NCBI RefSeq assembly: GCF_004216475.1
Contig: NZ_CP022303.1
Location: forward strand, 930,001-994,000
From: Thalassococcus sp. S3
GTDB taxonomy: Bacteria; Pseudomonadota; Alphaproteobacteria; Rhodobacterales; Rhodobacteraceae
Reading direction: 5' to 3'
Length of the DNA: 64,000 nucleotides
Shown: one piece after another, positions 1-64,000 of the stretch
Numbering within the stretch: position 1 is the first letter of the stretch
Layout: each line of letters starts with the position of its first letter
The notes under the pieces: model-generated
Databases searched by the model: none
The model's input: only the letters and a program-made list of their open reading frames with translations
What the model was told of the DNA's origin: nothing
Translations under genes and position numbers: made by a program

Positions 1-443
1 GGCTGAAGGCGCTGGCCGAGCGGATCGAAGCGCCGTTTTATGCAGCACTCAGCTATGACGGGGTCATGTCGTGGGATCCCGAAGATCCGAATGATGCCAC
101 CATCACGGCGGCCTTCAATGCGCATCAGACAATGGATAAGGGCTTTGGCCCGGCACTTGGTCCTCACGCCGTGTCCCGCGCGGCCGAGATCTTTGCAGAT
201 GCCGGGTTTTCGGTCATGCGCGCGCCCAGCCCCTGGCAACTCGCCCCAGAAATGCACTTTCTGCAGCGCATGCTGACGGATGGCATTTCTCGGGCGGCCG
301 AAGAGGCAGGCGCGGCGGAGGCCGAAGCATGGGGGCGCCTGCGTCACGAAGCCGCGCCAGAAACCACGTGCTGGATCGGGCATGAGGACTTTCTTGCCAC
401 TCCCAATGCCGCGCCAAAGGATGCCATGCATGCACCAAGTTGA
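1..443 (+). CDS. SAM-dependent methyltransferase-like protein, C-terminal part (5' end outside window)
   Basis: The reading frame is open from the first bases of the window and stops at 443, so only the last ~147 residues are present. They resemble the C-terminal part of class I SAM-dependent methyltransferases that sit beside pteridine or riboflavin-type genes: a 'KGFGPALGP' stretch near the middle, then 'SPWQL' and a late 'IGHEDFLA'. The SAM-binding N-terminal half lies upstream of the window, so the fold is not proven. The stop overlaps the start of the downstream RibD-type gene by 14 bases, which indicates translational coupling and a shared pathway. The methyl acceptor cannot be read from what is visible. 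Confidence 0.55.
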   Translation, partial: LKALAERIEAPFYAALSYDGVMSWDPEDPNDATITAAFNAHQTMDKGFGPALGPHAVSRAAEIFADAGFSVMRAPSPWQLAPEMHFLQRMLTDGISRAAEEAGAAEAEAWGRLRHEAAPETTCWIGHEDFLATPNAAPKDAMHAPS

Positions 444-1212
444 CGTTACCCCGAAGGTTTGGCTGCACTTGCTGCACATACGCGAGGGCCATCCATGCTC
501 TTGCGCGCAGGATTGGAGCGCGGGCGAAGCGATGGCGCTGCAACTTTATGCGCCTGTCGCGCGGCGCGACAAGGGGGACATGATCCTTGCGCAGATTGGA
601 CAATCGCTTGACGGGCGTGTTGCGACGGTAAGCGGGGATGCAAAGGATGTGTCGGGTCCGGATGGGCTGGCGCATCTGCACAGGCTCCGGGCTTTGGTCG
701 ATGCGGTGGTCATAGGTGTGAAAACCGCGCTCCATGACACGCCTCAGTTGACGGTGCGCCTTTGCCAAGGCGCAAACCCGGCCCGTGTTGTCATCGATCC
801 CAGCGGTCGGTTACCCGACAATGCGCCGATGCTGCGCGACGATGGGGCGCGCCGCATTGTCATTCAGGGGGTGACACGCCCCCGGCAGAAGGGTGTCGAA
901 GTGATCCAGATGAAGTGCAGCGCCGGGGTCATTGATCCGCATGCCATCCGTGATGCGCTCAAGGCGGATGGGATCGGCAACCTGCTGGTCGAAGGGGGCA
1001 GCATCACGATTTCCAAGTTTCTGGAGGCCAATCTGTTGTCGCGCATGCATGTGGCGGTTGCGCCACTGCTGATCGGCGATGGCCCGCAAGGTCTGACGGT
1101 TCCCAATCCGCCCCAGCAACTCAGTCAGGCAGTACGGCCGGACACACGCGCTTTCTCGCTTGGCTCGGATGTGCTCTTTGACTGTGCGATCAGCTCTCGC
1201 GAAGGGGTTTGA
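430..1212 (+). CDS. RibD C-terminal domain (pyrimidine-reductase-like) protein
   Basis: This 260-residue protein carries a RibD_C / dihydrofolate-reductase-like fold from about residue 52: 'ILAQIGQSLDGR', then 'HRLRALVDAVVIGVKT' and 'NPARVVIDPSGRLP', with the late glycine motif 'VEGG' at 187-190. RibD_C enzymes reduce the ribosyl side chain of a diaminopyrimidine with NADPH. There is no cytidine-deaminase-like N-terminal domain, so it is not a complete RibD and probably acts on another pterin or pyrimidine in an accessory pathway. I chose the ATG at 430 because AAAGGA at 416-421 lies 8 bases upstream; the in-frame ATG at 421 has no spaced site. The first ~50 residues match nothing I recognise. 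The gene overlaps the upstream methyltransferase-like gene. Confidence 0.75.
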   Translation: MHQVDVTPKVWLHLLHIREGHPCSCAQDWSAGEAMALQLYAPVARRDKGDMILAQIGQSLDGRVATVSGDAKDVSGPDGLAHLHRLRALVDAVVIGVKTALHDTPQLTVRLCQGANPARVVIDPSGRLPDNAPMLRDDGARRIVIQGVTRPRQKGVEVIQMKCSAGVIDPHAIRDALKADGIGNLLVEGGSITISKFLEANLLSRMHVAVAPLLIGDGPQGLTVPNPPQQLSQAVRPDTRAFSLGSDVLFDCAISSREGV

Positions 1213-1360
1213 AGCGGGTCTGCGAAAGGCAACGCACCGCTAGCCATAGCCGGGTGTGAAACCGGGCGCTGGCGCTTAAAGACCGCCATGTCGTCCAGGT
1301 AAGCGCGGGCGTCAAGCGGGCGGAGTGTCGCAGGGCGTGTCAGGAAAATCCTTCAGCCCT

Positions 1361-2044
1361 TCAAAGCATCGATGTCTGGTAGTCCGACACCAGAAGACGT
1401 CGGGGCGGCACATCTTCGTCAATGTCCGAAAACCGGCCAATCGGGTCCTCAAAGACGTTGTCCGTCAAATCATCGTTCACCGTTGACACTTCGCCCACAA
1501 GAACATCGGTCCCTTCGGCCCAGAACGCATGCCATGTGCCGGGAAGCAGCGTGACGCTTTCGCCCGGTTGAAGAGAAAGATGGCTGCCTGCCGGAAGCGT
1601 CCGTCGCTCTGCATCGACATCCACGGTGACAGGCGATGTGTCATCTATGTCGCCATCAGGGCCCGACGCAAAGAGATGCAAGACAAGGCTGCCGCCGCCG
1701 CGGTTGATGATATCTTCGGCTTTGACGTTGTGGCGATGCATCGGACAGATCTGTTTGACACCCGATATCATGATCTTTTCGGCATAAAGCATACCCCGCG
1801 CTTGCCCCAGATCACTGGCCAACCCGTTCCGAACGGTGAAAAGGACCAGTCCGAGATCGTCAAAACGCCCTTGGTCATAATCCGTAACGTCCCAACCCAG
1901 CGCGCGTTCCAGCACACGGTGAGGGCGCTTCGCCCGCATCTCCTCAGGGCTCCAAAACGCGAAGGGAGGGAGCACATAGCCAAAAGTGCTGATAAACGCC
2001 TCACTCTCGGCCAGTATGTGGTTGATCGTGCTGCGTTTCATCAT
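1361..2044 (-). CDS. D-lyxose ketol-isomerase (cupin family)
   Basis: The 227-residue protein fits the D-lyxose/D-mannose isomerase family, metal-dependent cupins that interconvert D-lyxose with D-xylulose and often D-mannose with D-fructose. The cupin metal site is visible as 'HRHNVKAED' near residue 102, giving two His and a Glu, followed by 'GTWHAFW' near residue 168, giving the last His. The length matches the family. It overlaps the upstream kinase gene by four bases (ATGA), so the isomerase and kinase are made together. This suggests isomerisation followed by phosphorylation of a ketose. Family assignment is strong; the true substrate is inferred. Confidence 0.85.
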   Translation of the reverse strand: MMKRSTINHILAESEAFISTFGYVLPPFAFWSPEEMRAKRPHRVLERALGWDVTDYDQGRFDDLGLVLFTVRNGLASDLGQARGMLYAEKIMISGVKQICPMHRHNVKAEDIINRGGGSLVLHLFASGPDGDIDDTSPVTVDVDAERRTLPAGSHLSLQPGESVTLLPGTWHAFWAEGTDVLVGEVSTVNDDLTDNVFEDPIGRFSDIDEDVPPRRLLVSDYQTSML

Positions 2045-2715
2045 TGCTTTTGGATGTCGGTCTCGGAAAGGGTCACATCGCAGGGCAGTTTGCAGGCCGC
2101 GACGCGCTGGGCGTTCGGAAGGTCATTGCAACTGATTTTCCTCATCGCGTCCAGATCCGAAAATCCGAGACCCGTCCAACGGGCTTGCAAACGCCGCTCC
2201 AGCGTCTGTTCTGAGAGCGTCAGGCGAATTGAGAGATCCCAGATCGGGCTCAGATCCCGCCAGCCAGGCGCATCGAACATCAGATAGTTGCCCTCGACCA
2301 GCACGGTGTCGCATGCAGCGGTTACAACGCCGCCCGCCGCGACCGCGCGGTCCGCAACGCGGTCGAAGATCGGGAAGGTCACCTCGCGCGCGACTGCAAG
2401 CCTGCGAATGAGCTGGGTGAACCCCTCCAGATCAAATGTTTCCGGCGCGCCCTTTCGGCGCAATAGACCACGGCGCTGTAGGATCGCATTCTCAAGGTGA
2501 AACCCGTCCATGGGAACGACGACGGAGTTCTTAAGTTGAAACGAAAGCCGCTCCGCCAATGTGGACTTTCCGCTCGCAGGTGGTCCGGCAATGGCAATCA
2601 GGCGGCGACGCCCCTTGGGCGCGGTGACTTCGATCCGTTGTATCAGCGGGCCGAGCATGGGGTCGGGATGTCTTGCAAAGGCGCGCCCGGTGGGGGTGTG
2701 GTCATCTTTTGTCAT
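2041..2715 (-). CDS. P-loop sugar/nucleoside kinase (FrcK/uridine-kinase-like)
   Basis: A 224-residue P-loop kinase with Walker A 'GPPASGKST' at about residues 44-52 and a 'PMDGFHLEN' substrate motif near residue 69, as in the uridine kinase / pantothenate kinase superfamily and the FrcK-like proteins found with sugar transport genes. 'VLVEGNYLMFD' is the usual strand after the lid region. It is first in a two-gene operon with the D-lyxose isomerase, with a 4-base overlap. The context favours a sugar kinase (for example fructose or xylulose) over a nucleoside kinase, but the sequence alone does not settle the substrate. Confidence 0.7.
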   Translation of the reverse strand: MTKDDHTPTGRAFARHPDPMLGPLIQRIEVTAPKGRRRLIAIAGPPASGKSTLAERLSFQLKNSVVVPMDGFHLENAILQRRGLLRRKGAPETFDLEGFTQLIRRLAVAREVTFPIFDRVADRAVAAGGVVTAACDTVLVEGNYLMFDAPGWRDLSPIWDLSIRLTLSEQTLERRLQARWTGLGFSDLDAMRKISCNDLPNAQRVAACKLPCDVTLSETDIQKQ

Positions 2716-2777
2716 GCCCGTTAGGCGTTCCTGTTGCGCCGGTCAAAAGGCCTGCGTGACCACGCCGGCAAAGAAGG

Positions 2778-3173
2778 CTATGGCGTGTTGGCATCGCCCA
2801 GTGTTTCCAGAATGGGGCAATCGGGGCGTCCATCGCCGGCGCAAGCATCAATCAGCGTCGCGAGGGTATCGCGCATCGCCTTCAGATCAGCGATTTTTGC
2901 TTCGATTTGTACCAGATGGCCGGTCGCCAGGGCCCTGACGTCCGCGCTGGCACGTTGCCGATCCTCCCACAAAGCGAGCAACGTCCGGCAGTCGTCGATG
3001 GTGAAACCGAGGGCACGGGCGCGGCCCAGGAATGTCAGCTTGTGCATGTCGGTTTCGCGGAACGCACGATAGCCATTCGTGTCACGCGGCGGTTTGATGA
3101 GACCGATATCCTCGTAATACCGGATCGTTTTTGGGGGCAGTCCCGACTTTTGGGCGACATCGCTGATGTTCAT
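2778..3173 (-). CDS. cueR: CueR, Cu(I)-responsive MerR-family regulator
   Basis: A 131-residue MerR-family activator. The N-terminal winged helix-turn-helix is visible ('MNISDVAQKSGLPPKTIRYYE'-like start, residues 1-22), followed by the long dimerisation helix. The Cu(I)-binding pair C111 and C119 (C-x7-C, 'CAGDGRPDC') is the CueR signature, not the MerR or ZntR pattern. I chose the ATG at 3173 because AGGAGG ends 6 bases upstream; the frame is open further upstream but runs antisense of copA's end with no support. It lies 10 bases downstream of copA, so copA-cueR form one operon and CueR activates its own transcription through the copA promoter. Confidence 0.93.
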   Translation of the reverse strand: MNISDVAQKSGLPPKTIRYYEDIGLIKPPRDTNGYRAFRETDMHKLTFLGRARALGFTIDDCRTLLALWEDRQRASADVRALATGHLVQIEAKIADLKAMRDTLATLIDACAGDGRPDCPILETLGDANTP

Positions 3174-3183
3174 TGGGATCCTC

Positions 3184-5688
3184 CTATTGCGCGGGTTCCG
3201 GGTGCAGAGCGCGCGCGGCTGCGACCGGTGAAGAGGCTGACATGGTGGGTGGTGTGATCCACCGCAACCGCAAGGCGTTGAAAAGGACAAACACACTGGA
3301 TGCCGCCATGGCGCCTGCCGCCAGCATCGGCGACAACAACACGCCAAAGAGAGGATAAAGAAGACCCGCGGCCACCGGAATAAGCATGATGTTGTAGCTG
3401 AAGGCCCAAAAGAGGTTCTGCCGGATATTGCGCATGGTTCTGCGGCTGACATGCAAGGCGCGGGTGACGGCGGTCGGATCATCCGAGATCAGAACGACGT
3501 CCGCCGTTTCGATGGCAACATCGGTCCCCGTGCCGATAGCAATCCCGACATCTGCCTCGGCCAGAGCGGGCGCGTCGTTGATACCGTCGCCGACAAAGGC
3601 AATGTCGCCGTAGGTTGTCCTGAGCTGCCGCACGGCATCGACCTTTCCGTCGGGCCGAACATCCGCCGTGACCGTGTCGATGCCAAGTTGCCGCGCAACA
3701 TTCTCGGCGGTCCTCACCGTATCGCCCGTCACCATGGCGGTTTTGATCCCAGCATCGTGCAGGGCGGCGATTGCGCGCGCGGCCTCGGGTTTCAGTGGAT
3801 CCGCAACCGCGATCAGCGCGGCAAGGCGCCCGTCAATGGCGGCGTAAACCGGGGTCTTGCCGTCGGCGGCCAAATCATCCCCGATCGCCCGGGTTGCTCC
3901 CAGATCAATCCCTTCTTGCGCCATCAAGTGATGCGACCCCACCAGAATGCGCTGGCCATCGACAAATCCCGCAGCGCCCAGTCCCGCAACGGCCTCGAAC
4001 CCGGTGCATTCGGTGGCGCCTAGGGCTTGTTCGTTCGCGCGTGCCGTGATCGCCTTTGCAATCGGGTGCTCTGACCGCGCCTCAAGTGCTGCGACCCGGC
4101 GAAGTATGTCGGCTTCATCGAAGCCGTCCATAACAAGCACCTCTGTCACGGCGGGATGCCCCCTTGTCAGCGTGCCGGTTTTGTCGAAGGCCACGACGTT
4201 CACATTCTGAAGACGCTGCAAGGCATCGCCTTGTCGAAACAGCACGCCCAGCTCAGCCGCGCGCCCCGTGCCGACCATGATAGAAGTCGGCGTTGCGAGA
4301 CCCATTGCGCAGGGGCAGGCGATAATCAGAACCGATACGCCGGCGACCAGCGCATAGCTCAGGGTCGGCTCGGGACCGAAGAACAGCCAGATCAACACCG
4401 TAACCGCCGCCACGGCGATGACCGCAGGCACGAACCACAATGTGATCCGGTTGACGAGGCCCTGGATCGGAAGCTTTGCACCCTGCGCGTCCTCGACCAT
4501 GCGAATGATTTGGGCCAGTGCCGTCTCATCGCCAACCTTGGTCGCTTCGAAGACGAAGGATCCGGTGCCGTTAACCGTACCGCCGACCACGTCCGCGCCC
4601 TGCGACTTGGCTACGGGCTTTGGCTCTCCCGTGATCATACTTTCGTCAACGTAAGAGCTGCCCTCGATCACGATGCCATCCACGGGAATCCGTTCGCCGG
4701 GCCTGACCTGGATAAGGTTCGCCTTTTCGATCAGATCCACCGGCCTCGTTTCGAAGACATCGCCGACGCGGATGCGGGCGGTTTTCGGTCGCATGCCGAC
4801 GAGGCGGCGAATGGCCTGACCAGTTTGGCCCTTGGCGCGGGCTTCAAGAAACCGACCAAGCAGGATCAGCGTGACAATGACCGCTGCCGCCTCGAAATAT
4901 ACCGCACGTGTGCCCGCCGGCAGTGCCGAGGGAACGAAAAGCGCAAGCACTGAGAACATCCAGGCCGCTGACGTGCCCAAGGCCACCAGCGCATTCATGT
5001 CCGGCGCGCCTTTCATCAAAGAACGGCTGCCCTGGATCAGAAAGAGGCGGCCCGGCCAGGCGAGAACCAGTGTCGTCAGCGCGAACTGGATCATCCAACT
5101 GGTCTCGTGACCGATGCTGCGCGCAATCCAGTGGTGAAAAGCCGGGACCATGTGACCGCCCATCTCCAATATGAAGACCGGCAATGTGAGAAGGGCCGAG
5201 ATAAGAACTATGCGTCTCAGGTGCGTGATCTCTGTCGCGGTCGGATCTGCCTCCACCTGGTCGGTTGTGGCCAACTTGGCCGGGTAGCCCGCCGTCTGTG
5301 CCGCCGCTTGCAATGTCTGCGGATCGGTCAGACCATCGATGATCTCAACTCGCGCTTCATTCCGAACCAGATTGACATCCGTGCTCAGCACGCCGGGCAC
5401 GGCTTGAAAGGCCGCCTCTACCCGGGACAGGCAGGACGCGCAGGACATGTTCGAAACGGAAAACCGAAGCGTTTGGGTGCGCGGTGGATAGCCTGCATCC
5501 TTTAGCGTGCTCGTGAGCGACGACAGGCGAAGTTCCGGCCCTGGCGAGATCCGAACCGTTTTGTTCGCCAGGTTCACATAGACCTCTTCAACGCTGTTTG
5601 CGCCCGTCAGAACCTTTTCGACGCGCGCCGCGCACGAGGCGCAGTTCAGATTCTCAATGCCAATCGTCAGGTCTTTGTGCCGTTGCAT
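3184..5688 (-). CDS. copA: CopA, Cu(I)-exporting P1B-type ATPase
   Basis: An 834-residue P1B-1 ATPase that pumps Cu(I) out of the cytoplasm. Two N-terminal HMA domains carry CxxC pairs at C16/C19 and C83/C86. Transmembrane helices follow, with the CPC transport motif at 458-460, the phosphorylated aspartate D502 in 'DKTGT', and the hinge motif '[10 protein letters not shown]' towards the C terminus. All catalytic motifs are intact and the length is normal. It is the first gene of the copA-cueR operon, and a CueR-type promoter lies just upstream. The start at 5688 is preceded by a weak GAACGAG ribosome site. Confidence 0.95.
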
Positions 5689-5718
5689 GATCTCGTTCCA
5701 TCACGTTGCTCACCAGAT

Positions 5719-5744
5719 GGGGGTTCCAGTGACTGGAGGGTCAA
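5719..5744 (-). promoter_or_regulatory. CueR-controlled promoter of copA
   Basis: Read on the minus strand, a -35 box TTGACC (5744-5739) is followed by the perfect dyad CCAGTCACTGG (5736-5726), with about 19 bases to a weak -10-like CATCTG. The long spacer and a central dyad between the -35 and -10 elements are the hallmark of MerR-family activated promoters, and the sequence resembles the Escherichia coli copA promoter (TTGACC then a CTGGAA core). It lies about 30 bases upstream of the copA start. Confidence 0.8.
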
Positions 5745-6354
5745 GCCCTTTTTCGTCTGTTCGGGTGATCTTTCTGTATCGACCGGGGTCTGAGGGACGT
5801 CTGGCTGCCCTTGTGGATTGTCCATGAAAACGGAATTCAGGCCCGGGCGATGGGAGCTCAGACATGCCATACGATGCTTCGTTTCGGTCGGCACGGGCAG
5901 GGCGATCCCGGTCTGACCCGCCCGGTCTTGCCGTTTGATCGAACCACAGCGTTTTCGGCGTCGCCGAATTGGAGAAAACCTGCTCAATCCGTCGGGCAGT
6001 TTCGGACGGAAGCTGCCGATCACGTGTCAGGCGCAACCCCCGTGAGACAGCCCTGGCCAGGGGAGGGCGGATGGGCGCGGCCCACGCGCGTACGCTACCT
6101 GTCTGAATGCCAGCTTTACATAAGAATCAACGGTATAGCCGGATCCATCGACCAAGACTAACGCCCGGTCTGCCGCCGTTTCTTGTGCGTTGAAAAGGCT
6201 GTGAAACCCACGTTTTGCAGGATTTTAGCAATCTCATGCCCATCTCCGGGCGCCATTTTGCCAGTGCGGCTCCAAGCGGGGCCTTGGGCGACCTTGTCTT
6301 AGGCGCAGTTTCCCCAAAACTTTGTTTTCAACGAAAATTCGCAAAGGACATGTC
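5745..6354. other. Intergenic region without a recognisable gene
   Basis: About 600 bases separate the copA promoter from the small membrane-protein gene at 6355. Reading frames exist on both strands (for example around 5811-6161 and 5710-6036), but their translations are rich in Pro, Arg and Ser, show no domain or ribosome site, and look like chance frames in GC-rich DNA. The base composition becomes more AT-rich after about 6100, where the promoter for the 6355-9406 operon should lie. I could not fix -35 and -10 boxes with confidence. Confidence 0.4.
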
Positions 6355-6612
6355 ATGCTTACGTTTGCCGTGCGCACGCTCTTTCCGGTGATCGGATTTG
6401 TGGTTGCGCTTTCGCTGCCTGACCCTGCTTTCGCTTATGTCGGACCCGGGGCAGGTCTCACCGCCATCGGAACGGCGCTCGCCCTGATCCTGGCGATCGG
6501 CCTCGCCATCGTCGGTTTTATCTGGTTTCCGGTGAAGCGGATGCTGCGCAAAAGAAGGCAGAAGCCAGCCGATCACGAAGCGACAGTCGCAAAGGCAGAG
6601 AGCTCACAGTGA
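6355..6612 (+). CDS. Small exported or membrane protein of a sulfotransferase operon
   Basis: An 85-residue protein with an N-terminal hydrophobic signal-like segment (about residues 5-25, ending 'PDPAFA'), then 'YVGPGAG', a second hydrophobic helix (about 32-55) and a very basic tail 'KRMLRKRRQK'. The 'AYVGPGAG' start of the mature part is a recurring feature of small bacterial membrane proteins of unknown role. The ATG at 6355 has AAAGGA 6 bases upstream; an in-frame start at 6322 has none. Its TGA overlaps the GTG start of the sulfotransferase gene (GTGA), so the two are coupled. It is probably a membrane partner or assembly factor; this is inference from position only. Confidence 0.65.
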   Translation: MLTFAVRTLFPVIGFVVALSLPDPAFAYVGPGAGLTAIGTALALILAIGLAIVGFIWFPVKRMLRKRRQKPADHEATVAKAESSQ

Positions 6613-8087
6613 CGGTCGCGGCGCTTCTGGCAGGCCTTTTGGCCTTTGTGGTCATGCTGCGCGTGTTGCGCGCGCAGCAGGTGGCGTCGGGGGTGCTGGA
6701 CACCGCGCGCGGTGCGATGGCCGTGATGTCGGACCGGCATATCTCGGACGAGGAGAAAGAGCGCCGCATGCGTCGCGCGTCGGTCCAGATGTTCCGAAGC
6801 TTTGCGGTTATCCTGGGCATTGGCATCGTGTCGCTTGCCGTGCCAAGTGGGATCGTGTGGGCCGGCGCGGCGCTGGGCCTTTATGCGCTGGATCATGCCT
6901 TGGCCGTCGCTCTGGGCTGGCCGTTCATTCTGGCCTCTGCAGGGCTCGCCATCGCGATCTGGTACCTGCTTGAACGTCAGCGCAAGGCCAGCGAGGCGGT
7001 CGTATCCGACGATCTGCCTTACAGCCCGCTTGATCAGGCGTTGCACGCATATGCCTTCGCCTCGCCCGAGCGGCATCGCATGCTGGGAGATATGGAATCG
7101 CGCCTCTTTTCGCGCTCCATTGACCTTGACCAGGCGGCACGTCCCGTTTTCGTGACCTCCCTGCCTCGCGCCGGGACAACCATGCTCCTCGAAGCACTGG
7201 CGGCACATCGGGATCTGGCCTCTGCAACCTACCGGCATATGCCCTTTACGATGGCGCCCCTATTGTGGGGTCGGTTCTCGGGGCTTTTCCGCAAGCCGGC
7301 CGAACGTGCGGAACGCGCGCATGGCGATGGGATCGAGGTTGGGTTCGACAGCCCCGAGGCCTTCGAAGAGATGATTTGGATGACGTTCTGGAAAGAACAT
7401 TACCAGGGCGCTTCGATCGTTCCTTGGTCGGCAGATCGCAGAGACCCGGAGTTCGAGGCCTTCCTGCGACGCCATATGGCCAAGATCGTTCAGGCCAAAG
7501 GGGGTGCTGCCTCTCGCTATGTCTCGAAGAACAACGCAAATATCGCTCGTCTGCCCTTACTCCAGGACATGTTCCCAAATGGGCATTTCGTGATCCCGAT
7601 CCGGTCCCCCTGGTCGCAGATCAACTCGCTGCGCCGTCAGCACCTTCGGTTTCTGGATCTACACCGTAGAGAGCCCTTTTCGCGCACCTACATGGAAGGT
7701 ATCGGCCATCTGGAGTTTGGCGCGACCCTCAAGCCCATCGCGTTTGAAGGAGCCTATCATGATCCTGCGGGAGCAGAGGATCTGAGTTTCTGGCTGCACT
7801 ACTGGATCAGCGCCTACGAGGCGATCCTGAACACGCTTCCCAGCGGTGCGGTCATCGTGGACCATGATCGTCTCTCGGCCAATCCGCGCCCGCACCTGGC
7901 CATGCTGGCGGATCGGATCGAACTGACAAACCCGGCGGATCTGGAGGACATGGCCAAGCAGTTCAAGGCGTCCAGGCTGAGCGAGCCTGCGTCGGGTCTG
8001 CCGCCTGCTCTGGTCCGTCGGGCCAAGGATTTGCACGGGCACTTGAAGGATCTGGCGCTTTCGCCTGAACAGGAGATCGGGACGTGA
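6609..8087 (+). CDS. Membrane-anchored sulfotransferase (PAPS-dependent type)
   Basis: A 492-residue protein. The first ~120 residues contain three hydrophobic segments (about 3-20, 60-85 and 92-117), so the enzyme is membrane bound. The C-terminal part is a sulfotransferase_3-like domain beginning 'VFVTSLPRAGTTMLLEAL' (about residues 178-195), the 5'-phosphosulfate-binding loop that contacts PAPS. 'PIRSPWSQINS' further on matches the 3'-phosphate-binding region. It would transfer sulfate to a hydroxyl group of a glycan, lipid or small molecule. The start is GTG, overlapping the stop of the upstream gene, and its own stop overlaps the GTG of the next gene. The membrane segments before the catalytic domain are unusual for soluble bacterial sulfotransferases. 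Confidence 0.75.
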   Translation: MTVAALLAGLLAFVVMLRVLRAQQVASGVLDTARGAMAVMSDRHISDEEKERRMRRASVQMFRSFAVILGIGIVSLAVPSGIVWAGAALGLYALDHALAVALGWPFILASAGLAIAIWYLLERQRKASEAVVSDDLPYSPLDQALHAYAFASPERHRMLGDMESRLFSRSIDLDQAARPVFVTSLPRAGTTMLLEALAAHRDLASATYRHMPFTMAPLLWGRFSGLFRKPAERAERAHGDGIEVGFDSPEAFEEMIWMTFWKEHYQGASIVPWSADRRDPEFEAFLRRHMAKIVQAKGGAASRYVSKNNANIARLPLLQDMFPNGHFVIPIRSPWSQINSLRRQHLRFLDLHRREPFSRTYMEGIGHLEFGATLKPIAFEGAYHDPAGAEDLSFWLHYWISAYEAILNTLPSGAVIVDHDRLSANPRPHLAMLADRIELTNPADLEDMAKQFKASRLSEPASGLPPALVRRAKDLHGHLKDLALSPEQEIGT

Positions 8088-9406
8088 AGAAATCATCTGG
8101 TGATCGGTGGGGCGGCATTCTTTTCGCGATCTCGCTGGCGTTTCTGAGCATGTTGTACGGTATCGTGTCTTCGTGGTGGGGCTGGTTTCCGGCGATCCAG
8201 ATCGGCGAAGCCCATCGCACAATGCTTGAATTACGGACCAATTGGCGCAACGATTTTGGCCTTCAACCCACGCGCCACCTTGTCGAGCCCATCGCGCCGC
8301 GGCCGGAAGGCGAGGACGGTTTCACCCTGCATCGCGACGGGGATGCGCAGCCGGGATATATCCTCATCACGGGCCTCAATCCTGATCCCGATGGAACGTT
8401 TCACATGGTCACGCTCTATGACGGGACCGGGCAGCAGGTGCATCAATGGCCGATCCGGTACGACCAGATCGACCCGGAAGGCAAGAAACCGCAGAACGTG
8501 ATGCTGCATGGCATGGAGGTCTTCGAAGACGGCTCGATCGTTGCCACGTTCGACAGCGGTTCGGCCATCACGCGTCTGGATCCGTGTGGCGAGCAGATCT
8601 GGACCCGGATCGGCAATTTCCACCATTCCATCGCTCGCGATGGTCAAGGCGCCATCGTGACCTGGCAGGACGAACGTGTTGTCTGGCTGGACGAGACAAC
8701 CGGCGAGGAGATGCGCGGGCTCGACCTTCACACGGATATCATACCGGCAGGCGACGGGGCACAGCGCGGTTACTTCGATCTCAGAACTGTCACGCAGAAC
8801 AAACTTGAGACGCCTCTGCGGTATCTCGAAGATCCCTTTCACCCGAACGATGCGGAACCACTGACGCCTGACCTCGCCGATGTTTTCCCTATGTTCGAGG
8901 TTGGAGATGTTATGATCAGCCTGCGGGAGCTGAATATGATTGCCGTTGTCGACCCCGATACGGGCCTGATGCGGTGGTGGCAGCACGGCCCGTGGATGAA
9001 GCAACACGATCCGGATTTCGAGCCGGACGGCACCATCAGCGTCTATGACAACGCCACTGGCACAGGTGCCTCCAAGATCTGGTCGGTTGATCCCTCAACC
9101 AGAGAGCTGCGAACCCTCTTCTCCGGGTCCGAGGACGTGCCATTTTACAGCTGGCAGCGCGGCAAGCATCAGCTTTTGGAGAACGGCAATATCCTTTTGG
9201 TGGAGCCGGAGCATGGCCGGGCCCTTGAGGTTGCGCCTGATGGGCAGCCGGTCTGGGAACGGCATGTCATTTGGGATGACACCTATAATACGGTGATCAC
9301 GGAAGCGCGCCACGTGCCTGCGGATTTCTTCGAAAACGGGGTGCCGTCCTGCGAAGCCGTGACCGACACCGCAAGTCTGGTGAATGATCTTCCACGTCTT
9401 GAATAG
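8084..9406 (+). CDS. Arylsulfotransferase (ASST)-like beta-propeller protein
   Basis: A 440-residue protein with one N-terminal transmembrane helix (about residues 10-30), so the bulk is probably periplasmic. The rest reads as a beta-propeller related to arylsulfotransferases: repeated blades such as 'GYILITGLNPDPDGTFHMVTLYD', 'MLHGMEVFEDGSIVATFD', 'FHHSIARDGQGAIVTWQ' and 'YSWQRGKHQLLENGNILLVEPE', with His residues on the blade edges as in ASST. Classical ASST enzymes move sulfate between phenols by a covalent sulfohistidine without PAPS. Whether this member transfers sulfate or only binds a sulfated ligand is unknown. The GTG start overlaps the previous stop. Confidence 0.65.
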   Translation: MKKSSGDRWGGILFAISLAFLSMLYGIVSSWWGWFPAIQIGEAHRTMLELRTNWRNDFGLQPTRHLVEPIAPRPEGEDGFTLHRDGDAQPGYILITGLNPDPDGTFHMVTLYDGTGQQVHQWPIRYDQIDPEGKKPQNVMLHGMEVFEDGSIVATFDSGSAITRLDPCGEQIWTRIGNFHHSIARDGQGAIVTWQDERVVWLDETTGEEMRGLDLHTDIIPAGDGAQRGYFDLRTVTQNKLETPLRYLEDPFHPNDAEPLTPDLADVFPMFEVGDVMISLRELNMIAVVDPDTGLMRWWQHGPWMKQHDPDFEPDGTISVYDNATGTGASKIWSVDPSTRELRTLFSGSEDVPFYSWQRGKHQLLENGNILLVEPEHGRALEVAPDGQPVWERHVIWDDTYNTVITEARHVPADFFENGVPSCEAVTDTASLVNDLPRLE

Positions 9407-9423
9407 ACAAAGCGGCCAAGGTT

Positions 9424-10095
9424 CTAGCCGTCCGTTTCCCCAGGATTGCCCAGATTGCGCGGCAGCGGGGGAACGACCTCTGGCACCGGACTGAGCAAAC
9501 GCTCCTTTGACATGTCGGTGACGTATCGTTTGAGCATTTCCGTGAACAAACCGATTTCAGACGACTTGTCGGCAAGGTGTGTGGCGATCTCTCCCAGATC
9601 GTCATTCGTCTTCACGGCTCGCAGGCGCGCGCACAAGTCGAGCAGCGGCATGGAGATGTCTCGCAGCACCTCTACCGCGATCCGTTCGCGCATGTCGAAA
9701 AGCTGCTCTCCGAGACCGATGTCGATCTTGAACATCCGGCTGAGGCTGCCCATGACGTGCTGAAACCGGCACATCACATGGCGCAAGCCGTCCGCCATTT
9801 CCGACACCAGGATATGCGCGCGCGATATGATTAGGCCTGGGATCTGCACAAGGAATTCGGGCAGAGAGATGACCTCGGCGTCATCGCTGATCCACGACAA
9901 ATGTTCAGAGAGCGCTGAGGCGACGTCATCCCGCAGCACATGCGACAATTCGGGGGACGTTTTGAAAGACGTACGATTCCGAAACTCAGGTCCACTCAAC
10001 TCACACGAGCGCAGTCGGGGCGTATTGTCCGCTCCGATAACGATATTCAAGAGAAGCCGTTCGGGTCCTCCAAATGCTGTCTGAACCACGGTCAT
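9424..10095 (-). CDS. Hypothetical protein divergent from the CheB-CheR fusion
   Basis: A 223-residue soluble protein I do not recognise. It begins 'MTVVQTAFGGPERLLLNIVIGAD', has a helical middle with hydrophobic heptads (for example 'LRHVMCRFQHVMGSLSRMF' near residue 105), and ends in a proline-rich tail. No catalytic motif is visible. It is convergent with the ASST-like gene (17-base gap) and divergent from the CheB-CheR-PAS gene, with which it shares a 224-base intergenic region rich in dyads. A shared signalling role is possible but is inference. The start at 10095 has a weak upstream site. Confidence 0.6.
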   Translation of the reverse strand: MTVVQTAFGGPERLLLNIVIGADNTPRLRSCELSGPEFRNRTSFKTSPELSHVLRDDVASALSEHLSWISDDAEVISLPEFLVQIPGLIISRAHILVSEMADGLRHVMCRFQHVMGSLSRMFKIDIGLGEQLFDMRERIAVEVLRDISMPLLDLCARLRAVKTNDDLGEIATHLADKSSEIGLFTEMLKRYVTDMSKERLLSPVPEVVPPLPRNLGNPGETDG

Positions 10096-10215
10096 GTGTT
10101 TGTTCGCCTCTGAAACGCGCCTTTATGTTGGTTAAAAATCGTTAACACTTTGTTAACGCTCCGCGCTATGTGTAAAGCATGGCGCGGTCATACAGGGCTG
10201 GCGCGGCAGAATGAA

Positions 10216-10295
10216 AGTGTTTCAACACTTGATCTCTTTCTATACGGATTAAAGTTGAGCGATCATTGTCGTATCGCGATACACCAATAAGGTGT
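10216..10295. promoter_or_regulatory. Dyad-rich divergent promoter region
   Basis: The intergenic stretch contains AGTGT-TTCA-ACACT (10216-10229), the perfect 12-bp palindrome GTATCGCGATAC (10271-10282) and, directly after it, ACACC-AATAA-GGTGT (10281-10295), which ends about 12 bases before the ribosome site of the CheB-CheR gene. Further up, two GTTAAC hexamers lie at about 10140-10158. These are direct observations; which are operators and which are leader-RNA hairpins cannot be told from the sequence. Confidence 0.4.
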
Positions 10296-10319
10296 TTCTA
10301 AGTTGGGTAGGAGAACAAT

Positions 10320-13300
10320 GTGAAAGACCGTAACGCCGAACAATTGACTATTATCGGCATTGGCTCTTCCGCAGGTGGACTTGAAGCAATACGCGAACTG
10401 GTCGCCACTTTGCCATCCGACGTGCCGGTGACGTATGTCGTGGTCCAGCACATGTCGCCCAACCACAAAAGTCTGATGACCGAGCTTGTTGCACGGGAAA
10501 CGAGCCTCGAAGTCAAAGACGTCGAGGATGGGATCGAGCCGCAGCCCAATACGATTTATGTGACGCCGCCAAAGACGGACGTGATCTTTTCCGCAGGAAA
10601 ACTGCACCTTATCCAGCCCAGCCCCGAACTGTCTTCTCCGAAACCATCGGTGGACCGTTTCCTGTCCAGCCTGGCAGACAGCCATGGCGAGCATACCGTC
10701 GCCGTGATCCTGTCCGGAACCGGGACGGACGGCGCCTATGGTGTGCAGGCCATCCGCGAGGCGGGCGGCATCACGATTGCCCAGGATCGCGAAAGCGCCA
10801 AATACGACGGAATGCCAACGGCGGCCGTTCAAACCGGATGTGTCGATCTAATCTTGAGCCCGCTCGACATCGGCACGCATCTGACCAAAATTCTGTCATC
10901 CCCCCGCGACTTTGATGCCTTTCGCCGAAGCGAGGTTGAACGCAGCCCGCTCTCAAGTCTGCTGCAGATCCTGTTGGCGCGGACGCGCGTTGACTTCCGT
11001 GAATACAAACAAACCACGGTCGGGCGGCGGATCGAGCGCCGTATGCTGGCGCTTGGTATCGATAATCAGGACGACTATGTCGAGTTTTGCCGTGACAATC
11101 CAAGCGCCGTTGATGCGCTGTTCAAGGATCTGCTGATCTCTGTCACACGGTTTTTCCGGGATCGCGCCCAGTTCGAGCAGTTGAACGCGATGCTGCCCAA
11201 GCTGATCGACGCCGACAAAGCGGGTCCGCTTCGTGTCTGGATCGCGGGTTGTGCGACCGGCGAAGAGGCATATTCCATCGCCATTCTGTTCGCCGAGGCC
11301 CTTGGCGGTCCCAAGGTCATACTGAAGAACCACGTCCAGATCTTTGCAACCGACATAGACCGCGAGGCGCTGCAGGTGGCCCGCCGCGGCTCTTATGGTC
11401 TTGCTGCGTTGAACGACATTCCCGACTATCTGGCCGACCAGTATCTTCTGCGTGAGAAAGACGGCGTGCGCGTAATCGACAACGTACGGTCGGCGGTCCT
11501 GTTTTCCGAACACAATGTCTGTCAGGATCCACCCTTTCAAAACATCGACCTGATCTGTTGCCGAAACCTGTTGATCTATTTCGGCAACAACCTCCAGCAG
11601 AAGGTGATGTCGCGTTTTCACTACTCGATGAAAGCCACCTCCCTTCTGTTCCTCGGAACGGCGGAAAGCGTCGCCGGCTCGGACGATCTTTTTATTCAGG
11701 ACACCCAAGCCTCTCATATCTATCGCAAAAGATCGATCAAGCGGGTTGACCAGGCGCCGATTTCCGGTCGCCGGTTTGGTCCCGCGAACAAGCGCATCAG
11801 CCCACCGGACGAAGAGTATCGCGCCGAAACAACGGACCGGCAGCTTTTCGAAGCACTGGCCATGTCGCTGGGCCAAAACTCCATCCTTGTCACCGACGAC
11901 TTTTCGATTGCCCGGGTTTACGGGGAGATCAGCAAGTTTATCGAGGTCAAGTCCACCACCAGTCTGAAAATGCATCTGGACCTCTTGCGCAGCCCCCTGC
12001 GCGAAGAGGCGCGCAGCCTTATCACGCTCTCGCTGAAACACAACGAACCGCGATCCGGCGTGCGCCACCTTTTGGCCGAAGGGGACGACGCTACGATCCG
12101 TCTGGACGTCTATCCGATCATCGCGAAAGCGATCAACGAAAGTGCCGCGCTTCTGGTGTTCAAACCGATGGAAGCGGATCGGCGCCAACTGAGCGAAGGT
12201 CCCGTACAAGCGGACGAGGATGACGTCGCGAGCGAGCGGATCAGGTCGTTGGAATCGGAGGTCGCGACCACCCGCGAAGCCTTGCAGCAAACCATTGAAG
12301 AGCTTGAGACCTCTAACGAGGAGTTGCAATCGCTGAACGAGGAACTGCAATCCACCAATGAGGAATTGCAGGCCACCAATGAAGAGCTTGAGACCTCCAA
12401 TGAGGAACTCCAATCCACCAACGAAGAGCTGATCACGGTCAATGAGGAACTGCAGGTCACGGCGGCGGAACTGACCGCTCGATCCAGCGAGCTGACCTCG
12501 GTTCTGGAAAGCGCGCCTTTCGCAATGCTTGTGGTCGACAATGCCTTGCAAGTGTCGCATGCGACCAATGCGGCCATTCGGCTATTCGACATGCAACTGC
12601 CGATCTCAAGCCCGCATGTCAGCCAATGCAAGCTGCCGGACGGCTTTCCCAGCTTCGCGCCGATCTGCAATGAGGCGTTGCGGCTGGGTCAGTCGGTCAA
12701 ACTTGAGTTTTCGTCCGGCGGCGCGCGCGTGATGCTGAACTGCTCCCCTTACTTCGATCCACGCGGGCAAATCCTGGGCGTGACGATGGTGATCAGCGAC
12801 TTCCCGGGTTTGGCGCGGGAGTTGGAGACGATCCTCAACAATACAGAATTGATGATCATGAACCGGACCGCGGACGGTAAGATCCTGAGGATCAGCTCAA
12901 ATTCCGCCAAAGCCATGAAGACGACCCGCGCGCAGGCCGAGGGCAGCATGTTGAGCGATTTTCTGGATGAAGAGACGACCAACTCAATCTTATCTGGCGA
13001 CCGGAGTGTCCTGGACGGTGAAAAAGATCATAGCCACGAGACGTATCAAATCAGGGCCAAAAACGAGGAAAAGTCGTCCTGGGTCAAGCTCGATCGGATC
13101 ATCCATCGCGGTTATGATTGGGAAGAGCCTTCGATCTATGCCATCGGTACGGACGTCTCGGATGAGATTTACGCGGCAGAGGAGGCGCGGCTTGCCTATG
13201 AGAATATGGCCAAGCTGCAGGACTTTGCCGAGACCGGTTTCTGGTCGATCGATCTTGAGCAGGACAGGCTCCAATGGTCTCCGGAAGTGTATCGGCTACA

Positions 13301-13577
13301 CGGCGTGACACCGGGTGACTTTAAGCCCTCTGTGGAAAGTGCGCTGTCGTTTTATTCGGATGATCACCGGGATGAGTTGAAATCCCTTCTGGACCGCGTA
13401 CGGGAAGAGGGGGGCGAGTTCCGCAAGCGTTTGAGCATTGTTCAGGCGGATGGTGCGAAGCTTGACGTCGAGATCCTTGGCCTCGCGCAGCGCGATGAGG
13501 CGGACAAGGTTGTGCAGATCATGGGGTTCTTCCGCAGAGCCGCGACTGGCGGATCTGGGGGCGATGCAGCAGGCTGA
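10320..13577 (+). CDS. CheB-CheR fusion protein with PAS domains
   Basis: A 1085-residue signalling protein. Residues ~8-190 form a CheB methylesterase domain ('GIGSSAGGLEAI', 'QHMSPNHKS', 'GTGTDGAYG' give the Ser-His-Asp set). Residues ~200-470 form a CheR methyltransferase with SAM loop 'GCATGEEAYS' near 310. Residues ~655-720 are an almost perfect EELxSxN heptad coiled coil, followed by two or three PAS-like regions. No histidine-kinase domain follows, unlike many relatives. The start is GTG at 10320, with TAGGAG about 6 bases upstream, and lies inside an ATG-TGA start-stop hexamer. No other chemotaxis gene is nearby, so the target may be a non-chemotaxis receptor. It overlaps the next gene by 14 bases. 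Confidence 0.88.
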   Translation: MKDRNAEQLTIIGIGSSAGGLEAIRELVATLPSDVPVTYVVVQHMSPNHKSLMTELVARETSLEVKDVEDGIEPQPNTIYVTPPKTDVIFSAGKLHLIQPSPELSSPKPSVDRFLSSLADSHGEHTVAVILSGTGTDGAYGVQAIREAGGITIAQDRESAKYDGMPTAAVQTGCVDLILSPLDIGTHLTKILSSPRDFDAFRRSEVERSPLSSLLQILLARTRVDFREYKQTTVGRRIERRMLALGIDNQDDYVEFCRDNPSAVDALFKDLLISVTRFFRDRAQFEQLNAMLPKLIDADKAGPLRVWIAGCATGEEAYSIAILFAEALGGPKVILKNHVQIFATDIDREALQVARRGSYGLAALNDIPDYLADQYLLREKDGVRVIDNVRSAVLFSEHNVCQDPPFQNIDLICCRNLLIYFGNNLQQKVMSRFHYSMKATSLLFLGTAESVAGSDDLFIQDTQASHIYRKRSIKRVDQAPISGRRFGPANKRISPPDEEYRAETTDRQLFEALAMSLGQNSILVTDDFSIARVYGEISKFIEVKSTTSLKMHLDLLRSPLREEARSLITLSLKHNEPRSGVRHLLAEGDDATIRLDVYPIIAKAINESAALLVFKPMEADRRQLSEGPVQADEDDVASERIRSLESEVATTREALQQTIEELETSNEELQSLNEELQSTNEELQATNEELETSNEELQSTNEELITVNEELQVTAAELTARSSELTSVLESAPFAMLVVDNALQVSHATNAAIRLFDMQLPISSPHVSQCKLPDGFPSFAPICNEALRLGQSVKLEFSSGGARVMLNCSPYFDPRGQILGVTMVISDFPGLARELETILNNTELMIMNRTADGKILRISSNSAKAMKTTRAQAEGSMLSDFLDEETTNSILSGDRSVLDGEKDHSHETYQIRAKNEEKSSWVKLDRIIHRGYDWEEPSIYAIGTDVSDEIYAAEEARLAYENMAKLQDFAETGFWSIDLEQDRLQWSPEVYRLHGVTPGDFKPSVESALSFYSDDHRDELKSLLDRVREEGGEFRKRLSIVQADGAKLDVEILGLAQRDEADKVVQIMGFFRRAATGGSGGDAAG

Positions 13578-14388
13578 GGATTTTCGCCGGGAAACGGATG
13601 CTCTTGCCAACATCCTGGCCAACCTTTCCGAAGATGCTTTTGAGTTGGAAACGCAGTTCAAGGCATGGATGATTGGCGATGTGATTGGGCATTTGCATAT
13701 GTTCAACGTGGCCGCGGAAGTGACCCTGAAAGGGCCTAAAACCTTCAACACATTCTTCACGCCGTTTCAGCAGGCCTTGGAGAGAGGCAGCACGTTCGTC
13801 GAAGCACAGCGGCCATGGCTTGGCGCCCTCAAAGGCACTGAATTGTTTGAGACCTGGCTGAGTACGGCACATCGCGTTGCCGATCTCTACGCGAAGGCCG
13901 ATCCGAAACAGCGAGTGGCTTGGGCCGGACCGGATATGAGCGCGCTCTCCAGCATATCGGCACGGCAGATGGAGACTTGGGCTCATGGTCAGGAAGTCTT
14001 CGACGTGCTTGGGCGCGAGCGTTACGAAACCGACCGCATCCGCAACATCGTGCACTTGGGTGCCGCCACGTTCGGATGGAGCTTCATCAATCGGGACCTG
14101 GTCGTTCCTCAAAACGTTCCGCACTTGCGACTGTCCGCGCCGTCCGGCGCAATCTGGACCTGGAATAAGCCCAGCCGGCATAATGTGATCGAGGGCCCCG
14201 CAGTGGCCTTTGCGCAGGTCGTCACGCAGGTTCGCAACATCGCTGATGTGGACCTTGACGTAACCGGTGAAACTGCGCATCGCTGGATGGAGATCGCGCA
14301 ATGCTTTGCAGGAGCCCCTTCAGATCCGCCTGTCCCGGGATCCCGCAGGAAGGCCGGGCGTGTTTTTCAAGTCAGCGCCAACAACTGA
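13564..14388 (+). CDS. TIGR03084-like / mycothiol-dependent maleylpyruvate isomerase-like protein
   Basis: A 274-residue protein of the DinB/MDMPI superfamily, resembling the TIGR03084 proteins: an N-terminal four-helix region with 'MIGDVIGHLHMFN' (about residues 35-47) carrying metal-binding His residues, 'ARQMETWAHGQEVFDVLG' near 140 with further candidate ligands, and a C-terminal sterol-carrier-like half. Such proteins are predicted metal-dependent, thiol-using enzymes of mostly unknown reaction. The start at 13564 is internal to the end of the CheB-CheR gene (14-base overlap), so the two are coupled. The reading frame is open further upstream, but that part is antisense-like and rich in Arg and Ser. 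Confidence 0.7.
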   Translation: MQQAEDFRRETDALANILANLSEDAFELETQFKAWMIGDVIGHLHMFNVAAEVTLKGPKTFNTFFTPFQQALERGSTFVEAQRPWLGALKGTELFETWLSTAHRVADLYAKADPKQRVAWAGPDMSALSSISARQMETWAHGQEVFDVLGRERYETDRIRNIVHLGAATFGWSFINRDLVVPQNVPHLRLSAPSGAIWTWNKPSRHNVIEGPAVAFAQVVTQVRNIADVDLDVTGETAHRWMEIAQCFAGAPSDPPVPGSRRKAGRVFQVSANN

Positions 14389-14402
14389 TTGACGTACCTC
14401 AA
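14385..14402. promoter_or_regulatory. Probable LacI operator in front of the regulator gene (imperfect)
   Basis: The right arm CGTACCTCAA matches the operator at 17942-17959 exactly when read in the same orientation as TTGAGGTGCGTACCTCAA; the left arm is degenerate (about 13 of 18 positions agree). It lies 35 bases before the LacI-family start and overlaps the stop codon of the upstream gene. It would fit autoregulation. Confidence 0.5.
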
Positions 14403-14436
14403 AAGGCTGGCCTAGGTTTCGAGACCGGGGGTCAGG

Positions 14437-15465
14437 ATGAGCAAACCGACTGTACATGACATCGCGAGAGAGGCCGGCGTCAGCCTGGCCACGGTGGATC
14501 GTGTGCTCAACTCCCGGCCGGGCGTCCGCGAAAAGACCGTCAAGCGGGTGAAGGATGCGGTGCAAAAGCTGGGTTATACCCGCGATATCTATGCGGCCAA
14601 TCTTGCGCGCCAGCGACGCTACGAGTTCGTGTTTGTTCTGCCGCGGGGGCCAAGCCAGTTTCTGGTGGCTTTGCGGGACGCGATCCTTGAAACGGCGGCG
14701 GGACCGCTGTCGGACCGGGCAAACATTCGCATTCTGTCCGCGCCATATTCGGACCCCGTAGCCGTCGACAAGGTGTTTCGTCAGATCGAGCAGGAACAGG
14801 TTGATGGCGTTGCAATCATGGGCAACGAAACCCCCATGGTGCGGGACGGCATCGCGCGGCTGAAGGCCAGAAATGTCGTGGTCGTGGCCTTGGTCACCGA
14901 CCAGACGAACTCGGCCCGGGATCATTTTGTTGGAATTGACAATACCGCGGCTGGTCGAACAGCGGGTGTGCTGATGGGCCGTTTCGTGGGGGATCGCGCG
15001 GGAAAGGTTGCCGTCGTCGTCAACACCATGCAGGCCCGTGACATGGTGCAGCGTCGGATGGGGTTCGACGACGTCATGGCAGAGCGCTTTCCGCATATCC
15101 AGGTGCTGCCTTCGGTCGAAGGTCGGGATGACCATGAATTGACGGCCAGGGTGACCGAACAATGTCTGCGACTGAACGAGGACGTTGTCGGGCTTTATTG
15201 TGTCGGCGCTGGCCTGAGAGGCGTGACCCAGGTCTTGCGGGGCAGGGGCCAGGCGCACGATCTTGTCGTGGTCGGACACGATCTGACGCCCCACGCCCGC
15301 GATGCGCTCGAAGCGGGGGTTGTCGACGTCATCATCAATCAAAATGCCGGCCACATCGCCCGCAGCGCGATGCGGGTTTTGCGCGCGCATTGCGACGGGG
15401 TGGAGGTGATCGCGTCGCAGGAGAAAATCCGGATCGAGATTGTCTTGCGGGAGAATTTGACCTGA
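14437..15465 (+). CDS. LacI-family transcriptional regulator of the sugar locus
   Basis: A 342-residue repressor. The helix-turn-helix and hinge helix are visible at residues 1-55 ('TVHDIAREAGVSLATVDRVLN', hinge 'YAANLAR'), followed by a periplasmic-binding-protein-like sensor domain containing 'VGIDNTAAGRTAGVLMGRF', the usual ligand-side segment. 'ATVDRVLNSRPGV' in place of 'ATVSRVLN' is typical of sugar/polyol-specific members. It is first in a run of same-strand genes for sugar isomerisation, oxidation, uptake and phosphorylation, and a shared palindrome occurs at its own promoter and twice before the binding-protein gene, so it probably controls both. The inducer is unknown. Confidence 0.87.
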   Translation: MSKPTVHDIAREAGVSLATVDRVLNSRPGVREKTVKRVKDAVQKLGYTRDIYAANLARQRRYEFVFVLPRGPSQFLVALRDAILETAAGPLSDRANIRILSAPYSDPVAVDKVFRQIEQEQVDGVAIMGNETPMVRDGIARLKARNVVVVALVTDQTNSARDHFVGIDNTAAGRTAGVLMGRFVGDRAGKVAVVVNTMQARDMVQRRMGFDDVMAERFPHIQVLPSVEGRDDHELTARVTEQCLRLNEDVVGLYCVGAGLRGVTQVLRGRGQAHDLVVVGHDLTPHARDALEAGVVDVIINQNAGHIARSAMRVLRAHCDGVEVIASQEKIRIEIVLRENLT

Positions 15466-15501
15466 CGCGTCGGCGTCAAGGGAGTTGGGAGGAGTGAGTT
15501 C

Positions 15502-16554
15502 ATGAAAACCATCCAGGGGCCAGCCTTGTTTCTGGCACAGTTTGCGGGAGACGAAGCGCCATTTTCGTCCTGGCCTGATATCACGAAGTGGGCAGCGGAA
15601 TGCGGGTATGCCGGGGTGCAGGTGCCAAGCTGGGACGACCGGCTGATCGACCTGGATCAGGCAGCGGCCTCGACCGATTATTGCGATGAATTCAAAGGGG
15701 TTGCCCGCGAAAACGGGGTTGAGGTGACGGAATTGTCCACCCATCTGCAGGGTCAGCTCGTGGCCGTTCACCCGGCATATGACAGCGCTTTCGATGGCTT
15801 TGCCGCGGAAGAGGTCCGCAACAATCCGAGCGCGCGACAAGCCTGGGCTGTCGATCAGGTAAAAAAGGCGATTACGGCCAGCCGTAACATGGGGATCGGT
15901 GCGCATGTCACCTTCTCGGGCGCGTTGGCCTGGCCGTATATCTACCCCTGGCCCCAAAGACCGGCAGGTTTGGTGGAAACGGCCTTTGATGAATTGGCGG
16001 CGCGCTGGCGCCCGATCCTGGATCACGCCGATGCATGCGGCGTAGACATTTGCTATGAGATCCACCCGGGTGAAGATCTGCATGATGGCGTGACATTCGA
16101 GATGTTTCTGGAGCGTCTGGACGGGCATGCACGCTGCAACATGCTTTATGATCCATCCCACTACGTGCTGCAGGCGCTCGATTATCTGGAAAACATCGAC
16201 ATCTATCACGAGCGCATCAAGATGTTCCACGTCAAGGATGCGGAATTGAACCCGACAGGGCGGCAGGGGGTCTATGGCGGGTATCAGTCCTGGGTGGATC
16301 GCGCGGGGCGGTTCCGGTCGCTGGGCGACGGGCAGGTGGATTTCAAGGCGGTGTTTTCGAAGCTGACCCAGTACGATTTCGATGGCTGGGCCGTGGTCGA
16401 ATGGGAATGCGCGATGAAGCATCCCGAGGACGGCGCACGCGAGGGGGCGGCCTTTGTGCGCGATCACATCATCCGCGTCACCGAGCGGGCGTTTGATGAT
16501 TTTGCCGATGGCGGGACGGACGAGGCGGCCAACCGGGCGATGCTTGGATTGTGA
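15502..16554 (+). CDS. Sugar phosphate isomerase/epimerase, AP-endonuclease-2 TIM barrel
   Basis: A 350-residue xylose-isomerase-like TIM barrel. Metal-ligand positions of the family can be followed: 'CYEIHPGED' near residue 185 (Glu, His), 'LYDPSHYVLQ' near 215 (Asp, His), 'MFHVKDAEL' near 242 (His, Asp) and 'VVEWECA' near 300 (Glu). Family members isomerise or epimerise free sugars, inosose or ketoses. It sits 36 bases after the LacI gene with a strong site (GGGAGGAG), ahead of a Gfo/Idh/MocA dehydrogenase, an isomerase-dehydrogenase pair typical of inositol-like or branched-sugar pathways. The exact substrate is not readable. Confidence 0.8.
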   Translation: MKTIQGPALFLAQFAGDEAPFSSWPDITKWAAECGYAGVQVPSWDDRLIDLDQAAASTDYCDEFKGVARENGVEVTELSTHLQGQLVAVHPAYDSAFDGFAAEEVRNNPSARQAWAVDQVKKAITASRNMGIGAHVTFSGALAWPYIYPWPQRPAGLVETAFDELAARWRPILDHADACGVDICYEIHPGEDLHDGVTFEMFLERLDGHARCNMLYDPSHYVLQALDYLENIDIYHERIKMFHVKDAELNPTGRQGVYGGYQSWVDRAGRFRSLGDGQVDFKAVFSKLTQYDFDGWAVVEWECAMKHPEDGAREGAAFVRDHIIRVTERAFDDFADGGTDEAANRAMLGL

Positions 16555-16561
16555 GCCGGGC

Positions 16562-16652
16562 GGGTGGGCCCGCCCACCCACCCCGTTTGGGGGCGCTGCC
16601 CCCATCGCCCGAAGGGCGATTCCCCCGGGATATTTTTGACCCAAAGAAGCAG
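16562..16652. repeat. Cluster of three GC-rich hairpins plus CCCCCGGGATATTTTT motif
   Basis: Three perfect inverted repeats follow one another: GGGTGGGC-CC-GCCCACCC (16562-16579), GGGGGC-GCT-GCCCCC (16589-16603) and ATCGCCC-GAA-GGGCGAT (16604-16620). They are followed by CCCCCGGGATATTTTT (from 16622) and AAAGAAGCAG. This layout looks like a mosaic intergenic repeat of the kind common in Rhodobacteraceae chromosomes. It lies inside an operon and could act as an mRNA stabiliser or attenuator. Confidence 0.55.
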
Positions 16653-16668
16653 TGGGAGGAGGTTTGGA

Positions 16669-17829
16669 ATGGAAAGGATAAATGCAGGCCGGATCAGGCT
16701 GGGCATGGTCGGCGGCGGACGGGATGCCTTTATTGGAGGGGTGCATCGGATCGCGGCGAGGATCGACGATCATTTTGATCTTGTGGCGGGGTGCTTTTCG
16801 TCGACAGCAGAGAAGTCACAGGCATCGGGCGCGGATCTGGGGCTGGATCCGGCGAGGGTCTATGACGATTTTACGGAGATGGCCAAACGCGAGGCGCGGC
16901 TGAAGGCGGGCATCGACGCGGTGGCGATCGTGACGCCGAACCACATGCATTTTCCTGTCGCGAGGGAGTTTCTGAAGCGTGGTATTCATGTGATCTGCGA
17001 CAAGCCGCTGACGGCGGAGTTGAAAGAGGCGCGTCAGATGGTCAAGGCGGCGGAGCGGTCGGACGCGCTGTTCGTGCTGACACACAATTATTCAGGCTAT
17101 CCGATGGTCCGGCAGGCGCGGGAGATGGTTTCGGCAGGGGAGCTGGGCGCCATTCGCGTGGTACAAGCCGAATACCCACAGGACTGGCTGACGGAGGCGG
17201 CAGAGCATTCGGGCCTCAAACAGGCCGAGTGGCGCACCGATCCGGCACGCTCCGGTGCGGGGGGGAGTATCGGAGATATCGGCACCCATGCCTTTCATCT
17301 GGCATCGTTTGTGACGGGGCTTGCGCTGGCGGAGTTGAGCGCGGACCTGCAGAGTTTCGTGGAGGGGCGCCGCGTGGACGACAACGCCCATGTCATGATG
17401 CGCTTTGAGGGCGGGGCAAGGGGCATGTTGTGGTCGAGCCAGGTCGCGCCGGGAAACGAAAACGCGCTGAGGCTGCGGATTTACGGAGAGAAGGGCGGGC
17501 TTGAATGGGCCCAGGAGGAGCCGAATACGCTTTGGCATACGCCGTTCGGGCAGCCGCCGCGCCGACTGACGCGGGCCAATGCCGGGGCAGGGGACGCGGC
17601 GGGACGTGTGACGCGCATCCCGTCGGGACATCCGGAGGGGTATCTGGAGGCGTTTGCGACGATCTACTCCGAGGCAGCTGCCGCGATTCGGGCGCATCAG
17701 GCGGGTGAGGCTGCACCGCGCGATGTGCTTTATCCCGGGGTCCAGGACGGATTGGCGGGGGTCGCCTTCGTGGATGCCTGCGCGCGGTCCTCTGCCCGCA
17801 ACGGGGCCTGGGTGTCCTTGAATATGTGA
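16669..17829 (+). CDS. Gfo/Idh/MocA-family oxidoreductase
   Basis: A 386-residue NAD(P)-dependent sugar or polyol dehydrogenase. The Rossmann motif 'LGMVGGGRDAFIG' lies at residues ~11-23, the family signature 'CDKPLTAELKEAR' near 110 carries the conserved EKP-like lysine, and 'GSIGDIGTHAFHLASFV' near 205 carries the catalytic-region Asp and His. The long reading frame begins further upstream, but the ATG at 16669 has a perfect GGGAGGAGG site 6 bases before it. It follows the TIM-barrel isomerase after a 114-base gap holding a hairpin cluster. It probably oxidises the sugar imported by the ABC system downstream. Confidence 0.85.
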   Translation: MERINAGRIRLGMVGGGRDAFIGGVHRIAARIDDHFDLVAGCFSSTAEKSQASGADLGLDPARVYDDFTEMAKREARLKAGIDAVAIVTPNHMHFPVAREFLKRGIHVICDKPLTAELKEARQMVKAAERSDALFVLTHNYSGYPMVRQAREMVSAGELGAIRVVQAEYPQDWLTEAAEHSGLKQAEWRTDPARSGAGGSIGDIGTHAFHLASFVTGLALAELSADLQSFVEGRRVDDNAHVMMRFEGGARGMLWSSQVAPGNENALRLRIYGEKGGLEWAQEEPNTLWHTPFGQPPRRLTRANAGAGDAAGRVTRIPSGHPEGYLEAFATIYSEAAAAIRAHQAGEAAPRDVLYPGVQDGLAGVAFVDACARSSARNGAWVSLNM

Positions 17830-17909
17830 AGGATCGCCGTGACTTAAGCGGTTTCGCACGTATGGCTCAGACGAGCCTCTCACTTTTGACTTAGCGAGAT
17901 AAACTGTCT

Positions 17910-17927
17910 TTGATGGGCGTACCTCAC
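17910..17927. promoter_or_regulatory. LacI operator O1 of the sugar ABC operon (imperfect)
   Basis: TTGATGGGCGTACCTCAC agrees at 15 of 18 positions with the reverse complement of the near-perfect palindrome at 17942-17959. The centres of the two sites are 32 bases apart, about three helical turns, so two repressor dimers could bind one face of the DNA. Confidence 0.6.
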
Positions 17928-17941
17928 AAAATTCCCTTTAC

Positions 17942-17959
17942 TTGAGGTACGCACCTCAA
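17942..17959. promoter_or_regulatory. LacI operator O2 of the sugar ABC operon
   Basis: TTGAGGTACGCACCTCAA is an inverted repeat with 7-base arms TTGAGGT and ACCTCAA around a 4-base centre. It lies 79 bases before the binding-protein start. The same half-site CGTACCTCAA stands before the LacI gene at 14385-14402, which ties this element to that regulator. Confidence 0.7.
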
Positions 17960-18038
17960 ATACGCTTTGGAAAGCGCCGGTCGGGGTCTGGGAGGACTGC
18001 AGGAGAGAAACCGCGCGCGGATATGGGAGGATTGGAGA

Positions 18039-19355
18039 ATGAAAGCGACCAGATTTCTGGCGGCGACGGCTTTGGCGTCGGGCGTTGGTTTTGCCTCAGG
18101 CGCGCAGGCGGAGGATTTGACGCTCTGCTGGGCGGCCTGGGACCCGGCAAATGCATTGGTTGAATTGAGCAAGGAATTCGAGGCTCAATCCGGGCACAAC
18201 ATGAATTTCGAGTTCATCCCGTGGCCGAATTTCGCGGACCGGATGCTGAATGAGCTGAATTCGGGCGGCAAGCTCTGCGACTTGCTGATCGGGGACAGCC
18301 AGTGGATTGGCGGCGGGGCTGAGAATGGCCATTACGTGAAGCTGAACGAGTTCTTCGACGCTGAAGGGATTAGCATGGACGACTTCGCCCCGGCGACGGT
18401 TTATGCCTATTCGACCTGGCCGAAGGGGACGCCGAACTATTACGCGTTGCCGGCGATGGGGGATGCGAATGGCTGGTTCTATCGCAAGGATTGGTTCAGC
18501 GATCCCGAGATTCAAGCCGCCTACAAGGAGGCGACCGGAGAGGACCTGCGCGAGCCGCAATCACAGAAAGAGTTGATGCAGATCGCGAAGTTCTTTCAGG
18601 GACGCGAAATTGACGGGCAGACGCGCTATGGCGTGTCGATCTTTACCGAGCGCGGCTCGGAAGGGATCACGATGGGCGCGACCGGCGCGCTTTATGCCTG
18701 GGGGTTCAAGTACGAAAACGAGCCTGGATCGTACGATATGGCGGGCGCGGTGAATTCGCCGGAAGCGGTGGAGGCACTGGAGTTCTACAAGGAGCTTTAC
18801 GAGTGCTGCACGCCGCCGGGTTATACGGACAGCTATATGGGTGAGAGCCTGGATGCGTTTAAATCCGGGCAGGTCGCGATGGCGATGAACTGGTTTGCGT
18901 TCTTCCCGGGGCTTTATGCGGATCCGGATACGGGCGGGGACAAGATCGACTTTTTTGTGAACCCGCCGCAGAACCAGTCGGCGTCGACGCTGGGCGGGCA
19001 GGGTATCAGCGTGGTGGCCTATTCCGACAAGCAGGATGCGGCGCTCGAGTATATCAAGTGGTTCGCGCAGCCGGACGTACAGGCGAAATGGTGGTCGCTG
19101 GGCGGCTATTCGGCGCATAATTCGGTGCTGCAGGATCCGGGTTTTGTTGAGAGCCAGCCCTTTGCGGGCGACTTCCTGGAAGCGATGGATGCGGTGCAGG
19201 ATTTCTGGCAGGAGCCGACCTATGCCGAACTGCTCTTGGCCATGCAAAAAAGGTTGCATGACTATGTCGTGGCGGATGTGGGCACGGCTCAGGAGGCGCT
19301 CGACAAGCTGATCGAGGATTGGACGGAAGTCTTCGAAGACGAAGGCAAGCTCTAA
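18039..19355 (+). CDS. Sugar ABC transporter, extracellular solute-binding protein family 1
   Basis: A 438-residue periplasmic binding protein. A signal peptide is plain (residues 1-24, ending 'ASGAQA' before 'EDLTLCWAAWD'). The mature part shows the family-1 pattern: 'LIGDSQWIGG', 'NYYALPAMGDANGWFYRKDWF' in the first lobe, and 'FKSGQVAMAMNWFAFF' and 'GGQGISVVAYSDKQDAALEYIKWFAQPDVQ' in the second. It captures a sugar or polyol for the two permeases downstream. The ATG at 18039 is preceded by GGGAGGATTGGAG. Two LacI operators lie just upstream, so this is the first gene of a regulated operon. Confidence 0.9.
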   Translation: MKATRFLAATALASGVGFASGAQAEDLTLCWAAWDPANALVELSKEFEAQSGHNMNFEFIPWPNFADRMLNELNSGGKLCDLLIGDSQWIGGGAENGHYVKLNEFFDAEGISMDDFAPATVYAYSTWPKGTPNYYALPAMGDANGWFYRKDWFSDPEIQAAYKEATGEDLREPQSQKELMQIAKFFQGREIDGQTRYGVSIFTERGSEGITMGATGALYAWGFKYENEPGSYDMAGAVNSPEAVEALEFYKELYECCTPPGYTDSYMGESLDAFKSGQVAMAMNWFAFFPGLYADPDTGGDKIDFFVNPPQNQSASTLGGQGISVVAYSDKQDAALEYIKWFAQPDVQAKWWSLGGYSAHNSVLQDPGFVESQPFAGDFLEAMDAVQDFWQEPTYAELLLAMQKRLHDYVVADVGTAQEALDKLIEDWTEVFEDEGKL

Positions 19356-19362
19356 GAGCAGC

Positions 19363-19390
19363 GGGGCCGCCGGGTGTGCTCGGCGGCCTC
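19363..19390 (+). terminator. Strong stem-loop after the binding-protein gene
   Basis: A 12-bp stem (GGGGCCGCCGGG with CTCGGCGGCCTC, two G-T pairs) closes a TGTG loop 7 bases after the stop codon. No T-run follows, so it is more likely an mRNA-stabilising or partial attenuating hairpin that keeps binding-protein levels above permease levels. Confidence 0.65.
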
Positions 19391-19461
19391 TTGCGAGGCC
19401 TTCTCGCGGCGCATGCGGCGCCGATCGGTAAGCGGATTTTTCCAGCTGAAAGGATGTCATT

Positions 19462-20409
19462 TTGTCTGACACACCGGCAGATATGGCAGCGCGTGCAACC
19501 CCGCCGAGTGTGGCGCGCAGGATCAAGGGATTGTCGGATCGGGCGATTGCCTGGATCTTTGTGGGGCCGACGATCTTTCTGCTGCTGGCCATCAACATCT
19601 TTCCGCTGATCTGGACGATCAACCTCAGCTTTACCAATTACCGTGCCAACCGCCCGAACCGGGAGGTCGATTATATCGGCCTGCGGAACTACGAACGGAT
19701 CCTGACAGACAGCGATATCTGGCTGAGCATGCAGGCGACCGCGCATTTTCTGTTCTGGACGATTGTTTTGCAGGTGCTGATCGGGTTCACGCTGGCCTGG
19801 CTGATCAACCGCAAATTCAAGGGCAATGATCTTTGGACCACGATCATCGTTCTGCCGATGATGCTATCGCCGGCGGTGGTGGGGAATTTCTGGACCTTTC
19901 TTTATCAGCCGCAGATCGGGCTTTTTAACTACATCGTCGCCTTCTTCACCGGCGCCGATCCGTCGAGTTTCGAGATGCTGGGCTCGGTCAGCCTCGCACC
20001 CTGGTCCATCGTGATCGTGGATACGTGGATGTGGACGCCGTTCGTGATGCTGATCTGTCTGGCGGGGCTCAGGTCCATTCCCGACTATATTTACGAGGCG
20101 GCGGAGATCGACCGGGCCAGCAAGTTCCGGCAATTCTGGACGATTACCGTCCCGATGGTGCTGCCGTTTCTGATGCTCGCCGTGCTCTTCCGCGGCATCG
20201 AGAATTTCAAGATGTTCGACCTGGTCGTGCAACTGACCGGCGGCGGGCCGGGATCGGTGACGGAGGTCACGTCGATCAACCTCAAGCGGGAGGCATTCGA
20301 GAAGTGGCGCACGGGCTATGCCAGCGCCTATGCCATCATCCTGTTTGTCACGGTCTTTGGCCTCGCCAGCATTTACGTGAAGGCGCTGAACAAGGTGAAA
20401 GAGAGATGA
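19462..20409 (+). CDS. Sugar ABC transporter permease (MalF-like)
   Basis: A 315-residue inner-membrane permease with about six helices. The first follows a cytoplasmic N terminus ('IAWIFVGPTIFLLLAINIFPLIWTI'-type segment near residue 30). The EAA loop that contacts the ATPase reads 'YEAAEIDRASKFRQFW' near residue 213. The start is TTG at 19462, with AAAGGA 7 bases upstream; the nearer ATG at 19455 is out of frame and an in-frame ATG at 19483 lacks a site. It overlaps the next permease by four bases (ATGA). Confidence 0.9.
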   Translation: MSDTPADMAARATPPSVARRIKGLSDRAIAWIFVGPTIFLLLAINIFPLIWTINLSFTNYRANRPNREVDYIGLRNYERILTDSDIWLSMQATAHFLFWTIVLQVLIGFTLAWLINRKFKGNDLWTTIIVLPMMLSPAVVGNFWTFLYQPQIGLFNYIVAFFTGADPSSFEMLGSVSLAPWSIVIVDTWMWTPFVMLICLAGLRSIPDYIYEAAEIDRASKFRQFWTITVPMVLPFLMLAVLFRGIENFKMFDLVVQLTGGGPGSVTEVTSINLKREAFEKWRTGYASAYAIILFVTVFGLASIYVKALNKVKER

Positions 20410-21347
20410 GCAGCTATTCGATCACCGAACCCAGCGCGCGGCAGAAATGGGTCGCGGGGACGCTGGTCATCCTTTACGCGCTGATCACGATGATCCCGCT
20501 GGCCTGGATTTTCCTGACCGGGTTCAAGACACCGCCGGATTCGATTTCCTATCCGCCGAAGGTGATTTTTGAGCCGTCGCTGGAAGGCTATGTGAACCTC
20601 TTCACCACGCGGACGCGGGTGTCGGCTGAAGAGCTTGAGACGTTACCGCCACCGGAGAATTTCGCCGAAGAGATCGTGCGCGAGCGGGGCATGGTGATCG
20701 TCGGCCCCTCGAAATTCGGGGAGCGGTTTCTGAATTCGGTGATCATCGGCTTCGGCTCCACGTTTCTCAGCGTGTTTCTGGGCACGCTGGCGGCCTATGC
20801 GTTCAGCCGGTTCAAGATCCCGCTAGCGGATGATCTGCTGTTTTTCATTCTCAGCACGCGGATGATGCCGCCCATCGCGGTCGCGATCCCGATCTTTCTG
20901 ATGTATCGGCAATTGGGGCTGAGCGACACGCATCTGGGGATGATCCTGCTTTACACGGCGGTGAATATCTCGCTTGCGGTGTGGCTCTTGAAAGGGTTCA
21001 TTGACGAGATCCCGCGTGAATACGAAGAGGCCGCGCTGATCGACGGCTACACCCGGTTTCAGGCTTTCTACAAGGTGGTTCTGCCGCAGGCCGCGACGGG
21101 GATCGCATCGACGGCGATCTTTTGTCTGATCTTTGCGTGGAACGAATATGCGTTTGCGGTGCTGCTGACATCCGGCACGGCGCAGACCGCACCGCCCTTT
21201 ATTCCCACCATCATCGGTATTGGCGGGCTGGACTGGCCGGCGGTTGCGGCGGGGGCCACGATCTTCCTGCTGCCGGTGATGATCTTCACCATCCTGCTGC
21301 GCAAGCATCTGTTGCGGGGCATCACCTTCGGAGCGGTGCGCAAATGA
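20406..21347 (+). CDS. Sugar ABC transporter permease (MalG-like)
   Basis: A 313-residue inner-membrane permease, partner of the preceding one. About six helices are visible, starting 'VAGTLVILYALITMIPLAWIF' near residue 15. The periplasmic loop after helix 1 is extended (about residues 40-95). The EAA loop is 'YEEAALIDGYTRFQAF' near residue 203, and the C terminus 'LLRGITFGAVRK' is typical of MalG-type partners. It is coupled to the upstream permease by an ATGA overlap. Confidence 0.9.
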   Translation: MSSYSITEPSARQKWVAGTLVILYALITMIPLAWIFLTGFKTPPDSISYPPKVIFEPSLEGYVNLFTTRTRVSAEELETLPPPENFAEEIVRERGMVIVGPSKFGERFLNSVIIGFGSTFLSVFLGTLAAYAFSRFKIPLADDLLFFILSTRMMPPIAVAIPIFLMYRQLGLSDTHLGMILLYTAVNISLAVWLLKGFIDEIPREYEEAALIDGYTRFQAFYKVVLPQAATGIASTAIFCLIFAWNEYAFAVLLTSGTAQTAPPFIPTIIGIGGLDWPAVAAGATIFLLPVMIFTILLRKHLLRGITFGAVRK

Positions 21348-21405
21348 GGCCCGTCGCATTTGAGTTTATTTGGCAAGATGAAGGGCGGAGCGGGGGAGGT
21401 CTGTC

Positions 21406-21594
21406 ATGCGTGATTTTCTGACCGGGCTGGCGCGCATGCGCCGGGGGCCGTGGGAGATGGTCGCCTCGATCCTCATCGGGGTGGGCGTGGTGATGCTGAT
21501 GCAGCCGTTTCTGCTGGTGGCCTATACCTATTCTTTCATCGTGACGCTGGTGGGCACGGTGATGTTCATCATTGTCAGCCATTTCCCGGAGTAG
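21406..21594 (+). CDS. Small two-helix membrane protein in the sugar ABC operon
   Basis: A 62-residue protein with two hydrophobic helices (about residues 18-36 and 40-57) joined by a short turn, and an N terminus rich in Arg ('FLTGLARMRRGP'). A good GGGAGG ribosome site lies 7-8 bases upstream. It is placed between the second permease and the first ATPase, only 5 bases before the latter. Its position is analogous to the small DUF2160-type protein of rhizobial glycerol ABC systems, but I cannot claim homology. It may be an accessory subunit of the importer. Confidence 0.65.
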   Translation: MRDFLTGLARMRRGPWEMVASILIGVGVVMLMQPFLLVAYTYSFIVTLVGTVMFIIVSHFPE

Positions 21595-21599
21595 AGCGG

Positions 21600-22697
21600 A
21601 TGGCTGAGATCGTGATCAAGAACCTGCGCAAGGAATTCGGTGACTTCACCGCGGTGCAATCGTCGTCCTTCAAAATCGAGGATGGGGAGTTTTTCATGCT
21701 GCTCGGCCCGTCGGGTTGCGGGAAGACGACGACTTTGCGCATGATTGCCGGGCTGGAACTGCCGACCAGCGGAGAAATCTATATGGACGGCGAAGAGGTG
21801 GGGCAGAAGCCAGCGAGTGCGAGGGACATTGCCTTTGTCTTTCAGATGTTTGCGCTCTACCCGCACATGAACGTCCGCAAGAATATCTCCTATCCGCTGA
21901 CCAGCCAGGGCATGCCCCGCGCGCAGGTCAAGGCGAAGGTGGCGGAAGCGGCCAAGATCCTCGGGATCGAGAAGATCCTCAACCGGCCCGTCGGCGGCCT
22001 TTCGGGCGGGGACAGGCAGAGGGTGGCGTTGGGCCGGGCGATCGTGCGCAATCCAAAGGCGTTCATGATGGACGAACCGCTGGGCGCGCTGGATGCGGAG
22101 TTTCGCGAGCACATGGCAGAAGAGTTGCGCGCGCTGCATGACCGGATGGGGGCAACAACGGTCTATGTCACGCATGACCAGCTTGAGGCGATGCAGATGG
22201 GCGACAAGATCGTCGTGATGAACCACGGCGTGATCGAGCAATTCGGAACGCCGCAGGATATCTATGACAAGCCGGCGACGATGTTCGTGGCCGATTTCAT
22301 CGGATCGCCTGCCATGAACTTCATGAGGTTTCACGGCGGGATCGAGGCCGGGGCGACCGAGGTTCAGATGCAGCATCAGAATTTCGGCGTGCCGGAGATG
22401 CGCGAGCCGTTTGACGGGGACATCGTGTTCGGCGTGCGCCCGGAACATGTGCAACTCAGCGATGCGGCCCCCTACCGGGCGGAGGTGCAGGCGGTGGAGT
22501 ATCTGGGCACGACGCAGATCGTCTCGCTCAGCACTGCGCTGGGCGATATCAAGGCGCGGATCGCCTCGGATCAGCGGGCCAAGACTGGCGAAACGGTGGG
22601 CCTCACATTCAACGCACGCACCGTGACGCTTTTTGACAGCCAGACGGGACGCGCGCTCAGATCCGATCTGAACGAAGGGGTGCTGGGCCATGGCTGA
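21600..22697 (+). CDS. Sugar ABC transporter ATP-binding protein (UgpC/MalK-like) 1
   Basis: A 365-residue ATPase. Walker A 'GPSGCGKTT' at about 37-45, Q-loop 'FQMFALYPHM', ABC signature 'LSGGDRQRVALGRA' (Asp in place of the usual Gln), Walker B 'AFMMDEPLGALD' and H-loop 'YVTHDQLEAM'. The C-terminal TOBE/MalK regulatory domain includes 'VFGVRPEHVQL'. It pairs with the following ATPase, which overlaps it by 8 bases, as a probable heterodimer driving one importer. Confidence 0.92.
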   Translation: MAEIVIKNLRKEFGDFTAVQSSSFKIEDGEFFMLLGPSGCGKTTTLRMIAGLELPTSGEIYMDGEEVGQKPASARDIAFVFQMFALYPHMNVRKNISYPLTSQGMPRAQVKAKVAEAAKILGIEKILNRPVGGLSGGDRQRVALGRAIVRNPKAFMMDEPLGALDAEFREHMAEELRALHDRMGATTVYVTHDQLEAMQMGDKIVVMNHGVIEQFGTPQDIYDKPATMFVADFIGSPAMNFMRFHGGIEAGATEVQMQHQNFGVPEMREPFDGDIVFGVRPEHVQLSDAAPYRAEVQAVEYLGTTQIVSLSTALGDIKARIASDQRAKTGETVGLTFNARTVTLFDSQTGRALRSDLNEGVLGHG

Positions 22698-23685
22698 GGT
22701 GTCTCTGACAGGGGTGACCAAGCGGTTCGGCAAGGACGTGGCCGTCGAAGACCTGACGATGACAATCCCCGATGGGGCGTTCGTTGTGCTTTTGGGACCT
22801 ACGGGCGCGGGCAAGACGACGACATTGCGTCTGATCTCGGGCCTTGAGAAGCCCGATGCGGGAGAGATTGCAATCGCAGGTCGGCCCGTTCTGCAAGAGA
22901 CGCCAGCGCAGCGCGATGTGGCGATGGTGTTTCAGCAATACTCGCTCTACCCGCACATGACGGTGCGGGACAATCTGGCCTTTCCGCTTCGCTCTCCGAT
23001 CCTGAATACGCCGGAGGACGAGATCGCGCGGAAGGTGGCCGAGGTGGCGGAGGTTTTGCGCATCCCCCATAAGCTCGACAACAAGGCGACAGAGCTGTCG
23101 GGGGGCGAGATGCAGCGCGTGTCGATTGGCCGGGCTCTGGTACGCTCGCCCGCGATCTATCTGATGGATGAGCCGCTCAGTTCGCTTGATGCCAAGCTGC
23201 GGGCCGATCTGAGGGTGGAGTTGAAACGTATCCAGGCGAGCCTGGGCGCGACTTTGCTTTACGTCACCCACGACCAGATCGAAGCGATGACGATGGCCAC
23301 CCATGTAGGTGTGCTGGACGAAGGACGGCTGGTCCAGTTCGGCACCCCGCGCGAGATCTATGAAAACCCCGTGAGCCTCTATGTGGCGGGTCGTCTTGGT
23401 CTGCCACGCATCAATGCGCTGCCAGCCGATCTTTTTGGCGGCGCGCCGGTCGGCGCGGCGACAATCGGTCTGCGCCCGGAACATGTGGCGCAAGGCGAGG
23501 GGCGACCAAGCCAGGTCGTGAGGGTCGAGCATCTGGGCGATCAGACGCGACTTCACCTCAATATGGAAGGCCACGACATCGTAACTCTGACGGATGTCCA
23601 CACCGAGCTTGGTCCCGGAGATACCGTCGCTATCCAGCCCCGCAACCCACTTTATTTCGACGCGAGCGGCACGCGCCTTGTCTGA
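22690..23685 (+). CDS. Sugar ABC transporter ATP-binding protein 2
   Basis: A 331-residue ATPase of the MalK/UgpC group. Walker A 'GPTGAGKTT' near 36-44, Q-loop 'FQQYSLYPHM', signature 'LSGGEMQRVSIGRA', Walker B 'IYLMDEPLSSLD', H-loop 'YVTHDQIEAM', then a shorter regulatory domain with 'TIGLRPEHV'. Two unequal ATPase genes after one permease pair is the arrangement seen in glycerol- and polyol-type CUT1 importers. It begins inside the end of the previous gene. Confidence 0.92.
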   Translation: MAEVSLTGVTKRFGKDVAVEDLTMTIPDGAFVVLLGPTGAGKTTTLRLISGLEKPDAGEIAIAGRPVLQETPAQRDVAMVFQQYSLYPHMTVRDNLAFPLRSPILNTPEDEIARKVAEVAEVLRIPHKLDNKATELSGGEMQRVSIGRALVRSPAIYLMDEPLSSLDAKLRADLRVELKRIQASLGATLLYVTHDQIEAMTMATHVGVLDEGRLVQFGTPREIYENPVSLYVAGRLGLPRINALPADLFGGAPVGAATIGLRPEHVAQGEGRPSQVVRVEHLGDQTRLHLNMEGHDIVTLTDVHTELGPGDTVAIQPRNPLYFDASGTRLV

Positions 23686-23696
23686 GGAGATCTGAT

Positions 23697-25334
23697 ATGA
23701 AGCAGTTCATCAACGCCAAAGACAATTTGGTGACCGAGGCTATTGACGGGGTTTTGCGCACGGCAGGCGGACGCCTGGCGCGTCTGGATGGCTATCCGCA
23801 TATCAAGGTCGTGGTACGCACCGACTGGGACAAGTCCAAGGTCGCGCTTGTTTCAGGCGGCGGATCGGGGCACGAGCCGTCCCATGCCGGCTTTGTCGGG
23901 CAGGGGATGCTGACGGCTGCGGTTTGCGGCGATGTTTTCGCTTCTCCATCGGTGGATGCGGTTTTGGCGGGCATTCTGGCCGTGACGGGAAAGGCCGGCT
24001 GCCTTCTGATTGTCAAGAACTATACCGGGGATCGGCTTAACTTTGGCCTCGCCGCCGAGCGGGCACGCGCCTTTGGTCTGACGGTGAATATGGTCGTGGT
24101 CGATGACGATGTCGCACTGCCGGACCTGCCGCAGGCGCGCGGCGTCGCGGGCACGCTGTTCGTGCACAAGATTGCAGGCGCGCTGGCGGATCAAGGCGCG
24201 GATCTCGAAACGGTGACGCAGGCGGCTCAGCGTGTCATCGACGGTGTCTCGTCGATCGGAATGTCGCTGGATACCTGCACGGTTCCGGGCTCTCCCAAGG
24301 AAGAGCGCATCGCGGCCGGAAAGGCCGAACTTGGCCTCGGTATTCATGGAGAGGCTGGGATCGAACAGGTGGATTTCGAAAGCGCCGAGGCCGCCATGGC
24401 GATGGTGGTCGACAAGCTTGCCGCGACCCTCGCGCCGGGTCCGCATGTGGCTCTCCTGAACAATCTGGGGGGCACGACGCCGCTGGAGATGTCGGTGCTG
24501 GCCGAAGAACTCGTAACCTCAACGATTGGAGGTCAGATCCGCTGGCTGATCGGGCCGGCGCCGATGATGACCTCGCTGGATATGCAGGGCTTCTCCGTCT
24601 CGTTGTTGCCGGTGGGCAAGGCGGACGAGCCTGCCTTGCAGGCGCCCGTCGCACCCTGGGCCTGGCCCGGCTGTCATGCGGTGGGTGACGTGGAGGTTTT
24701 GCCGCTGCCAGACGGGCTGACGCCGATCCAGCCGATCCCGTCCAAGAACCCCGAGATGGCGGGCTTCATCAAGAAGTGTTGTGCGATCCTGATCGCGGCG
24801 GAGGCGGATCTGAACGCGCTTGATGCGAAATCCGGAGACGGCGATACGGGATCGACCCTTGCCACCGCGGCGCGAGCGCTGCTTGAGGCAATCGATCGTC
24901 TGCCACTTGCTGACCTGACCCAGCTCTATCGGGCAATCGGCCTTGAACTGAGCCAAACGATGGGCGGATCATCCGGCGTTCTGCTGGCCATCTTCTTCAC
25001 CGCTGCCGGGGATGCGTCGGCCAACGGGATCGGTCCGGTGGGTGCCCTGAAGGCGGGGCTTGACCGCGTGCAACAGGTTGGTGGGGCAAAACCGGGTGAC
25101 CGGACGATGATCGACGCGCTGGCGCCGGCGCTTGAAGCGTTGCCGGACGGTGTCGATGCCGCAGCGGAAGCTGCGCGAAAGGGCGCGGAGGTCACAGCAA
25201 CGATCACCCGCGCCAAAGCCGGGCGTGCGACCTATATCGCCGAGGACAAACTTGCCGGGCATAACGACCCCGGGGCCGAGGCCGTCGCGCGTTTGTTCGA
25301 ATTCATCGCAACGCAGCGACATGCAGCAGAGTGA
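23697..25334 (+). CDS. ATP-dependent dihydroxyacetone-kinase family protein (DhaK-DhaL fusion)
   Basis: A 545-residue single-chain kinase. The DhaK half (about 1-330) has the substrate pocket 'SGGGSGHEPSHAGFVG' and the covalent-binding His in 'LGIHGEAG' near 219. The DhaL half (about 350-545) has the ATP/Mg motif 'SGDGDTGST', which marks an ATP-dependent enzyme and not a PTS-dependent one. The family phosphorylates dihydroxyacetone and also C4-C5 ketoses such as erythrulose or apulose. It is the last gene of the ABC operon, 11 bases after the second ATPase, with AGGAG upstream. The real substrate is inferred to be a ketose made from the imported sugar. Confidence 0.87.
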   Translation: MKQFINAKDNLVTEAIDGVLRTAGGRLARLDGYPHIKVVVRTDWDKSKVALVSGGGSGHEPSHAGFVGQGMLTAAVCGDVFASPSVDAVLAGILAVTGKAGCLLIVKNYTGDRLNFGLAAERARAFGLTVNMVVVDDDVALPDLPQARGVAGTLFVHKIAGALADQGADLETVTQAAQRVIDGVSSIGMSLDTCTVPGSPKEERIAAGKAELGLGIHGEAGIEQVDFESAEAAMAMVVDKLAATLAPGPHVALLNNLGGTTPLEMSVLAEELVTSTIGGQIRWLIGPAPMMTSLDMQGFSVSLLPVGKADEPALQAPVAPWAWPGCHAVGDVEVLPLPDGLTPIQPIPSKNPEMAGFIKKCCAILIAAEADLNALDAKSGDGDTGSTLATAARALLEAIDRLPLADLTQLYRAIGLELSQTMGGSSGVLLAIFFTAAGDASANGIGPVGALKAGLDRVQQVGGAKPGDRTMIDALAPALEALPDGVDAAAEAARKGAEVTATITRAKAGRATYIAEDKLAGHNDPGAEAVARLFEFIATQRHAAE

Positions 25335-25391
25335 AAGTGCCCGCCAATCGCACAACACGCCCGCAATCCATACCAACCTGCGCAATCAGTT

Positions 25392-25407
25392 TTGTTAGCG
25401 CTATCAA
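25392..25407. promoter_or_regulatory. LacI-type operator before the gap-xylB-xylA operon
   Basis: TTGTTAGCGCTATCAA is palindromic around AGCGCT with one mismatch per half. It matches the general LacI-family consensus (T-x-AGCGCT-x-A core) and is unlike the TTGAGGT element at 17.9 kb. It sits 57 bases before the GAPDH start, so this second transcription unit may answer to a different LacI-family repressor encoded elsewhere. Confidence 0.6.
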
Positions 25408-25463
25408 TTCGATCTCGTTCCCGCTATGACGCCCTCAGTTTTTCATGTTCGAAAGGAAGAGAG

Positions 25464-26501
25464 ATGACAACGCGGGTTGCGATCAATGGCTTTGGACGGA
25501 TTGGCCGGTGCGTGTTGCGGTCCTGGATCGAGACGGGACGCAAAGACGTTGAAATCGTGGCGGTCAACGATCTGGGCCCGGTCGAAATGAATGCCCATCT
25601 TTTGCAGTATGACAGCGTGCACGGTCATCTGGCAGCGACGGTTGAAATCGACGGCGATGCGCTGGTTGTCGGCTCTCACCGTATTCAGGTGACATCCGAA
25701 CGGAATCCGTCGAAGCTGCCTTGGAAGAACATCGATGTCGCGCTGGAATGCACGGGCGTCTTCAATTCGCGGGATATGGCCGCCGCTCACCTTGAGAACG
25801 GATCGCGTCAGGTGCTTGTCTCCGCCCCTGCGAAAGGCGCGGATCGGACGGTGGTGTTCGGCGTCAATCACGACACGCTGACGGCAGACGATCTGGTCGT
25901 GTCAAATGCATCATGCACGACCAACTGTCTGGCGCCGGTCGCGAAAGTGCTGGACGATGCGTTCGGGATCGAAACCGGCTACATGACAACGATCCACTCC
26001 TATACCGGAGATCAGCCGACGCTGGACACGCTGCATCGCGACCCGTACAGGGCGCGGGCTGCCGCCCTTTCGATGATCCCGACCTCGACGGGGGCGGCCC
26101 GCGCGGTCGGTCTGGTCCTGCCGCATCTGGACGGGCGGCTTGACGGATCGGCCATTCGGGTCCCCACGCCAAACGTTTCTGCCGTTGATCTGTGTTTCAT
26201 GCCGAAGCGCCCTGTCACGGCGGAGGAGGTGAACGCGGCCTTGGCAACAGCCGCCGCCGAAAGTCCATTGCATGGCGTGCTTTCGACCAGCGGCTTGCCG
26301 CTGGTCTCCTCGGACTTCAACCACAATCCTTTCTCCTCGATCGTGGCGACGGAGCAGACGCATGTCGGGGCGGGCGGCATGGTGCGCGTGCTAAGCTGGT
26401 ATGACAACGAGTGGGCCTTTGCCAATCGGATGCTGGATATGTCGGCGGCGATGAGCCGCGTTCTGGACGCCCCGGGCCGTGGGGTTGGCGTGGCCGCATG
26501 A
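25464..26501 (+). CDS. Glyceraldehyde-3-phosphate dehydrogenase, type I
   Basis: A 345-residue NAD-dependent GAPDH. The nucleotide fold begins 'VAINGFGRIGRCVLR' (residues ~4-18), Asp in 'VNDLGP' favours NAD, the catalytic Cys is C151 in 'SNASCTTN', the His is in 'TTIHSYTGDQ', and the C terminus has 'SWYDNEWAFANRMLD'. The start at 25464 has AAGGAAGAGAG upstream. It heads an operon with xylulokinase and xylose isomerase, suggesting dedicated oxidation of the triose phosphate formed from the sugar. A second, more divergent GAPDH lies at 45866, and the housekeeping copy is presumably outside the window. Confidence 0.87.
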   Translation: MTTRVAINGFGRIGRCVLRSWIETGRKDVEIVAVNDLGPVEMNAHLLQYDSVHGHLAATVEIDGDALVVGSHRIQVTSERNPSKLPWKNIDVALECTGVFNSRDMAAAHLENGSRQVLVSAPAKGADRTVVFGVNHDTLTADDLVVSNASCTTNCLAPVAKVLDDAFGIETGYMTTIHSYTGDQPTLDTLHRDPYRARAAALSMIPTSTGAARAVGLVLPHLDGRLDGSAIRVPTPNVSAVDLCFMPKRPVTAEEVNAALATAAAESPLHGVLSTSGLPLVSSDFNHNPFSSIVATEQTHVGAGGMVRVLSWYDNEWAFANRMLDMSAAMSRVLDAPGRGVGVAA

Positions 26502-26517
26502 TCCGGGGCGATGGCAT

Positions 26518-27969
26518 ATGACCGCCTTTGTCGGATTGGATCTGGGCACGTCCGGATTGCGGGCCCTGATGATCGGCAGAGACGGTCACGTCATCGCCAG
26601 CGCAGAGGCAAGTTACGATGTGCAAAGACCCCATGCGGGTTGGAGCGAGCAGGATCCGGCGGCCTGGATCATCGCCACGCGGACCGTTTTTGCCAAGCTT
26701 GCGGCTAAGGCCGATCTGACTGACATCACCGGGATCGCGGTTGCCGGGCATATGCATGGCGCGACCCTTCTGGATTCGAATGGCGAGGTTCTGCGGCCCT
26801 GCATTCTGTGGAACGACACGCGCAGCCATGCACAGGCCGGCCGGCTGGACAAGGTGGATGGGTTTCGAGAGCGGACAGGCAATATCGTGTTTCCCGGTTT
26901 CACCGCGCCGAAGCTTCTTTGGGTGGCCGAGCAGGAGCCGGAGATTTTTGCGCAGGTTGCGAAAGTGCTCCTGCCGAAAGACTACCTGACCTGGTGGCTG
27001 ACCGGCACCTACAGCGCCGACATGTCCGACAGCGCGGGAACGTCATGGCTTGATGTCGGGCAAAGGGACTGGTCGGAGGATTTGCTGGCGCATACCAATC
27101 TGGGCCGCGAACACATGCCATCTCTCTACGAGGGGACAGCGCCCGTTGGAAAGGTGACATCCGAACGCGCCCGCGAACTTGGCTTGTCCGGTGATGTCTG
27201 CGTGGCCGCCGGTGCCGGTGATAACGCTGCCGCCGCCTGCGGGATCGGGGCGCTGCGTGAGGGGGATGGCTTTGTCTCTCTGGGAACATCGGGCGTTCTG
27301 CTGGCGGCCAAGGACGGCTTTGCGCCGGATGCGGCGAGCGCGGTCCATACTTTTTGCCATGCTGTTCCCGACAGATGGTATCAGATGGGGGTAATCCTTG
27401 CGGCGACAGACAGCCTGAATTGGCTTGCCCGAACCCTTGGCACCAGCCCTTCGGACCTGTCGCGGGAGATGGGCGCAGAGATCTCGGGCCCCGGGACAGT
27501 CTGCTTTGGTCCTTATCTTTCAGGCGAACGAACGCCGCATAACGACAGCGGTGTCAGAGGAGCCTTTGTCGGGCTCGATATCGCCACGGACCGGTCGGGC
27601 CTCACCCAGGCGGTTTTCGAGGGCGTGGCATTCGCCATGAAGCAAAGCCACATCGCGTTGAAAGGCACGGGTACAAGGATTGACCGGCTCTTTGCGATCG
27701 GAGGGGGCGCGCAGTCGCGATATTGGGTCGAGTTGCTTGCGACGGTTCTGGACCTTCCGATTGATCTGCCACGGCAGGGCGAATTCGGGGCGGCGATGGG
27801 TGCGGCCCGGCTTGCGATCTGCGCCGCGACAGGGGCGGCCCCCGATGACGTGATGGTCCCGCCCGAGATTGCCCGGACCATTGAACCACGAACCGACCTG
27901 CAACCTGCCTACGAAGACGCTTTTGCGACGTTCGAGGCACTTTATCCAGCTTTGAAGGCCTTGCCATGA
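26518..27969 (+). CDS. xylB: Xylulokinase (FGGY family)
   Basis: A 483-residue FGGY carbohydrate kinase that phosphorylates D-xylulose with ATP. The N-terminal phosphate loop is '[15 protein letters not shown]', the XylB-like substrate motif '[10 protein letters not shown]' is followed by '[12 protein letters not shown]', the catalytic Asp lies in '[14 protein letters not shown]' near residue 236, and the C-terminal ATP loop is '[12 protein letters not shown]'. It follows the GAPDH gene by 16 bases and overlaps xylA by four bases. Start chosen at 26518, where similarity to the family begins; the ribosome site (CCGGGGCGA) is weak. Confidence 0.88.
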
Positions 27970-29273
27970 CATCCAGTTTCTTTGCCGACACCGCACCCGT
28001 TCGTTTTGAAGGACCGGACAGCAGCTCGCCCCTCGCATTTCGGCATTACAACCCCGATGAGATGATCTTGGGAAAGCGAATGGAGGATCATCTGCGGTTT
28101 GCCGTCGCCTATTGGCACAGCTTTGCCTGGGAGGGTGGCGATCCCTTTGGCGGTCCCACCTTCGAACGACCCTGGCACCCGCAGGACGACATGGCCCGTG
28201 CCAAGCGAAAGGCCGATGCCGCCTTTGACCTTTTCGATATTCTGGGCGTTCCGTTCTTCTGCTGGCACGATGCGGACATTCGCCCCGAAGGACCGACCTT
28301 CGCGGCATCGTTGCGCAATTTCCACGAGATCATCGACTATTTTGCCGAGAAGATGGAGCATCGTAAGACCGGTCTGCTTTGGGGAACGGCCAACATGTTC
28401 AGCCATCGCCGCTGGATGGCGGGTGCGTCGACAAATCCCGATCCGGATGTCTTCGCCTATGCAGCCGCTACGGTAAAAGCCTGCATGGATGCAACGCAAC
28501 GGCTGGGCGGGCAGAACTACGTCCTTTGGGGCGGGCGCGAAGGATATGAGACGCTGCTGAATACCGATATGGGACGGGAACTCGACCATATGGGGCGCTT
28601 TCTGAATATGGTTGTGGAGTACAAGCACAAGATCGGCTTTACCGGCACGATTCTGGTTGAGCCCAAACCCCAGGAACCATCCAAGCATCAATATGACTAC
28701 GACGCGGCCACCTGTTATGGGTTTCTGCAAAGGTACGGCCTGGAAAATGAGGTGAAGCTCAACCTCGAACAGGGGCATGCGATCCTCGCCGGTCACAGCT
28801 TTGAGCATGAAATTGCGACGGCTGCCGCGTTGGGCGTCTTCGGTTCGATTGACATGAACCGCAACGATTACCAGTCGGGCTGGGACACCGATCAGTTTCC
28901 CAACATGGTCCCGGAGGTTGCGCTGACTTACTATCACATCCTCAAGGCCGGTGGCTTTGATACAGGCGGGACCAATTTCGATGCCAAGCTGCGGCGGCAG
29001 TCGCTGGATCCGGAGGATCTGATCGCCGCGCATGTCGGGGCGATGGATGTCTGCGCGCGGGGACTGAAAGCGGCTGCGGCCATGCTGGAGGATGGCGGGC
29101 TGGAGGCAGCCCTCACGGCGCGGTACGCGGGCTGGGACACGCCCGAGGCACAGGCCATGCTGGAGAGCGATTTCGACGCGATTTTTGACCGCGTCAACAG
29201 CGGCGAGATCGACCCGAAGCCACGCTCCGGTCAGCAGGAAAAACTGGAAAATTATGTGAATCGCTTCGTCTAA
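27966..29273 (+). CDS. xylA: Xylose isomerase
   Basis: A 435-residue class II xylose isomerase converting D-xylose to D-xylulose. Diagnostic stretches are '[19 protein letters not shown]' near residue 44, '[12 protein letters not shown]' (active His near 98), '[15 protein letters not shown]' (metal Glu), '[13 protein letters not shown]' (Glu and His ligands; family members often have EANH), 'GWDTDQFP' (Asp ligands) and '[13 protein letters not shown]'. It overlaps xylB by ATGA. Together XylA and XylB give D-xylulose-5-phosphate. This supports xylose or a xylose-yielding compound as one substrate of the locus, though the link to the CUT1 importer is inference. Confidence 0.93.
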
Positions 29274-29715
29274 GGCGACATTGCCCCGCTCAGGTTCGGA
29301 TGCTTTCTCCACCCCAACGGCGTGGGAGGCATCATGGGAGAGACGCTATCTGAGCCGGACCGGGAGATTGAAGGAGATCATCAGTCGGCGCGGAGAGAGG
29401 AGTAGCCGATTGAAGTTGACGGAGTGCCTATGGGTCATCTCCGCTGCGCACAGGTTGTTAACTTCGCCTTGCCGCATGCAAAGCTTGGCGAAGAGGCCGC
29501 GGGGGCCTCGTTCTGCGAGACGGGGCGAAGGGGCTGCTCCCCTGATTGCACTGCGCACGCGCAGTGCGGAGCTTCGTGCCTAGTTTGAACGCGTTGGAGG
29601 ATGACGCAGCGTCGGCCTTGCGGAAAGTCATTTGCCATTCGCCCCGGAACGCGGCTTTCTAATCAACAGGATGCAGGCTAAGCTCTGCGCCAGTTATCAA
29701 AACGGGGAGTAACTT
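29274..29715. other. Intergenic region with nested inverted repeats (29462-29567)
   Basis: No gene is recognisable in these 440 bases. From 29462 there is a nested structure: outer arms CTTCGCC (29462-29468) and GGCGAAG (29487-29493), inner arms TTGC and GCAA, then GAGGCC-GCGGG-GGCCTC (29493-29509), and later GCACTGCG-CACG-CGCAGTGC (29548-29567). Successive hairpins without a coding frame suggest a structured RNA, a terminator cluster for xylA or a mobile-element remnant. The ribosome site GGGGAG of the next gene lies just before 29716. Confidence 0.45.
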
Positions 29716-31296
29716 ATGGTTCTCAGAACAGTACTGAGTGCGGCCACGGCTATTGCCCTGGTCGCTCCGGCGGTCCAGGCGGAAACGCTGCGCTGGGCAC
29801 GTGCCGGCGATGCGCTGACATTGGATCCGCATGCACAGAACGAAGGTCCGACAACTGCGCTGAATCACCAGATCATGGAGCCTTTGATCATTCGGGACAT
29901 GACAGGCGCCATCGTGCCTGCATTGGCCACGGATTGGGCGCCCTCTGAGGAAGACCCGAACGTCTGGACGTTCAACCTGCGCGAGGGGGTGACCTTCCAC
30001 GACGGGGCCACGTTCGACAGTGAGGATGTGAAATTCTCGCTCGAGCGGGCCATGACACCCGATTCAGACTTCAAAGAGCTTCTGGGCAGCGTCACCGAGG
30101 TTCGGGCACCATCGCCTTATGTGATCGAAATCGTGACCGATGGTCCCAACCCGATCATGCCCAGCAACCTTACCAACATGTTCATCATGGACAAGGACTG
30201 GGCCGAGGCGAACAACGCCGTGAAGGTGCAGGACTATGAGGGAGGCGAGGATACCTTCGCCGCCAAGAATGCCAACGGAACCGGCCCTTACAAGCTGGTC
30301 AGCCGCGAACCTGATGTCCGCACGGTGATCACGATCAACGAAGACTACTGGGGTAAGGACGAGTTCCCGATGCAGGTGACCGAGGTCATCTATACGCCGA
30401 TCCAGAACGCGGCGACCCGGGTCGCCGCGTTGTTGTCGGGTGAGGTCGACTTCATCCAGGACGTTCCCGTGCAGGACCTTCAGCGCGTTGCTGGGGCCGA
30501 TGGGCTGGACGTGCGCACGGCTCCGCAAAACCGCGTGATCTTTTTCGGCATGAATATGGGTGATGCGGACCTTGCCAATGACAACGTTGAAGGGGCCAAC
30601 CCCCTCGCGGATGTGCGTGTACGTCGCGCCATGTCCATGGCCATCAACCGCGATGCGATCCAGCAGGTCGTGATGCGCGGGCAATCGGCCCCTGCAGGCA
30701 TGATCGCACCGCCCTTCGTCAACGGCTGGACCGAGGAGATGGATAGCGCATCCAAGACCGACGTCGAAGGTGCCAAGGCGCTGATGGAAGAAGCCGGCTA
30801 TGGCGACGGATTTTCGATCCAGCTCGACTGTCCCAACGACCGCTACATCAACGATGAAGCGATCTGTCAGGCTGCTGTGTCGATGCTGGCGCAGATCGGT
30901 GTCAACGTGAACCTGGACGCAAAGCCGAAAGCGCAGCATTTCCCGCTGATCAACACCACGCAGACCGACTTCTACATGCTGGGTTGGGGCGTGCCGACCT
31001 ATGATTCCGAATATGTCTTTAACTTCCTGGTGCATACCAAGGGGGAAAAGTACGGATCCTGGAACGCCACGCGCTTCTCCAACCCCGACCTGGACGCTAA
31101 AATCGTCGGGCTCGCGTCGGAGACCGATCTGCCCAAACGTGATCAGATGATCGCGGACATCTGGCAGGTCGTGCAGGACGAGGCCCTTTATATCCCGATC
31201 CACCACCAGGTGCTGAACTGGGGTATGGCTTCGCAAGTAGGAACGGTTGTTGACCCTGAAGACGTGCCGAAGTTCAAATACTTCACCATGAACTGA
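29716..31296 (+). CDS. Peptide-type ABC transporter, substrate-binding protein family 5 (1)
   Basis: A 526-residue periplasmic binding protein of the DppA/OppA family. The signal peptide covers residues ~1-23 ('LVAPAVQAETLRWARAGD'). The family hallmark near the N terminus of the mature protein is 'LTLDPHAQNEGPT', with 'WTFNLREGVTFHDGATFDSEDVKFSLERAM' in the first domain and 'DRYINDEAICQAAVSMLAQIGVNV' in the second. It delivers peptides or similar small solutes to the permeases at 34.6-36.5 kb. A second family-5 binding protein (31973) follows, so the system may accept two ligand sets. Confidence 0.9.
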   Translation: MVLRTVLSAATAIALVAPAVQAETLRWARAGDALTLDPHAQNEGPTTALNHQIMEPLIIRDMTGAIVPALATDWAPSEEDPNVWTFNLREGVTFHDGATFDSEDVKFSLERAMTPDSDFKELLGSVTEVRAPSPYVIEIVTDGPNPIMPSNLTNMFIMDKDWAEANNAVKVQDYEGGEDTFAAKNANGTGPYKLVSREPDVRTVITINEDYWGKDEFPMQVTEVIYTPIQNAATRVAALLSGEVDFIQDVPVQDLQRVAGADGLDVRTAPQNRVIFFGMNMGDADLANDNVEGANPLADVRVRRAMSMAINRDAIQQVVMRGQSAPAGMIAPPFVNGWTEEMDSASKTDVEGAKALMEEAGYGDGFSIQLDCPNDRYINDEAICQAAVSMLAQIGVNVNLDAKPKAQHFPLINTTQTDFYMLGWGVPTYDSEYVFNFLVHTKGEKYGSWNATRFSNPDLDAKIVGLASETDLPKRDQMIADIWQVVQDEALYIPIHHQVLNWGMASQVGTVVDPEDVPKFKYFTMN

Positions 31297-31317
31297 TCCG
31301 ACGATCCGGATCTTTTG

Positions 31318-31354
31318 CGCCCCGTTGCACGATCGTGTGACGGGGCGATCTTTC
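31318..31354 (+). terminator. Stem-loop terminator after the first binding protein
   Basis: Arms CGCCCCGT (31318-31325) and ACGGGGCG (31340-31347) enclose a further self-complementary stretch around CACGATCGTG, and ATCTTTCT follows. The T-run is short, so termination may be partial. The next gene's ribosome site begins at 31357. Confidence 0.65.
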
Positions 31355-31372
31355 TGAAAGGTGGGACGCGCG

Positions 31373-31888
31373 ATGCGGATGCTTGGTTTGCTGCTTGGCC
31401 TGCTTGTTCTGGTGTCCCCGGTGCAGGCGAGCGATGCGCAGGTCGAAGCGCTTGCAAAACAGCTGTTGCGCGAGTTGCAGGCCAAATCGATCAAGGGCAA
31501 TCGGGAGTATTGCGGGTTGATCGGTCGGCGCCCCGATGGCTCGCTTGTGTCAACGCGCGTTGCCCGTGGGCAAAAGGCGCAGTGCCGGTATCCTCTTCCA
31601 GATCCAAGAACGGTTGTCGTGGCCAGCTTTCATACGCACGGCGCGTTTCTGAAACGCTATGACAACGAGGTCCCGTCTCTGTTTGATGTGCTCAATGACA
31701 TGACCGCACAGAGCGATGGATATGTTTCGACGCCCGGTGGGCGTTTTTGGCACATTGATGGAGAAACGGGCACAATCCGCCTGCTTTGTGGACCCAAATG
31801 CCTGCCATGGGACCCACGTTACGTGGATGGCGCGACCGGGTTCATTGCCGGGAAGTACACGCTTCAGGAATTGAAAGCCCGGCAATAG
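31373..31888 (+). CDS. DUF4329 (JAMM-like metalloprotease fold) secreted protein
   Basis: A 171-residue protein with a signal peptide (residues 1-19, 'LLVLVSPVQAS'). The remainder fits DUF4329, a predicted JAB/MPN metalloprotease-like domain. Residues E45 ('REYCG'), H87 and H89 ('SFHTHG'), S102 and D105 ('PSLFD') give an E ... HxH ... SxxD set like JAMM, but with 12 residues between the second His and the Ser where classical JAMM has 7. Four Cys residues could form disulfides. It lies between two family-5 binding-protein genes, so a periplasmic peptide- or amide-processing role is attractive but unproven. The start is probable; an in-frame ATG six bases later is an alternative. Confidence 0.6.
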   Translation: MRMLGLLLGLLVLVSPVQASDAQVEALAKQLLRELQAKSIKGNREYCGLIGRRPDGSLVSTRVARGQKAQCRYPLPDPRTVVVASFHTHGAFLKRYDNEVPSLFDVLNDMTAQSDGYVSTPGGRFWHIDGETGTIRLLCGPKCLPWDPRYVDGATGFIAGKYTLQELKARQ

Positions 31889-31972
31889 CTGTGTTCACGG
31901 CCAATTGATGTGACCGATGCACACGCAATGCGCAGCATTCGAAAAGAGCGATATTCAAAAAGCGAGGGATTG

Positions 31973-33544
31973 ATGATGTATCGAATTTTGTGCACGGTCG
32001 CACTGACACTGGGGATCGCAACGCCGGGCTTTGCGGAAGACTTTCGTTGGGCATCGACGACAGATCCCCAGACCATGGATCCCCATGCGGTGAATTCCGC
32101 GCCGGTCCTTGGCTTTCTCAACAACGTTTATGAGGGGCTGGTCCGACGGGGCAAGGACATGACCATTGAGCCTGCTCTCGCAACCTCATGGACGCCCCTT
32201 GAGGGTGGCGCCGGCTGGCGGTTCACGCTGCGCCAAGGGGTGACGTTCCAGGATGGCAGCGCATTCAATGCGGATGACGTTCTCTTTTCGTATCAACGGG
32301 CTTCGGACGAAGCCTCGGACACGCGAAGCTGGTTTGCGCCTGTCAGCGACGTTCAAAAGGTCGATGACTTTACCGTCGACTTCCTGACCACGGCGCCAAA
32401 TCCGATTTTCCCTGACAGTATCGCCAACTGGATGATCCTCGACAGCGACTGGGCAGAGGCAAATGGCGCGACCCGGCCCGACAAGGAAAATGGCAACTAT
32501 GCCACGCTCAATGCCAACGGCACCGGCGCGTTTCGCGTGGTCGCGCGCGAGCCCGGATTGCGAACCGTGCTGGAGCCCTTCGAAGGCTGGTGGGGAGAGG
32601 TCGAGCACAATATCACCCGGGCCGAGTTCACGCCGATCCAGAACCCCGCAACCGCGGTGGCCGCTCTGCTTTCGGGTGATGTCGACCTGATTGATCCCGT
32701 GCCGATCCAGGATGTCGCCCGCTTGTCCAACGACGACAAGGTTCGCGTCGTGCAGGGGATCGAGGCCCGTGTCATCATGCTCGGGTTCCCGCATGAGGCC
32801 GAGACGTTGAAATATGCGGACGATGCCGGCGCGCCCAATCCCTTCCGTGACGTTCGCGTGCGCGAAGCCGTGGCACGCGCCGTCAACGTGCCCGCGATCC
32901 TTCAAACGATCATGCGCGGCAGCGCGGAACCGGCCAGCCAGTTGGTCAGCCCGGCCATGCGCGGCTTTTCCGGCGGGCTTGCTGAACGCCCGGCCTATGA
33001 CATCGAGGCGGCGCGAGGGCTCTTGGCGGATGCGGGATATCCCGAAGGCTTCGCCTTTGGCCTCAAATGCCCGAACAATCGCTATTTGAATGACGAGGCG
33101 GTTTGCCAGGCCGTGGTCGGTATGTTGGCGCAGATCGGCATCACGGCCCAACTCGATGCGATGCCAGTGCAGAATTATTGGCCGGAACTGCGCGCGGATA
33201 ACTTTGATATGTATCTTCTGGGCTGGTCACCCGGAACCTTCGATGCCGAACATCCCATTCGCTTTCTGGCATCGACCCCGAATGCCGAGAAAAAGTTGGG
33301 AAGCTGGAACTTTGGCGGTTACTCCAGTGACCGGGTGGACGAACTGCTGCCAATGATCCAGTCCGAGATTGACGACGGCAAAAGGCAGGGCATGCTGGAT
33401 GAAGTGGCCGGCATTTTGCAGGCGGAACACGCATATGTTCCGCTTTACGTGCAGCCGCTGATCTGGGGGACGAAGGCCAATGTCGAACTGACCCAACGAC
33501 CGGACAATTTCCTGATTCTGCGGTGGATCACGGTCGGCGAGTGA
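31973..33544 (+). CDS. Peptide-type ABC transporter, substrate-binding protein family 5 (2)
   Basis: A 523-residue family-5 binding protein with a signal peptide (residues ~1-21, ending 'GFAEDFRWAST'). 'QTMDPHAVNSAPV' is the conserved start, and 'WRFTLRQGVTFQDGSAFNADDVLFSYQRA' and 'NNRYLNDEAVCQAVVGMLAQIGI' match the same positions in the protein at 29716, so the two are paralogues. The start codon is one of two adjacent ATGs (31973 or 31976), with GCGAGGG upstream. The gene is separated from the downstream permeases by a possible PAS-domain gene. Confidence 0.9.
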   Translation: MMYRILCTVALTLGIATPGFAEDFRWASTTDPQTMDPHAVNSAPVLGFLNNVYEGLVRRGKDMTIEPALATSWTPLEGGAGWRFTLRQGVTFQDGSAFNADDVLFSYQRASDEASDTRSWFAPVSDVQKVDDFTVDFLTTAPNPIFPDSIANWMILDSDWAEANGATRPDKENGNYATLNANGTGAFRVVAREPGLRTVLEPFEGWWGEVEHNITRAEFTPIQNPATAVAALLSGDVDLIDPVPIQDVARLSNDDKVRVVQGIEARVIMLGFPHEAETLKYADDAGAPNPFRDVRVREAVARAVNVPAILQTIMRGSAEPASQLVSPAMRGFSGGLAERPAYDIEAARGLLADAGYPEGFAFGLKCPNNRYLNDEAVCQAVVGMLAQIGITAQLDAMPVQNYWPELRADNFDMYLLGWSPGTFDAEHPIRFLASTPNAEKKLGSWNFGGYSSDRVDELLPMIQSEIDDGKRQGMLDEVAGILQAEHAYVPLYVQPLIWGTKANVELTQRPDNFLILRWITVGE

Positions 33545-33618
33545 ACCGTATAGGTTTACGAAACGTTAACCGAGATGTGGTTGCGTTGATCTGAACCTCG
33601 ATAAGGACACCTGACCTT

Positions 33619-34515
33619 GTGCCGCTGACACCACCATCGGCCGCGGATCATCCGTGGCTTCTCAAGACTGCGCGCGCGTTCGCAGATGGTGATTTTGCGG
33701 CGGCGCGAGAGCTGTTCGACGCGATGGATGCGCCCGCTCCGCTTCTGATCTGGAACCCCGACCACCGTATCGCCGGCCACCCGCTGATCGAACGGTTTGT
33801 CGAGCTTTGCGAGCCGATGTCGGATCGCAATGGCACGATCCTGCGGGACCGTTTCTCGCTGGATCGGTTTGAGGCGATGGCCGAATGGCTGATGGTCCTG
33901 ACAGAGGTCGCGGCCCCGATTTTCAGGTACGAGCACTACGGGGCCGGGATCGCCAACACGTACGGCAACGATATGACCGGGCGCACCACCGACAGCTTTC
34001 CGGGCTATATCAGCCGGTTCTTTTCCGCCCTCTACGGGGCCGTTCAATTGCGCGGGGAACGGTTGCTGAGTGTTCATCAGCCGCCAGACCAGATCTTTGT
34101 CTCGACATGGCGGCGCCTGATCATTCCGTCTCGTGCCTCGCAGAGCGATCCGATCAATGGCTTCGTCGTGCTGAACCTGCCTGAGAACGAGTTGAGGGCC
34201 GGCCTGGAGATCATACCGCTGCACACCCTGATCCTCGATCGGGAGCTTGTCGTGCGCTATGCCAACAAGTCGGCGCGTGCGGCCTTCGATGCGGGAAGAT
34301 ACGGTCCCTGGAACCGGGGTATCTTTGACTATGCCGGGCTGGATCTGGAAATCGCGGTCGCTCCCGATGACATCCTGAAAAGCGGGATTACACATACGAC
34401 GACATGTCGTCACGTCGCCCATCAGCGGATCAGCGTATTTGATGCCACGATCACCGCGACGCGCCATCACAACAGCATCTTTTACGTGGTCATGCTGATC
34501 AAATGTGCGGGTTGA
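33619..34515 (+). CDS. Hypothetical protein, possibly PAS-like, inside the peptide ABC locus
   Basis: A 298-residue soluble protein without signal peptide or membrane helix. Two stretches look like distant PAS domains: one around residues 25-60 ('LFDAMDAPAPLLIWNPDHRIAGHP') and one around 195-230 ('IPLHTLILDRELVVRYANKSARAAFD', which has the PAS pattern of a strand followed by 'xxxNxAA'). No catalytic or DNA-binding motif is visible. The start is GTG at 33619, with AAGGAC about 10 bases upstream. Its place between the second binding protein and the permeases suggests a sensor linked to uptake, but this is inference. Confidence 0.5.
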   Translation: MPLTPPSAADHPWLLKTARAFADGDFAAARELFDAMDAPAPLLIWNPDHRIAGHPLIERFVELCEPMSDRNGTILRDRFSLDRFEAMAEWLMVLTEVAAPIFRYEHYGAGIANTYGNDMTGRTTDSFPGYISRFFSALYGAVQLRGERLLSVHQPPDQIFVSTWRRLIIPSRASQSDPINGFVVLNLPENELRAGLEIIPLHTLILDRELVVRYANKSARAAFDAGRYGPWNRGIFDYAGLDLEIAVAPDDILKSGITHTTTCRHVAHQRISVFDATITATRHHNSIFYVVMLIKCAG

Positions 34516-34582
34516 TCCGCAGTGACGCAGCGACGCCAAAGCGTGACTTGACCCCACCCACGCTCTGGTAGAGAACCGCAGA

Positions 34583-35560
34583 ATGCTTGCTTACGTTATA
34601 CGTCGGGTCTTTCAATCGGCCATCGTTCTGCTTGTGGTGGGACTGGTTGCGTTTTCGATGTTTCGCTTTGTCGGCGATCCGATTGACAACATGCTTGGGC
34701 AAGAGCGGACCCAAGCCGATATCGACCGGCTGCGCACGGAACTTGGCCTCGATCAGCCCTTTGTCGTGCAGTATTTCAAGTTTCTCGAAGGGGCCGTACA
34801 GGGCAATTTTGGCGTCTCTTATCGTCAGGGCCGCCCCGTCGCGACCATCATTGCCGAACGGGCGCCCGCAACGTTGGAACTGGCGGCGGTGTCGGGGCTT
34901 TTTGCGATTGTGCTGGGCATCGGCCTGGGTGTTTTGACCGCGATCCGACGAAACGGCCTCTTGGCGAATACGATCATGACGCTCAGTCTGGTCGGCGTGT
35001 CACTACCAACCTTTCTGATCGGAATATTGCTCATCTACGTGTTTTCGGTGGAATTGGACTGGCTCCCATCGTTTGGGCGAGGAGAGACCGTGATGATCGG
35101 AGGTTGGTCGACCGGGTTTCTGACCCAGAGCGGCCTCATGGCCCTGATCTTGCCGGCCATCACGCTGGGCCTTTATCAGATGACTTTGATCATGAGGCTT
35201 GTTCGCTCCGAAATGCTTGAAGTGCTGCGCCAGGACTATATTCGCTTTGCCCGCGCGCGTGGCTTGCGCGAGAGGGCCGTGAACTTCCGTCATGCGATGA
35301 AGAACACCCTGGTACCCGTGATCACCGTGACGGGCCTTCAACTGGGTTCGATCATCGCATTTGCGATCATTACCGAAACGGTCTTTCAATGGCCGGGTGT
35401 GGGCCTTCTCTTTATCAATGCGATCCAGTTCGTCGATATCCCGGTGATGGCCGCCTACCTGATGCTGATTTCGGTGATGTTCGTGGCCATCAATCTGATC
35501 GTGGACCTGCTATATTTTGCGATTGATCCGCGCTTGCGGGTGGATGGGAGGACCGCATGA
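34583..35560 (+). CDS. Peptide-type ABC transporter permease (DppB-like)
   Basis: A 325-residue inner-membrane permease. The family N terminus 'MLAYVIRRVFQSAIVLLVVG' gives helix 1, and 'DRLRTELGLDQPFVVQYFKFLEGAVQGNFGVSY' is the conserved periplasmic loop of DppB/OppB proteins. The EAA loop reads 'YIRFARARGLRERAV' near residue 215, and 'FQWPGVGLLFINAI' precedes the last helices. It overlaps the next permease by four bases (ATGA). Confidence 0.93.
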   Translation: MLAYVIRRVFQSAIVLLVVGLVAFSMFRFVGDPIDNMLGQERTQADIDRLRTELGLDQPFVVQYFKFLEGAVQGNFGVSYRQGRPVATIIAERAPATLELAAVSGLFAIVLGIGLGVLTAIRRNGLLANTIMTLSLVGVSLPTFLIGILLIYVFSVELDWLPSFGRGETVMIGGWSTGFLTQSGLMALILPAITLGLYQMTLIMRLVRSEMLEVLRQDYIRFARARGLRERAVNFRHAMKNTLVPVITVTGLQLGSIIAFAIITETVFQWPGVGLLFINAIQFVDIPVMAAYLMLISVMFVAINLIVDLLYFAIDPRLRVDGRTA

Positions 35561-36510
35561 CCGATCTGACCGAAACGCTGCCTGAACCATCGCGTCGCAG
35601 CCGCCTGAAGGAGTTCTGGCAGTCGGACTTCATGTATATGTTCCGGCGGTCCCCGGTCGCGATCATCTCGTTCGCGGTTGTTGTGATCCTGGTGCTTGGC
35701 GCGGTTCTGGCCCCGCTTATTGCACCCTATGATCCGTTCAATCCCGCCTCTCTCAATCTGATGAACGGGTTCACCCCGCCATCCACGCCCAATGCGTTCA
35801 CGGGTGATACGTTTTTTCTGGGCACAGACGATCAAGGCCGGGACGTTTTTTCCACGATCCTCTATGGCATGCGAATTTCCTTGTTTGTCGGGTTTTCCGC
35901 GGTGCTGTTCGCCATGGTACTGGGGGTAACCCTTGGTCTGATCGCCGGGTATGTGGGGGGATGGATCGAGACGCTGATCATGCGGATCGCCGATGTCCAG
36001 CTGACCTTTCCGTCCATCCTTGTGGCTATGCTGATCTTCGGGATCGCCAAGGGATTTACGCCGGTGGAATATCGCGATCAGATGGCCATCTGGGTGCTGA
36101 TCCTGGCCATCGGGCTAAGTGACTGGGTCCAGTTCGCACGCGTCGTGCGCGGGGCAACCCTTGTTGAAAAGAACAAGGAATATGTGCAGGCCGCGCGAAT
36201 GATCGGACGCGGCGGACCGGCGATCATGGTGAAACATGTCCTGCCGAACATCCTGTCCCCCGTCCTCGTGATTGCCACGATCAGTCTGGCTTTGGCGATC
36301 ATCGCCGAGGCGACGCTCAGTTTCCTTGGTGTCGGCGCTCCCCCCACGCAGCCATCGCTGGGGACACTGATCCGGATCGGGCAGGGCTTCCTCTTTTCCG
36401 GCGAGTGGTGGATCCTGTTTTTCCCGGCGGTGACCCTGCTGGCCCTCGCTCTGGCGGTCAATCTACTGGGTGACTGGCTGCGGGACGCGCTGAACCCGAG
36501 GTTGCGATGA
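35557..36510 (+). CDS. Peptide-type ABC transporter permease (DppC-like)
   Basis: A 317-residue partner permease. The N terminus has 'RRSPVAIISFAVVVILVLGAVLAPLIAPYDP', followed by the DppC hallmark 'FFLGTDDQGRDVFSTILYGMRISL'. The EAA loop is 'YVQAARMIGRGGPAI' near residue 210, and 'ATLSFLGVGAPPTQPSLG' is typical of the C-terminal half. The ATGA overlap upstream shows coupling. Its stop also overlaps the start of a small 72-codon frame. Confidence 0.93.
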   Translation: MTDLTETLPEPSRRSRLKEFWQSDFMYMFRRSPVAIISFAVVVILVLGAVLAPLIAPYDPFNPASLNLMNGFTPPSTPNAFTGDTFFLGTDDQGRDVFSTILYGMRISLFVGFSAVLFAMVLGVTLGLIAGYVGGWIETLIMRIADVQLTFPSILVAMLIFGIAKGFTPVEYRDQMAIWVLILAIGLSDWVQFARVVRGATLVEKNKEYVQAARMIGRGGPAIMVKHVLPNILSPVLVIATISLALAIIAEATLSFLGVGAPPTQPSLGTLIRIGQGFLFSGEWWILFFPAVTLLALALAVNLLGDWLRDALNPRLR

Positions 36511-36725
36511 TGCAGGCGCTCGCATCTTCTCTGTTATCTTTCGTCTCGCAGATCGGCCTGTCCTGCAAGCTGAAGGCGGCTTTTTTGGAAAAACTGAAAG
36601 ACGTAGGGCGGACCGCCTCCGAAGCCGTTATCGATGTCGGTCCAGCCCCATTGGTTGTAGTGGCCTATCGCCTTGCTGACGCGGGCTCGACCGGGAAAAC
36701 TGAAATGGACGTGCTCGTCTCATGA
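36507..36725 (+). CDS. Putative 72-residue protein coupled between permease and ATPase genes
   Basis: This frame starts with an ATGA overlap on the DppC-like stop and ends with an ATGA overlap on the DppD-like start, so it fills the ~210-base gap exactly. The translation 'MMQALASSLLSFVSQIGLSCK...' has an amphipathic start, a charged middle ('FLEKLKDVGR') and a hydrophobic patch 'PAPLVVVAYRLA'. I recognise no family. Codon choice is weaker than in the neighbours (more T and A in third positions), so it could be a chance frame. The double overlap is the main argument for a real gene. Confidence 0.4.
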   Translation: MMQALASSLLSFVSQIGLSCKLKAAFLEKLKDVGRTASEAVIDVGPAPLVVVAYRLADAGSTGKTEMDVLVS

Positions 36726-37699
36726 CCCAACCTGTTCTCTCTGTTCGCGATCTCATTGTCGAAATCCCAACCCGTCACGCGCTGCTTCGGCCTGTGGATC
36801 AGGTCAGCTATGATCTGGCGCCTGGTGAAATCCTGGGCGTTGTCGGCGAAAGCGGCGCGGGCAAGTCCATGACGGGCAATGCCGTGATCGGCCTGCTTGA
36901 CCGGCCCGCGCGGATCACAGGCGGGGAGGTGCATTTGAACGGCAAACGCATCGACACCCTGTCGATGGCAGAGATGCGCAGAATCCGGGGCAAAGAGATC
37001 GGCATGATCTTTCAGGACCCCCTGACCTCTCTGAACCCCCTGTTGCCCATTGGCGAGCAATTGAGCGAGACCATTCTGGAGCATCTCGATGTCAGTCGGG
37101 CCGAGGCGCAGCGCCGCGCCGTGGCAAGTCTCGAAGAGGTTGGGATTCCCGCCGCAGCGGAACGCATCAACTCATACCCGCATGAGTTTTCCGGCGGCAT
37201 GCGCCAGCGCGTCGTTATTGCTTTGGCTCTCTGTGCCGAACCTTCTCTGGTCATTGCCGACGAACCCACGACCGCTTTGGATGTCAGCGTGCAGGCCCAG
37301 ATCATCGCCCTTCTGAAACGCCTCTGCCGCGAACGGGGCACATCGGTCATCCTTGTCACTCATGACATGGGTGTCATAGCCGAAGCGGCGGACCGGGTGG
37401 CGGTCATGTATGCTGGCCGACTGGCGGAACTGGGCCCGGTTCGGGAGGTTCTGACTACCCCGCGCCACCCCTATACCGAAGGGCTGGTCGGCTCGATGCC
37501 GATGGCCGCTCAGGGCCAGGCCCGTTTGCATCAGATCCCCGGATCGATGCCACGGCTGGGCCAGTTGCCGGACGGCTGCGCCTTTCATCCGCGATGCCCC
37601 AAGGCCGAGGGCAAGTGCCGCTCCAATCCGCGTCCCACGCTGGAAACCTGTGGCGGACGCGCCGCCTGCTGGTTCGCGGCAGAGGAGATCGCGGCATGA
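36722..37699 (+). CDS. Peptide-type ABC transporter ATP-binding protein (DppD-like)
   Basis: A 325-residue ATPase. Walker A 'GESGAGKSM' near 41-49 (Met in place of the usual Thr after GKS), Q-loop 'IFQDPLTSLNPL', signature 'FSGGMRQRVVIALA', Walker B 'LVIADEPTTALD' and H-loop 'VTHDMGV'. The C-terminal 'CAFHPRCPKAEGKC' segment is the Cys-rich oligopeptide-transporter extension, which in Dpp/Opp ATPases can hold an iron-sulfur cluster. Coupled to the next ATPase by ATGA. Confidence 0.93.
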   Translation: MTQPVLSVRDLIVEIPTRHALLRPVDQVSYDLAPGEILGVVGESGAGKSMTGNAVIGLLDRPARITGGEVHLNGKRIDTLSMAEMRRIRGKEIGMIFQDPLTSLNPLLPIGEQLSETILEHLDVSRAEAQRRAVASLEEVGIPAAAERINSYPHEFSGGMRQRVVIALALCAEPSLVIADEPTTALDVSVQAQIIALLKRLCRERGTSVILVTHDMGVIAEAADRVAVMYAGRLAELGPVREVLTTPRHPYTEGLVGSMPMAAQGQARLHQIPGSMPRLGQLPDGCAFHPRCPKAEGKCRSNPRPTLETCGGRAACWFAAEEIAA

Positions 37700-38679
37700 G
37701 CCTTGTCTCCATTCGCAACCTGAGCCGTGTTTTCGACGTGTCCAAACCCTGGCTGAACCGTCTGCTGGAGCGTTTGCCAAAACGCATGCTGACGGCGGTG
37801 TCGGATGTCAGTTTCGATATTCGGGAAAACACCGTTTATGCGCTGGTGGGAGAGTCCGGGTCGGGCAAGTCCACGATCGGGAAGATCCTTGTCGGGCTGT
37901 TGTCACCCTCGGAAGGTCGCGTACAGATCCGGGGCGTTGACCTGGCAACGGAAACGGATGCTCAGGCAGTTGCCGCTGTCCGGTCGGATATCCAGATGAT
38001 TTTCCAGGATCCCTATGCCTCGCTTAACCCGCGCTGGCGTGTTGGAGATATCATCGTGGAACCGGTGGCAGCGCGGGGTGGTGACACCAAGGGCCTTGCG
38101 GCGCGTTTGTTGAAACAGGTGGGGCTTGCGCCGGAGGACGCGGTGAAGTTCCCGCATGAGTTTTCTGGCGGGCAGCGCCAGCGGATCGGGATCGCCCGGG
38201 CGCTTGCGTCCGAGCCGAAATTGATCGTTTGCGACGAGCCCACATCGGCCCTGGACGTGTCGGTGCAGGCGCAGGTGCTTAACCTGATGTCCGATCTCAA
38301 GGACGATCTTGGTCTGACCTATCTCTTTATCAGCCACGACCTGACCGTTGTCCGCCATATGGCGGATCGGATCGGTGTTCTTTATCTGGGCCGACTCGTC
38401 GAGGAAGCCGAGCCAGACGCGCTTTTTGAGGGACCCAAGCATCCCTATACGCAGATGCTGTTGGCGGCGGCACCACGGATGGACAGCTTTGGCCGCGATG
38501 TTCCCCCGCCACAGGGTGAGATCCCGGATCCGATCAATCCGCCGTCAGGTTGTGCATTTCACCCCAGATGTCCAATCGCAGTGGCACGTTGCAAAACCGA
38601 AAGACCGGACCTCCGGACCCTAGGATCCGGCCGTGTCGCTTGTCACCTTGCGGACGAGAGTGTCGAGCTAAGCGCCTGA
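37696..38679 (+). CDS. Peptide-type ABC transporter ATP-binding protein (DppF-like)
   Basis: A 327-residue ATPase, partner of the preceding one. Walker A 'GESGSGKST' near 53-61, Q-loop 'IFQDPYASLNPRW', signature 'FSGGQRQRIGIARA', Walker B 'LIVCDEPTSALD', H-loop 'ISHDLTV' and the terminal Cys-rich motif 'CAFHPRCPIAVARC'. It is the last gene of the transport locus. Its 3' end overlaps the convergent sulfatase-like gene by 12 bases. Confidence 0.93.
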   Translation: MSLVSIRNLSRVFDVSKPWLNRLLERLPKRMLTAVSDVSFDIRENTVYALVGESGSGKSTIGKILVGLLSPSEGRVQIRGVDLATETDAQAVAAVRSDIQMIFQDPYASLNPRWRVGDIIVEPVAARGGDTKGLAARLLKQVGLAPEDAVKFPHEFSGGQRQRIGIARALASEPKLIVCDEPTSALDVSVQAQVLNLMSDLKDDLGLTYLFISHDLTVVRHMADRIGVLYLGRLVEEAEPDALFEGPKHPYTQMLLAAAPRMDSFGRDVPPPQGEIPDPINPPSGCAFHPRCPIAVARCKTERPDLRTLGSGRVACHLADESVELSA

Positions 38680-40353
38680 GGCGTCCTTGGGTTTGCGATC
38701 AGTGAAAGCGTGGGCCTTGCGGCCGCGATACTTTACCGTAAGCTCCAGTGGCGCGTCGTTCTCATCGTAAACGCCGATGATCACACCGCGCCCGCGACTG
38801 TTCGTTCTCATGTCGATCATCTGCGCATCGGACCGTGTGGTCCGTTGCGCGGTGCGCCGCGTCCATCGAAAAAGATGCTGGTACATCATGTCGATGATTT
38901 CACCATGGTCGGGGCTGTCCCCCAGATCGACGAGCTCATCCGGATCGTTCTGCAGATCGAACAGGATCGGGCGATAACCGCCTTCGCAGTGGATCAGCTT
39001 CCAGTCCTTGGTCGCGACCATGAACATCACAGCATCGCGCACGGTTTCCGTCAGCGTCTCCGCGAGGGGCGATCCTGAATAGTCGTACTCGCAAATCACA
39101 AACTCGCGGTCTGTTTCGGTCTGCTTTCCGTGCAAGATCGGGAGGAGAGAGCGGCCCTCCACAATGTGGGATGGCACGTCACCTCCCGCGACCTCGATGA
39201 ATGTTGGCGCCAGATCGATGCTTTCGACCAGAGCGTCGCAGACCGTTCCACGGGTTGCATCCGCGTCGGAAGACGGGTCATAGACAATCAGGGGGACCCT
39301 GGTTGAGGCGTCGTGGAAGAATGTCTTTTCCCCCATCCAGTGATCGCCCAGAAAGTCACCGTGGTCCGAGGTCAGAACGATCATGGTGTCCTCCATGCGC
39401 CCTGTCTCCTCCAGCCAGTTGAAAAGCACCCCCATTTGATCGTCGGCCTGCTTGATCAGGCCCATATAGGCCGGGATCACGGCATCCCTGATGTGGTCCT
39501 TTGAGAAGGCCTGCCCGACAAAGGTCTGCATGAAAGCCTTTAGAACCGGATGGGCGTTGTCGCGCTCTTCCTCACTGCGGACGGGTGGCAGGATGTGCTG
39601 GCGGCCATACATGGCATTGTAAGGCGCAGGCACGATATAGGGCCAATGCGGTTTGATATACGACAGATGACAGCACCAGGGTCCTTCGGCTTGTGCGATG
39701 AACTCCATACCGCGACGTGTCAGATAGGGCGTCTCACTGTGCTGCTCTTCTATGTTGGCGGGCTTTGACGCGTTCTTGAGAAACCAGCCGGACAAGACAT
39801 TCCCGTCATTATCCAGGGCTGAGTTCGCGAAGTCGTGCCAGGGATTGTCGCTGTCATACCCCTGTTCGCGCAGATAGGCGCTGTAGGCCTTGGCGCCGTC
39901 GGGATCGTAGGATCCATCCGGGCCTTCAGGCAGCATGCCGTCGTCCCGCTCGAAGACATCGAAACCGCATTCCGCGACGCGCGCGCCGATCAGGCTGTCG
40001 GGCTCGATGCCCAGGCGCGCCATGCCGTCCGCATCCGCCCGCATGTGGGTTTTGCCGACAAGGTGGCAGCCCATTCCCAGCGCGCGCAAGTGATCACCCA
40101 TGGTCATCTCACCCACTTTCAGCGGGATTCCGTTCCAGGACGCGCCATGGCTGTGCACGTATCGGCCTGTATAGGTCGACATGCGTGATGACCCGCAGAT
40201 CGGCGACTGTATATAGGCACGTGAAAAGCGCACGCCCCGCGCCGCAAGCGCATCTATATGCGGTGTCTCAAGGTGAGGATGTCCGGCGCAACTCAGATAG
40301 TCCCATCTCAGTTGGTCGAACATGATGAAAAGGATGTTCTTTGCGCGCGCCAT
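38668..40353 (-). CDS. Sulfatase-like hydrolase (alkaline phosphatase superfamily)
   Basis: A 561-residue member of the sulfatase / phosphonate monoester hydrolase group. Metal ligands are visible in 'FIMFDQLRWDYL' near residue 12 and 'LTSDHGDFLGDH' near 325. The nucleophile motif 'CGSSRMSTYTGR' near residue 52 has Cys for formylglycine, but with Ser where CxPxR has Pro. 'GKTHMR' and 'GEKTFFHDAS' supply Lys and His. No signal peptide is present, so it acts in the cytoplasm, on sulfate or phosphonate esters brought in by a transporter, possibly the adjacent ABC system. I chose the ATG at 40353; an in-frame TTG lies six bases earlier. Confidence 0.83.
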   Translation of the reverse strand: MARAKNILFIMFDQLRWDYLSCAGHPHLETPHIDALAARGVRFSRAYIQSPICGSSRMSTYTGRYVHSHGASWNGIPLKVGEMTMGDHLRALGMGCHLVGKTHMRADADGMARLGIEPDSLIGARVAECGFDVFERDDGMLPEGPDGSYDPDGAKAYSAYLREQGYDSDNPWHDFANSALDNDGNVLSGWFLKNASKPANIEEQHSETPYLTRRGMEFIAQAEGPWCCHLSYIKPHWPYIVPAPYNAMYGRQHILPPVRSEEERDNAHPVLKAFMQTFVGQAFSKDHIRDAVIPAYMGLIKQADDQMGVLFNWLEETGRMEDTMIVLTSDHGDFLGDHWMGEKTFFHDASTRVPLIVYDPSSDADATRGTVCDALVESIDLAPTFIEVAGGDVPSHIVEGRSLLPILHGKQTETDREFVICEYDYSGSPLAETLTETVRDAVMFMVATKDWKLIHCEGGYRPILFDLQNDPDELVDLGDSPDHGEIIDMMYQHLFRWTRRTAQRTTRSDAQMIDMRTNSRGRGVIIGVYDENDAPLELTVKYRGRKAHAFTDRKPKDASGA

Positions 40354-40382
40354 GTTCAAAAGGTCTGTGTTTGCTGAAAGTA

Positions 40383-40400
40383 TGCTCTAAAATATGAGCA
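40383..40400. promoter_or_regulatory. Small inverted repeat before the sulfatase-like gene
   Basis: TGCTC (40383-40387) and GAGCA (40396-40400) flank an AT-rich 8-base spacer, 30 bases upstream of the sulfatase-like start. The surrounding 115 bases between the two minus-strand genes are AT-rich and should hold its promoter. It is a candidate operator only. Confidence 0.3.
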
Positions 40401-40467
40401 CTTTGCAAACATGGGGTTGCATTGCTTAAAGCGCTAGTGCTGAACAATGTTTGTTTTTCGAGTTCCC

Positions 40468-41304
40468 TTAGGTCAACTTATACGTGTGCGGAGATCCGCC
40501 TATCGCGTTTGTCAACGTATCTGCCGCCTGCCGGACCTTCGCGCCAAAATCATCGACGGAGACTTGGTCCATGCGGCTTGATGGACCCGATATCGAAAGA
40601 CCCGCACTGGCCTCACCATGCAGATCAAAGACCGGAGCGGCGACGCATTTCATGCCCAGGTTGCGCTCCTCCGCATCGATGGAAAATCCCCGGTCCCGAA
40701 TATGCGCCAGATCGGCGATCAGGTCGGACCGGTCGGTCAGCGTATGTTCGGTAAAGGCCGAAAGGGCATGTGCGTCCAGATACCGCTCCAGCCGGTCTGG
40801 CATGAACTGCGCCAACAAAGCCTTACCAATGCCCGAGGCATGCATGGGAGAGATCGTTCCGGGCGGGAAAAAGGCGCGGATGCTGGAATGTGTTTCCACC
40901 TGGCTGAGAAACAGGACCTTACCGTCTTTCTCGATGCCGAGATTGGCGGTCTCGCCGGTCTGTTCCATCAGGGCGCGCAGGATCGGGCGGGCGCGCTCGA
41001 CCAGACTGGTGCGCCTGAGAAAATGCGATCCAATGAGAAAAGCCTGGGGACCGATGTGCCAGATCTGCCCTGCTGCATCGTACTCGATGACGCCCCGTTG
41101 CTCCATCGTGATCAGCATGCGGTAAACAGTGGCGGGGGCCTGATCCAATTCGCCGGCAAGTTCCGACAACGTGGCGCCGCCCATCTCCGCCAGGCGTTGA
41201 AGCGCCTCCAGGGCACGATCAAGGGACTTGATCGTGTTTTGTTCGGTTTTGTCGCTCCAATCGCGTGGTCGTCCACGCGCGCGTCGAGAAGATGAATCGT
41301 TCAT
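40468..41304 (-). CDS. bhcR: BhcR, IclR-family regulator of the beta-hydroxyaspartate cycle
   Basis: A 278-residue IclR-type regulator. An Arg-rich N terminus ('RRARGRPRDW') precedes the winged helix-turn-helix (about residues 22-85; 'IKSLDRALEALQRLAEMGGATLSELA' and 'ATVYRMLITMEQRG'), and the effector domain carries 'GTISPMHASGIGKALLAQ' and 'DAEERNLGMKCVAAPVFD'. It is divergent from bhcABCD, as in Paracoccus denitrificans, where BhcR binds the intergenic region and glyoxylate affects binding. The ATG at 41304 has AGGA 5 bases upstream; an in-frame ATG at 41328 lies within the operator region and has no site. Confidence 0.9.
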   Translation of the reverse strand: MNDSSSRRARGRPRDWSDKTEQNTIKSLDRALEALQRLAEMGGATLSELAGELDQAPATVYRMLITMEQRGVIEYDAAGQIWHIGPQAFLIGSHFLRRTSLVERARPILRALMEQTGETANLGIEKDGKVLFLSQVETHSSIRAFFPPGTISPMHASGIGKALLAQFMPDRLERYLDAHALSAFTEHTLTDRSDLIADLAHIRDRGFSIDAEERNLGMKCVAAPVFDLHGEASAGLSISGPSSRMDQVSVDDFGAKVRQAADTLTNAIGGSPHTYKLT

Positions 41305-41312
41305 ATCATTCC

Positions 41313-41327
41313 TGAAAAAATTTTTCA
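41313..41327. promoter_or_regulatory. BhcR-type palindrome, bhcR-proximal
   Basis: TGAAAAAATTTTTCA begins 8 bases upstream of the bhcR start and includes part of its leader. It is the exact reverse complement of the element at 41386-41400. A partial copy, TGAAAAAAT, begins at 41333. Confidence 0.7.
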
Positions 41328-41385
41328 CATTATGAAAAAATATAAATACATAAAAGTAAACACTTTTATCGCCTTTCTCAAAAAA

Positions 41386-41400
41386 TGAAAAATTTTTTCA
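41386..41400. promoter_or_regulatory. BhcR-type palindrome, bhcA-proximal
   Basis: TGAAAAATTTTTTCA lies 61 bases upstream of the bhcA start in a strikingly AT-rich stretch (41305-41410) of an otherwise GC-rich window. It is the exact reverse complement of the element at 41313-41327, so the two sites present the same face to each of the divergent genes. Confidence 0.7.
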
Positions 41401-41461
41401 AAAAAATTGCTCTCTTATGTCGTTGCTGGCACCTTAAGCAAAAGCGGTAGGAGGAGCGTTC

Positions 41462-42652
41462 ATGATCACCCAAAACCCGGCCTTCATTCCCGGCCCGACA
41501 AACATACCCGAAGTTGTTCGGCGGGCATGCGACATGCCGACCTTGGATCATCGCTCATCGGCTTTTCGGGATATCCTGCACCCGGCACTGAATGCCGTGC
41601 GACACGTGATGAAGGCGCCGCAGGCGGAGATTTTCGTGTTCCCCTCAACCGGCACCGGAGGGTGGGAGACCGCCTTGACCAACACGCTCAGCCCTGGTGA
41701 TCGGGTCTTGGCGGCGCGCAACGGCATGTTTTCGCACCGCTGGATCGATATGTGCGAGCGCCATGGCCTGGATGTGCAGGTTCTCGATGTCCCCTGGGGC
41801 GAAGGGTTGCCCGCGCAACGATACGAAGAGATCCTGACCGCAGACACCCAGCATCGTATCAGGGCCATCCTGGCCACCCATAACGAGACCGCCACCGGCG
41901 TTCTGTCGGATATCGCAGCGCTGCGCGCGGCGTTGGATACGGCGGATCATCCGGCACTGCTGTTGGTGGACGGTGTAAGCTCCATCGGATCGGTTGATTT
42001 CGAGTTTGAGAAATGGGGTGTCGATATCGCCGTTGCGGGCTCGCAAAAGGGCTTCATGATGCCGGCTGGCCTGGCGATTGTCGCCTTCAGCCCGAAAGCA
42101 ATGGCCGCTGTGTCGCAGGCCACGCTACCGCGCACCTTCTTTGATGTCCGGGATATGGCAGACAGCTATGCGACCGGAGGGTATCCGTACACACCCGCTG
42201 TGGGTTTGTTGAACGGCTTGAATGTTGCCGCACACATGCTGCTTGATGAAGGCCTGGACAATGTCTTTGCACGCCATCGGCGTATTGCGGATGGGGTCCG
42301 GGCGGCGACACAGGCCTGGGGTCTGCAGCTTTGCGCCCGCAGGCCGGAGCTTTACTCCGACACGGTCAGTGCCATTCGCACGCCCGACGGGTTTGATGCG
42401 ACCCGGATCGTCAACCACGCCGCCGAGACATATGGTGTCGCCTTCGGCGTCGGCTTGGGAGAGGTCGCTGGCAAGGTCTTTCGCATCGGGCATCTGGGGT
42501 CGCTGACCGATGTCATGATGCTTAGCGGCCTTGCGACCGCCGAAATGTGCATGGTGGATCTGGGGATGGATATCAAACTGGGACAAGGCGTTGCGGCGGC
42601 CCAGCGTGTCTATGCAACGGGTGCCAGTGAACCTCACAGGGAGGCTGCGTGA
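41462..42652 (+). CDS. bhcA: BhcA, aspartate-glyoxylate aminotransferase
   Basis: A 396-residue class V PLP-dependent aminotransferase. It begins 'FIPGPTNIPEVVRRACDMP', with 'FPSTGTGGWETALTNTLSPGD' binding the PLP phosphate region and the Schiff-base lysine K196 in 'AGSQKGFMMP'. In the beta-hydroxyaspartate cycle it transfers the amino group of aspartate to glyoxylate, giving glycine and oxaloacetate. It is the first gene of bhcABCD and has a GGAGG ribosome site 6-7 bases before the ATG. Gene order, together with the divergent IclR gene, makes this assignment firm. Confidence 0.93.
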   Translation: MITQNPAFIPGPTNIPEVVRRACDMPTLDHRSSAFRDILHPALNAVRHVMKAPQAEIFVFPSTGTGGWETALTNTLSPGDRVLAARNGMFSHRWIDMCERHGLDVQVLDVPWGEGLPAQRYEEILTADTQHRIRAILATHNETATGVLSDIAALRAALDTADHPALLLVDGVSSIGSVDFEFEKWGVDIAVAGSQKGFMMPAGLAIVAFSPKAMAAVSQATLPRTFFDVRDMADSYATGGYPYTPAVGLLNGLNVAAHMLLDEGLDNVFARHRRIADGVRAATQAWGLQLCARRPELYSDTVSAIRTPDGFDATRIVNHAAETYGVAFGVGLGEVAGKVFRIGHLGSLTDVMMLSGLATAEMCMVDLGMDIKLGQGVAAAQRVYATGASEPHREAA

Positions 42653-43620
42653 TGAAGGATATGTCGGACCTGACCCTTCCAACCTATCAGGATATGCTGG
42701 ACGCGCACGAGCGGATTGCACCGCATATTCATCGCACGCCGGTTTTGACGTCTCGCTATTTTGATGAGTTGACCGGAGCCGAGCTGTTCTTCAAATGCGA
42801 GAACTTCCAGAAGGCGGGCGCGTTCAAGGTGCGCGGGGCATCGAACGCGGTCTTCGGGTTGCGGCAAGACCAGCTAGAGTGGGGCGTGGCGACGCACAGC
42901 TCGGGCAATCATGCGCTCTCACTCAGCTATGCCGCAGGGCGACGTGGTGTCCCCTGCACTGTCGTCATGCCACGGACCGCGCCAGAGGCGAAAAAGGCGG
43001 CCGTGCGTGGGTACGGTGGACGGATCGTGGAATGTGAACCATCGACATCCAGCCGTGAGGCCGTCTTTGAAGAAGTGGTCGCCGAAACAGGTGCCGAATT
43101 TGTTCATCCTTACAATGACCCCCGGGTTATCGCGGGACAGGGGACCTGTTCCCGCGAACTGATGGAACAGACCGATGGCCTTGACATGGTGATCGCCCCG
43201 ATCGGGGGCGGAGGTATGATTTCGGGCACCTGCCTGACCCTGTCTCATCTGGCGCCAGAGGTAGAGGTCATTGCAGCGGAACCCGAACAGGCCGATGATG
43301 CCTATCGCAGCTTCAAGGCCGGACATATCATCGCGGATGATGCGCCGCAGACCATTGCGGACGGGCTGAAGGTCCCGCTCAAAGAGCTGACCTGGCATTT
43401 CGTTTCGAACCACGTCGCGGACATCCTGACGGCAAGCGAACAAGAGATCATCGAGGCAATGAAACTGACCTGGCAGCGGATGAAAATCGTGATGGAGCCG
43501 AGTTGTGCGGTGCCGCTGGCCACCATTCTGAAAAACAAGGAGCGCTTCGCGGGCAAACGTGTAGGCGTGATTATCACGGGCGGGAATGTCGATCTTGATC
43601 GCCTGCCTTGGCTGCTTTGA
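42652..43620 (+). CDS. bhcB: BhcB, beta-hydroxyaspartate dehydratase
   Basis: A 322-residue fold-type II PLP enzyme of the serine/threonine dehydratase family. The PLP lysine is K59 in 'KAGAFKVRGAS', 'SSGNHALSLSYAA' is the phosphate-facing Asn motif, and 'PIGGGGMISG' is the glycine loop. In the cycle it dehydrates (2R,3S)-beta-hydroxyaspartate to iminosuccinate. An in-frame GTG at 42649 precedes the ATG, but CAGGGAGG lies 7 bases before the ATG at 42652, so I use the ATG. The start overlaps the bhcA stop. Confidence 0.93.
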   Translation: MKDMSDLTLPTYQDMLDAHERIAPHIHRTPVLTSRYFDELTGAELFFKCENFQKAGAFKVRGASNAVFGLRQDQLEWGVATHSSGNHALSLSYAAGRRGVPCTVVMPRTAPEAKKAAVRGYGGRIVECEPSTSSREAVFEEVVAETGAEFVHPYNDPRVIAGQGTCSRELMEQTDGLDMVIAPIGGGGMISGTCLTLSHLAPEVEVIAAEPEQADDAYRSFKAGHIIADDAPQTIADGLKVPLKELTWHFVSNHVADILTASEQEIIEAMKLTWQRMKIVMEPSCAVPLATILKNKERFAGKRVGVIITGGNVDLDRLPWLL

Positions 43621-43634
43621 GAGAGGAGAGGACC

Positions 43635-44798
43635 ATGAACGCACCTGCGACCTTCGAGAACCTAGAGGTTGGTTTTGATGTCCCAGCCCTGCCCGGTATG
43701 GCAGAGGCGGATATTCAGACCCCATGCCTTGTCCTCGACCTCGACGCGCTTGAGCGGAACGTCGAGAAGATGGGACAGCTCGCGCGGCAAATGGGCGTGA
43801 GGCATCGTGTGCACGGCAAGATGCACAAATCCGTCGACGTGGCGTTGCTGCAGGAAAAACTGGGCGGATCCTGTGGTGTCTGCTGTCAAAAAGTCAGTGA
43901 GGCCGAGGTCTTCGCACGCGGGGGCATCAAGGATGTGCTGGTGTCCAACCAGGTGCGCGATCCGGCCAAGATCGACCGGCTGGCGCGCCTGCCCAAGCTG
44001 GGCGCCCGGGCGATCTGTTGCGTGGACGATCTGGCGAATGTCGCCGATCTCAGCGCGGCTGCCGCACGGCACGGGACCCAAATCGAATGTCTGGTGGAGA
44101 TTGACTGCGGAGCAGGGCGCTGCGGTGTGACGCGCACCTCTGATGTTGTCGAGATCGCAAAGGCCATCGACGCGGCAGAAGGGCTGCGCTTTGCAGGTCT
44201 GCAGGCCTATCAGGGCGCCATGCAGCATCTTGATGAATACGAAGACCGAAAGGCGAAAATCGATGTGGCGGTTGCCATGGTACGCGATGCGGTCGAGGCG
44301 TTGAAAGCCGAAGGTCTGGAATGTGACATCGTCGGGGGAGGTGGCACAGGCTCTTACTATTTCGAGGGTAACTCTGGCGTATACAACGAACTGCAATGCG
44401 GCTCGTACGCGTTCATGGATGCGGACTACGGTCGTATTCTGGATCAGGACGGCAATCGCATCGATGAAGGAGAATGGGAAAACGCACTCTTCATCCTGAC
44501 CTCCGTGATGAGCCATGCAAAGGCGGACAAGGCTATCGTCGATGCCGGGCTCAAGGCACAATCGGTGGACAGCGGTCTGCCCGTCATCTTTGGACGAACG
44601 GATGTTGAATACGTGAAATGCTCCGACGAACATGGCGTTGTCGCCGATCCGGACGGTCGACTTAAGGTAAACGACAAGCTGCGCCTTGTTCCGGGCCATT
44701 GCGACCCGACCTGCAATGTTCACGATTGGTATGTCGGCGTGCGTGACGGCAAGGTCGAAGTGGTTTGGCCCGTATCCGCCCGAGGTAAAGCCTACTGA
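43635..44798 (+). CDS. bhcC: BhcC, beta-hydroxyaspartate aldolase
   Basis: A 387-residue alanine-racemase-fold (type III) PLP enzyme related to D-threonine aldolase. PLP lysine K62 stands in 'RVHGKMHKS' (family pattern RPHxKTHK), and the metal site near the C terminus is H355-x-D357 in 'GHCDPTCN'. It condenses glycine and glyoxylate to (2R,3S)-beta-hydroxyaspartate, the carbon-joining step of the cycle. The ATG at 43635 follows AGGAGAGGA, 14 bases after bhcB. The Val and Met changes in the PLP motif are shared features expected of BhcC but were not compared here with other copies. Confidence 0.93.
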   Translation: MNAPATFENLEVGFDVPALPGMAEADIQTPCLVLDLDALERNVEKMGQLARQMGVRHRVHGKMHKSVDVALLQEKLGGSCGVCCQKVSEAEVFARGGIKDVLVSNQVRDPAKIDRLARLPKLGARAICCVDDLANVADLSAAAARHGTQIECLVEIDCGAGRCGVTRTSDVVEIAKAIDAAEGLRFAGLQAYQGAMQHLDEYEDRKAKIDVAVAMVRDAVEALKAEGLECDIVGGGGTGSYYFEGNSGVYNELQCGSYAFMDADYGRILDQDGNRIDEGEWENALFILTSVMSHAKADKAIVDAGLKAQSVDSGLPVIFGRTDVEYVKCSDEHGVVADPDGRLKVNDKLRLVPGHCDPTCNVHDWYVGVRDGKVEVVWPVSARGKAY

Positions 44799-44826
44799 TC
44801 CTTCCGAAAAGGACCGAGACAAGACA

Positions 44827-45792
44827 ATGTGGATCGTACCAGAGGCGACAGTCGCGCGCCTCATCACACCCGAGATGGCTTTTGAGGCTGTCGAAGCGAC
44901 CTTCGCGGCGATGGCACGCGAGGATGCGTATAATTTTCCCGTCATTCGTGAAGCGATTGGCCATGCCGATGCACTCTATGGCTTTAAATCCGGGTTCGAC
45001 CGCGCGGGCCTGCATCTTGGGCTGAAATCTGGCGGCTATTGGCCGGATAATGAACAAAAGGGCCTTACCAATCATCAATCCACGGTGTTCCTGTTCGATG
45101 CAGATACCGGTCAATGCAAGGCCGCGATGGGGGGCAATGCTTTGACCGCCCTGCGGACCGCCGCCGCCTCGGCCGTGTCTATCAAACATCTGGCGCGCGC
45201 GGATGCACGGGTCCTCGGCATCATTGGCGCAGGCCATCAATCGGCATTCCAGATGCGGGCGGCTGTCCAGCAACGCAGTTTCGACAAGGTGGTGGGGTGG
45301 AACCTACATCCTGAAACGCTGTCGCGCCTTGCCGACACCGCAGAAGAGCTTGGCCTGCCCTTTGAAGCTGTCAGTCTGGACACGCTCGGGCAAGAGGCCG
45401 ATGTGATCATATCGATCACGTCGTCCTTCGCGCCCATTCTTAACGCGGATCAGGTGCGCCCCGGCACACATCTGGCCTGCATGGGCACCGATACACGCGG
45501 CAAACAGGAGGTCGATCCGGCACTTCTGGTCCGTGCCACGGTCTTCACCGACGAAATTGCGCAATCGACCTCGATCGGAGAGGCCCAGCATGCGGTGGCC
45601 GAGGGCATCCTGACCAAAGACGCCATCACCGAAATCGGTGCGGTCATCAACGGGGCACATCCGGGGCGGCGAAGCGATGACGAGATCACCCTGTTTGATG
45701 GCACCGGTGTCGCCCTGCAGGATCTGTCTGCGGCCGCTTCGGTGCTGGATCTGGCCATCGCAGAGGGCGTCGCGACAGAGGCGGCCTTGTAG
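44827..45792 (+). CDS. bhcD: BhcD, iminosuccinate reductase
   Basis: A 321-residue member of the ornithine cyclodeaminase / mu-crystallin family. The nucleotide fold has 'LGIIGAGHQSAFQMRA' near residue 131, and 'GLKSGGYWPDN' and 'GGNALTALRTAAASAV' are family signatures that hold the substrate and the catalytic region. It reduces iminosuccinate to L-aspartate with NAD(P)H, closing the cycle by regenerating the amino donor of BhcA. It lies 28 bases after bhcC; its ribosome site (AAAGGA) is unusually far, about 13 bases, from the ATG. Confidence 0.93.
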   Translation: MWIVPEATVARLITPEMAFEAVEATFAAMAREDAYNFPVIREAIGHADALYGFKSGFDRAGLHLGLKSGGYWPDNEQKGLTNHQSTVFLFDADTGQCKAAMGGNALTALRTAAASAVSIKHLARADARVLGIIGAGHQSAFQMRAAVQQRSFDKVVGWNLHPETLSRLADTAEELGLPFEAVSLDTLGQEADVIISITSSFAPILNADQVRPGTHLACMGTDTRGKQEVDPALLVRATVFTDEIAQSTSIGEAQHAVAEGILTKDAITEIGAVINGAHPGRRSDDEITLFDGTGVALQDLSAAASVLDLAIAEGVATEAAL

Positions 45793-45865
45793 CGATACAA
45801 TCTCTTTCTGGTGGTTCTCCGGCGCTTGTCCTAGCACTTGGGCATTCGGCTGGAGGCTCTTCCGC

Positions 45866-46876
45866 ATGACAAGATCTGTGCGTGTCGCAATCAACGGGCT
45901 CGGCCGGATTGGCCGAACCCTTCTGAGACAGGTCATGACAGGCGTGGGTGCGGACCGTATCGAGGTGGTCCATGTCAACGATGTCGCGCCGCTTGAAACC
46001 TGCGCTTACCTTTTCCAGTTCGACAGCGTCTTTGGACCCTATCCCGGAGAGGTTGCAGCGTCGAGCGACGCGCTGACGATTGACGGGCAGCGGGTGCCTT
46101 TCACATCCTTGCCGGATATCTCGAACCTGGACCTTTCTGGCGTCGACATTTTGCTGGAATGCACCGGAAGGGCGCAGACACGCGAGTTTGCAGAGCGTGG
46201 ATTGCGCGCGGGCGCAGGCGCTGTGCTGATTTCGGGACCCTCGCAGGTGGCCGACATCACGCTGGTCATGGGCGCGAATGAGGCGCTTTTGAAAGAGGAG
46301 CGGATCGTCTCGAACGCATCCTGCACAACCAACGCTCTGGCGCCCCTGATGCGGTCTCTGCACGCGCTGCTCGGGGTGGAGCGTGCCCACATGACGACCA
46401 TTCATTGCTATACGGGAAGTCAGCCGATGGTTGACGCCCCGCGTACGGATCTCGCGCGAAGCCGCGCGGGTGCCCTTTCCATGGTGCCGACGACCACCAG
46501 CGCGACCAAGCTGATTGATCAGATCCTTCCCGATCTGGCCGGGCGCATCTCAGGCGCGGCTGTCCGCGTCCCAACTGCAAGCGTGTCCGCGGTGGATTTG
46601 ACAATTCAGGTGATGCGCGATGTGCCATCCGATGTAACAGGGGCGCTGGCTCGCATGGCAGAAGCGTCCCCGGTGATCGGCGTCACAAGCCATCCCAATG
46701 TTTCGACGGATATGCGGGGACGTTCTGAATCTGTCGTGCTTACCCTGCCCGAAACCCTTGTGCTGGGATCGCGGCAGGTGCGGATTTTCGGGTGGTATGA
46801 CAACGAATGGGGTTTTTCCGCCCGCATGCTGGATATGGCGCGGCTTATGAACGATCGTTTGTTTCAGACCGTCTGA
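45866..46876 (+). CDS. Divergent glyceraldehyde-3-phosphate dehydrogenase paralogue
   Basis: A 336-residue GAPDH-family protein. The nucleotide motif is 'VAINGLGRIGRTLLRQ', the catalytic Cys is C153 in 'SNASCTTN', and His is in 'TTIHCYTGSQ'. The substrate-phosphate region reads 'VPTTTSATKLIDQILP' where typical enzymes have 'PT/S-TGAAKAVG', so the Gly-Ala pair is replaced. This may change substrate preference, for example to another phosphorylated aldehyde. It follows bhcD by 73 bases and precedes the probable glucosylglycerate genes by 136. TGGAGG lies 9 bases before the ATG. Confidence 0.8.
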   Translation: MTRSVRVAINGLGRIGRTLLRQVMTGVGADRIEVVHVNDVAPLETCAYLFQFDSVFGPYPGEVAASSDALTIDGQRVPFTSLPDISNLDLSGVDILLECTGRAQTREFAERGLRAGAGAVLISGPSQVADITLVMGANEALLKEERIVSNASCTTNALAPLMRSLHALLGVERAHMTTIHCYTGSQPMVDAPRTDLARSRAGALSMVPTTTSATKLIDQILPDLAGRISGAAVRVPTASVSAVDLTIQVMRDVPSDVTGALARMAEASPVIGVTSHPNVSTDMRGRSESVVLTLPETLVLGSRQVRIFGWYDNEWGFSARMLDMARLMNDRLFQTV

Positions 46877-47012
46877 ACCCGGACATGTCGTCGCTGAAAA
46901 GATGCCCTTTGCAGGGAACGTCTCTCAGGGTGGCGCGTTCTTGTGCAAATGATCTCCGAAACCGCAGAGACGGGGGCCATAACCTTGGGTGTTTCGGGAA
47001 AAAGGGTCAGTC

Positions 47013-47828
47013 TTGACGGACGGACGAGGGATGGAACAGGTGAATTTGGTCGTTTTCACCGATCTGGATGGAACGCTTCTGGATCATGAGACGTACAGCT
47101 ATGCGCCAGCGCAGCCGGCTCTTGAGCGGTTGGCCAGTTGCCGCATTCCCTTGATCCTCGCAAGCTCCAAAACCGCCGGAGAGATGGCCCCCATTCGTCA
47201 GGCTATCGGGTTCTCGCACGCTCCGATGATTTGTGAAAACGGCGGGGGTATTGTGCCCGGTGGGGTAGAAGGCCGTGTTGACCGCTCCGGCTATTGGCGA
47301 TTGCGGGACGCATTGGACCGGATGCCCCCCGATCTCCGATCCCGCTTCGAAGGCTTTGGGGATATGAGTGTCGCGCGCGTGCGCGAGGTCACCGGTCTGC
47401 CAGAGGCGGACGCCGTGCTGGCCAAGGAGCGCGCGTTCACGGAGCCGGGATTGTGGAGCGGACCCGGAGAGGACAGCTTTGTCGAAGCTCTTGAGGCATT
47501 CGCGATCACAGCCCGACGCGGCGGGCGCTTTCTGACCCTTGGCGCAGGCACGACGAAGGCGGATCGCCTGAGCGAGATCACCTCTCAATACGGCGCATCC
47601 TTCACGGTGGCGCTGGGCGATGCACCGAATGACGCTGAAATGCTGTTGGCGGCCGATCGTGGTATTCTTATTCCAAACCCGCACGCGCCGGACATGTCGG
47701 ATCTGATCGAGCAGTCCGAAGGACGTATTGCTTTGGCGGAGGAGCCGGGACCGGCAGGCTGGGCCCGTGCGCTGGGCCTGCTGCTGGATGAGCTGGGATA
47801 TCAAGACAAAGGAGAGCGGCATGGCTGA
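47013..47828 (+). CDS. HAD-IIB phosphatase, probable glucosyl/mannosyl-3-phosphoglycerate phosphatase
   Basis: A 271-residue HAD-superfamily IIB phosphatase. Motif I 'FTDLDGTLLD' carries the nucleophile Asp, motif II is 'LASSKTAGE', and motif IV 'LGDAPNDAEML' matches the MpgP-type enzymes. It would remove phosphate from glucosyl-3-phosphoglycerate to give the osmolyte glucosylglycerate. The next gene overlaps it by 8 bases and encodes the matching synthase. Start: TTG at 47013 has AAAGGG 6 bases upstream; the in-frame ATG at 47031 has only an abutting GAGGG. The sugar specificity follows from the neighbour, not from this sequence. Confidence 0.77.
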   Translation: MTDGRGMEQVNLVVFTDLDGTLLDHETYSYAPAQPALERLASCRIPLILASSKTAGEMAPIRQAIGFSHAPMICENGGGIVPGGVEGRVDRSGYWRLRDALDRMPPDLRSRFEGFGDMSVARVREVTGLPEADAVLAKERAFTEPGLWSGPGEDSFVEALEAFAITARRGGRFLTLGAGTTKADRLSEITSQYGASFTVALGDAPNDAEMLLAADRGILIPNPHAPDMSDLIEQSEGRIALAEEPGPAGWARALGLLLDELGYQDKGERHG

Positions 47829-49041
47829 CTTTCACCAGAACGGCAATATTGCCACGATGCACAATCTGCGCGCAGCGCCGATGGAGGCTATGACCCATGC
47901 GCTGACGACATTCGCGCAGAGCCGCAAGATTACTTTGATCCTGCCGTCGCTTTATTCGGAACTCGAAGCGCCGGCCTTGGCCCAGATCGTCAAGGAACTG
48001 GCGGAAGTGCCTTATCTCCACCGCGTCATAGTGGGGCTCGACCGCGCCGATGAGGAGCAATACCGCCATGCCGTGTCCTATTTCAGCGCCTTACCGCAGC
48101 ATCATGTCGTGATCTGGAACGACAGCCCACGGCAAAAGGCCCTGGGCGAGCGATTGAAAGGGATGGGTCTTTACCCGGCGGAGCCGGGCAAGGGCAAGAA
48201 TGTCTGGTCGTGCCTGGGCTATCTGATGGCCTGCCAGGACAGCGATGTGGTGGCCATCCACGATTGCGATATCACCACCTATCACCGAGATATGCTCACT
48301 CGGCTGGTCTATCCGGTGGCAAACCCGAACTTTCCCTATCAGCTGGCCAAGGGCTATTATCCGCGCATCGGGGACGGGAAGATGAACGGTCGCGTCACGC
48401 GCCTGCTGGTCAGCCCGCTTTTGATCGCGCTGAAAAAGGTCATCGGCGACCGTGACTACATCGACTACCTGCGCAGCTTCCGCTACCCGCTGTCGGGTGA
48501 GTTCGCGATGCGCACGTCGGTCTTGCCGGATCTGCGGATCCCGTCAGATTGGGGGCTGGAGATCGGTGTTCTGTCGGAAGCCTGGCGCAATCTGGCGCCA
48601 AAGTCGGTCTGTCAGGTGGAGATTGCCGACAACTACGATCACAAGCATCAGGATCTCAGCCCGGACGATGCAAAAGCAGGTCTGAACCGCATGTCGACGG
48701 ACATCTGCAAGGCGATCTTTCGAAAGCTTGCCGCAGACGGGACGATCTTCACCACCCACGTGTTTCGCACGCTGAAGGCGACTTACTACCGTGTCGCGCT
48801 GGATCTGTTGGAAAGCTACTATAACGACGCGGCGATGAACGGTCTGACGATAGACCGCCACCGCGAAGAGCAGTCGATCGAACTCTTCGCCGAAAATATC
48901 ATGCGGGCGGGGCAGGTTTTCCTCGAAAACCCGTCTGAGACGCCGTTCATTTCAACCTGGAGCCGCGTTCATGCGGCGGATCCCGACCTGATGCGGGATA
49001 TGTTGCGCGCGGTGGCTGCGGATTACGACGATCTGGGATAG
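47821..49041 (+). CDS. GT81-type glycosyltransferase, probable glucosyl-3-phosphoglycerate synthase
   Basis: A 406-residue GT-A glycosyltransferase. The N-terminal nucleotide-binding strand is 'ITLILPSLYSELEAPAL' near residue 37, and the metal-binding DxD is in 'VVAIHDCDITTYHRDML' near 143. 'GEFAMRTSVLPDLRIPSDWGLEIGVLSE' near 222 matches the glucosyl-3-phosphoglycerate / mannosyl-3-phosphoglycerate synthase acceptor region. It joins glucose from NDP-glucose to 3-phosphoglycerate. It overlaps the phosphatase gene by 8 bases and faces the phosphorylase gene across a twin-hairpin terminator. Confidence 0.8.
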   Translation: MADFHQNGNIATMHNLRAAPMEAMTHALTTFAQSRKITLILPSLYSELEAPALAQIVKELAEVPYLHRVIVGLDRADEEQYRHAVSYFSALPQHHVVIWNDSPRQKALGERLKGMGLYPAEPGKGKNVWSCLGYLMACQDSDVVAIHDCDITTYHRDMLTRLVYPVANPNFPYQLAKGYYPRIGDGKMNGRVTRLLVSPLLIALKKVIGDRDYIDYLRSFRYPLSGEFAMRTSVLPDLRIPSDWGLEIGVLSEAWRNLAPKSVCQVEIADNYDHKHQDLSPDDAKAGLNRMSTDICKAIFRKLAADGTIFTTHVFRTLKATYYRVALDLLESYYNDAAMNGLTIDRHREEQSIELFAENIMRAGQVFLENPSETPFISTWSRVHAADPDLMRDMLRAVAADYDDLG

Positions 49042-49047
49042 GCGGGG

Positions 49048-49091
49048 GCGTTTTCCGTCACGGAAAACGCCGGAAAATGTGTCATTTTCCG
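49048..49091. terminator. Twin-hairpin bidirectional terminator
   Basis: GCGTTTTCCGT-C-ACGGAAAACGC (49048-49070) is followed directly by CGGAAAATG-TGT-CATTTTCCG (49071-49091). It lies between the convergent glycosyltransferase and phosphorylase genes; the second hairpin covers the phosphorylase stop codon. The same two stem sequences recur in reverse order at 59360-59405. Confidence 0.75.
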
Positions 49092-50869
49092 CGCGCCCGG
49101 ACGCGGCCGTTGCGGTTGGAAATCCAGCGGCATTGATAAGGCGCAAAACGGAGCGGTTCATCTGCCGGCTCGATCACATCGCCGCTGATCAGATCCACCC
49201 AGATATCCCCATCGATCAGATTGATCGACACCGGATCGATGGCGATCTCTTCCTTGCTCACATTGTGGATGGCAAAGATGGACTGGTCCCGGTCAAGCGC
49301 CTGCCGCCAGACGCCGAAGAGCCGGTCATCCAGTTGTAATGTGAACTGCGTGCCATTCGGATGGAAGGCAGGTTGACCTGCACGCAGGGCAATCCGCGTC
49401 TTCAGCATGCTCAGAACCCGGGCGGTGTTACTCTCGGGATCAGCCAGTGCTTCTTTCAGTCTCGGATAATCCCAGCGATGCCGGTTGATCGCGCGTTTCA
49501 TGCCTGTCTTTTCGACACGGTCATGATCGTTGGGCGTCGCGAGCAGGGCGTGGATGTAAAAGGCCGGGATGCCTTCGAGCGACATGATGATGGTCTGAGA
49601 GGCCAAAAATCGTTCCAGGTGGTGATCATCTTCCCCTTCGAACGTGCCTTTCAGGGCGTCGAAGAAGGTGATGTTCAATTCATAGGGGCTTTCCTTGCCG
49701 CCTCCCAGCGCGCGCATCGACACCTCCCCGCCATGACGGCGGATCGTCTCGATCATTGTGTCTTTCTGATCCTCCGGCAGGATCCCTTCGGCGGGACGCA
49801 TCCCGATCCCGTCATGGCTGGCCGAGAAATTCAGATAGGCACAGCCCATCTGCGCCGGCGGCATCGCGGCCTGCCAGCGCGAGAGATACCGCGCGCTGCC
49901 CGACAGCATCGCATGCAGCACCAAGGGCGGCAGCGGGAAGTTATAAACGACATGCGCCTCGTTGCGATTGCCGAAATAGCTGAGGTTCTCCGCACTGGGC
50001 ACATTGGTTTCCGTCAGCAGGATCACCGGTTCCATCGCGAAATCGCAGAGTAGCCGCATCAGCCGCACGATGGCATGTGTTTCGGGCAGGTGAACGCAGG
50101 GCGTGCCCACCACCTTCCACAGAAAAGCCACCGCATCCAGCCGCAGGATGCGCACACCGTTGTCGATGTGCAGCCGCATGATGCGCAGAAATTCCAGCAG
50201 GACTTCAGGGTTGCGGAAGTCGAGATCGCATTGGTCGTGACTGAACGTGCACCAGACATGTTTGAGCCCGTCGCTCGTCTCGGACGGGCGAAGGAGCGGA
50301 TGGGTCCGGGGGCGCACGACGGCAGTCAAGTCGTCGTCCGGGGAGGCTTCAAAGAAGAACTGATCGTAGGGCGCATGGCCCTGCAGGTACCCGTTGAACC
50401 AGGCTCCCTGACTGCTGACATGGTTCAAAACCAGATCAGACATCAGTTTGAAATCGGCGCCGATCCGGTTGATATCGGGCCAGTCACCGAGGATCGGATT
50501 GACCGCGCGGTAATCGCTCACGGCAAAGCCATCGTCTGAGGTGAACGGAAAGAAGGGTAGGATATGCACCCCGTTCAACGTGCCATGCAGATTTTCCTTT
50601 AGAAAATCATGCAGCAAGTCCAGCGGCTTGTGGGTCCCGTCGACGATGGTGTCGCCATAGGTGATAACCAGCGCGTCCTTCTCTGACCAGAAATTATTCG
50701 ACGGTTTGCGTGCGCGTTTGCGGCGGGGCCGCTCGTCCGGCCAGAACGCCTCCACGATCTGGCTCGACAGGATATCGGCGTCGAGATCTGGATAGATCTG
50801 ACTGACCAGATCGGCCAGACGCAACGCAAAGGCATCCCGCGGCGCGCGGACATCCCCGCGCGTCAGCAT
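49082..50869 (-). CDS. GH13_18 sugar phosphorylase, probable glucosylglycerate phosphorylase
   Basis: A 595-residue glycoside hydrolase 13 subfamily 18 enzyme. The catalytic set is nucleophile D245 ('ILRLDAVAFLWK'), acid/base E287 ('LLTETNVP') and transition-state D353 ('ASHDGIG'). 'GVHILPFFPFTSDDGFAVSDY' near residue 102 is the sucrose-phosphorylase-type loop. The family splits sucrose, glucosylglycerol or glucosylglycerate with phosphate to give glucose-1-phosphate. Lying tail to tail with a glucosylglycerate synthase-phosphatase pair makes glucosylglycerate the likely substrate. The gene starts 13 bases after ureG; no clear ribosome site precedes the ATG at 50869. Confidence 0.82.
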   Translation of the reverse strand: MLTRGDVRAPRDAFALRLADLVSQIYPDLDADILSSQIVEAFWPDERPRRKRARKPSNNFWSEKDALVITYGDTIVDGTHKPLDLLHDFLKENLHGTLNGVHILPFFPFTSDDGFAVSDYRAVNPILGDWPDINRIGADFKLMSDLVLNHVSSQGAWFNGYLQGHAPYDQFFFEASPDDDLTAVVRPRTHPLLRPSETSDGLKHVWCTFSHDQCDLDFRNPEVLLEFLRIMRLHIDNGVRILRLDAVAFLWKVVGTPCVHLPETHAIVRLMRLLCDFAMEPVILLTETNVPSAENLSYFGNRNEAHVVYNFPLPPLVLHAMLSGSARYLSRWQAAMPPAQMGCAYLNFSASHDGIGMRPAEGILPEDQKDTMIETIRRHGGEVSMRALGGGKESPYELNITFFDALKGTFEGEDDHHLERFLASQTIIMSLEGIPAFYIHALLATPNDHDRVEKTGMKRAINRHRWDYPRLKEALADPESNTARVLSMLKTRIALRAGQPAFHPNGTQFTLQLDDRLFGVWRQALDRDQSIFAIHNVSKEEIAIDPVSINLIDGDIWVDLISGDVIEPADEPLRFAPYQCRWISNRNGRVRARGK

Positions 50870-50882
50870 GATCGGGGGCGGA

Positions 50883-51518
50883 TCATCCCGCCTGTGCCAC
50901 CGGGCGGCTGAGCCCGCCCATCTTGCAGATCTGATCGGCCACCGTCTCGACCCCCTTGCCATGCCTGAGGGCGGCAAAGACAAAGGGACGCTCGCCACGC
51001 ATCTTCTTGGCATCCCGGTCCATCACGTCGAGCGAGGCGCCCACATGGGGGGCAAGATCGGTCTTGTTGATGATCAGCAGATCCGATTTCGTGATGGCCG
51101 GTCCGCCTTTGCGCGGGATCTCTTCTCCGGCGGCCACGTCGATCACATAGAGCGTGATATCGGCCAGTTCGGGGCTGAATGTGGCCGACAGATTGTCGCC
51201 CCCGCTTTCGATCAGCACGATGTCGAGGTCGGGAAAACGGTCGTTCATCTGCGCCACCGCGGCAAGGTTGATCGACGCATCCTCCCGGATCGCGGTATGC
51301 GGGCAGCCGCCTGTTTCCACGCCAAGAATGCGGTCCTGTGGCAGGGCCTGCATGCGCATCAGCGCCTCGGCATCCTCTTGCGTATAGATGTCGTTGGTGA
51401 TTGCCGCGACGGAGAAATCATCACGCAGGGTGCGCGCGAGGGCGGCCGTCAGCGTTGTCTTGCCCGCGCCGACGGGGCCGCCTATTCCGACGCGCAAAGG
51501 GCCGTGTGAAGAGCTCAT
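50883..51518 (-). CDS. ureG: UreG, urease accessory GTPase
   Basis: A 211-residue SIMIBI-class GTPase. Walker A '[12 protein letters not shown]' at residues ~12-23, '[15 protein letters not shown]' near 70 with the Cys-Pro-His nickel-binding motif, and the base-specificity motif '[11 protein letters not shown]'. UreG uses GTP to deliver nickel into apo-urease together with UreD, UreE and UreF. It overlaps ureF by four bases and is the last urease gene. Confidence 0.96.
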
Positions 51519-52162
51519 GAGCGAAACAGCCTTGAATACTGGGTTTCATGGTTCATCGAGGCAATATCGGCCATAAAGGCGCAACTGCCCAGATCGTCAA
51601 GGGTCTGGCCCATGGCCTCAGCGGCGATCTCCGCGCAAAGCGGCGCAATGGCGGCGAGAACGGCGTGCCCTTCGGTCTGGCCAAGTGGCACCAGCCGGAT
51701 CGCGGCAGAGGTCAGGTTGCCGGCAAAGGCATGCAGGTAGAGCGCGATGGTCCTTTCCAGATCGAACCCCTGATCTCGTGCTGCAACGCCGATGGCCACC
51801 GGATATGTCAGGTTCTGCACGGCGGTCGGCCAGATATCGGAGGTGGTCCGGGCAAAGGCCTCACCTTGGAGACTGGTCTCCATCAATCGTTCTCGGGACG
51901 GCGCAAGTGCCCGGGCGAGCATGTCGATCTCTGTCACCTGGGCCTCGTCGACGGCCTGGTAAGACGCCGCCAGCAATATGGCATCGTTGCGTCCCGCGCC
52001 ATGGGTCAGAATATCGGTCAGCCAAATCCGAAAGCTTTCCACATCCGAGACGTGCCCCTGATCCACCGTCCATTCCAGACCATGGCTATAACTGAACGCT
52101 CCGACCGGATAGGCCGGGGACAGCCAGTGCGTCAGGGTCAGGGTTTCGAGGTCAGTGGGCAT
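51515..52162 (-). CDS. ureF: UreF, urease accessory protein
   Basis: A 215-residue helical protein that forms the UreD-UreF-UreG activation complex. The conserved start '[22 protein letters not shown]' and the later '[19 protein letters not shown]' mark the family. I chose the ATG at 52162, with GGGAGA 8 bases upstream, giving an 11-base overlap with ureE; the longer frame adds only antisense-like residues. Confidence 0.94.
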
Positions 52163-52607
52163 GGGAATGCGTTCTCCCATGGCCGTAAGCGCCGCCTTCG
52201 GGGGTGAAAGGTTCGGTGACCTCGCGCGTTGCGGCGCCAAGCTGACGCAACATGTCTGCGATCACGTGATCTTGCTGGATCAACAGGCGATCCGCCTCGA
52301 TCTGGCAAGGGGTGTGGCGGTTGCCGATGTGCCAGGCAACACGGGTAAGGTCGTCCGCCGTCACTTCCAGCAAAGCCTCTGCAGCGGCGGTCACAAGAAC
52401 TTCGCCGCCGCTTTCCAGAAGCAGCACGCCGCCATGGCCCAGCGATGTGGTCTTGGGCAGATCGACCAGCAGCGCCTCTCCGCTCTCCAGCGTCAGAACC
52501 TTGCGGCGCAGAAAACGGGCGTCGTAGTCGAGCGCGACCCGGCCCGCCGGGGTCGGGTCATGCGCGTGGTCATGATAGGTGCGGGCGATCAGATCAGGGG
52601 CTGTCAT
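52152..52607 (-). CDS. ureE: UreE, urease nickel metallochaperone
   Basis: A 151-residue protein with the UreE N-terminal beta domain ('ARTYHDHA', 'RRKVLTLESGEALLVDLPKT') and a C-terminal metal-binding domain ('WHIGNRHTPCQIEADRLLI' with the Ni-binding His). The tail 'HGRTHSHAH' is a short His-rich extension. It hands nickel to UreG. The gene is preceded by the two DUF1127 genes that separate it from ureC. Confidence 0.95.
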   Translation of the reverse strand: MTAPDLIARTYHDHAHDPTPAGRVALDYDARFLRRKVLTLESGEALLVDLPKTTSLGHGGVLLLESGGEVLVTAAAEALLEVTADDLTRVAWHIGNRHTPCQIEADRLLIQQDHVIADMLRQLGAATREVTEPFTPEGGAYGHGRTHSHAH

Positions 52608-52626
52608 TGAGCCCCCCGATCTGTCG

Positions 52627-52848
52627 TCAGGCCCAGTAGTTGTTCATGAACACCGTGCGGGCAATGTCTTCGCGGCGCAGACCACGTTCTGCGAGTTCCG
52701 CGTCGCTCAGCGCATTGAGCGCTTCGAGTTGACGAACTTTGGAGTTCGCATCGCCGAGTGCCACAAGAGCATTGCCGATCACGGAGAAGAACTGGCCGAT
52801 CAGGCCAAAGACGGAGGTTCCGCCTGTTTGTGTAGATGTGTAAGCCAT
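52627..52848 (-). CDS. DUF1127 small protein 1
   Basis: A 73-residue protein. A short hydrophobic helix ('VFGLIGQFFSVIGNALVALG') precedes the DUF1127 segment 'RQLEALNALSDAELAERGLRREDIARTVF', whose usual form is an Arg-rich helix pair. Small DUF1127 proteins of Rhodobacterales have been linked to RNA binding and RNA turnover. It sits between ureC and ureE, 20 bases before ureE. An inverted repeat covers its ribosome site. Confidence 0.85.
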   Translation of the reverse strand: MAYTSTQTGGTSVFGLIGQFFSVIGNALVALGDANSKVRQLEALNALSDAELAERGLRREDIARTVFMNNYWA

Positions 52849-52849
52849 T

Positions 52850-52879
52850 GGAAACCTTTGGACTTGTATTTCGGTTTCC
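52850..52879 (-). promoter_or_regulatory. Hairpin over the ribosome site of DUF1127 protein 1
   Basis: GGAAACC and GGTTTCC (52850-52856 and 52873-52879) form a 7-bp stem with a 16-base loop in the leader. On the mRNA the AAAGG ribosome site lies where the loop meets the 3' arm, so folding would hide it. Confidence 0.5.
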
Positions 52880-52980
52880 TCCCTGCTCCACGAGATAGGT
52901 CACAGATGCTGTCTCAGCCAGTGCCCTCGCGGAATAGCCGCCCTTCGTCTGACGCAAGGGTCGGCCCGGTATGGTGTATC

Positions 52981-53166
52981 TCAGCGCAGGCTGCGCGTCA
53001 GATCCTCGCGGGTGATGTCCCTTGCGGTCAGTTCGCTGTCTGGCAGGGCCAGGAGCGCTTCGGCGATGCGTGTCCGGGCGCGTTTTTCGGCCATGTGGAC
53101 CAGCAAATGGTGAAGGCGCGCCAGAAGGCCAGGCTGCGCGTGTGCGACATCGGTGATATGTGCCAT
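52981..53166 (-). CDS. DUF1127 small protein 2
   Basis: A 61-residue protein. Its core 'RTRIAEALLALPDSELTARDITREDLTRSL' matches DUF1127, like the downstream copy, but it has a different N terminus and no strong hydrophobic helix. The ATG at 53166 has GAGAGG 5 bases upstream; an in-frame start 12 bases earlier is possible. Two DUF1127 genes in tandem inside a urease operon are unusual. Confidence 0.75.
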   Translation of the reverse strand: MAHITDVAHAQPGLLARLHHLLVHMAEKRARTRIAEALLALPDSELTARDITREDLTRSLR

Positions 53167-53285
53167 GAGACCTCTCAATCGAATAGAACGACGGGTCTCC
53201 TCCCTTGGCTTCAGTATAAATTAAGGGCGCGTTTTCAGCCAGAGAGCAGCGTGCATGGCCGGTCTGTGTCATGTGCAAGGCCTCG

Positions 53286-54995
53286 TTAGTAAAGGAAGTA
53301 ACGCTGCGCCATCGGCAAGACCTCGGCAGGCTGGCAGGTCAGCAATTCGCCGTCGGCGCGCACTTCGTAAGTTTCGGGGTTCACGTCCACTTTTGGCAGC
53401 GCATTGTTCAGAATCAGATCCTTCTTGCCGATGTTGCGGACGCCCTTTACCGCCACGGTCTCTTTTGCCAGGCCAAGGCTGTCCCGGATCCCGGCGGCTT
53501 GTGCCGCTTCACTTACGAAGATCACGGCAGAGCGCTCGACAGACCGGCCAAAGGCGCCGAACATGGGCCGGGTATAGACAGGTTGAGGGGTGGGGATGGA
53601 GGCATTCGGATCGCCCATCTGCGCACAGACGATGGTCCCGGACATCAGCACCATCTCGGGCTTCACGCCGAAAAACGCGGGCGACCAGAGGCAGAGATCC
53701 GCGCGCTTGCCTTCTTCGATCGAGCCGATTTCGTGGCTCACCCCATGGGCGATCGCCGGGTTGATTGTGTATTTCGAGATATACCGGCGCACGCGCAGAT
53801 TGTCGTTCTCGCCAGTTTCCTCTGCCAAACGTCCCCTTTGCTTTTTCATCTTGTCGGCGGTTTGCCAGGTGCGGATCAGCACCTCGCCCACCCGCCCCAT
53901 CGCCTGACTGTCTGACGCGATGATGCTGAAGGCGCCCATGTCATGCAGGATGTCTTCGGCTGCGATGGTCTCCCTCCGGATACGGCTTTCGGCAAAGGCC
54001 ACGTCCTCGGGGATCGACTTGTCCAGGTGGTGGCAGACCATGAGCATGTCCAGATGCTCTTCGATGGTGTTCACCGTAAAGGGCCGCGTCGGGTTGGTGG
54101 AGGAGGGGAGCACATGCTCCTCTCCGCAGATCTTGATGATGTCAGGCGCGTGCCCGCCGCCGGCGCCTTCGGTGTGAAAGGCATGGATGGTGCGGCCCTT
54201 CATGGCGGCGACCGTGTTTTCGACAAATCCGCTTTCGTTGAGGGTGTCGGTGTGGATCATGACCTGTACGTCCATGTCGTCGGCCACCGATAGGCAGCAA
54301 TCAATCGCCCCCGGCGTCGTGCCCCAGTCTTCGTGCAGTTTCATGGCGCAGGCCCCGGCCTCCACCATCTCGACCAGGGCGGCGGGTTGCGAGGCATTGC
54401 CCTTGCAAGAGAGCCCGAAATTCATCGGAAACGCGTCCAAAGCCTGCAGCATCCGCCCGATATGCCAGCTCCCCGGTGTGCAGGTCGTGGCCAACGTGCC
54501 ATGCGCAGGGCCGGTTCCCCCGCCCAGCAGCGTCGTGACACCGGAATGCAGCGCGTCTTGGATCTGTTGGGGGCAGATGAAATGGATATGGCTGTCGAAG
54601 CCGCCAGCGGTGAGGATCTTGCCCTCGCCCGCAATCGCTTCTGTCCCCGGCCCGATCACGATGTCCACACCGGGCTGCGTGTCCGGATTGCCGGCCTTGC
54701 CAATCTTGTGGATCCGCCCGTCACGCAGACCCACATCCGCCTTGTAGATGCCGGCGTGATCCACGATGAGCGCGTTGGTGATCACCGTGTCCACGGCGCC
54801 GTCCGCCCGGGTGGCTTGGGACTGCCCCATGCCATCGCGGATCACCTTGCCGCCGCCGAACTTCACTTCCTCGCCGTAAGTGGTCAGGTCTTTCTCGACC
54901 TCGATGATCAGATCCGTATCAGCCAGTCGAACCTTGTCCCCCGTGGTGGGGCCGAACATCGCGGCATAGTCGGAACGTGCAATCTGTGTCGGCAT
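53286..54995 (-). CDS. ureC: UreC, urease alpha (catalytic) subunit
   Basis: A 569-residue amidohydrolase that hydrolyses urea to ammonia and carbamate. '[14 protein letters not shown]' provides two Ni-binding His, the Lys to be carbamylated is in '[17 protein letters not shown]' near residue 217, and '[22 protein letters not shown]' is the mobile active-site flap with the catalytic His. All residues expected for an active enzyme are present and the length is normal. The four-gene insertion lies between it and ureB; only 3 bases separate it from the helical-repeat protein gene upstream. Confidence 0.97.
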
Positions 54996-54998
54996 GGG

Positions 54999-55811
54999 TC
55001 ACGCCCTCTTCCAGTGTTTGATTTCGTCTTCGGCGGACATCTGAGCGTGAAGGCCAAGCTTCGGCTCGATCTCCGTCAATTCGCGCAGCGCCGCTTCAAA
55101 TCTCTCGGTTGCCCCGGTTTCATCATAGAGCATCAGCAGGTCGATCAACGTGAAGGCGAGGCTGTCGATATCCCCTGCCTCTCGCGCAAAATCCGCAGCC
55201 TTCTCGTAGGTCGGGACAGCACGGTCGACCTTGTTCTGGTCGTATGCTTCGTAAAAGTCGCCCAATTGCCGTAGGGCGCGCGCGGCGTGTTGTTTGTGAC
55301 CTTCCCTGGTCAGCTCTTCTGCCAGATCCCGCAGCAAACCCATCGCGATCTCTTGCTCTCTTGCCTCACTGTAATGTCGGGTCAGTTTTTGTGTTTCATA
55401 GACAAGATCGTCCAGCTTGCCCGCCTCGCGGGCTTTCTGTACGGTCCGGATCCGATGCTGGATCGCGCGTTTTGGCTGCAGTTCGGCAAGTCGGTCGAGT
55501 GCGATCAGAACGGCGTCGCTATCACCCGATTGCGTCACCACCTTTTCCGCCGCTTCGACCTCCGGTTCGATCCAGCTCGTGTCGACAATCTGCGCTGAAA
55601 TATAGGCAAGGTGCGCTTTTTGCTCTGTCACCTTGTCGGCATGCCCCTGATCCCGGTAATAGGCTAGCGTCGCCTCGTGCAAGCGACGCGCCTTTTCGAA
55701 GATTGGGTTGGTGTCTTCGGGATCGTCCAGCCCGTCCACCTCATCCAGCATCATCACTAGGGCGCGCTGCACGGTCTCATCGGCTTCGCTGTCATTGGTT
55801 ATCTTCATCAT
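54999..55811 (-). CDS. Hypothetical helical-repeat protein of the urease operon
   Basis: A 270-residue, almost entirely alpha-helical acidic protein. Repeated helix pairs with alanine at packing positions ('RRLHEATLAYYRDQG', 'RALRQLGDFYEAYDQNKVDRAVPTYEKAADFAREAGD') resemble TPR units, but I assign no exact family. It has no signal peptide. It overlaps the GNAT gene by ATGA and is followed by ureC after 3 bases, so it is co-translated with the urease subunit. It may be a scaffold or chaperone; this is inference. Confidence 0.6.
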   Translation of the reverse strand: MMKITNDSEADETVQRALVMMLDEVDGLDDPEDTNPIFEKARRLHEATLAYYRDQGHADKVTEQKAHLAYISAQIVDTSWIEPEVEAAEKVVTQSGDSDAVLIALDRLAELQPKRAIQHRIRTVQKAREAGKLDDLVYETQKLTRHYSEAREQEIAMGLLRDLAEELTREGHKQHAARALRQLGDFYEAYDQNKVDRAVPTYEKAADFAREAGDIDSLAFTLIDLLMLYDETGATERFEAALRELTEIEPKLGLHAQMSAEDEIKHWKRA

Positions 55812-56362
55812 TTGATCTGCGAACCGTGCGCGAGATGGTCAGACGCACCTTGGGGCAGCGCCAACCGCATGTGGAGGATGCGTGGATCATCGGCAGCATA
55901 GGCCTCTGCGCCGCCATAGGTCTGGAAACCGACTGAGCGGTAGAGCGATATAGCTTCGGTCAGAAAATGCATGGTGTCGAGGATCATCTGCCCAAACCCC
56001 ATGGCACGGGCCTTGGCGATGATCGCGTCGCATAGCGCCCGGCCCAGCCCTGTGCCCCGCGCGGTGTCCGACACGAACATCCGGTTCATCTCGCAGGTTT
56101 CCTCCGTTTGACGGCTCAGCATCACCACTCCGACCGCAACGTCCGGCCTGCGCGCCAGAAGGCACGCGCCATGCGGTGGGGTAAAATGTGCGGACAGATC
56201 ATCTAGCTCAGCCTCGACATCATGGCTGGTCATGTGATCGTCGACCATCTTTCGCGCTTCCGGAGCCCGCGCGCGCAAAGCGTCGAAATAGGCCAGCGTG
56301 AGGCTTTTCGCGGCGGCAAAATCGGCAGCACCTGCGGCCTCTTTGATCAAGACATCCGTCAT
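55808..56362 (-). CDS. GNAT-family N-acetyltransferase
   Basis: A 184-residue GNAT protein. The acetyl-CoA loop is in 'GTGLGRALCDAIIAKARAMG' (RGxGxG-like, about residues 108-127), preceded by 'EMNRMFVSDTARG'. 'MILDTMHFLTEAISLYRSVGFQTY' is the typical C-terminal strand-helix. It overlaps both the upstream AhpD-like gene and the downstream helical-repeat gene by ATGA, so it is firmly part of the operon. The acceptor is unknown. The longer open frame upstream is antisense-like. Confidence 0.8.
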   Translation of the reverse strand: MTDVLIKEAAGAADFAAAKSLTLAYFDALRARAPEARKMVDDHMTSHDVEAELDDLSAHFTPPHGACLLARRPDVAVGVVMLSRQTEETCEMNRMFVSDTARGTGLGRALCDAIIAKARAMGFGQMILDTMHFLTEAISLYRSVGFQTYGGAEAYAADDPRILHMRLALPQGASDHLAHGSQIK

Positions 56363-56760
56363 GGCTCCGCCTCGAACATGTCGTCCACAGGTGTTTGCAG
56401 CGCGGTCACCAACCCGTTCGTTTGCATGGCCATGCCGATCACGGCCAGCAACTCGCCCTGCATCTCGGGGGTCATCCCCTTCGCTTTCGCCGCCGCCGTG
56501 TGGGAATGCACGCAATAGCTGCACCCGTTGGCGGTAGAGACGGCGACATAAAGCATCTCCTTGACCAGCGGGTCGAGCGCACCGGGCGCCATCACGTCTT
56601 TCAAACGCTCCCACGTTGCCTTGAGCAAGGCCGGGTCATGCGCCAGCGCGCGCCAGAAATTGTTGATGTACTCCGTCCCTCGTACCTTGCGGATATCATC
56701 GAAGACGGCCAGCGCCTCGGCGCTGACCGCGTCGTCCGACAAAAGCGGAACGGTGCCCAT
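56359..56760 (-). CDS. AhpD-like / carboxymuconolactone decarboxylase-family protein
   Basis: A 133-residue helical protein with 'STANGCSYCVHSHTAAAKAKG' (residues ~77-97), the CxxC and His pattern of the AhpD/CMD peroxidase-like family. Such proteins act as alkylhydroperoxidases or thiol-disulfide partners. Its start shares one base with the stop of the cyclase gene (TGATG), so the two are coupled. No role in urea metabolism is known. Confidence 0.82.
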   Translation of the reverse strand: MGTVPLLSDDAVSAEALAVFDDIRKVRGTEYINNFWRALAHDPALLKATWERLKDVMAPGALDPLVKEMLYVAVSTANGCSYCVHSHTAAAKAKGMTPEMQGELLAVIGMAMQTNGLVTALQTPVDDMFEAEP

Positions 56761-57581
56761 CAGATCATCGCGAAGATACGGGCCGGCCCGCCAGAGCCGC
56801 CCTTGTGGTTCGGCGCGCCCACGACCAGCGTCGCCCCCGCCGCCGGCACATTGCCAAGGCCCGCGATGTTTTCGATTCCATAGCGACCGGCGGGCAGCCA
56901 GGCGTAATGCGTCGCGAAATCCGCTGATGGCCCGTGATCGAGGGAGAGCGTGTCTGAAGCGAGAGCCGACGCCGTCGTCTCCTCCAGCAGCATCTGTGCG
57001 GCTTCAAGATGGAAGCCCGGGAAATGCATCGCCCCGCCGTCGTCCACCCCGCGATAGGCATCGCTCATCGCCTTGTCAGCCCATCCCGAATGCATCGCGA
57101 CACAGGCTTTTTCCGGGATCGGCCCGTTGGTGTCGATCCAGGCCTGCAGGTCGTCCGGTGTCACCTGTGCATCCGCATCCTCCGCAGCCTTGGCCGCGAT
57201 GTCGATCACGCAGAGCGGGACCACAAGATCGCTGACCGGGATTTCGTCCACCGACGCACCGTCGGCTGAGAAATGCAAAGGTGCATCGATATGCGTGGCC
57301 GTGTGTTCATTGATCGACAGATTGAAGAGGTTGAAGCCGCTTTCCGCGAAATTGAACGCTTGGTCCATCGCGATGCCCGGTTCTCCGAAAAAGGTCGGGA
57401 AGTCGGGGCTCAGCGTGTGCGTCATATCCACCACGCCGCCATGCCCTGCCGCCAAAGCCGGCGGGGCCGTCGCCACCATTCCCGCCGTGGCGGCCACACC
57501 CGCTGCCGCGCTGGCGCGAAAGAAGTCCCTTCGGGACAGCATCCGCTCCTTTACCGAATTGATGACGCAGATATCGCACAT
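56760..57581 (-). CDS. Tat-exported cyclase-family protein (kynurenine-formamidase-like)
   Basis: A 273-residue metal-dependent hydrolase of the cyclase family. The N terminus has a CxxC ('MCDICVI') before the twin-arginine motif 'SRRDFF', then a hydrophobic Ala-rich stretch ending 'ALAAGHGG', so it is probably exported folded. The cyclase motif is 'EHTATHIDAPLHF' (family HxGTHxDxP), with a later His in 'DHGPSADFATHYAWLP'. It would hydrolyse an amide or ester bond. The ATG at 57581 has AGGGAGG upstream. Confidence 0.82.
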   Translation of the reverse strand: MCDICVINSVKERMLSRRDFFRASAAAGVAATAGMVATAPPALAAGHGGVVDMTHTLSPDFPTFFGEPGIAMDQAFNFAESGFNLFNLSINEHTATHIDAPLHFSADGASVDEIPVSDLVVPLCVIDIAAKAAEDADAQVTPDDLQAWIDTNGPIPEKACVAMHSGWADKAMSDAYRGVDDGGAMHFPGFHLEAAQMLLEETTASALASDTLSLDHGPSADFATHYAWLPAGRYGIENIAGLGNVPAAGATLVVGAPNHKGGSGGPARIFAMI

Positions 57582-57609
57582 GACAAAACCTCCCTTTGGT
57601 TTGTTTCGA

Positions 57610-57915
57610 TTACAGGTCGCCCATGACCTGCTGATTGAACCCAAAGATGCGCCGCGCGCCGCCGATCGCGATCAGCTGCACCTCTCTGCGCTGACCGGGC
57701 TCGAACCGCACCGCAGTGCCTGCGGCGATGTCCAGCCGCATGCCGCGCGCCGCGTCGCGATCGAAATCCAACGCGCCGTTGCTTTCGGCAAAATGGTAGT
57801 GACTGCCCACCTGAACGGGCCGGTCGCCGGTATTGGCCACCATCAGCGTGATCGCCTCGCGCCCTTCGTTGAGGGTCAGCTCTCCCTCTTTGGTCAACAC
57901 TTCCCCGGGGATCAT
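57610..57915 (-). CDS. ureB: UreB, urease beta subunit
   Basis: A 101-residue structural subunit. '[20 protein letters not shown]' and '[39 protein letters not shown]' are diagnostic. It packs with UreA and UreC in the urease trimer. It is the gene just before the four-gene insertion and has GGAGAG upstream of the ATG. Confidence 0.96.
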
Positions 57916-58044
57916 GCGCGCTCTCCTTTCGCAGACGGTCCAAGTGCCGTGCCATCTCGCGCTATCGCGCTCGATCTTGTGAAAAGCAGCTCTGTGATCA
58001 TCACTCAGGGTCCTGTCTTCTTCTCGATCAAAATACGGAAAAAC

Positions 58045-58347
58045 CTAACGGATCGGATTGTGCACCGTCACCAGTTTGGTGCCGTCCGGAAACGTCGCCT
58101 CGACCTGCACATCGTGGATCATTTCTGGCACGCCCTCCATGCATTGCTCGCGCGTTAGGATCTCCGCGCCGGCCTGCATCATATCCGCGACCGACCGCCC
58201 GTCGCGCGCCCCTTCGACCACAGCATCGGTGATCAGGGCGATGGCCTCGGGGTGGTTCAGTTTGACGCCGCGCGCCAGGCGGCGGCGCGCGACTTCTGCG
58301 GCCATGGCCACCAGCAATTTGTCTTTTTCTCGGGGTGTGAGTTGCAT
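58045..58347 (-). CDS. ureA: UreA, urease gamma subunit
   Basis: A 100-residue structural subunit with '[20 protein letters not shown]', '[11 protein letters not shown]' and '[21 protein letters not shown]', the usual UreA features. It follows ureD by 1 base. The 129 bases between it and ureB contain no frame I can support. I chose the ATG at 58347, which gives the standard 100-residue length. Confidence 0.96.
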
Positions 58348-58348
58348 G

Positions 58349-59236
58349 TCAGATCGTCCAGGGTCGGGGAAGGGGATGCGCATTCAGCAGCGCGACAAGC
58401 GGTATAAGAATTTGGCGGAGCGCAAAGCTATCCTGCGCCAGGAGACGCGCATAAAGAAGATCTTCGTGCAATGCGCTGATGCCGCAGGACTTCGGGAGAC
58501 GCTCGCGCGCCGCCGCCAGAAAGCGCGCGGCGGCGGGGGCCGCATAGATCACACTGGCCATCGCGCCCGCGCCATTGCCCAGGGCCGCGCGCGTCATCTG
58601 ATCGGCGGCGCGCCCGTCGATGATGGTGCGGTCGGCGAAAATCAGGGTGCCGTCCCGGACAACGTCAATGCGGTCCCTGAAATGAAGCCTGTCCAGGCGC
58701 TCTCCCATCGCTGCGCGTCCAAAGACCACCGGTTCGACCGCGAGGAGTGTGGATGTGCGCTCCATCCGGATCGACAGGGTGCGATCGAGCGCGGCTTGGT
58801 CGTAAAGCAGCGTCTCCTGGGGCAGCCAGGCCATCCGCGCATCCGGGGCCAGGTCGATCTTGGTTTCGATGTGTCCGGTTTCTCCCTCTTGCGCGCGGTA
58901 GGCACGCTCTGCGGCCTGCGTGGTGACGGTCACATCCGTGTGTGCCTTCGCTTCAATTTGCGTCGAAAACCTGTCTCCGCCGGTGACGCCGCCTGCTGTG
59001 TTCAGCAGGACGGCTGTCAGGTTGTCCGTGGCGCTGCGTGGAAAGAGAAGCTTGAGAGAGCCTTGTTGCCTGAGAGCGCCGATAACCGATGACGGCGCGC
59101 GGGACTTGACGGTCAACTCAACAGCGCCAACTGCGCGCGGTTGCGCTGCAGCCCGGGTTTGGGGCGCTTCCAGGTTGAGCAAGGCGGAAATGGACGCCTC
59201 CGGTCTTTCAGGTCTTTTGACCTTAAGCTTAGGCAA
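58349..59236 (-). CDS. ureD: UreD, urease accessory protein
   Basis: A 295-residue accessory protein with the family core '[13 protein letters not shown]', '[15 protein letters not shown]' and '[20 protein letters not shown]'. It recruits UreF and UreG to the apo-enzyme. The frame opens with TTG at 59236 and has no internal ATG before the core, so the start is uncertain and could also be the later TTG just before 'NLEAP'. It heads the urease operon. Confidence 0.92.
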
Positions 59237-59359
59237 GCAGCTCCGTCATGGGCAACACTTTCCAAGGCAAGGCCGTCATTTACCGCATTTCTGCCTAATC
59301 TTTTGGCGCAGCAGAAACCTGCAAGGCCTGGCAACCCACAACCGCGTCTGCAACGGGCG

Positions 59360-59405
59360 CCGGAAAATGTCACATTTTCCGGCCGTTTTCCGTTACGGAA
59401 AACGG
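59360..59405 (-). terminator. Twin-hairpin terminator (mirror copy)
   Basis: CCGGAAAATGT-C-ACATTTTCCGG (59360-59382) and CCGTTTTCCGT-T-ACGGAAAACGG (59383-59405) lie directly after the amidotransferase stop on the minus strand and before the ureD promoter. The two stems match those at 49048-49091 in reversed order. Confidence 0.75.
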
Positions 59406-59413
59406 GCCCCGCA

Positions 59414-60139
59414 TCATCCGTCTGTCTTGGGCACGGACTGATGCTCAAAAAAACGTGCGATGCTTTCGGCAAAGGCCATTCTGTCCGCCCGCCGCTCAAG
59501 CGTTTGTCTCGCCTTTCGCGTCAGTTCGGATCCGAGTTGCGGTGCCAGTTCCTCTGTCAGCGCCGCAATGAAGTCCGGTCGCATTTCCGGGTGATGCTGC
59601 GTCGTATAGATCTGCTCTCCCAATGAGAAACCGCTGACGGGACATCCATCCGAGCATGAAAGCGCCTGTGCGCCTTCCGGCATCCGGGCGACCTGCTCCG
59701 TATGGCTGCCGTAAAGGTGCAGCGGATCCGGCATGGCCTGCATCCATGCCGTGCGGGCAACGAGTGTATTGACGGTCAGGCCATGCACCCAGCCGCCCGG
59801 ATTTTTGACCACCTGGCCGCCGAGGGCGAGCGCGACAGCCTGATGACCGAAACAAGCCCCGAAGATCGGCTGACCCGCCGTGAATTGCCTCCGGATCAGC
59901 CCAAGGAGGGTGGCGATCCAGTCTGCCCCATCGTGAACGGATGCCGGGCTTCCGGTGATTATGAGCCCGTCGAAGGCCGACGGCTTCTCGGGAAAAACAC
60001 CGTCTTTCACCGCAAAGGCAGTGCAGGACCAGTTTGGGCGCACGTCGTGGATGAGATCGGTGAATTTCGTCCCATCCTTGGGATGCTTCTGCGCAAAAGC
60101 GCTTTCGTCGGTATTGGTCACAAGGATGGCCAGATTCAT
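59414..60139 (-). CDS. Class I glutamine amidotransferase-like protein
   Basis: A 241-residue class I GATase domain protein. The nucleophile is C96 in 'GACFGHQAVALALGG', with the His-Glu pair in 'TQHHPEM' near 187. It has no synthase domain, so it may be a gamma-glutamyl hydrolase. It is divergent from a P450 and a glutamine-synthetase-like ligase (82-base gap), which resembles gamma-glutamylation pathways where a ligase makes and a GATase-type hydrolase opens the gamma-glutamyl bond. Confidence 0.85.
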   Translation of the reverse strand: MNLAILVTNTDESAFAQKHPKDGTKFTDLIHDVRPNWSCTAFAVKDGVFPEKPSAFDGLIITGSPASVHDGADWIATLLGLIRRQFTAGQPIFGACFGHQAVALALGGQVVKNPGGWVHGLTVNTLVARTAWMQAMPDPLHLYGSHTEQVARMPEGAQALSCSDGCPVSGFSLGEQIYTTQHHPEMRPDFIAALTEELAPQLGSELTRKARQTLERRADRMAFAESIARFFEHQSVPKTDG

Positions 60140-60220
60140 ACGCGCCCTTATACTGGTTTTGATTTACTTATGAAGCCACTCCCGTAGGCTGAACATGTTA
60201 ATCAAGGCGAGAGAGGCAGC

Positions 60221-61477
60221 ATGACGATCTGGTCCCCTCATGATGATGGATTTGCCGATCTGACCTTGCATGACACCTTCTCTGATGGTGCGCCTTACAA
60301 CACCTTTGCCCGGCTCAGGCGGGACGATCCGCTGCACTGGACGGACTATGCGGATGGGGAAGGGTTTTGGTCGGTCACCCGTCATGCCGATATCGCCGAG
60401 ATGAACCGCAATACCGAAGTTTTCTCCTCCGCGCGCGGCATCCGGATGGAGGATCAGAGCTACGAAGAATATCTCGCCCGCCGCACTTTTCAGGAGACCG
60501 ACCCGCCTGAACATAGCCGGACACGCATGCTGCTTTTGCCTGCCTTCACCCGGACTGTGATGGCCGAGTACGAAGAAGAGATCCGCGATCTCTGCCACGG
60601 TATCCTCGACGCAGCGCTTGAGCATGGGACCTTCGACGCGACCAAGCTCATTGCCCGCGAATTGCCGATGCGGATGCTGGGCCGCATCATCGGCACACCG
60701 GAAGAGGATCTGCCCTGGCTGGTGGAGAAAGGCGACGCGCTGATCGCCAACACCGACCCTGATTTCACCGACCACGTGCTGGACCGGATGGAGACCGATG
60801 AATACCGCATGATGCCCTTCAATTCTCCCGCAGGGGCAGAGCTTTACGCCTATGCCAAGGAATTGATGGAGAGCAAAGCCGCGCGCGGGGACGAAAGCGG
60901 CGTTCTACCTCTGATACTGAGACCGGCCAAGGACGGCTCTGTCATCTCCGAGACGGAGTTTCGCAATTTCTTCTGCCTGCTCGTTGCCGCGGGCAACGAC
61001 ACCACGCGCTATTCCATCGCCGCAGGTATTCAGGCGATGTGTCACCAGCCCGAACTGCTGGCGCAGATGCAAGGCGGAGAGGTTTGGGACACCGCGCCCG
61101 ATGAGATCATCCGCTGGGCCACCCCCGCGCTCTATTTCCGGCGCACGGCGACGCGCGATCATCAGATGCACGGCAAGACGATCCGCGAGGGGGACAAGGT
61201 GCTTTACTGGTTCGCCTCTGCCAACCGGGACGAGGCGGTCTTCGATGATCCCTACCGCGTCGACCTCGCGCGCCATCCCAACCGCCACCTGGCTTTCGGG
61301 CAGGGCGGGCCGCATGTCTGCCTGGGCATGTGGCTCGCGCGGCTTGAGGTGCGCGTGCTCTTTCAGGAGCTTGCCAAGCGGCTGAAATCCATCGAACCTG
61401 CCGGACAGCATAAATTCCTGCGCTCGAATTTCGTGGGCGGGATCAAGGAATTGCCCGTCACCGTGACGCGCGCCTGA
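60221..61477 (+). CDS. Cytochrome P450
   Basis: A 418-residue soluble bacterial P450. The I-helix oxygen-activation motif is 'AAGNDTTR' (about residues 253-260), the K-helix ExxR is in 'DEIIRWATP' (Glu, Arg), and the heme-binding loop 'FGQGGPHVCLG' holds the ligand C367. The FGxGGPHxCLG form is known from CYP124/125/142-like families. It needs a ferredoxin system that is not in the window. It precedes the glutamine-synthetase-like gene by 10 bases, so the two act together. Confidence 0.93.
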   Translation: MTIWSPHDDGFADLTLHDTFSDGAPYNTFARLRRDDPLHWTDYADGEGFWSVTRHADIAEMNRNTEVFSSARGIRMEDQSYEEYLARRTFQETDPPEHSRTRMLLLPAFTRTVMAEYEEEIRDLCHGILDAALEHGTFDATKLIARELPMRMLGRIIGTPEEDLPWLVEKGDALIANTDPDFTDHVLDRMETDEYRMMPFNSPAGAELYAYAKELMESKAARGDESGVLPLILRPAKDGSVISETEFRNFFCLLVAAGNDTTRYSIAAGIQAMCHQPELLAQMQGGEVWDTAPDEIIRWATPALYFRRTATRDHQMHGKTIREGDKVLYWFASANRDEAVFDDPYRVDLARHPNRHLAFGQGGPHVCLGMWLARLEVRVLFQELAKRLKSIEPAGQHKFLRSNFVGGIKELPVTVTRA

Positions 61478-61487
61478 AGGAGACGAC

Positions 61488-62771
61488 ATGAAAGACCGGC
61501 TGCGCGCTCTTTTCTGCGACCATCTCAGCATCATGCGGGGCAAATACCTGCCGGGATCGAAGATCGGCGACGGCAGTACGCGGTTCTGCCTGTCGGTCTT
61601 TGGCACGCATTACGACCGCGATCTGCTGGATGCGCCCGGATCGAAGGTGAAACAGGGCCTGCCGGATATGGAGCTACGTTGGGTCGGGGAGGAGATCCGC
61701 GACAGTTGGGACCCCGCGACCAAGATCGTTCTTGGTGATCTCTATGACGAGGCGGGCGCGCCGCTCCCGCTCTGCCCGCGCGGGGCGCTGAAGCGCGCGG
61801 TGGCGGATTGGCAGGCGTGGGGTCTGACGCCGAAGATCGGGATCGAGCTGGAAGCCTACGCCCTGCAGGCTGACGAAAAGGGCCGCCTCATGCCCTATGA
61901 CGCGCCGGGCGGCGTGGTTTACGGGACGGGGCCGTTCGCCGATCCGCTCAGGTTCAATGATCGCATCTGGGAGATGGCGGATCAGATGGGCTTCTCGCTC
62001 GATCTGATCACGGCTGAATTTGACACGCCGCAATTCGAATACACGCTGACCTTTGACGAGGCGGTCAAGGCGGTGGACGACATCGTCCTCTTCCGCCTGA
62101 TGGCGCGCGAGATTGCACTGGAATACGGGATCGTCCTCAGTTTCATGCCCAAGCCCGTTGCCGAGGGCGGCGGGTCCGGAATGCATATCAACTTCTCCTT
62201 TCTCGATGAGACGGGCGGCAATGCGCTGGGCCCCGATGGCGGGGCCGAGGGGCTCAACGATCTGGGAAAAGGCTGTGTCGCCGGGCTTTATCGGCATCAC
62301 GCGGGACTGGCCGGGCTGATCGCACCGACGGCGAATTCCTACATGCGGCTGCAGCCCGGATCGCTGTCGGGCTATTGGCGGAACTGGGGCGGGGATCACC
62401 GGAACGTCACCACGCGGGTCAGCGCTGAAGGCGGCGCCAAGGCGCGGTTGGAGCATCGGATGGCGGATGCCTCCGCCAATTCCTACACCGCCGTAGCCGC
62501 CGTGCTGCAGGCCGCGCGGCTGGGGGTAGAGCAGTCATACGACCTGCCGCCCTTGGAGACGGGCGACGGGTTTGACCGGACCGATGCGAAAGAGGGCGTG
62601 GCGCTTGATCTCAAGGGCGCGCTTGCGGATCTTGAGCGGGACGAGGCCCTTGTTGCGGCTGTTGGGCCGGAGCTTGTCGCCAACCACCTTTTCATGAAGC
62701 ACAAGGAAGTGCGCAAGACGCGCGACCTCGAAGGCGACGCGCTGCGCGACTTCTACGTCTATTTCATTTAG
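61488..62771 (+). CDS. Glutamine-synthetase-family ligase (PuuA/GlnA3-type)
   Basis: A 427-residue GS-family enzyme. 'KIGIELEAYAL' is the ATP/metal Glu motif near 125, 'GGGSGMHINFSFLD' near 225 carries the metal-binding His, 'LIAPTANSYMRLQPGS' near 285 is the glutamate/ATP-binding segment, and 'EHRMADASANSYTAVAAVL' the late conserved Glu/Arg region. It lacks features of housekeeping GlnA, such as the adenylylation Tyr loop I would expect at the end. It may join glutamate to an amine that the P450 or another enzyme oxidises. Convergent overlap of 8 bases with the hybrid kinase. Confidence 0.85.
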   Translation: MKDRLRALFCDHLSIMRGKYLPGSKIGDGSTRFCLSVFGTHYDRDLLDAPGSKVKQGLPDMELRWVGEEIRDSWDPATKIVLGDLYDEAGAPLPLCPRGALKRAVADWQAWGLTPKIGIELEAYALQADEKGRLMPYDAPGGVVYGTGPFADPLRFNDRIWEMADQMGFSLDLITAEFDTPQFEYTLTFDEAVKAVDDIVLFRLMAREIALEYGIVLSFMPKPVAEGGGSGMHINFSFLDETGGNALGPDGGAEGLNDLGKGCVAGLYRHHAGLAGLIAPTANSYMRLQPGSLSGYWRNWGGDHRNVTTRVSAEGGAKARLEHRMADASANSYTAVAAVLQAARLGVEQSYDLPPLETGDGFDRTDAKEGVALDLKGALADLERDEALVAAVGPELVANHLFMKHKEVRKTRDLEGDALRDFYVYFI

Positions 62772-64000
62772 CCGCAGCGCTGCGATGCTGCGGCTGGGAA
62801 TGACTGGTCAGGAACTGTCGCAGCGTGTTGGTGTCGATCGGCTTGTGGATCACCTGAAGCCCTGCCGCCGCACAGGATGCGCGGGCGTCAGAGCTGCGGT
62901 CGGCGGTGATGATACAGGCGGGGATATCCCCCATCTCCCGCCGAATGCGGGCCACGGCATCCAGACCGTTCAGATCGTGATCAAGCTGGTAATCCGCGAT
63001 CACGATATCGGGTGCGACGCCGATTTCGGCCAGAAGCGCGCTCGCCTCCTCCTCTGAACTACAGGCGAGCACATCCACGCCCCATTGTTCAAGCGAGACG
63101 GTGAGCGCGTTGCGCATCTCTGCATCGTTTTCGATCAGAAGCACGATGAGGTTTTGGAACCTCTGTTCCTCCGGCGCCTTGCGCCGCTTGGCACGGCGAG
63201 GGCGCTCCTCGACACTTTCGGAGCGGTTCAACTCGACCGAGAACACGGTGCCCTGTCCCACGCGGGATTGCACCTGCAAGGGATGATGCAGAAGCGCACA
63301 GGCCCGTTCCACGATGGCAAGGCCCAGCCCCATCCCTTCGGCGGCGCTGGCCGAGGCATTCAGACGCTGGAATTCACCAAAGATCACGTCATGCATGTCC
63401 TCGGGAATGCCCGGCCCGGTATCCCAGATCTCCAGCCGGACGGTGTTGCCGCGATGGCGGGCGCCGATCAGGACCTTGCCGTCATGGGTATAGCGCACGG
63501 CATTGGCCATGAGGTTCTGCAGGACGCGACGCAGATAGCTGGGGTCGCTTTCGACGATGGCGTTGGTTGGCACGCAGCGCAGCGACAGGCCCTTTTGGCG
63601 TGCAAGCGGCAACAACTCCTCGGTCAATTGATGCAGCAAGACGTCCAGCGAGACCGGGCCGATATCGACCGAGGCGCGCCCTGAGTCCAGTTTCGAGATA
63701 TCAAGTAGCGCTTCAAGGATATGCTCAACGCTCAACAAGGCGCGGTTGGCCTTGGCCAGGATCGTCTTGGCCTGCGGGTCCTCCACATCATGTTCGACCG
63801 ACGAAACGTAAAGCTTCGCCGCCGACAGGGGTTGCAGCAGATCGTGGCTGGCCGCCGCGACAAACCGCGATTTCGAGGCATTGGCACGCTCGGCCTCGGC
63901 CAGGGCGTCCTCCAGTTCCAGCGTCCGCTCCATCACGCGCTGTTCCAGCGTCTCGTTGGCCTCGCGGATCGCCTGCACCGCCTCCCGCTCTGCCGTGATG
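62764..64000 (-). CDS. Hybrid sensor histidine kinase / response regulator, C-terminal part (5' end outside window)
   Basis: The frame runs open to the window edge, so the start lies beyond 64000. What is visible: a coiled coil ('LEQRVMERTLELEDALAEAERANASK'), a HisKA domain with the phospho-accepting His in 'FVAAASHDLLQPLSAAKLY', an ATPase domain with 'NLMANAVRYTHDG' (N box), 'DTGPGIP' (G1) and 'GMGLGLAIVERAC' (G2), and a C-terminal receiver with the phospho-accepting Asp in 'IVIADYQLDHDLNG'. 'SHDLLQPL' places it in the FIST/NahK-like hybrid kinases that often carry PAS sensors upstream. The target is not readable. Confidence 0.9.
   Translation of the reverse strand, partial: ITAEREAVQAIREANETLEQRVMERTLELEDALAEAERANASKSRFVAAASHDLLQPLSAAKLYVSSVEHDVEDPQAKTILAKANRALLSVEHILEALLDISKLDSGRASVDIGPVSLDVLLHQLTEELLPLARQKGLSLRCVPTNAIVESDPSYLRRVLQNLMANAVRYTHDGKVLIGARHRGNTVRLEIWDTGPGIPEDMHDVIFGEFQRLNASASAAEGMGLGLAIVERACALLHHPLQVQSRVGQGTVFSVELNRSESVEERPRRAKRRKAPEEQRFQNLIVLLIENDAEMRNALTVSLEQWGVDVLACSSEEEASALLAEIGVAPDIVIADYQLDHDLNGLDAVARIRREMGDIPACIITADRSSDARASCAAAGLQVIHKPIDTNTLRQFLTSHSQPQHRSAAAK

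Follow-up and report, generated by a model that had tools for sequence, protein, structure and literature searches.

Carbon flows in large amounts through algal glycolate, which bacteria can assimilate by means of the bhc cluster, among other ways (PMC11323563). Many bacteria use this cluster to feed on glyoxylate. In Paracoccus denitrificans, its regulator BhcR was shown to bind the promoter region Pbhc in a glyoxylate-sensitive manner (PMC11323563, section 5). Unlike the repressors IclR and AllR, BhcR activates bhc in vivo, and the same paper leaves a paradox, in that the inducer weakens DNA binding by the activator. The main text of that study (mBio 2024), the only one found on BhcR regulation, names a palindrome ahead of the bhcA −35 element as a potential BhcR site and proposes one BhcR site per gene; it maps no site and never uses the word "footprint". 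The binding-site hypothesis of the sequence-only reading of the present locus was thus partly anticipated there.

The glyoxylate-responsive relatives IclR and AllR of E. coli bind A/T-rich palindromes (IclR TGGAAATNATTTCCA, 15 bp; PMC8222616, Table 1). Operators of PcaU and PobR combine a palindrome with an extra direct half-site, and PcaU binding requires this third box (PMC8222616). Tandem sites in the family are usually spaced 18–22 bp between centres, with distances of about three and four helical turns also overrepresented (PMC8222616, section 14); where several sites share one DNA face, this is ascribed there to tetramer binding.

The bhc locus of Thalassococcus sp. S3 and its two dyads

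The window is a 64,000-nucleotide stretch of the Thalassococcus sp. S3 genome, and all coordinates refer to it. Here bhcR reads in the direction opposite to bhcABCD, with the bhcR–bhcA gap between them:

40468–41304, minus strand: bhcR, IclR-type regulator, 278 aa (NF045644, 402.9 bits, cut-off 350)
41462–42652, plus strand: bhcA, L-aspartate--glyoxylate aminotransferase (NF045640, 722.3 bits, cut-off 650)
42649–43620, plus strand: bhcB, beta-hydroxyaspartate dehydratase (NF045641, 609.1 bits, cut-off 550)
43635–44798, plus strand: bhcC, 3-hydroxy-D-aspartate aldolase (NF045642, 760.2 bits, cut-off 690)
44827–45792, plus strand: bhcD, iminosuccinate reductase (NF045643, 578.9 bits, cut-off 500)

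All five proteins exceeded their own NCBIfam equivalog cut-offs, and bhcA, bhcB, bhcC and bhcD were all present, confirming the complete beta-hydroxyaspartate cycle cluster with a divergent bhcR that had been recognized from the sequence. BhcC aligned over its full length with PDB 6qkb. Solved IclR relatives place the family, and alignment to IclR 1td5, judged by eye, showed that BhcR carries G160, I161, D212, S239 and S241 (IclR numbering), the oxygen-contacting residues of BhcR in Table 1 of PMC11323563. The earlier statement that all key residues are intact holds within this scope, namely the family cut-offs and these aligned ligand positions. The likely bhcR start is ATG 41304, as AGGA stands five bases ahead of it; the longer open reading frame from GTG 41328 is less plausible.

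Two dyads of the form TGAAA-N5-TTTCA lie in the gap, TGAAAAAATTTTTCA at 41313–41327 and TGAAAAATTTTTTCA at 41386–41400. They are exact reverse complements with centres 73 bp apart, as first read. Their mirror identity was found in none of the 83 other loci compared below and was rejected as a meaningful feature; it arises because two odd-length palindromes have A or T at their centre. The bhcR-side dyad ends 8 bases ahead of ATG 41304 and touches the ribosome-binding AGGA. A start at GTG 41328 would place this dyad within the gene.

Across the complete genome (5,001,896 bases, 4 contigs), the pattern TGAAA-N5-TTTCA has 8 occurrences, of which the two gap sites alone have the exact TGAAAAAWTTTTTCA. 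The other six exact sites were considered as further targets. Four of them (L136, L137, L139 and L141 of L136–L141; exact matches only) were inspected by eye for neighbouring open reading frames, which resembled mnmA, his genes, a TRAP transporter and ylxR/nusA; no link to glyoxylate is evident at these four.

Conservation of two blocks across divergent loci

The set of loci combined the best 80 of 121 relatives with the best 30 from matches found in 161 of 295 genomes. Removal of 16 loci without adjacent bhcR and 10 near-duplicates from these 110 left 84, including the window's own; counts are given for the 83 others. The alignment revealed two conserved blocks, the R-block on the bhcR side and the A-block on the bhcA side, separated by a mostly unconserved spacer. 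The elements are as follows, the first four without an assigned strand:

41313–41327: bhcR-side dyad (boxes 1 and 2), TGAAA-N5-TTTCA, kept in the 84-locus alignment
41332–41345: third box, aTGAAAAA-N2-3-YAA, part of the R-block; TGAAA intact or with a single change in 82 of 83 other loci
41350–41356: possible fourth half-site YTGAnAA, end of the R-block; TGA exact in 54 of 83
41386–41400: bhcA-side dyad (A-block), TGAAA-N5-TTTCA; at least 8 of 10 half-site bases in 67 of 83
41398–41406, plus strand: TCA and A-tract leading from the right A-block half-site to the bhcA −35; 1.42–2.00 bits per column
41407–41412, plus strand: predicted bhcA −35 (TTK...); first T in 82 of 83, 17-bp spacer to the conserved −10
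41430–41435, plus strand: predicted bhcA −10 (TAnnnT; here CACCTT); TA in 78 of 83, last T 0.78
41449–41454, plus strand: bhcA ribosome-binding site AGGAGG, from sequence and column conservation

At least 8 of 10 half-site bases were retained at the bhcR-side dyad in 61 of the 83 other loci, at both dyads in 48 and at either in 80, against a background of 0.3% among 14,190 other positions in the same sequences. The sequence-only reading had suggested aligning the bhcR–bhcA gaps of relatives, with loss of the palindromes there counting against them; they proved to be conserved, and a role as binding sites is accordingly well supported. The distance between the dyads ranged from 71 to 76 bp (mean 72.3, sd 1.26; 84 aligned loci). 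The distance from the A-block to the bhcA start was looser (sd 2.98), and that from the R-block to the bhcR start had an sd of 13.8 in the 78 of 84 loci where an in-frame ATG was found.

The best-conserved parts were not the dyads themselves. They were the third box, which had escaped the earlier reading and is the best-conserved stretch of the bhcR side (1.67–2.00 bits per column at 41333–41339, 1.74 at 41344–41345), and the TCA–A-tract run into the bhcA −35 (41398–41409), in which AAAA at 41401–41404 was present in 76 of 83 loci. Both dyads were perfect in just 7 of 83, and at least 4 of 5 bases were kept in 49 by the right half-site of the bhcR-side dyad and in 64 by the left half-site of the A-block; given these counts, the third box and the A-tract may be more important than the dyads. 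The two 15-bp palindromes stood up as conserved sites, but the apparent operator is larger, taking in the third box, the YAA triplet and the A-tract running into the −35.

A stringent R-block pattern gave 147 exact matches in the 295 genomes, compared with 20 for the reversed control (sum of control columns). Of the 147, 46 lay on the bhcA strand 124–136 bp ahead of one of 103 bhcA starts (matches of at least 63% identity, the window's own omitted) and 101 lay elsewhere. The genome of the window itself lacked any match (0 and 0), as its fourth half-site is degenerate (ATAAAAG).

Compared with known operators, both dyads share the outer TGRAA...TTYCA of the 15–16 bp IclR-family group 2 consensus (TGRAACA-N1-2-TGTTYCA). 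The inner CA...TG is missing, the inner five bases being A/T-biased and mostly poorly conserved, so that the motif is group-2-like, short of a full match. The A/T-rich palindromic form also resembles the E. coli IclR and AllR boxes, although the IclR half-site has its second G where the present one has A. The alternating TGAAA (41313), TTTCA (41323) and TGAAA (41333), about one turn apart, form a three-box arrangement in which the middle box is the weakest. It recalls the three-repeat operators of PcaU and PobR (PMC8222616); however, the half-site here is TGAAA, and a second block lies about seven turns away. Similarly, multiple sites on one face are known from tandem operators of the family, whereas the block centres here are about 73 bp apart instead of the usual 18–22 bp.

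Loci with a relocated bhcR, P. denitrificans and glyoxylate carboligase

Among the 16 loci without adjacent bhcR, the R-block was found before bhcA in 14 and the A-block also in 14 (0/300 shuffles each); one locus had R only, one A only and one neither. In the 12 Marivita-type genomes among them, the relocated bhcR carried an R-like block (0/300 shuffles) and no A-block (58–198 of 300). These R-like copies were weak (5.8–19 bits), and the R-block profile was not fully BhcR-specific: 4 of 7 control loci of other IclR-type regulators (L127–L133) gave 2–5 of 300. Among the 12, all nine relocated regulators examined (L111–L119) were BhcR by the NCBIfam cut-off. In this lineage the blocks were retained while much of the spacer had diverged, and allE lay upstream, reading toward bhcA, in 11 of 12 loci. 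The pattern probably reflects one relocation event, not twelve.

In P. denitrificans, the layout of bhcR and bhcA is likewise divergent, the regulator falls under the same family model (414.8 bits), and both blocks are located as they are here, R scoring 21.0 bits (0/300) and A 16.9 bits (1/300). In contrast to the present locus, its boxes are degenerate (TGAAAATCACTCTTT, TGGAAAA and GCGAAATATTTTTCA; strain HAMBI_2443, whereas the published work used DSM 413). The single potential palindrome named by the bhcA −35 in PMC11323563 may correspond to the A-block.

Three Rhizobiales-type genomes had glyoxylate carboligase (928–930 bits, cut-off 711) in divergent orientation to a BhcR homologue (409.3 bits in the one of three scored, cut-off 350). 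The carboligase promoters contained an A-type block (0, 2 and 0 of 300 shuffles) and no clear R-block (18, 7 and 41 of 300).

Proposed operator and competing explanations

The two palindromes appear to be the visible cores of a two-block BhcR operator, with a tetramer touching both blocks; we assign this reading a probability of roughly 0.7. The blocks are probably the place where BhcR binds. The R-block would comprise three half-sites of alternating direction, TGAAA-N5-TTTCA-N5-TGAAAAA, spaced by roughly one helical turn, with YAA and a weak fourth half-site after them, and the A-block would comprise the TGAAA-N5-TTTCA dyad, its right half running via the A-tract into the bhcA −35. Since 71–76 bp corresponds to about seven turns, both probably lie on one DNA face, where a BhcR tetramer could contact them together. 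For bhcA, contact with the A-block by the −35 would activate transcription in response to glyoxylate, the R-block serving as an upstream anchor; for bhcR, the R-block alone would give autoregulation.

The 2024 proposal of one site per gene would have the bhcR-side block do no more than repress bhcR when glyoxylate is absent, with bhcABCD activated by the bhcA-side block alone. Coming from the group that tested BhcR (PMC11323563), it fits the A-block abutting the bhcA −35 and the R-like block standing alone at relocated bhcR copies. However, the R-block remains before bhcA in 14 of 16 non-adjacent loci, so it probably serves bhcA activation as well; allE precedes bhcA, in the same direction, in 11 of 12 Marivita-type loci, and a spacing with an sd of 1.26 bp would be needless for independent sites. 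One site per gene is therefore probably wrong, and we consider this account unlikely.

It is less probable still that the blocks bind another protein, or are A-tract/UP-element and bending sequence, with BhcR binding elsewhere in the gap. The A-tract by the −35 is indeed among the best-conserved columns, but TGAAA/TTTCA fits the outer part of the group 2 consensus, an R-like block recurs at relocated bhcR, an A-type block is present at another target gene next to BhcR homologues, and the remaining strongly conserved columns of the gap correspond to the predicted bhcA −35, −10 and ribosome-binding site. As for chance palindromes in an AT-rich gap, the window by itself is weak evidence: at up to 3 mismatches it holds only the two sites, yet two or more such matches also arose in 14 of its 100 dinucleotide shuffles. 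Strong evidence comes from the 83 other loci, where position and sequence are conserved, and from the 46 stringent matches, whose distances to bhcA fall in a single narrow range; this conservation refutes chance, which is hardly credible.

A bolder version of the two-block operator is offered tentatively, with the odds somewhat against it: BhcR would activate bhcABCD solely as a tetramer bridging the three-box block and the −35-proximal block about seven turns apart, glyoxylate would rearrange the complex with no simple release, and BhcR would also act at glyoxylate carboligase. If true, bridging with rearrangement would reconcile in vivo activation with weaker in vitro binding, and one regulator would steer two glyoxylate assimilation routes. 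The BhcR switch has so far been known from gel-shift and reporter experiments; the two-block map makes it concrete and testable, indicating which bases to mutate, while genomes with bhcR elsewhere indicate which hypothesis to doubt. The glyoxylate biosensors proposed in PMC11323563 would also gain a defined promoter from it.

Between the blocks, the alignment showed a mild A/T bias at 41364–41369. The YAA triplet, which reads TTR on the minus strand, was also considered as the bhcR −35; since it is mostly retained before bhcA where bhcR is gone, it appears to belong to the operator.

The bhc cluster and the bhcR–bhcA gap

The sequence-only reading had described a complete bhc cluster, with two 15-bp palindromes between the divergent bhcR and bhcA. 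All five encoded proteins passed their NCBIfam equivalog cut-offs, confirming the cluster, and BhcC matched PDB 6qkb from end to end.

bhcR, 40468..41304, minus strand: 402.9 bits (cut-off 350)
bhcA, 41462..42652, plus strand: 722.3 bits (cut-off 650)
bhcB: 609.1 bits (cut-off 550)
bhcC: 760.2 bits (cut-off 690)
bhcD: 578.9 bits (cut-off 500)
38668-40359, minus strand, beside bhcR: sulfatase/phosphodiesterase-type hydrolase; best family match PehA, 307 bits, far below the cut-off of 900

The sequence-only reading had called all key residues intact; for BhcR, the ligand positions were compared. In an alignment to E. coli IclR, read by eye, the glyoxylate-oxygen positions hold Gly, Ile, Asp, Ser and Ser, the residues given for P. 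denitrificans BhcR in Table 1 of PMC11323563. The four hydrophobic-patch positions hold Ser, Ala, Ser and Met, compared with Thr, Ala, Ser and Met in the P. denitrificans protein.

Reading the sequence placed both palindromes in the gap as reported, TGAAAAAATTTTTCA at 41313-41327 and TGAAAAATTTTTTCA at 41386-41400. The listed bhcR ORF starts at GTG 41328, which would put the first palindrome inside it. An alternative start, ATG 41304 (protein MNDSSSRRARG...), has AGGA five bases before it and is the likelier one; the palindrome then lies in the bhcR leader, 8 bases from the ATG, where it had been assigned. Exact TGAAA-N5-TTTCA occurs at 8 places in the genome (5,001,896 bases, 4 contigs), and among these TGAAAAAWTTTTTCA is confined to the two gap sites. 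At least two matches with up to three mismatches were obtained in 14 of 100 window shuffles, so this test by itself does not decide whether the palindromes are meaningful.

Two sources supplied relatives of bhcA: GTDB genomes, where the best 80 of 121 were kept, and 295 genomes from the same family, of which 161 gave a match and the best 30 were fetched. Of these 110 loci, 94 had a divergent, adjacent bhcR, and removal of 10 near-duplicates left 84, including that of the window. Judged by record title, most are from Rhodobacterales, with others from Rhizobium, Ensifer, Methylobacterium, Hyphomicrobium and Roseibium. The aligned gap comprised two islands, termed the R-block and A-block, in a mostly unconserved background, apart from a mild A/T bias at 41364-41369.

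41313-41327: R-block dyad, TGAAA-N5-TTTCA
41332-41339: R-block third box, aTGAAAAA, columns up to 2.00 bits
41343-41345: R-block, YAA
41350-41356: end of R-block, YTGAnAA
41386-41400: A-block dyad, TGAAA-N5-TTTCA, followed by AAAAAA
41407-41409: TTK reached by the A-block through the AAAAAA run, read as the start of the predicted bhcA -35
41430-41435: conserved TAnnnT, read as the predicted bhcA -10, 17 bp from the -35 hexamer beginning at TTK 41407

When the gaps of other bhc loci were aligned, as had been proposed, the dyads recurred. The bhcR-side dyad kept 8 or more of its 10 half-site bases in 61/83 other loci and the bhcA-side dyad in 67/83 (both, 48/83; either, 80/83), against a background of 0.3% of 14,190 other positions in the same sequences. 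All 10 bases were found in 11/83 (R), 46/83 (A) and 7/83 (both). The mirror identity of the two sites is exact in the window and was seen in 0/83 other loci. With up to one change allowed, the left and right R half-sites were found in 75 and 49 of the 83 loci, the third box in 82, and the left and right A half-sites in 64 and 73. These counts argue that the dyads are real conserved features, and that the better conservation lies in the third box and in the A right half with its A-tract.

The dyads are 71-76 bp apart (mean 72.3, sd 1.26; 84 loci), the mean corresponding to about seven helical turns. The distance from A-block to bhcA start had an sd of 2.98, and that from R-block to bhcR start an sd of 13.8 (78/84 loci; furthest upstream in-frame ATG, where found). 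These distances were taken from the alignment; the count of pattern matches before bhcA does not depend on it. A search of the 295 genomes for TGAAAAA-N2-3-YAA-N4-YTGA found 147 exact matches, 46 of them on the bhcA strand 124-136 bp upstream of one of 103 bhcA starts. The remaining 101 lie elsewhere; some of them, repeats of one sequence across several genomes, may be coding. The same pattern backwards gave 20 matches (summed over control columns).

Loci with bhcR elsewhere

In 16/110 loci bhcR was not adjacent, and each of the 16 genomes encodes a BhcR homologue elsewhere (58-64% identical to the window protein in 13, ~49% in three). All nine proteins scored from the 12 Marivita-type genomes, in which bhcR is relocated, exceeded the cut-off of 350 (400-409 bits), as did the one distant homologue scored (from sequence piece L126, 409.3 bits). 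Block profiles were built from 83 loci, leaving out the window, and compared with 300 shuffles. Upstream of bhcA, the R-block was found in 14/16 non-adjacent loci (23-40 bits, 0/300 each), 144-147 bp from the start, and the A-block in 14/16 (24-34 bits, 0/300 each). Both were present in 13/16; L006 had R only, L072 A only and L044 neither. The 12 relocated Marivita-type bhcR promoters carry an R-like block (5.8-19 bits, 0/300), the A-block being absent by profile (58-198/300); likewise L123, which comes from the same genome as L006, carries an R-like block (6.2 bits, 0/300) and no A-block by profile (57/300). As a control, the sequence upstream of seven further IclR-type regulators (29-34% identical) was scored and gave R-block counts of 79, 4, 5, 17, 11, 2 and 2 of 300, so part of the R-block signal is a family motif.

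In 11/12 Marivita-type loci and in L006, allE adjoins bhcA upstream and points at it (family check done on L026). The simplest reading is that bhcR was lost from between allE and bhcA, with the operator retained. In the Marivita lineage the blocks are kept and the spacer is much diverged; the relocation is probably a single event in a single lineage, and L006 and L067 may be additional instances. Whole or partial allE also occurs at 37/94 loci with adjacent bhcR. Altogether, 49/110 loci have it beside bhcA or past bhcR (e.g., L026:2452-3288, L014, L074); in the window the gene past bhcR is sulfatase-like, not allE. The product, (S)-ureidoglycine aminohydrolase, belongs to the allantoin pathway, which yields glyoxylate, possibly accounting for the neighbourhood.

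L124, L125 and L126 come from the same genomes as L044, L072 and L067, respectively. In them the gene for the BhcR homologue and that for glyoxylate carboligase (sequence pieces scoring 928, 930 and 929 bits against TIGR01504, cut-off 711) are divergent. An A-type block faces the carboligase gene (19.7, 19.7 and 27.0 bits; 0, 2 and 0 of 300). In this gap the profile gave no clear R-block (18, 7 and 41 of 300); a TGAAA/TTTCA-like dyad was seen by eye nearer bhcR. With this arrangement, two glyoxylate routes may be under common control.

The P. denitrificans promoter and a proposed mode of action

Among the matches listed in a literature search, with most subscription papers and RegPrecise outside its scope, PMC11323563 was the only paper on BhcR regulation. 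It reports that BhcR binds a 238 bp Pbhc fragment, more weakly with glyoxylate and more strongly with pyruvate or oxalate, and that glyoxylate induction of the bhc promoter requires bhcR. Its authors hypothesized one BhcR site per gene and noted a potential palindrome upstream of the bhcA -35; in its main text the word "footprint" is absent and "DNase" appears only as a reagent.

A P. denitrificans HAMBI_2443 record encodes a protein with 100% identity to the BhcC of PDB 6qkb, and BhcR of that strain passes its cut-off (414.8 bits). Its gap (L142) contains TGAAAATCACTCTTT, TGGAAAA, CAA, CTGA and GCGAAATATTTTTCA, all at the expected places (R-block 21.0 bits, 0/300; A-block 16.9 bits, 1/300). 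The promoter with published BhcR binding is thus a degenerate example of the two blocks, and the window has a cleaner one.

We think that the R-block and A-block would both be in use at bhcA, and that at bhcR the R-block would act alone, without the A-block. A BhcR tetramer may bridge the two, given their spacing and the tetramers known in the IclR family (PMC8222616). The supplements of that survey cover sites of 1340 IclR-family factors, which may include a BhcR group; "hydroxyaspartate" is absent from its main text.

Genes downstream of bhcD

Three further genes follow the cluster.

45863-46876, plus strand, directly after bhcD: GAPDH-like gene, 323 bits, under the GAPDH-I cut-off of 367
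46989-47828, plus strand: apparent member of the mannosyl-3-phosphoglycerate phosphatase family, 169 bits (cut-off 164.75)
47821-49041, plus strand: glucosyl-3-phosphoglycerate synthase-like gene, distant, at 339 bits (cut-off 700)

The latter two perhaps represent a compatible-solute or glycerate-sugar pathway adjoining the bhc cluster. Whole or partial relatives of the GAPDH-like gene were found at 11/110 loci, many loci ending short of its place, and in one Marivita-type genome the relocated bhcR has a similar gene divergent to it (L115:375-1412, minus strand).
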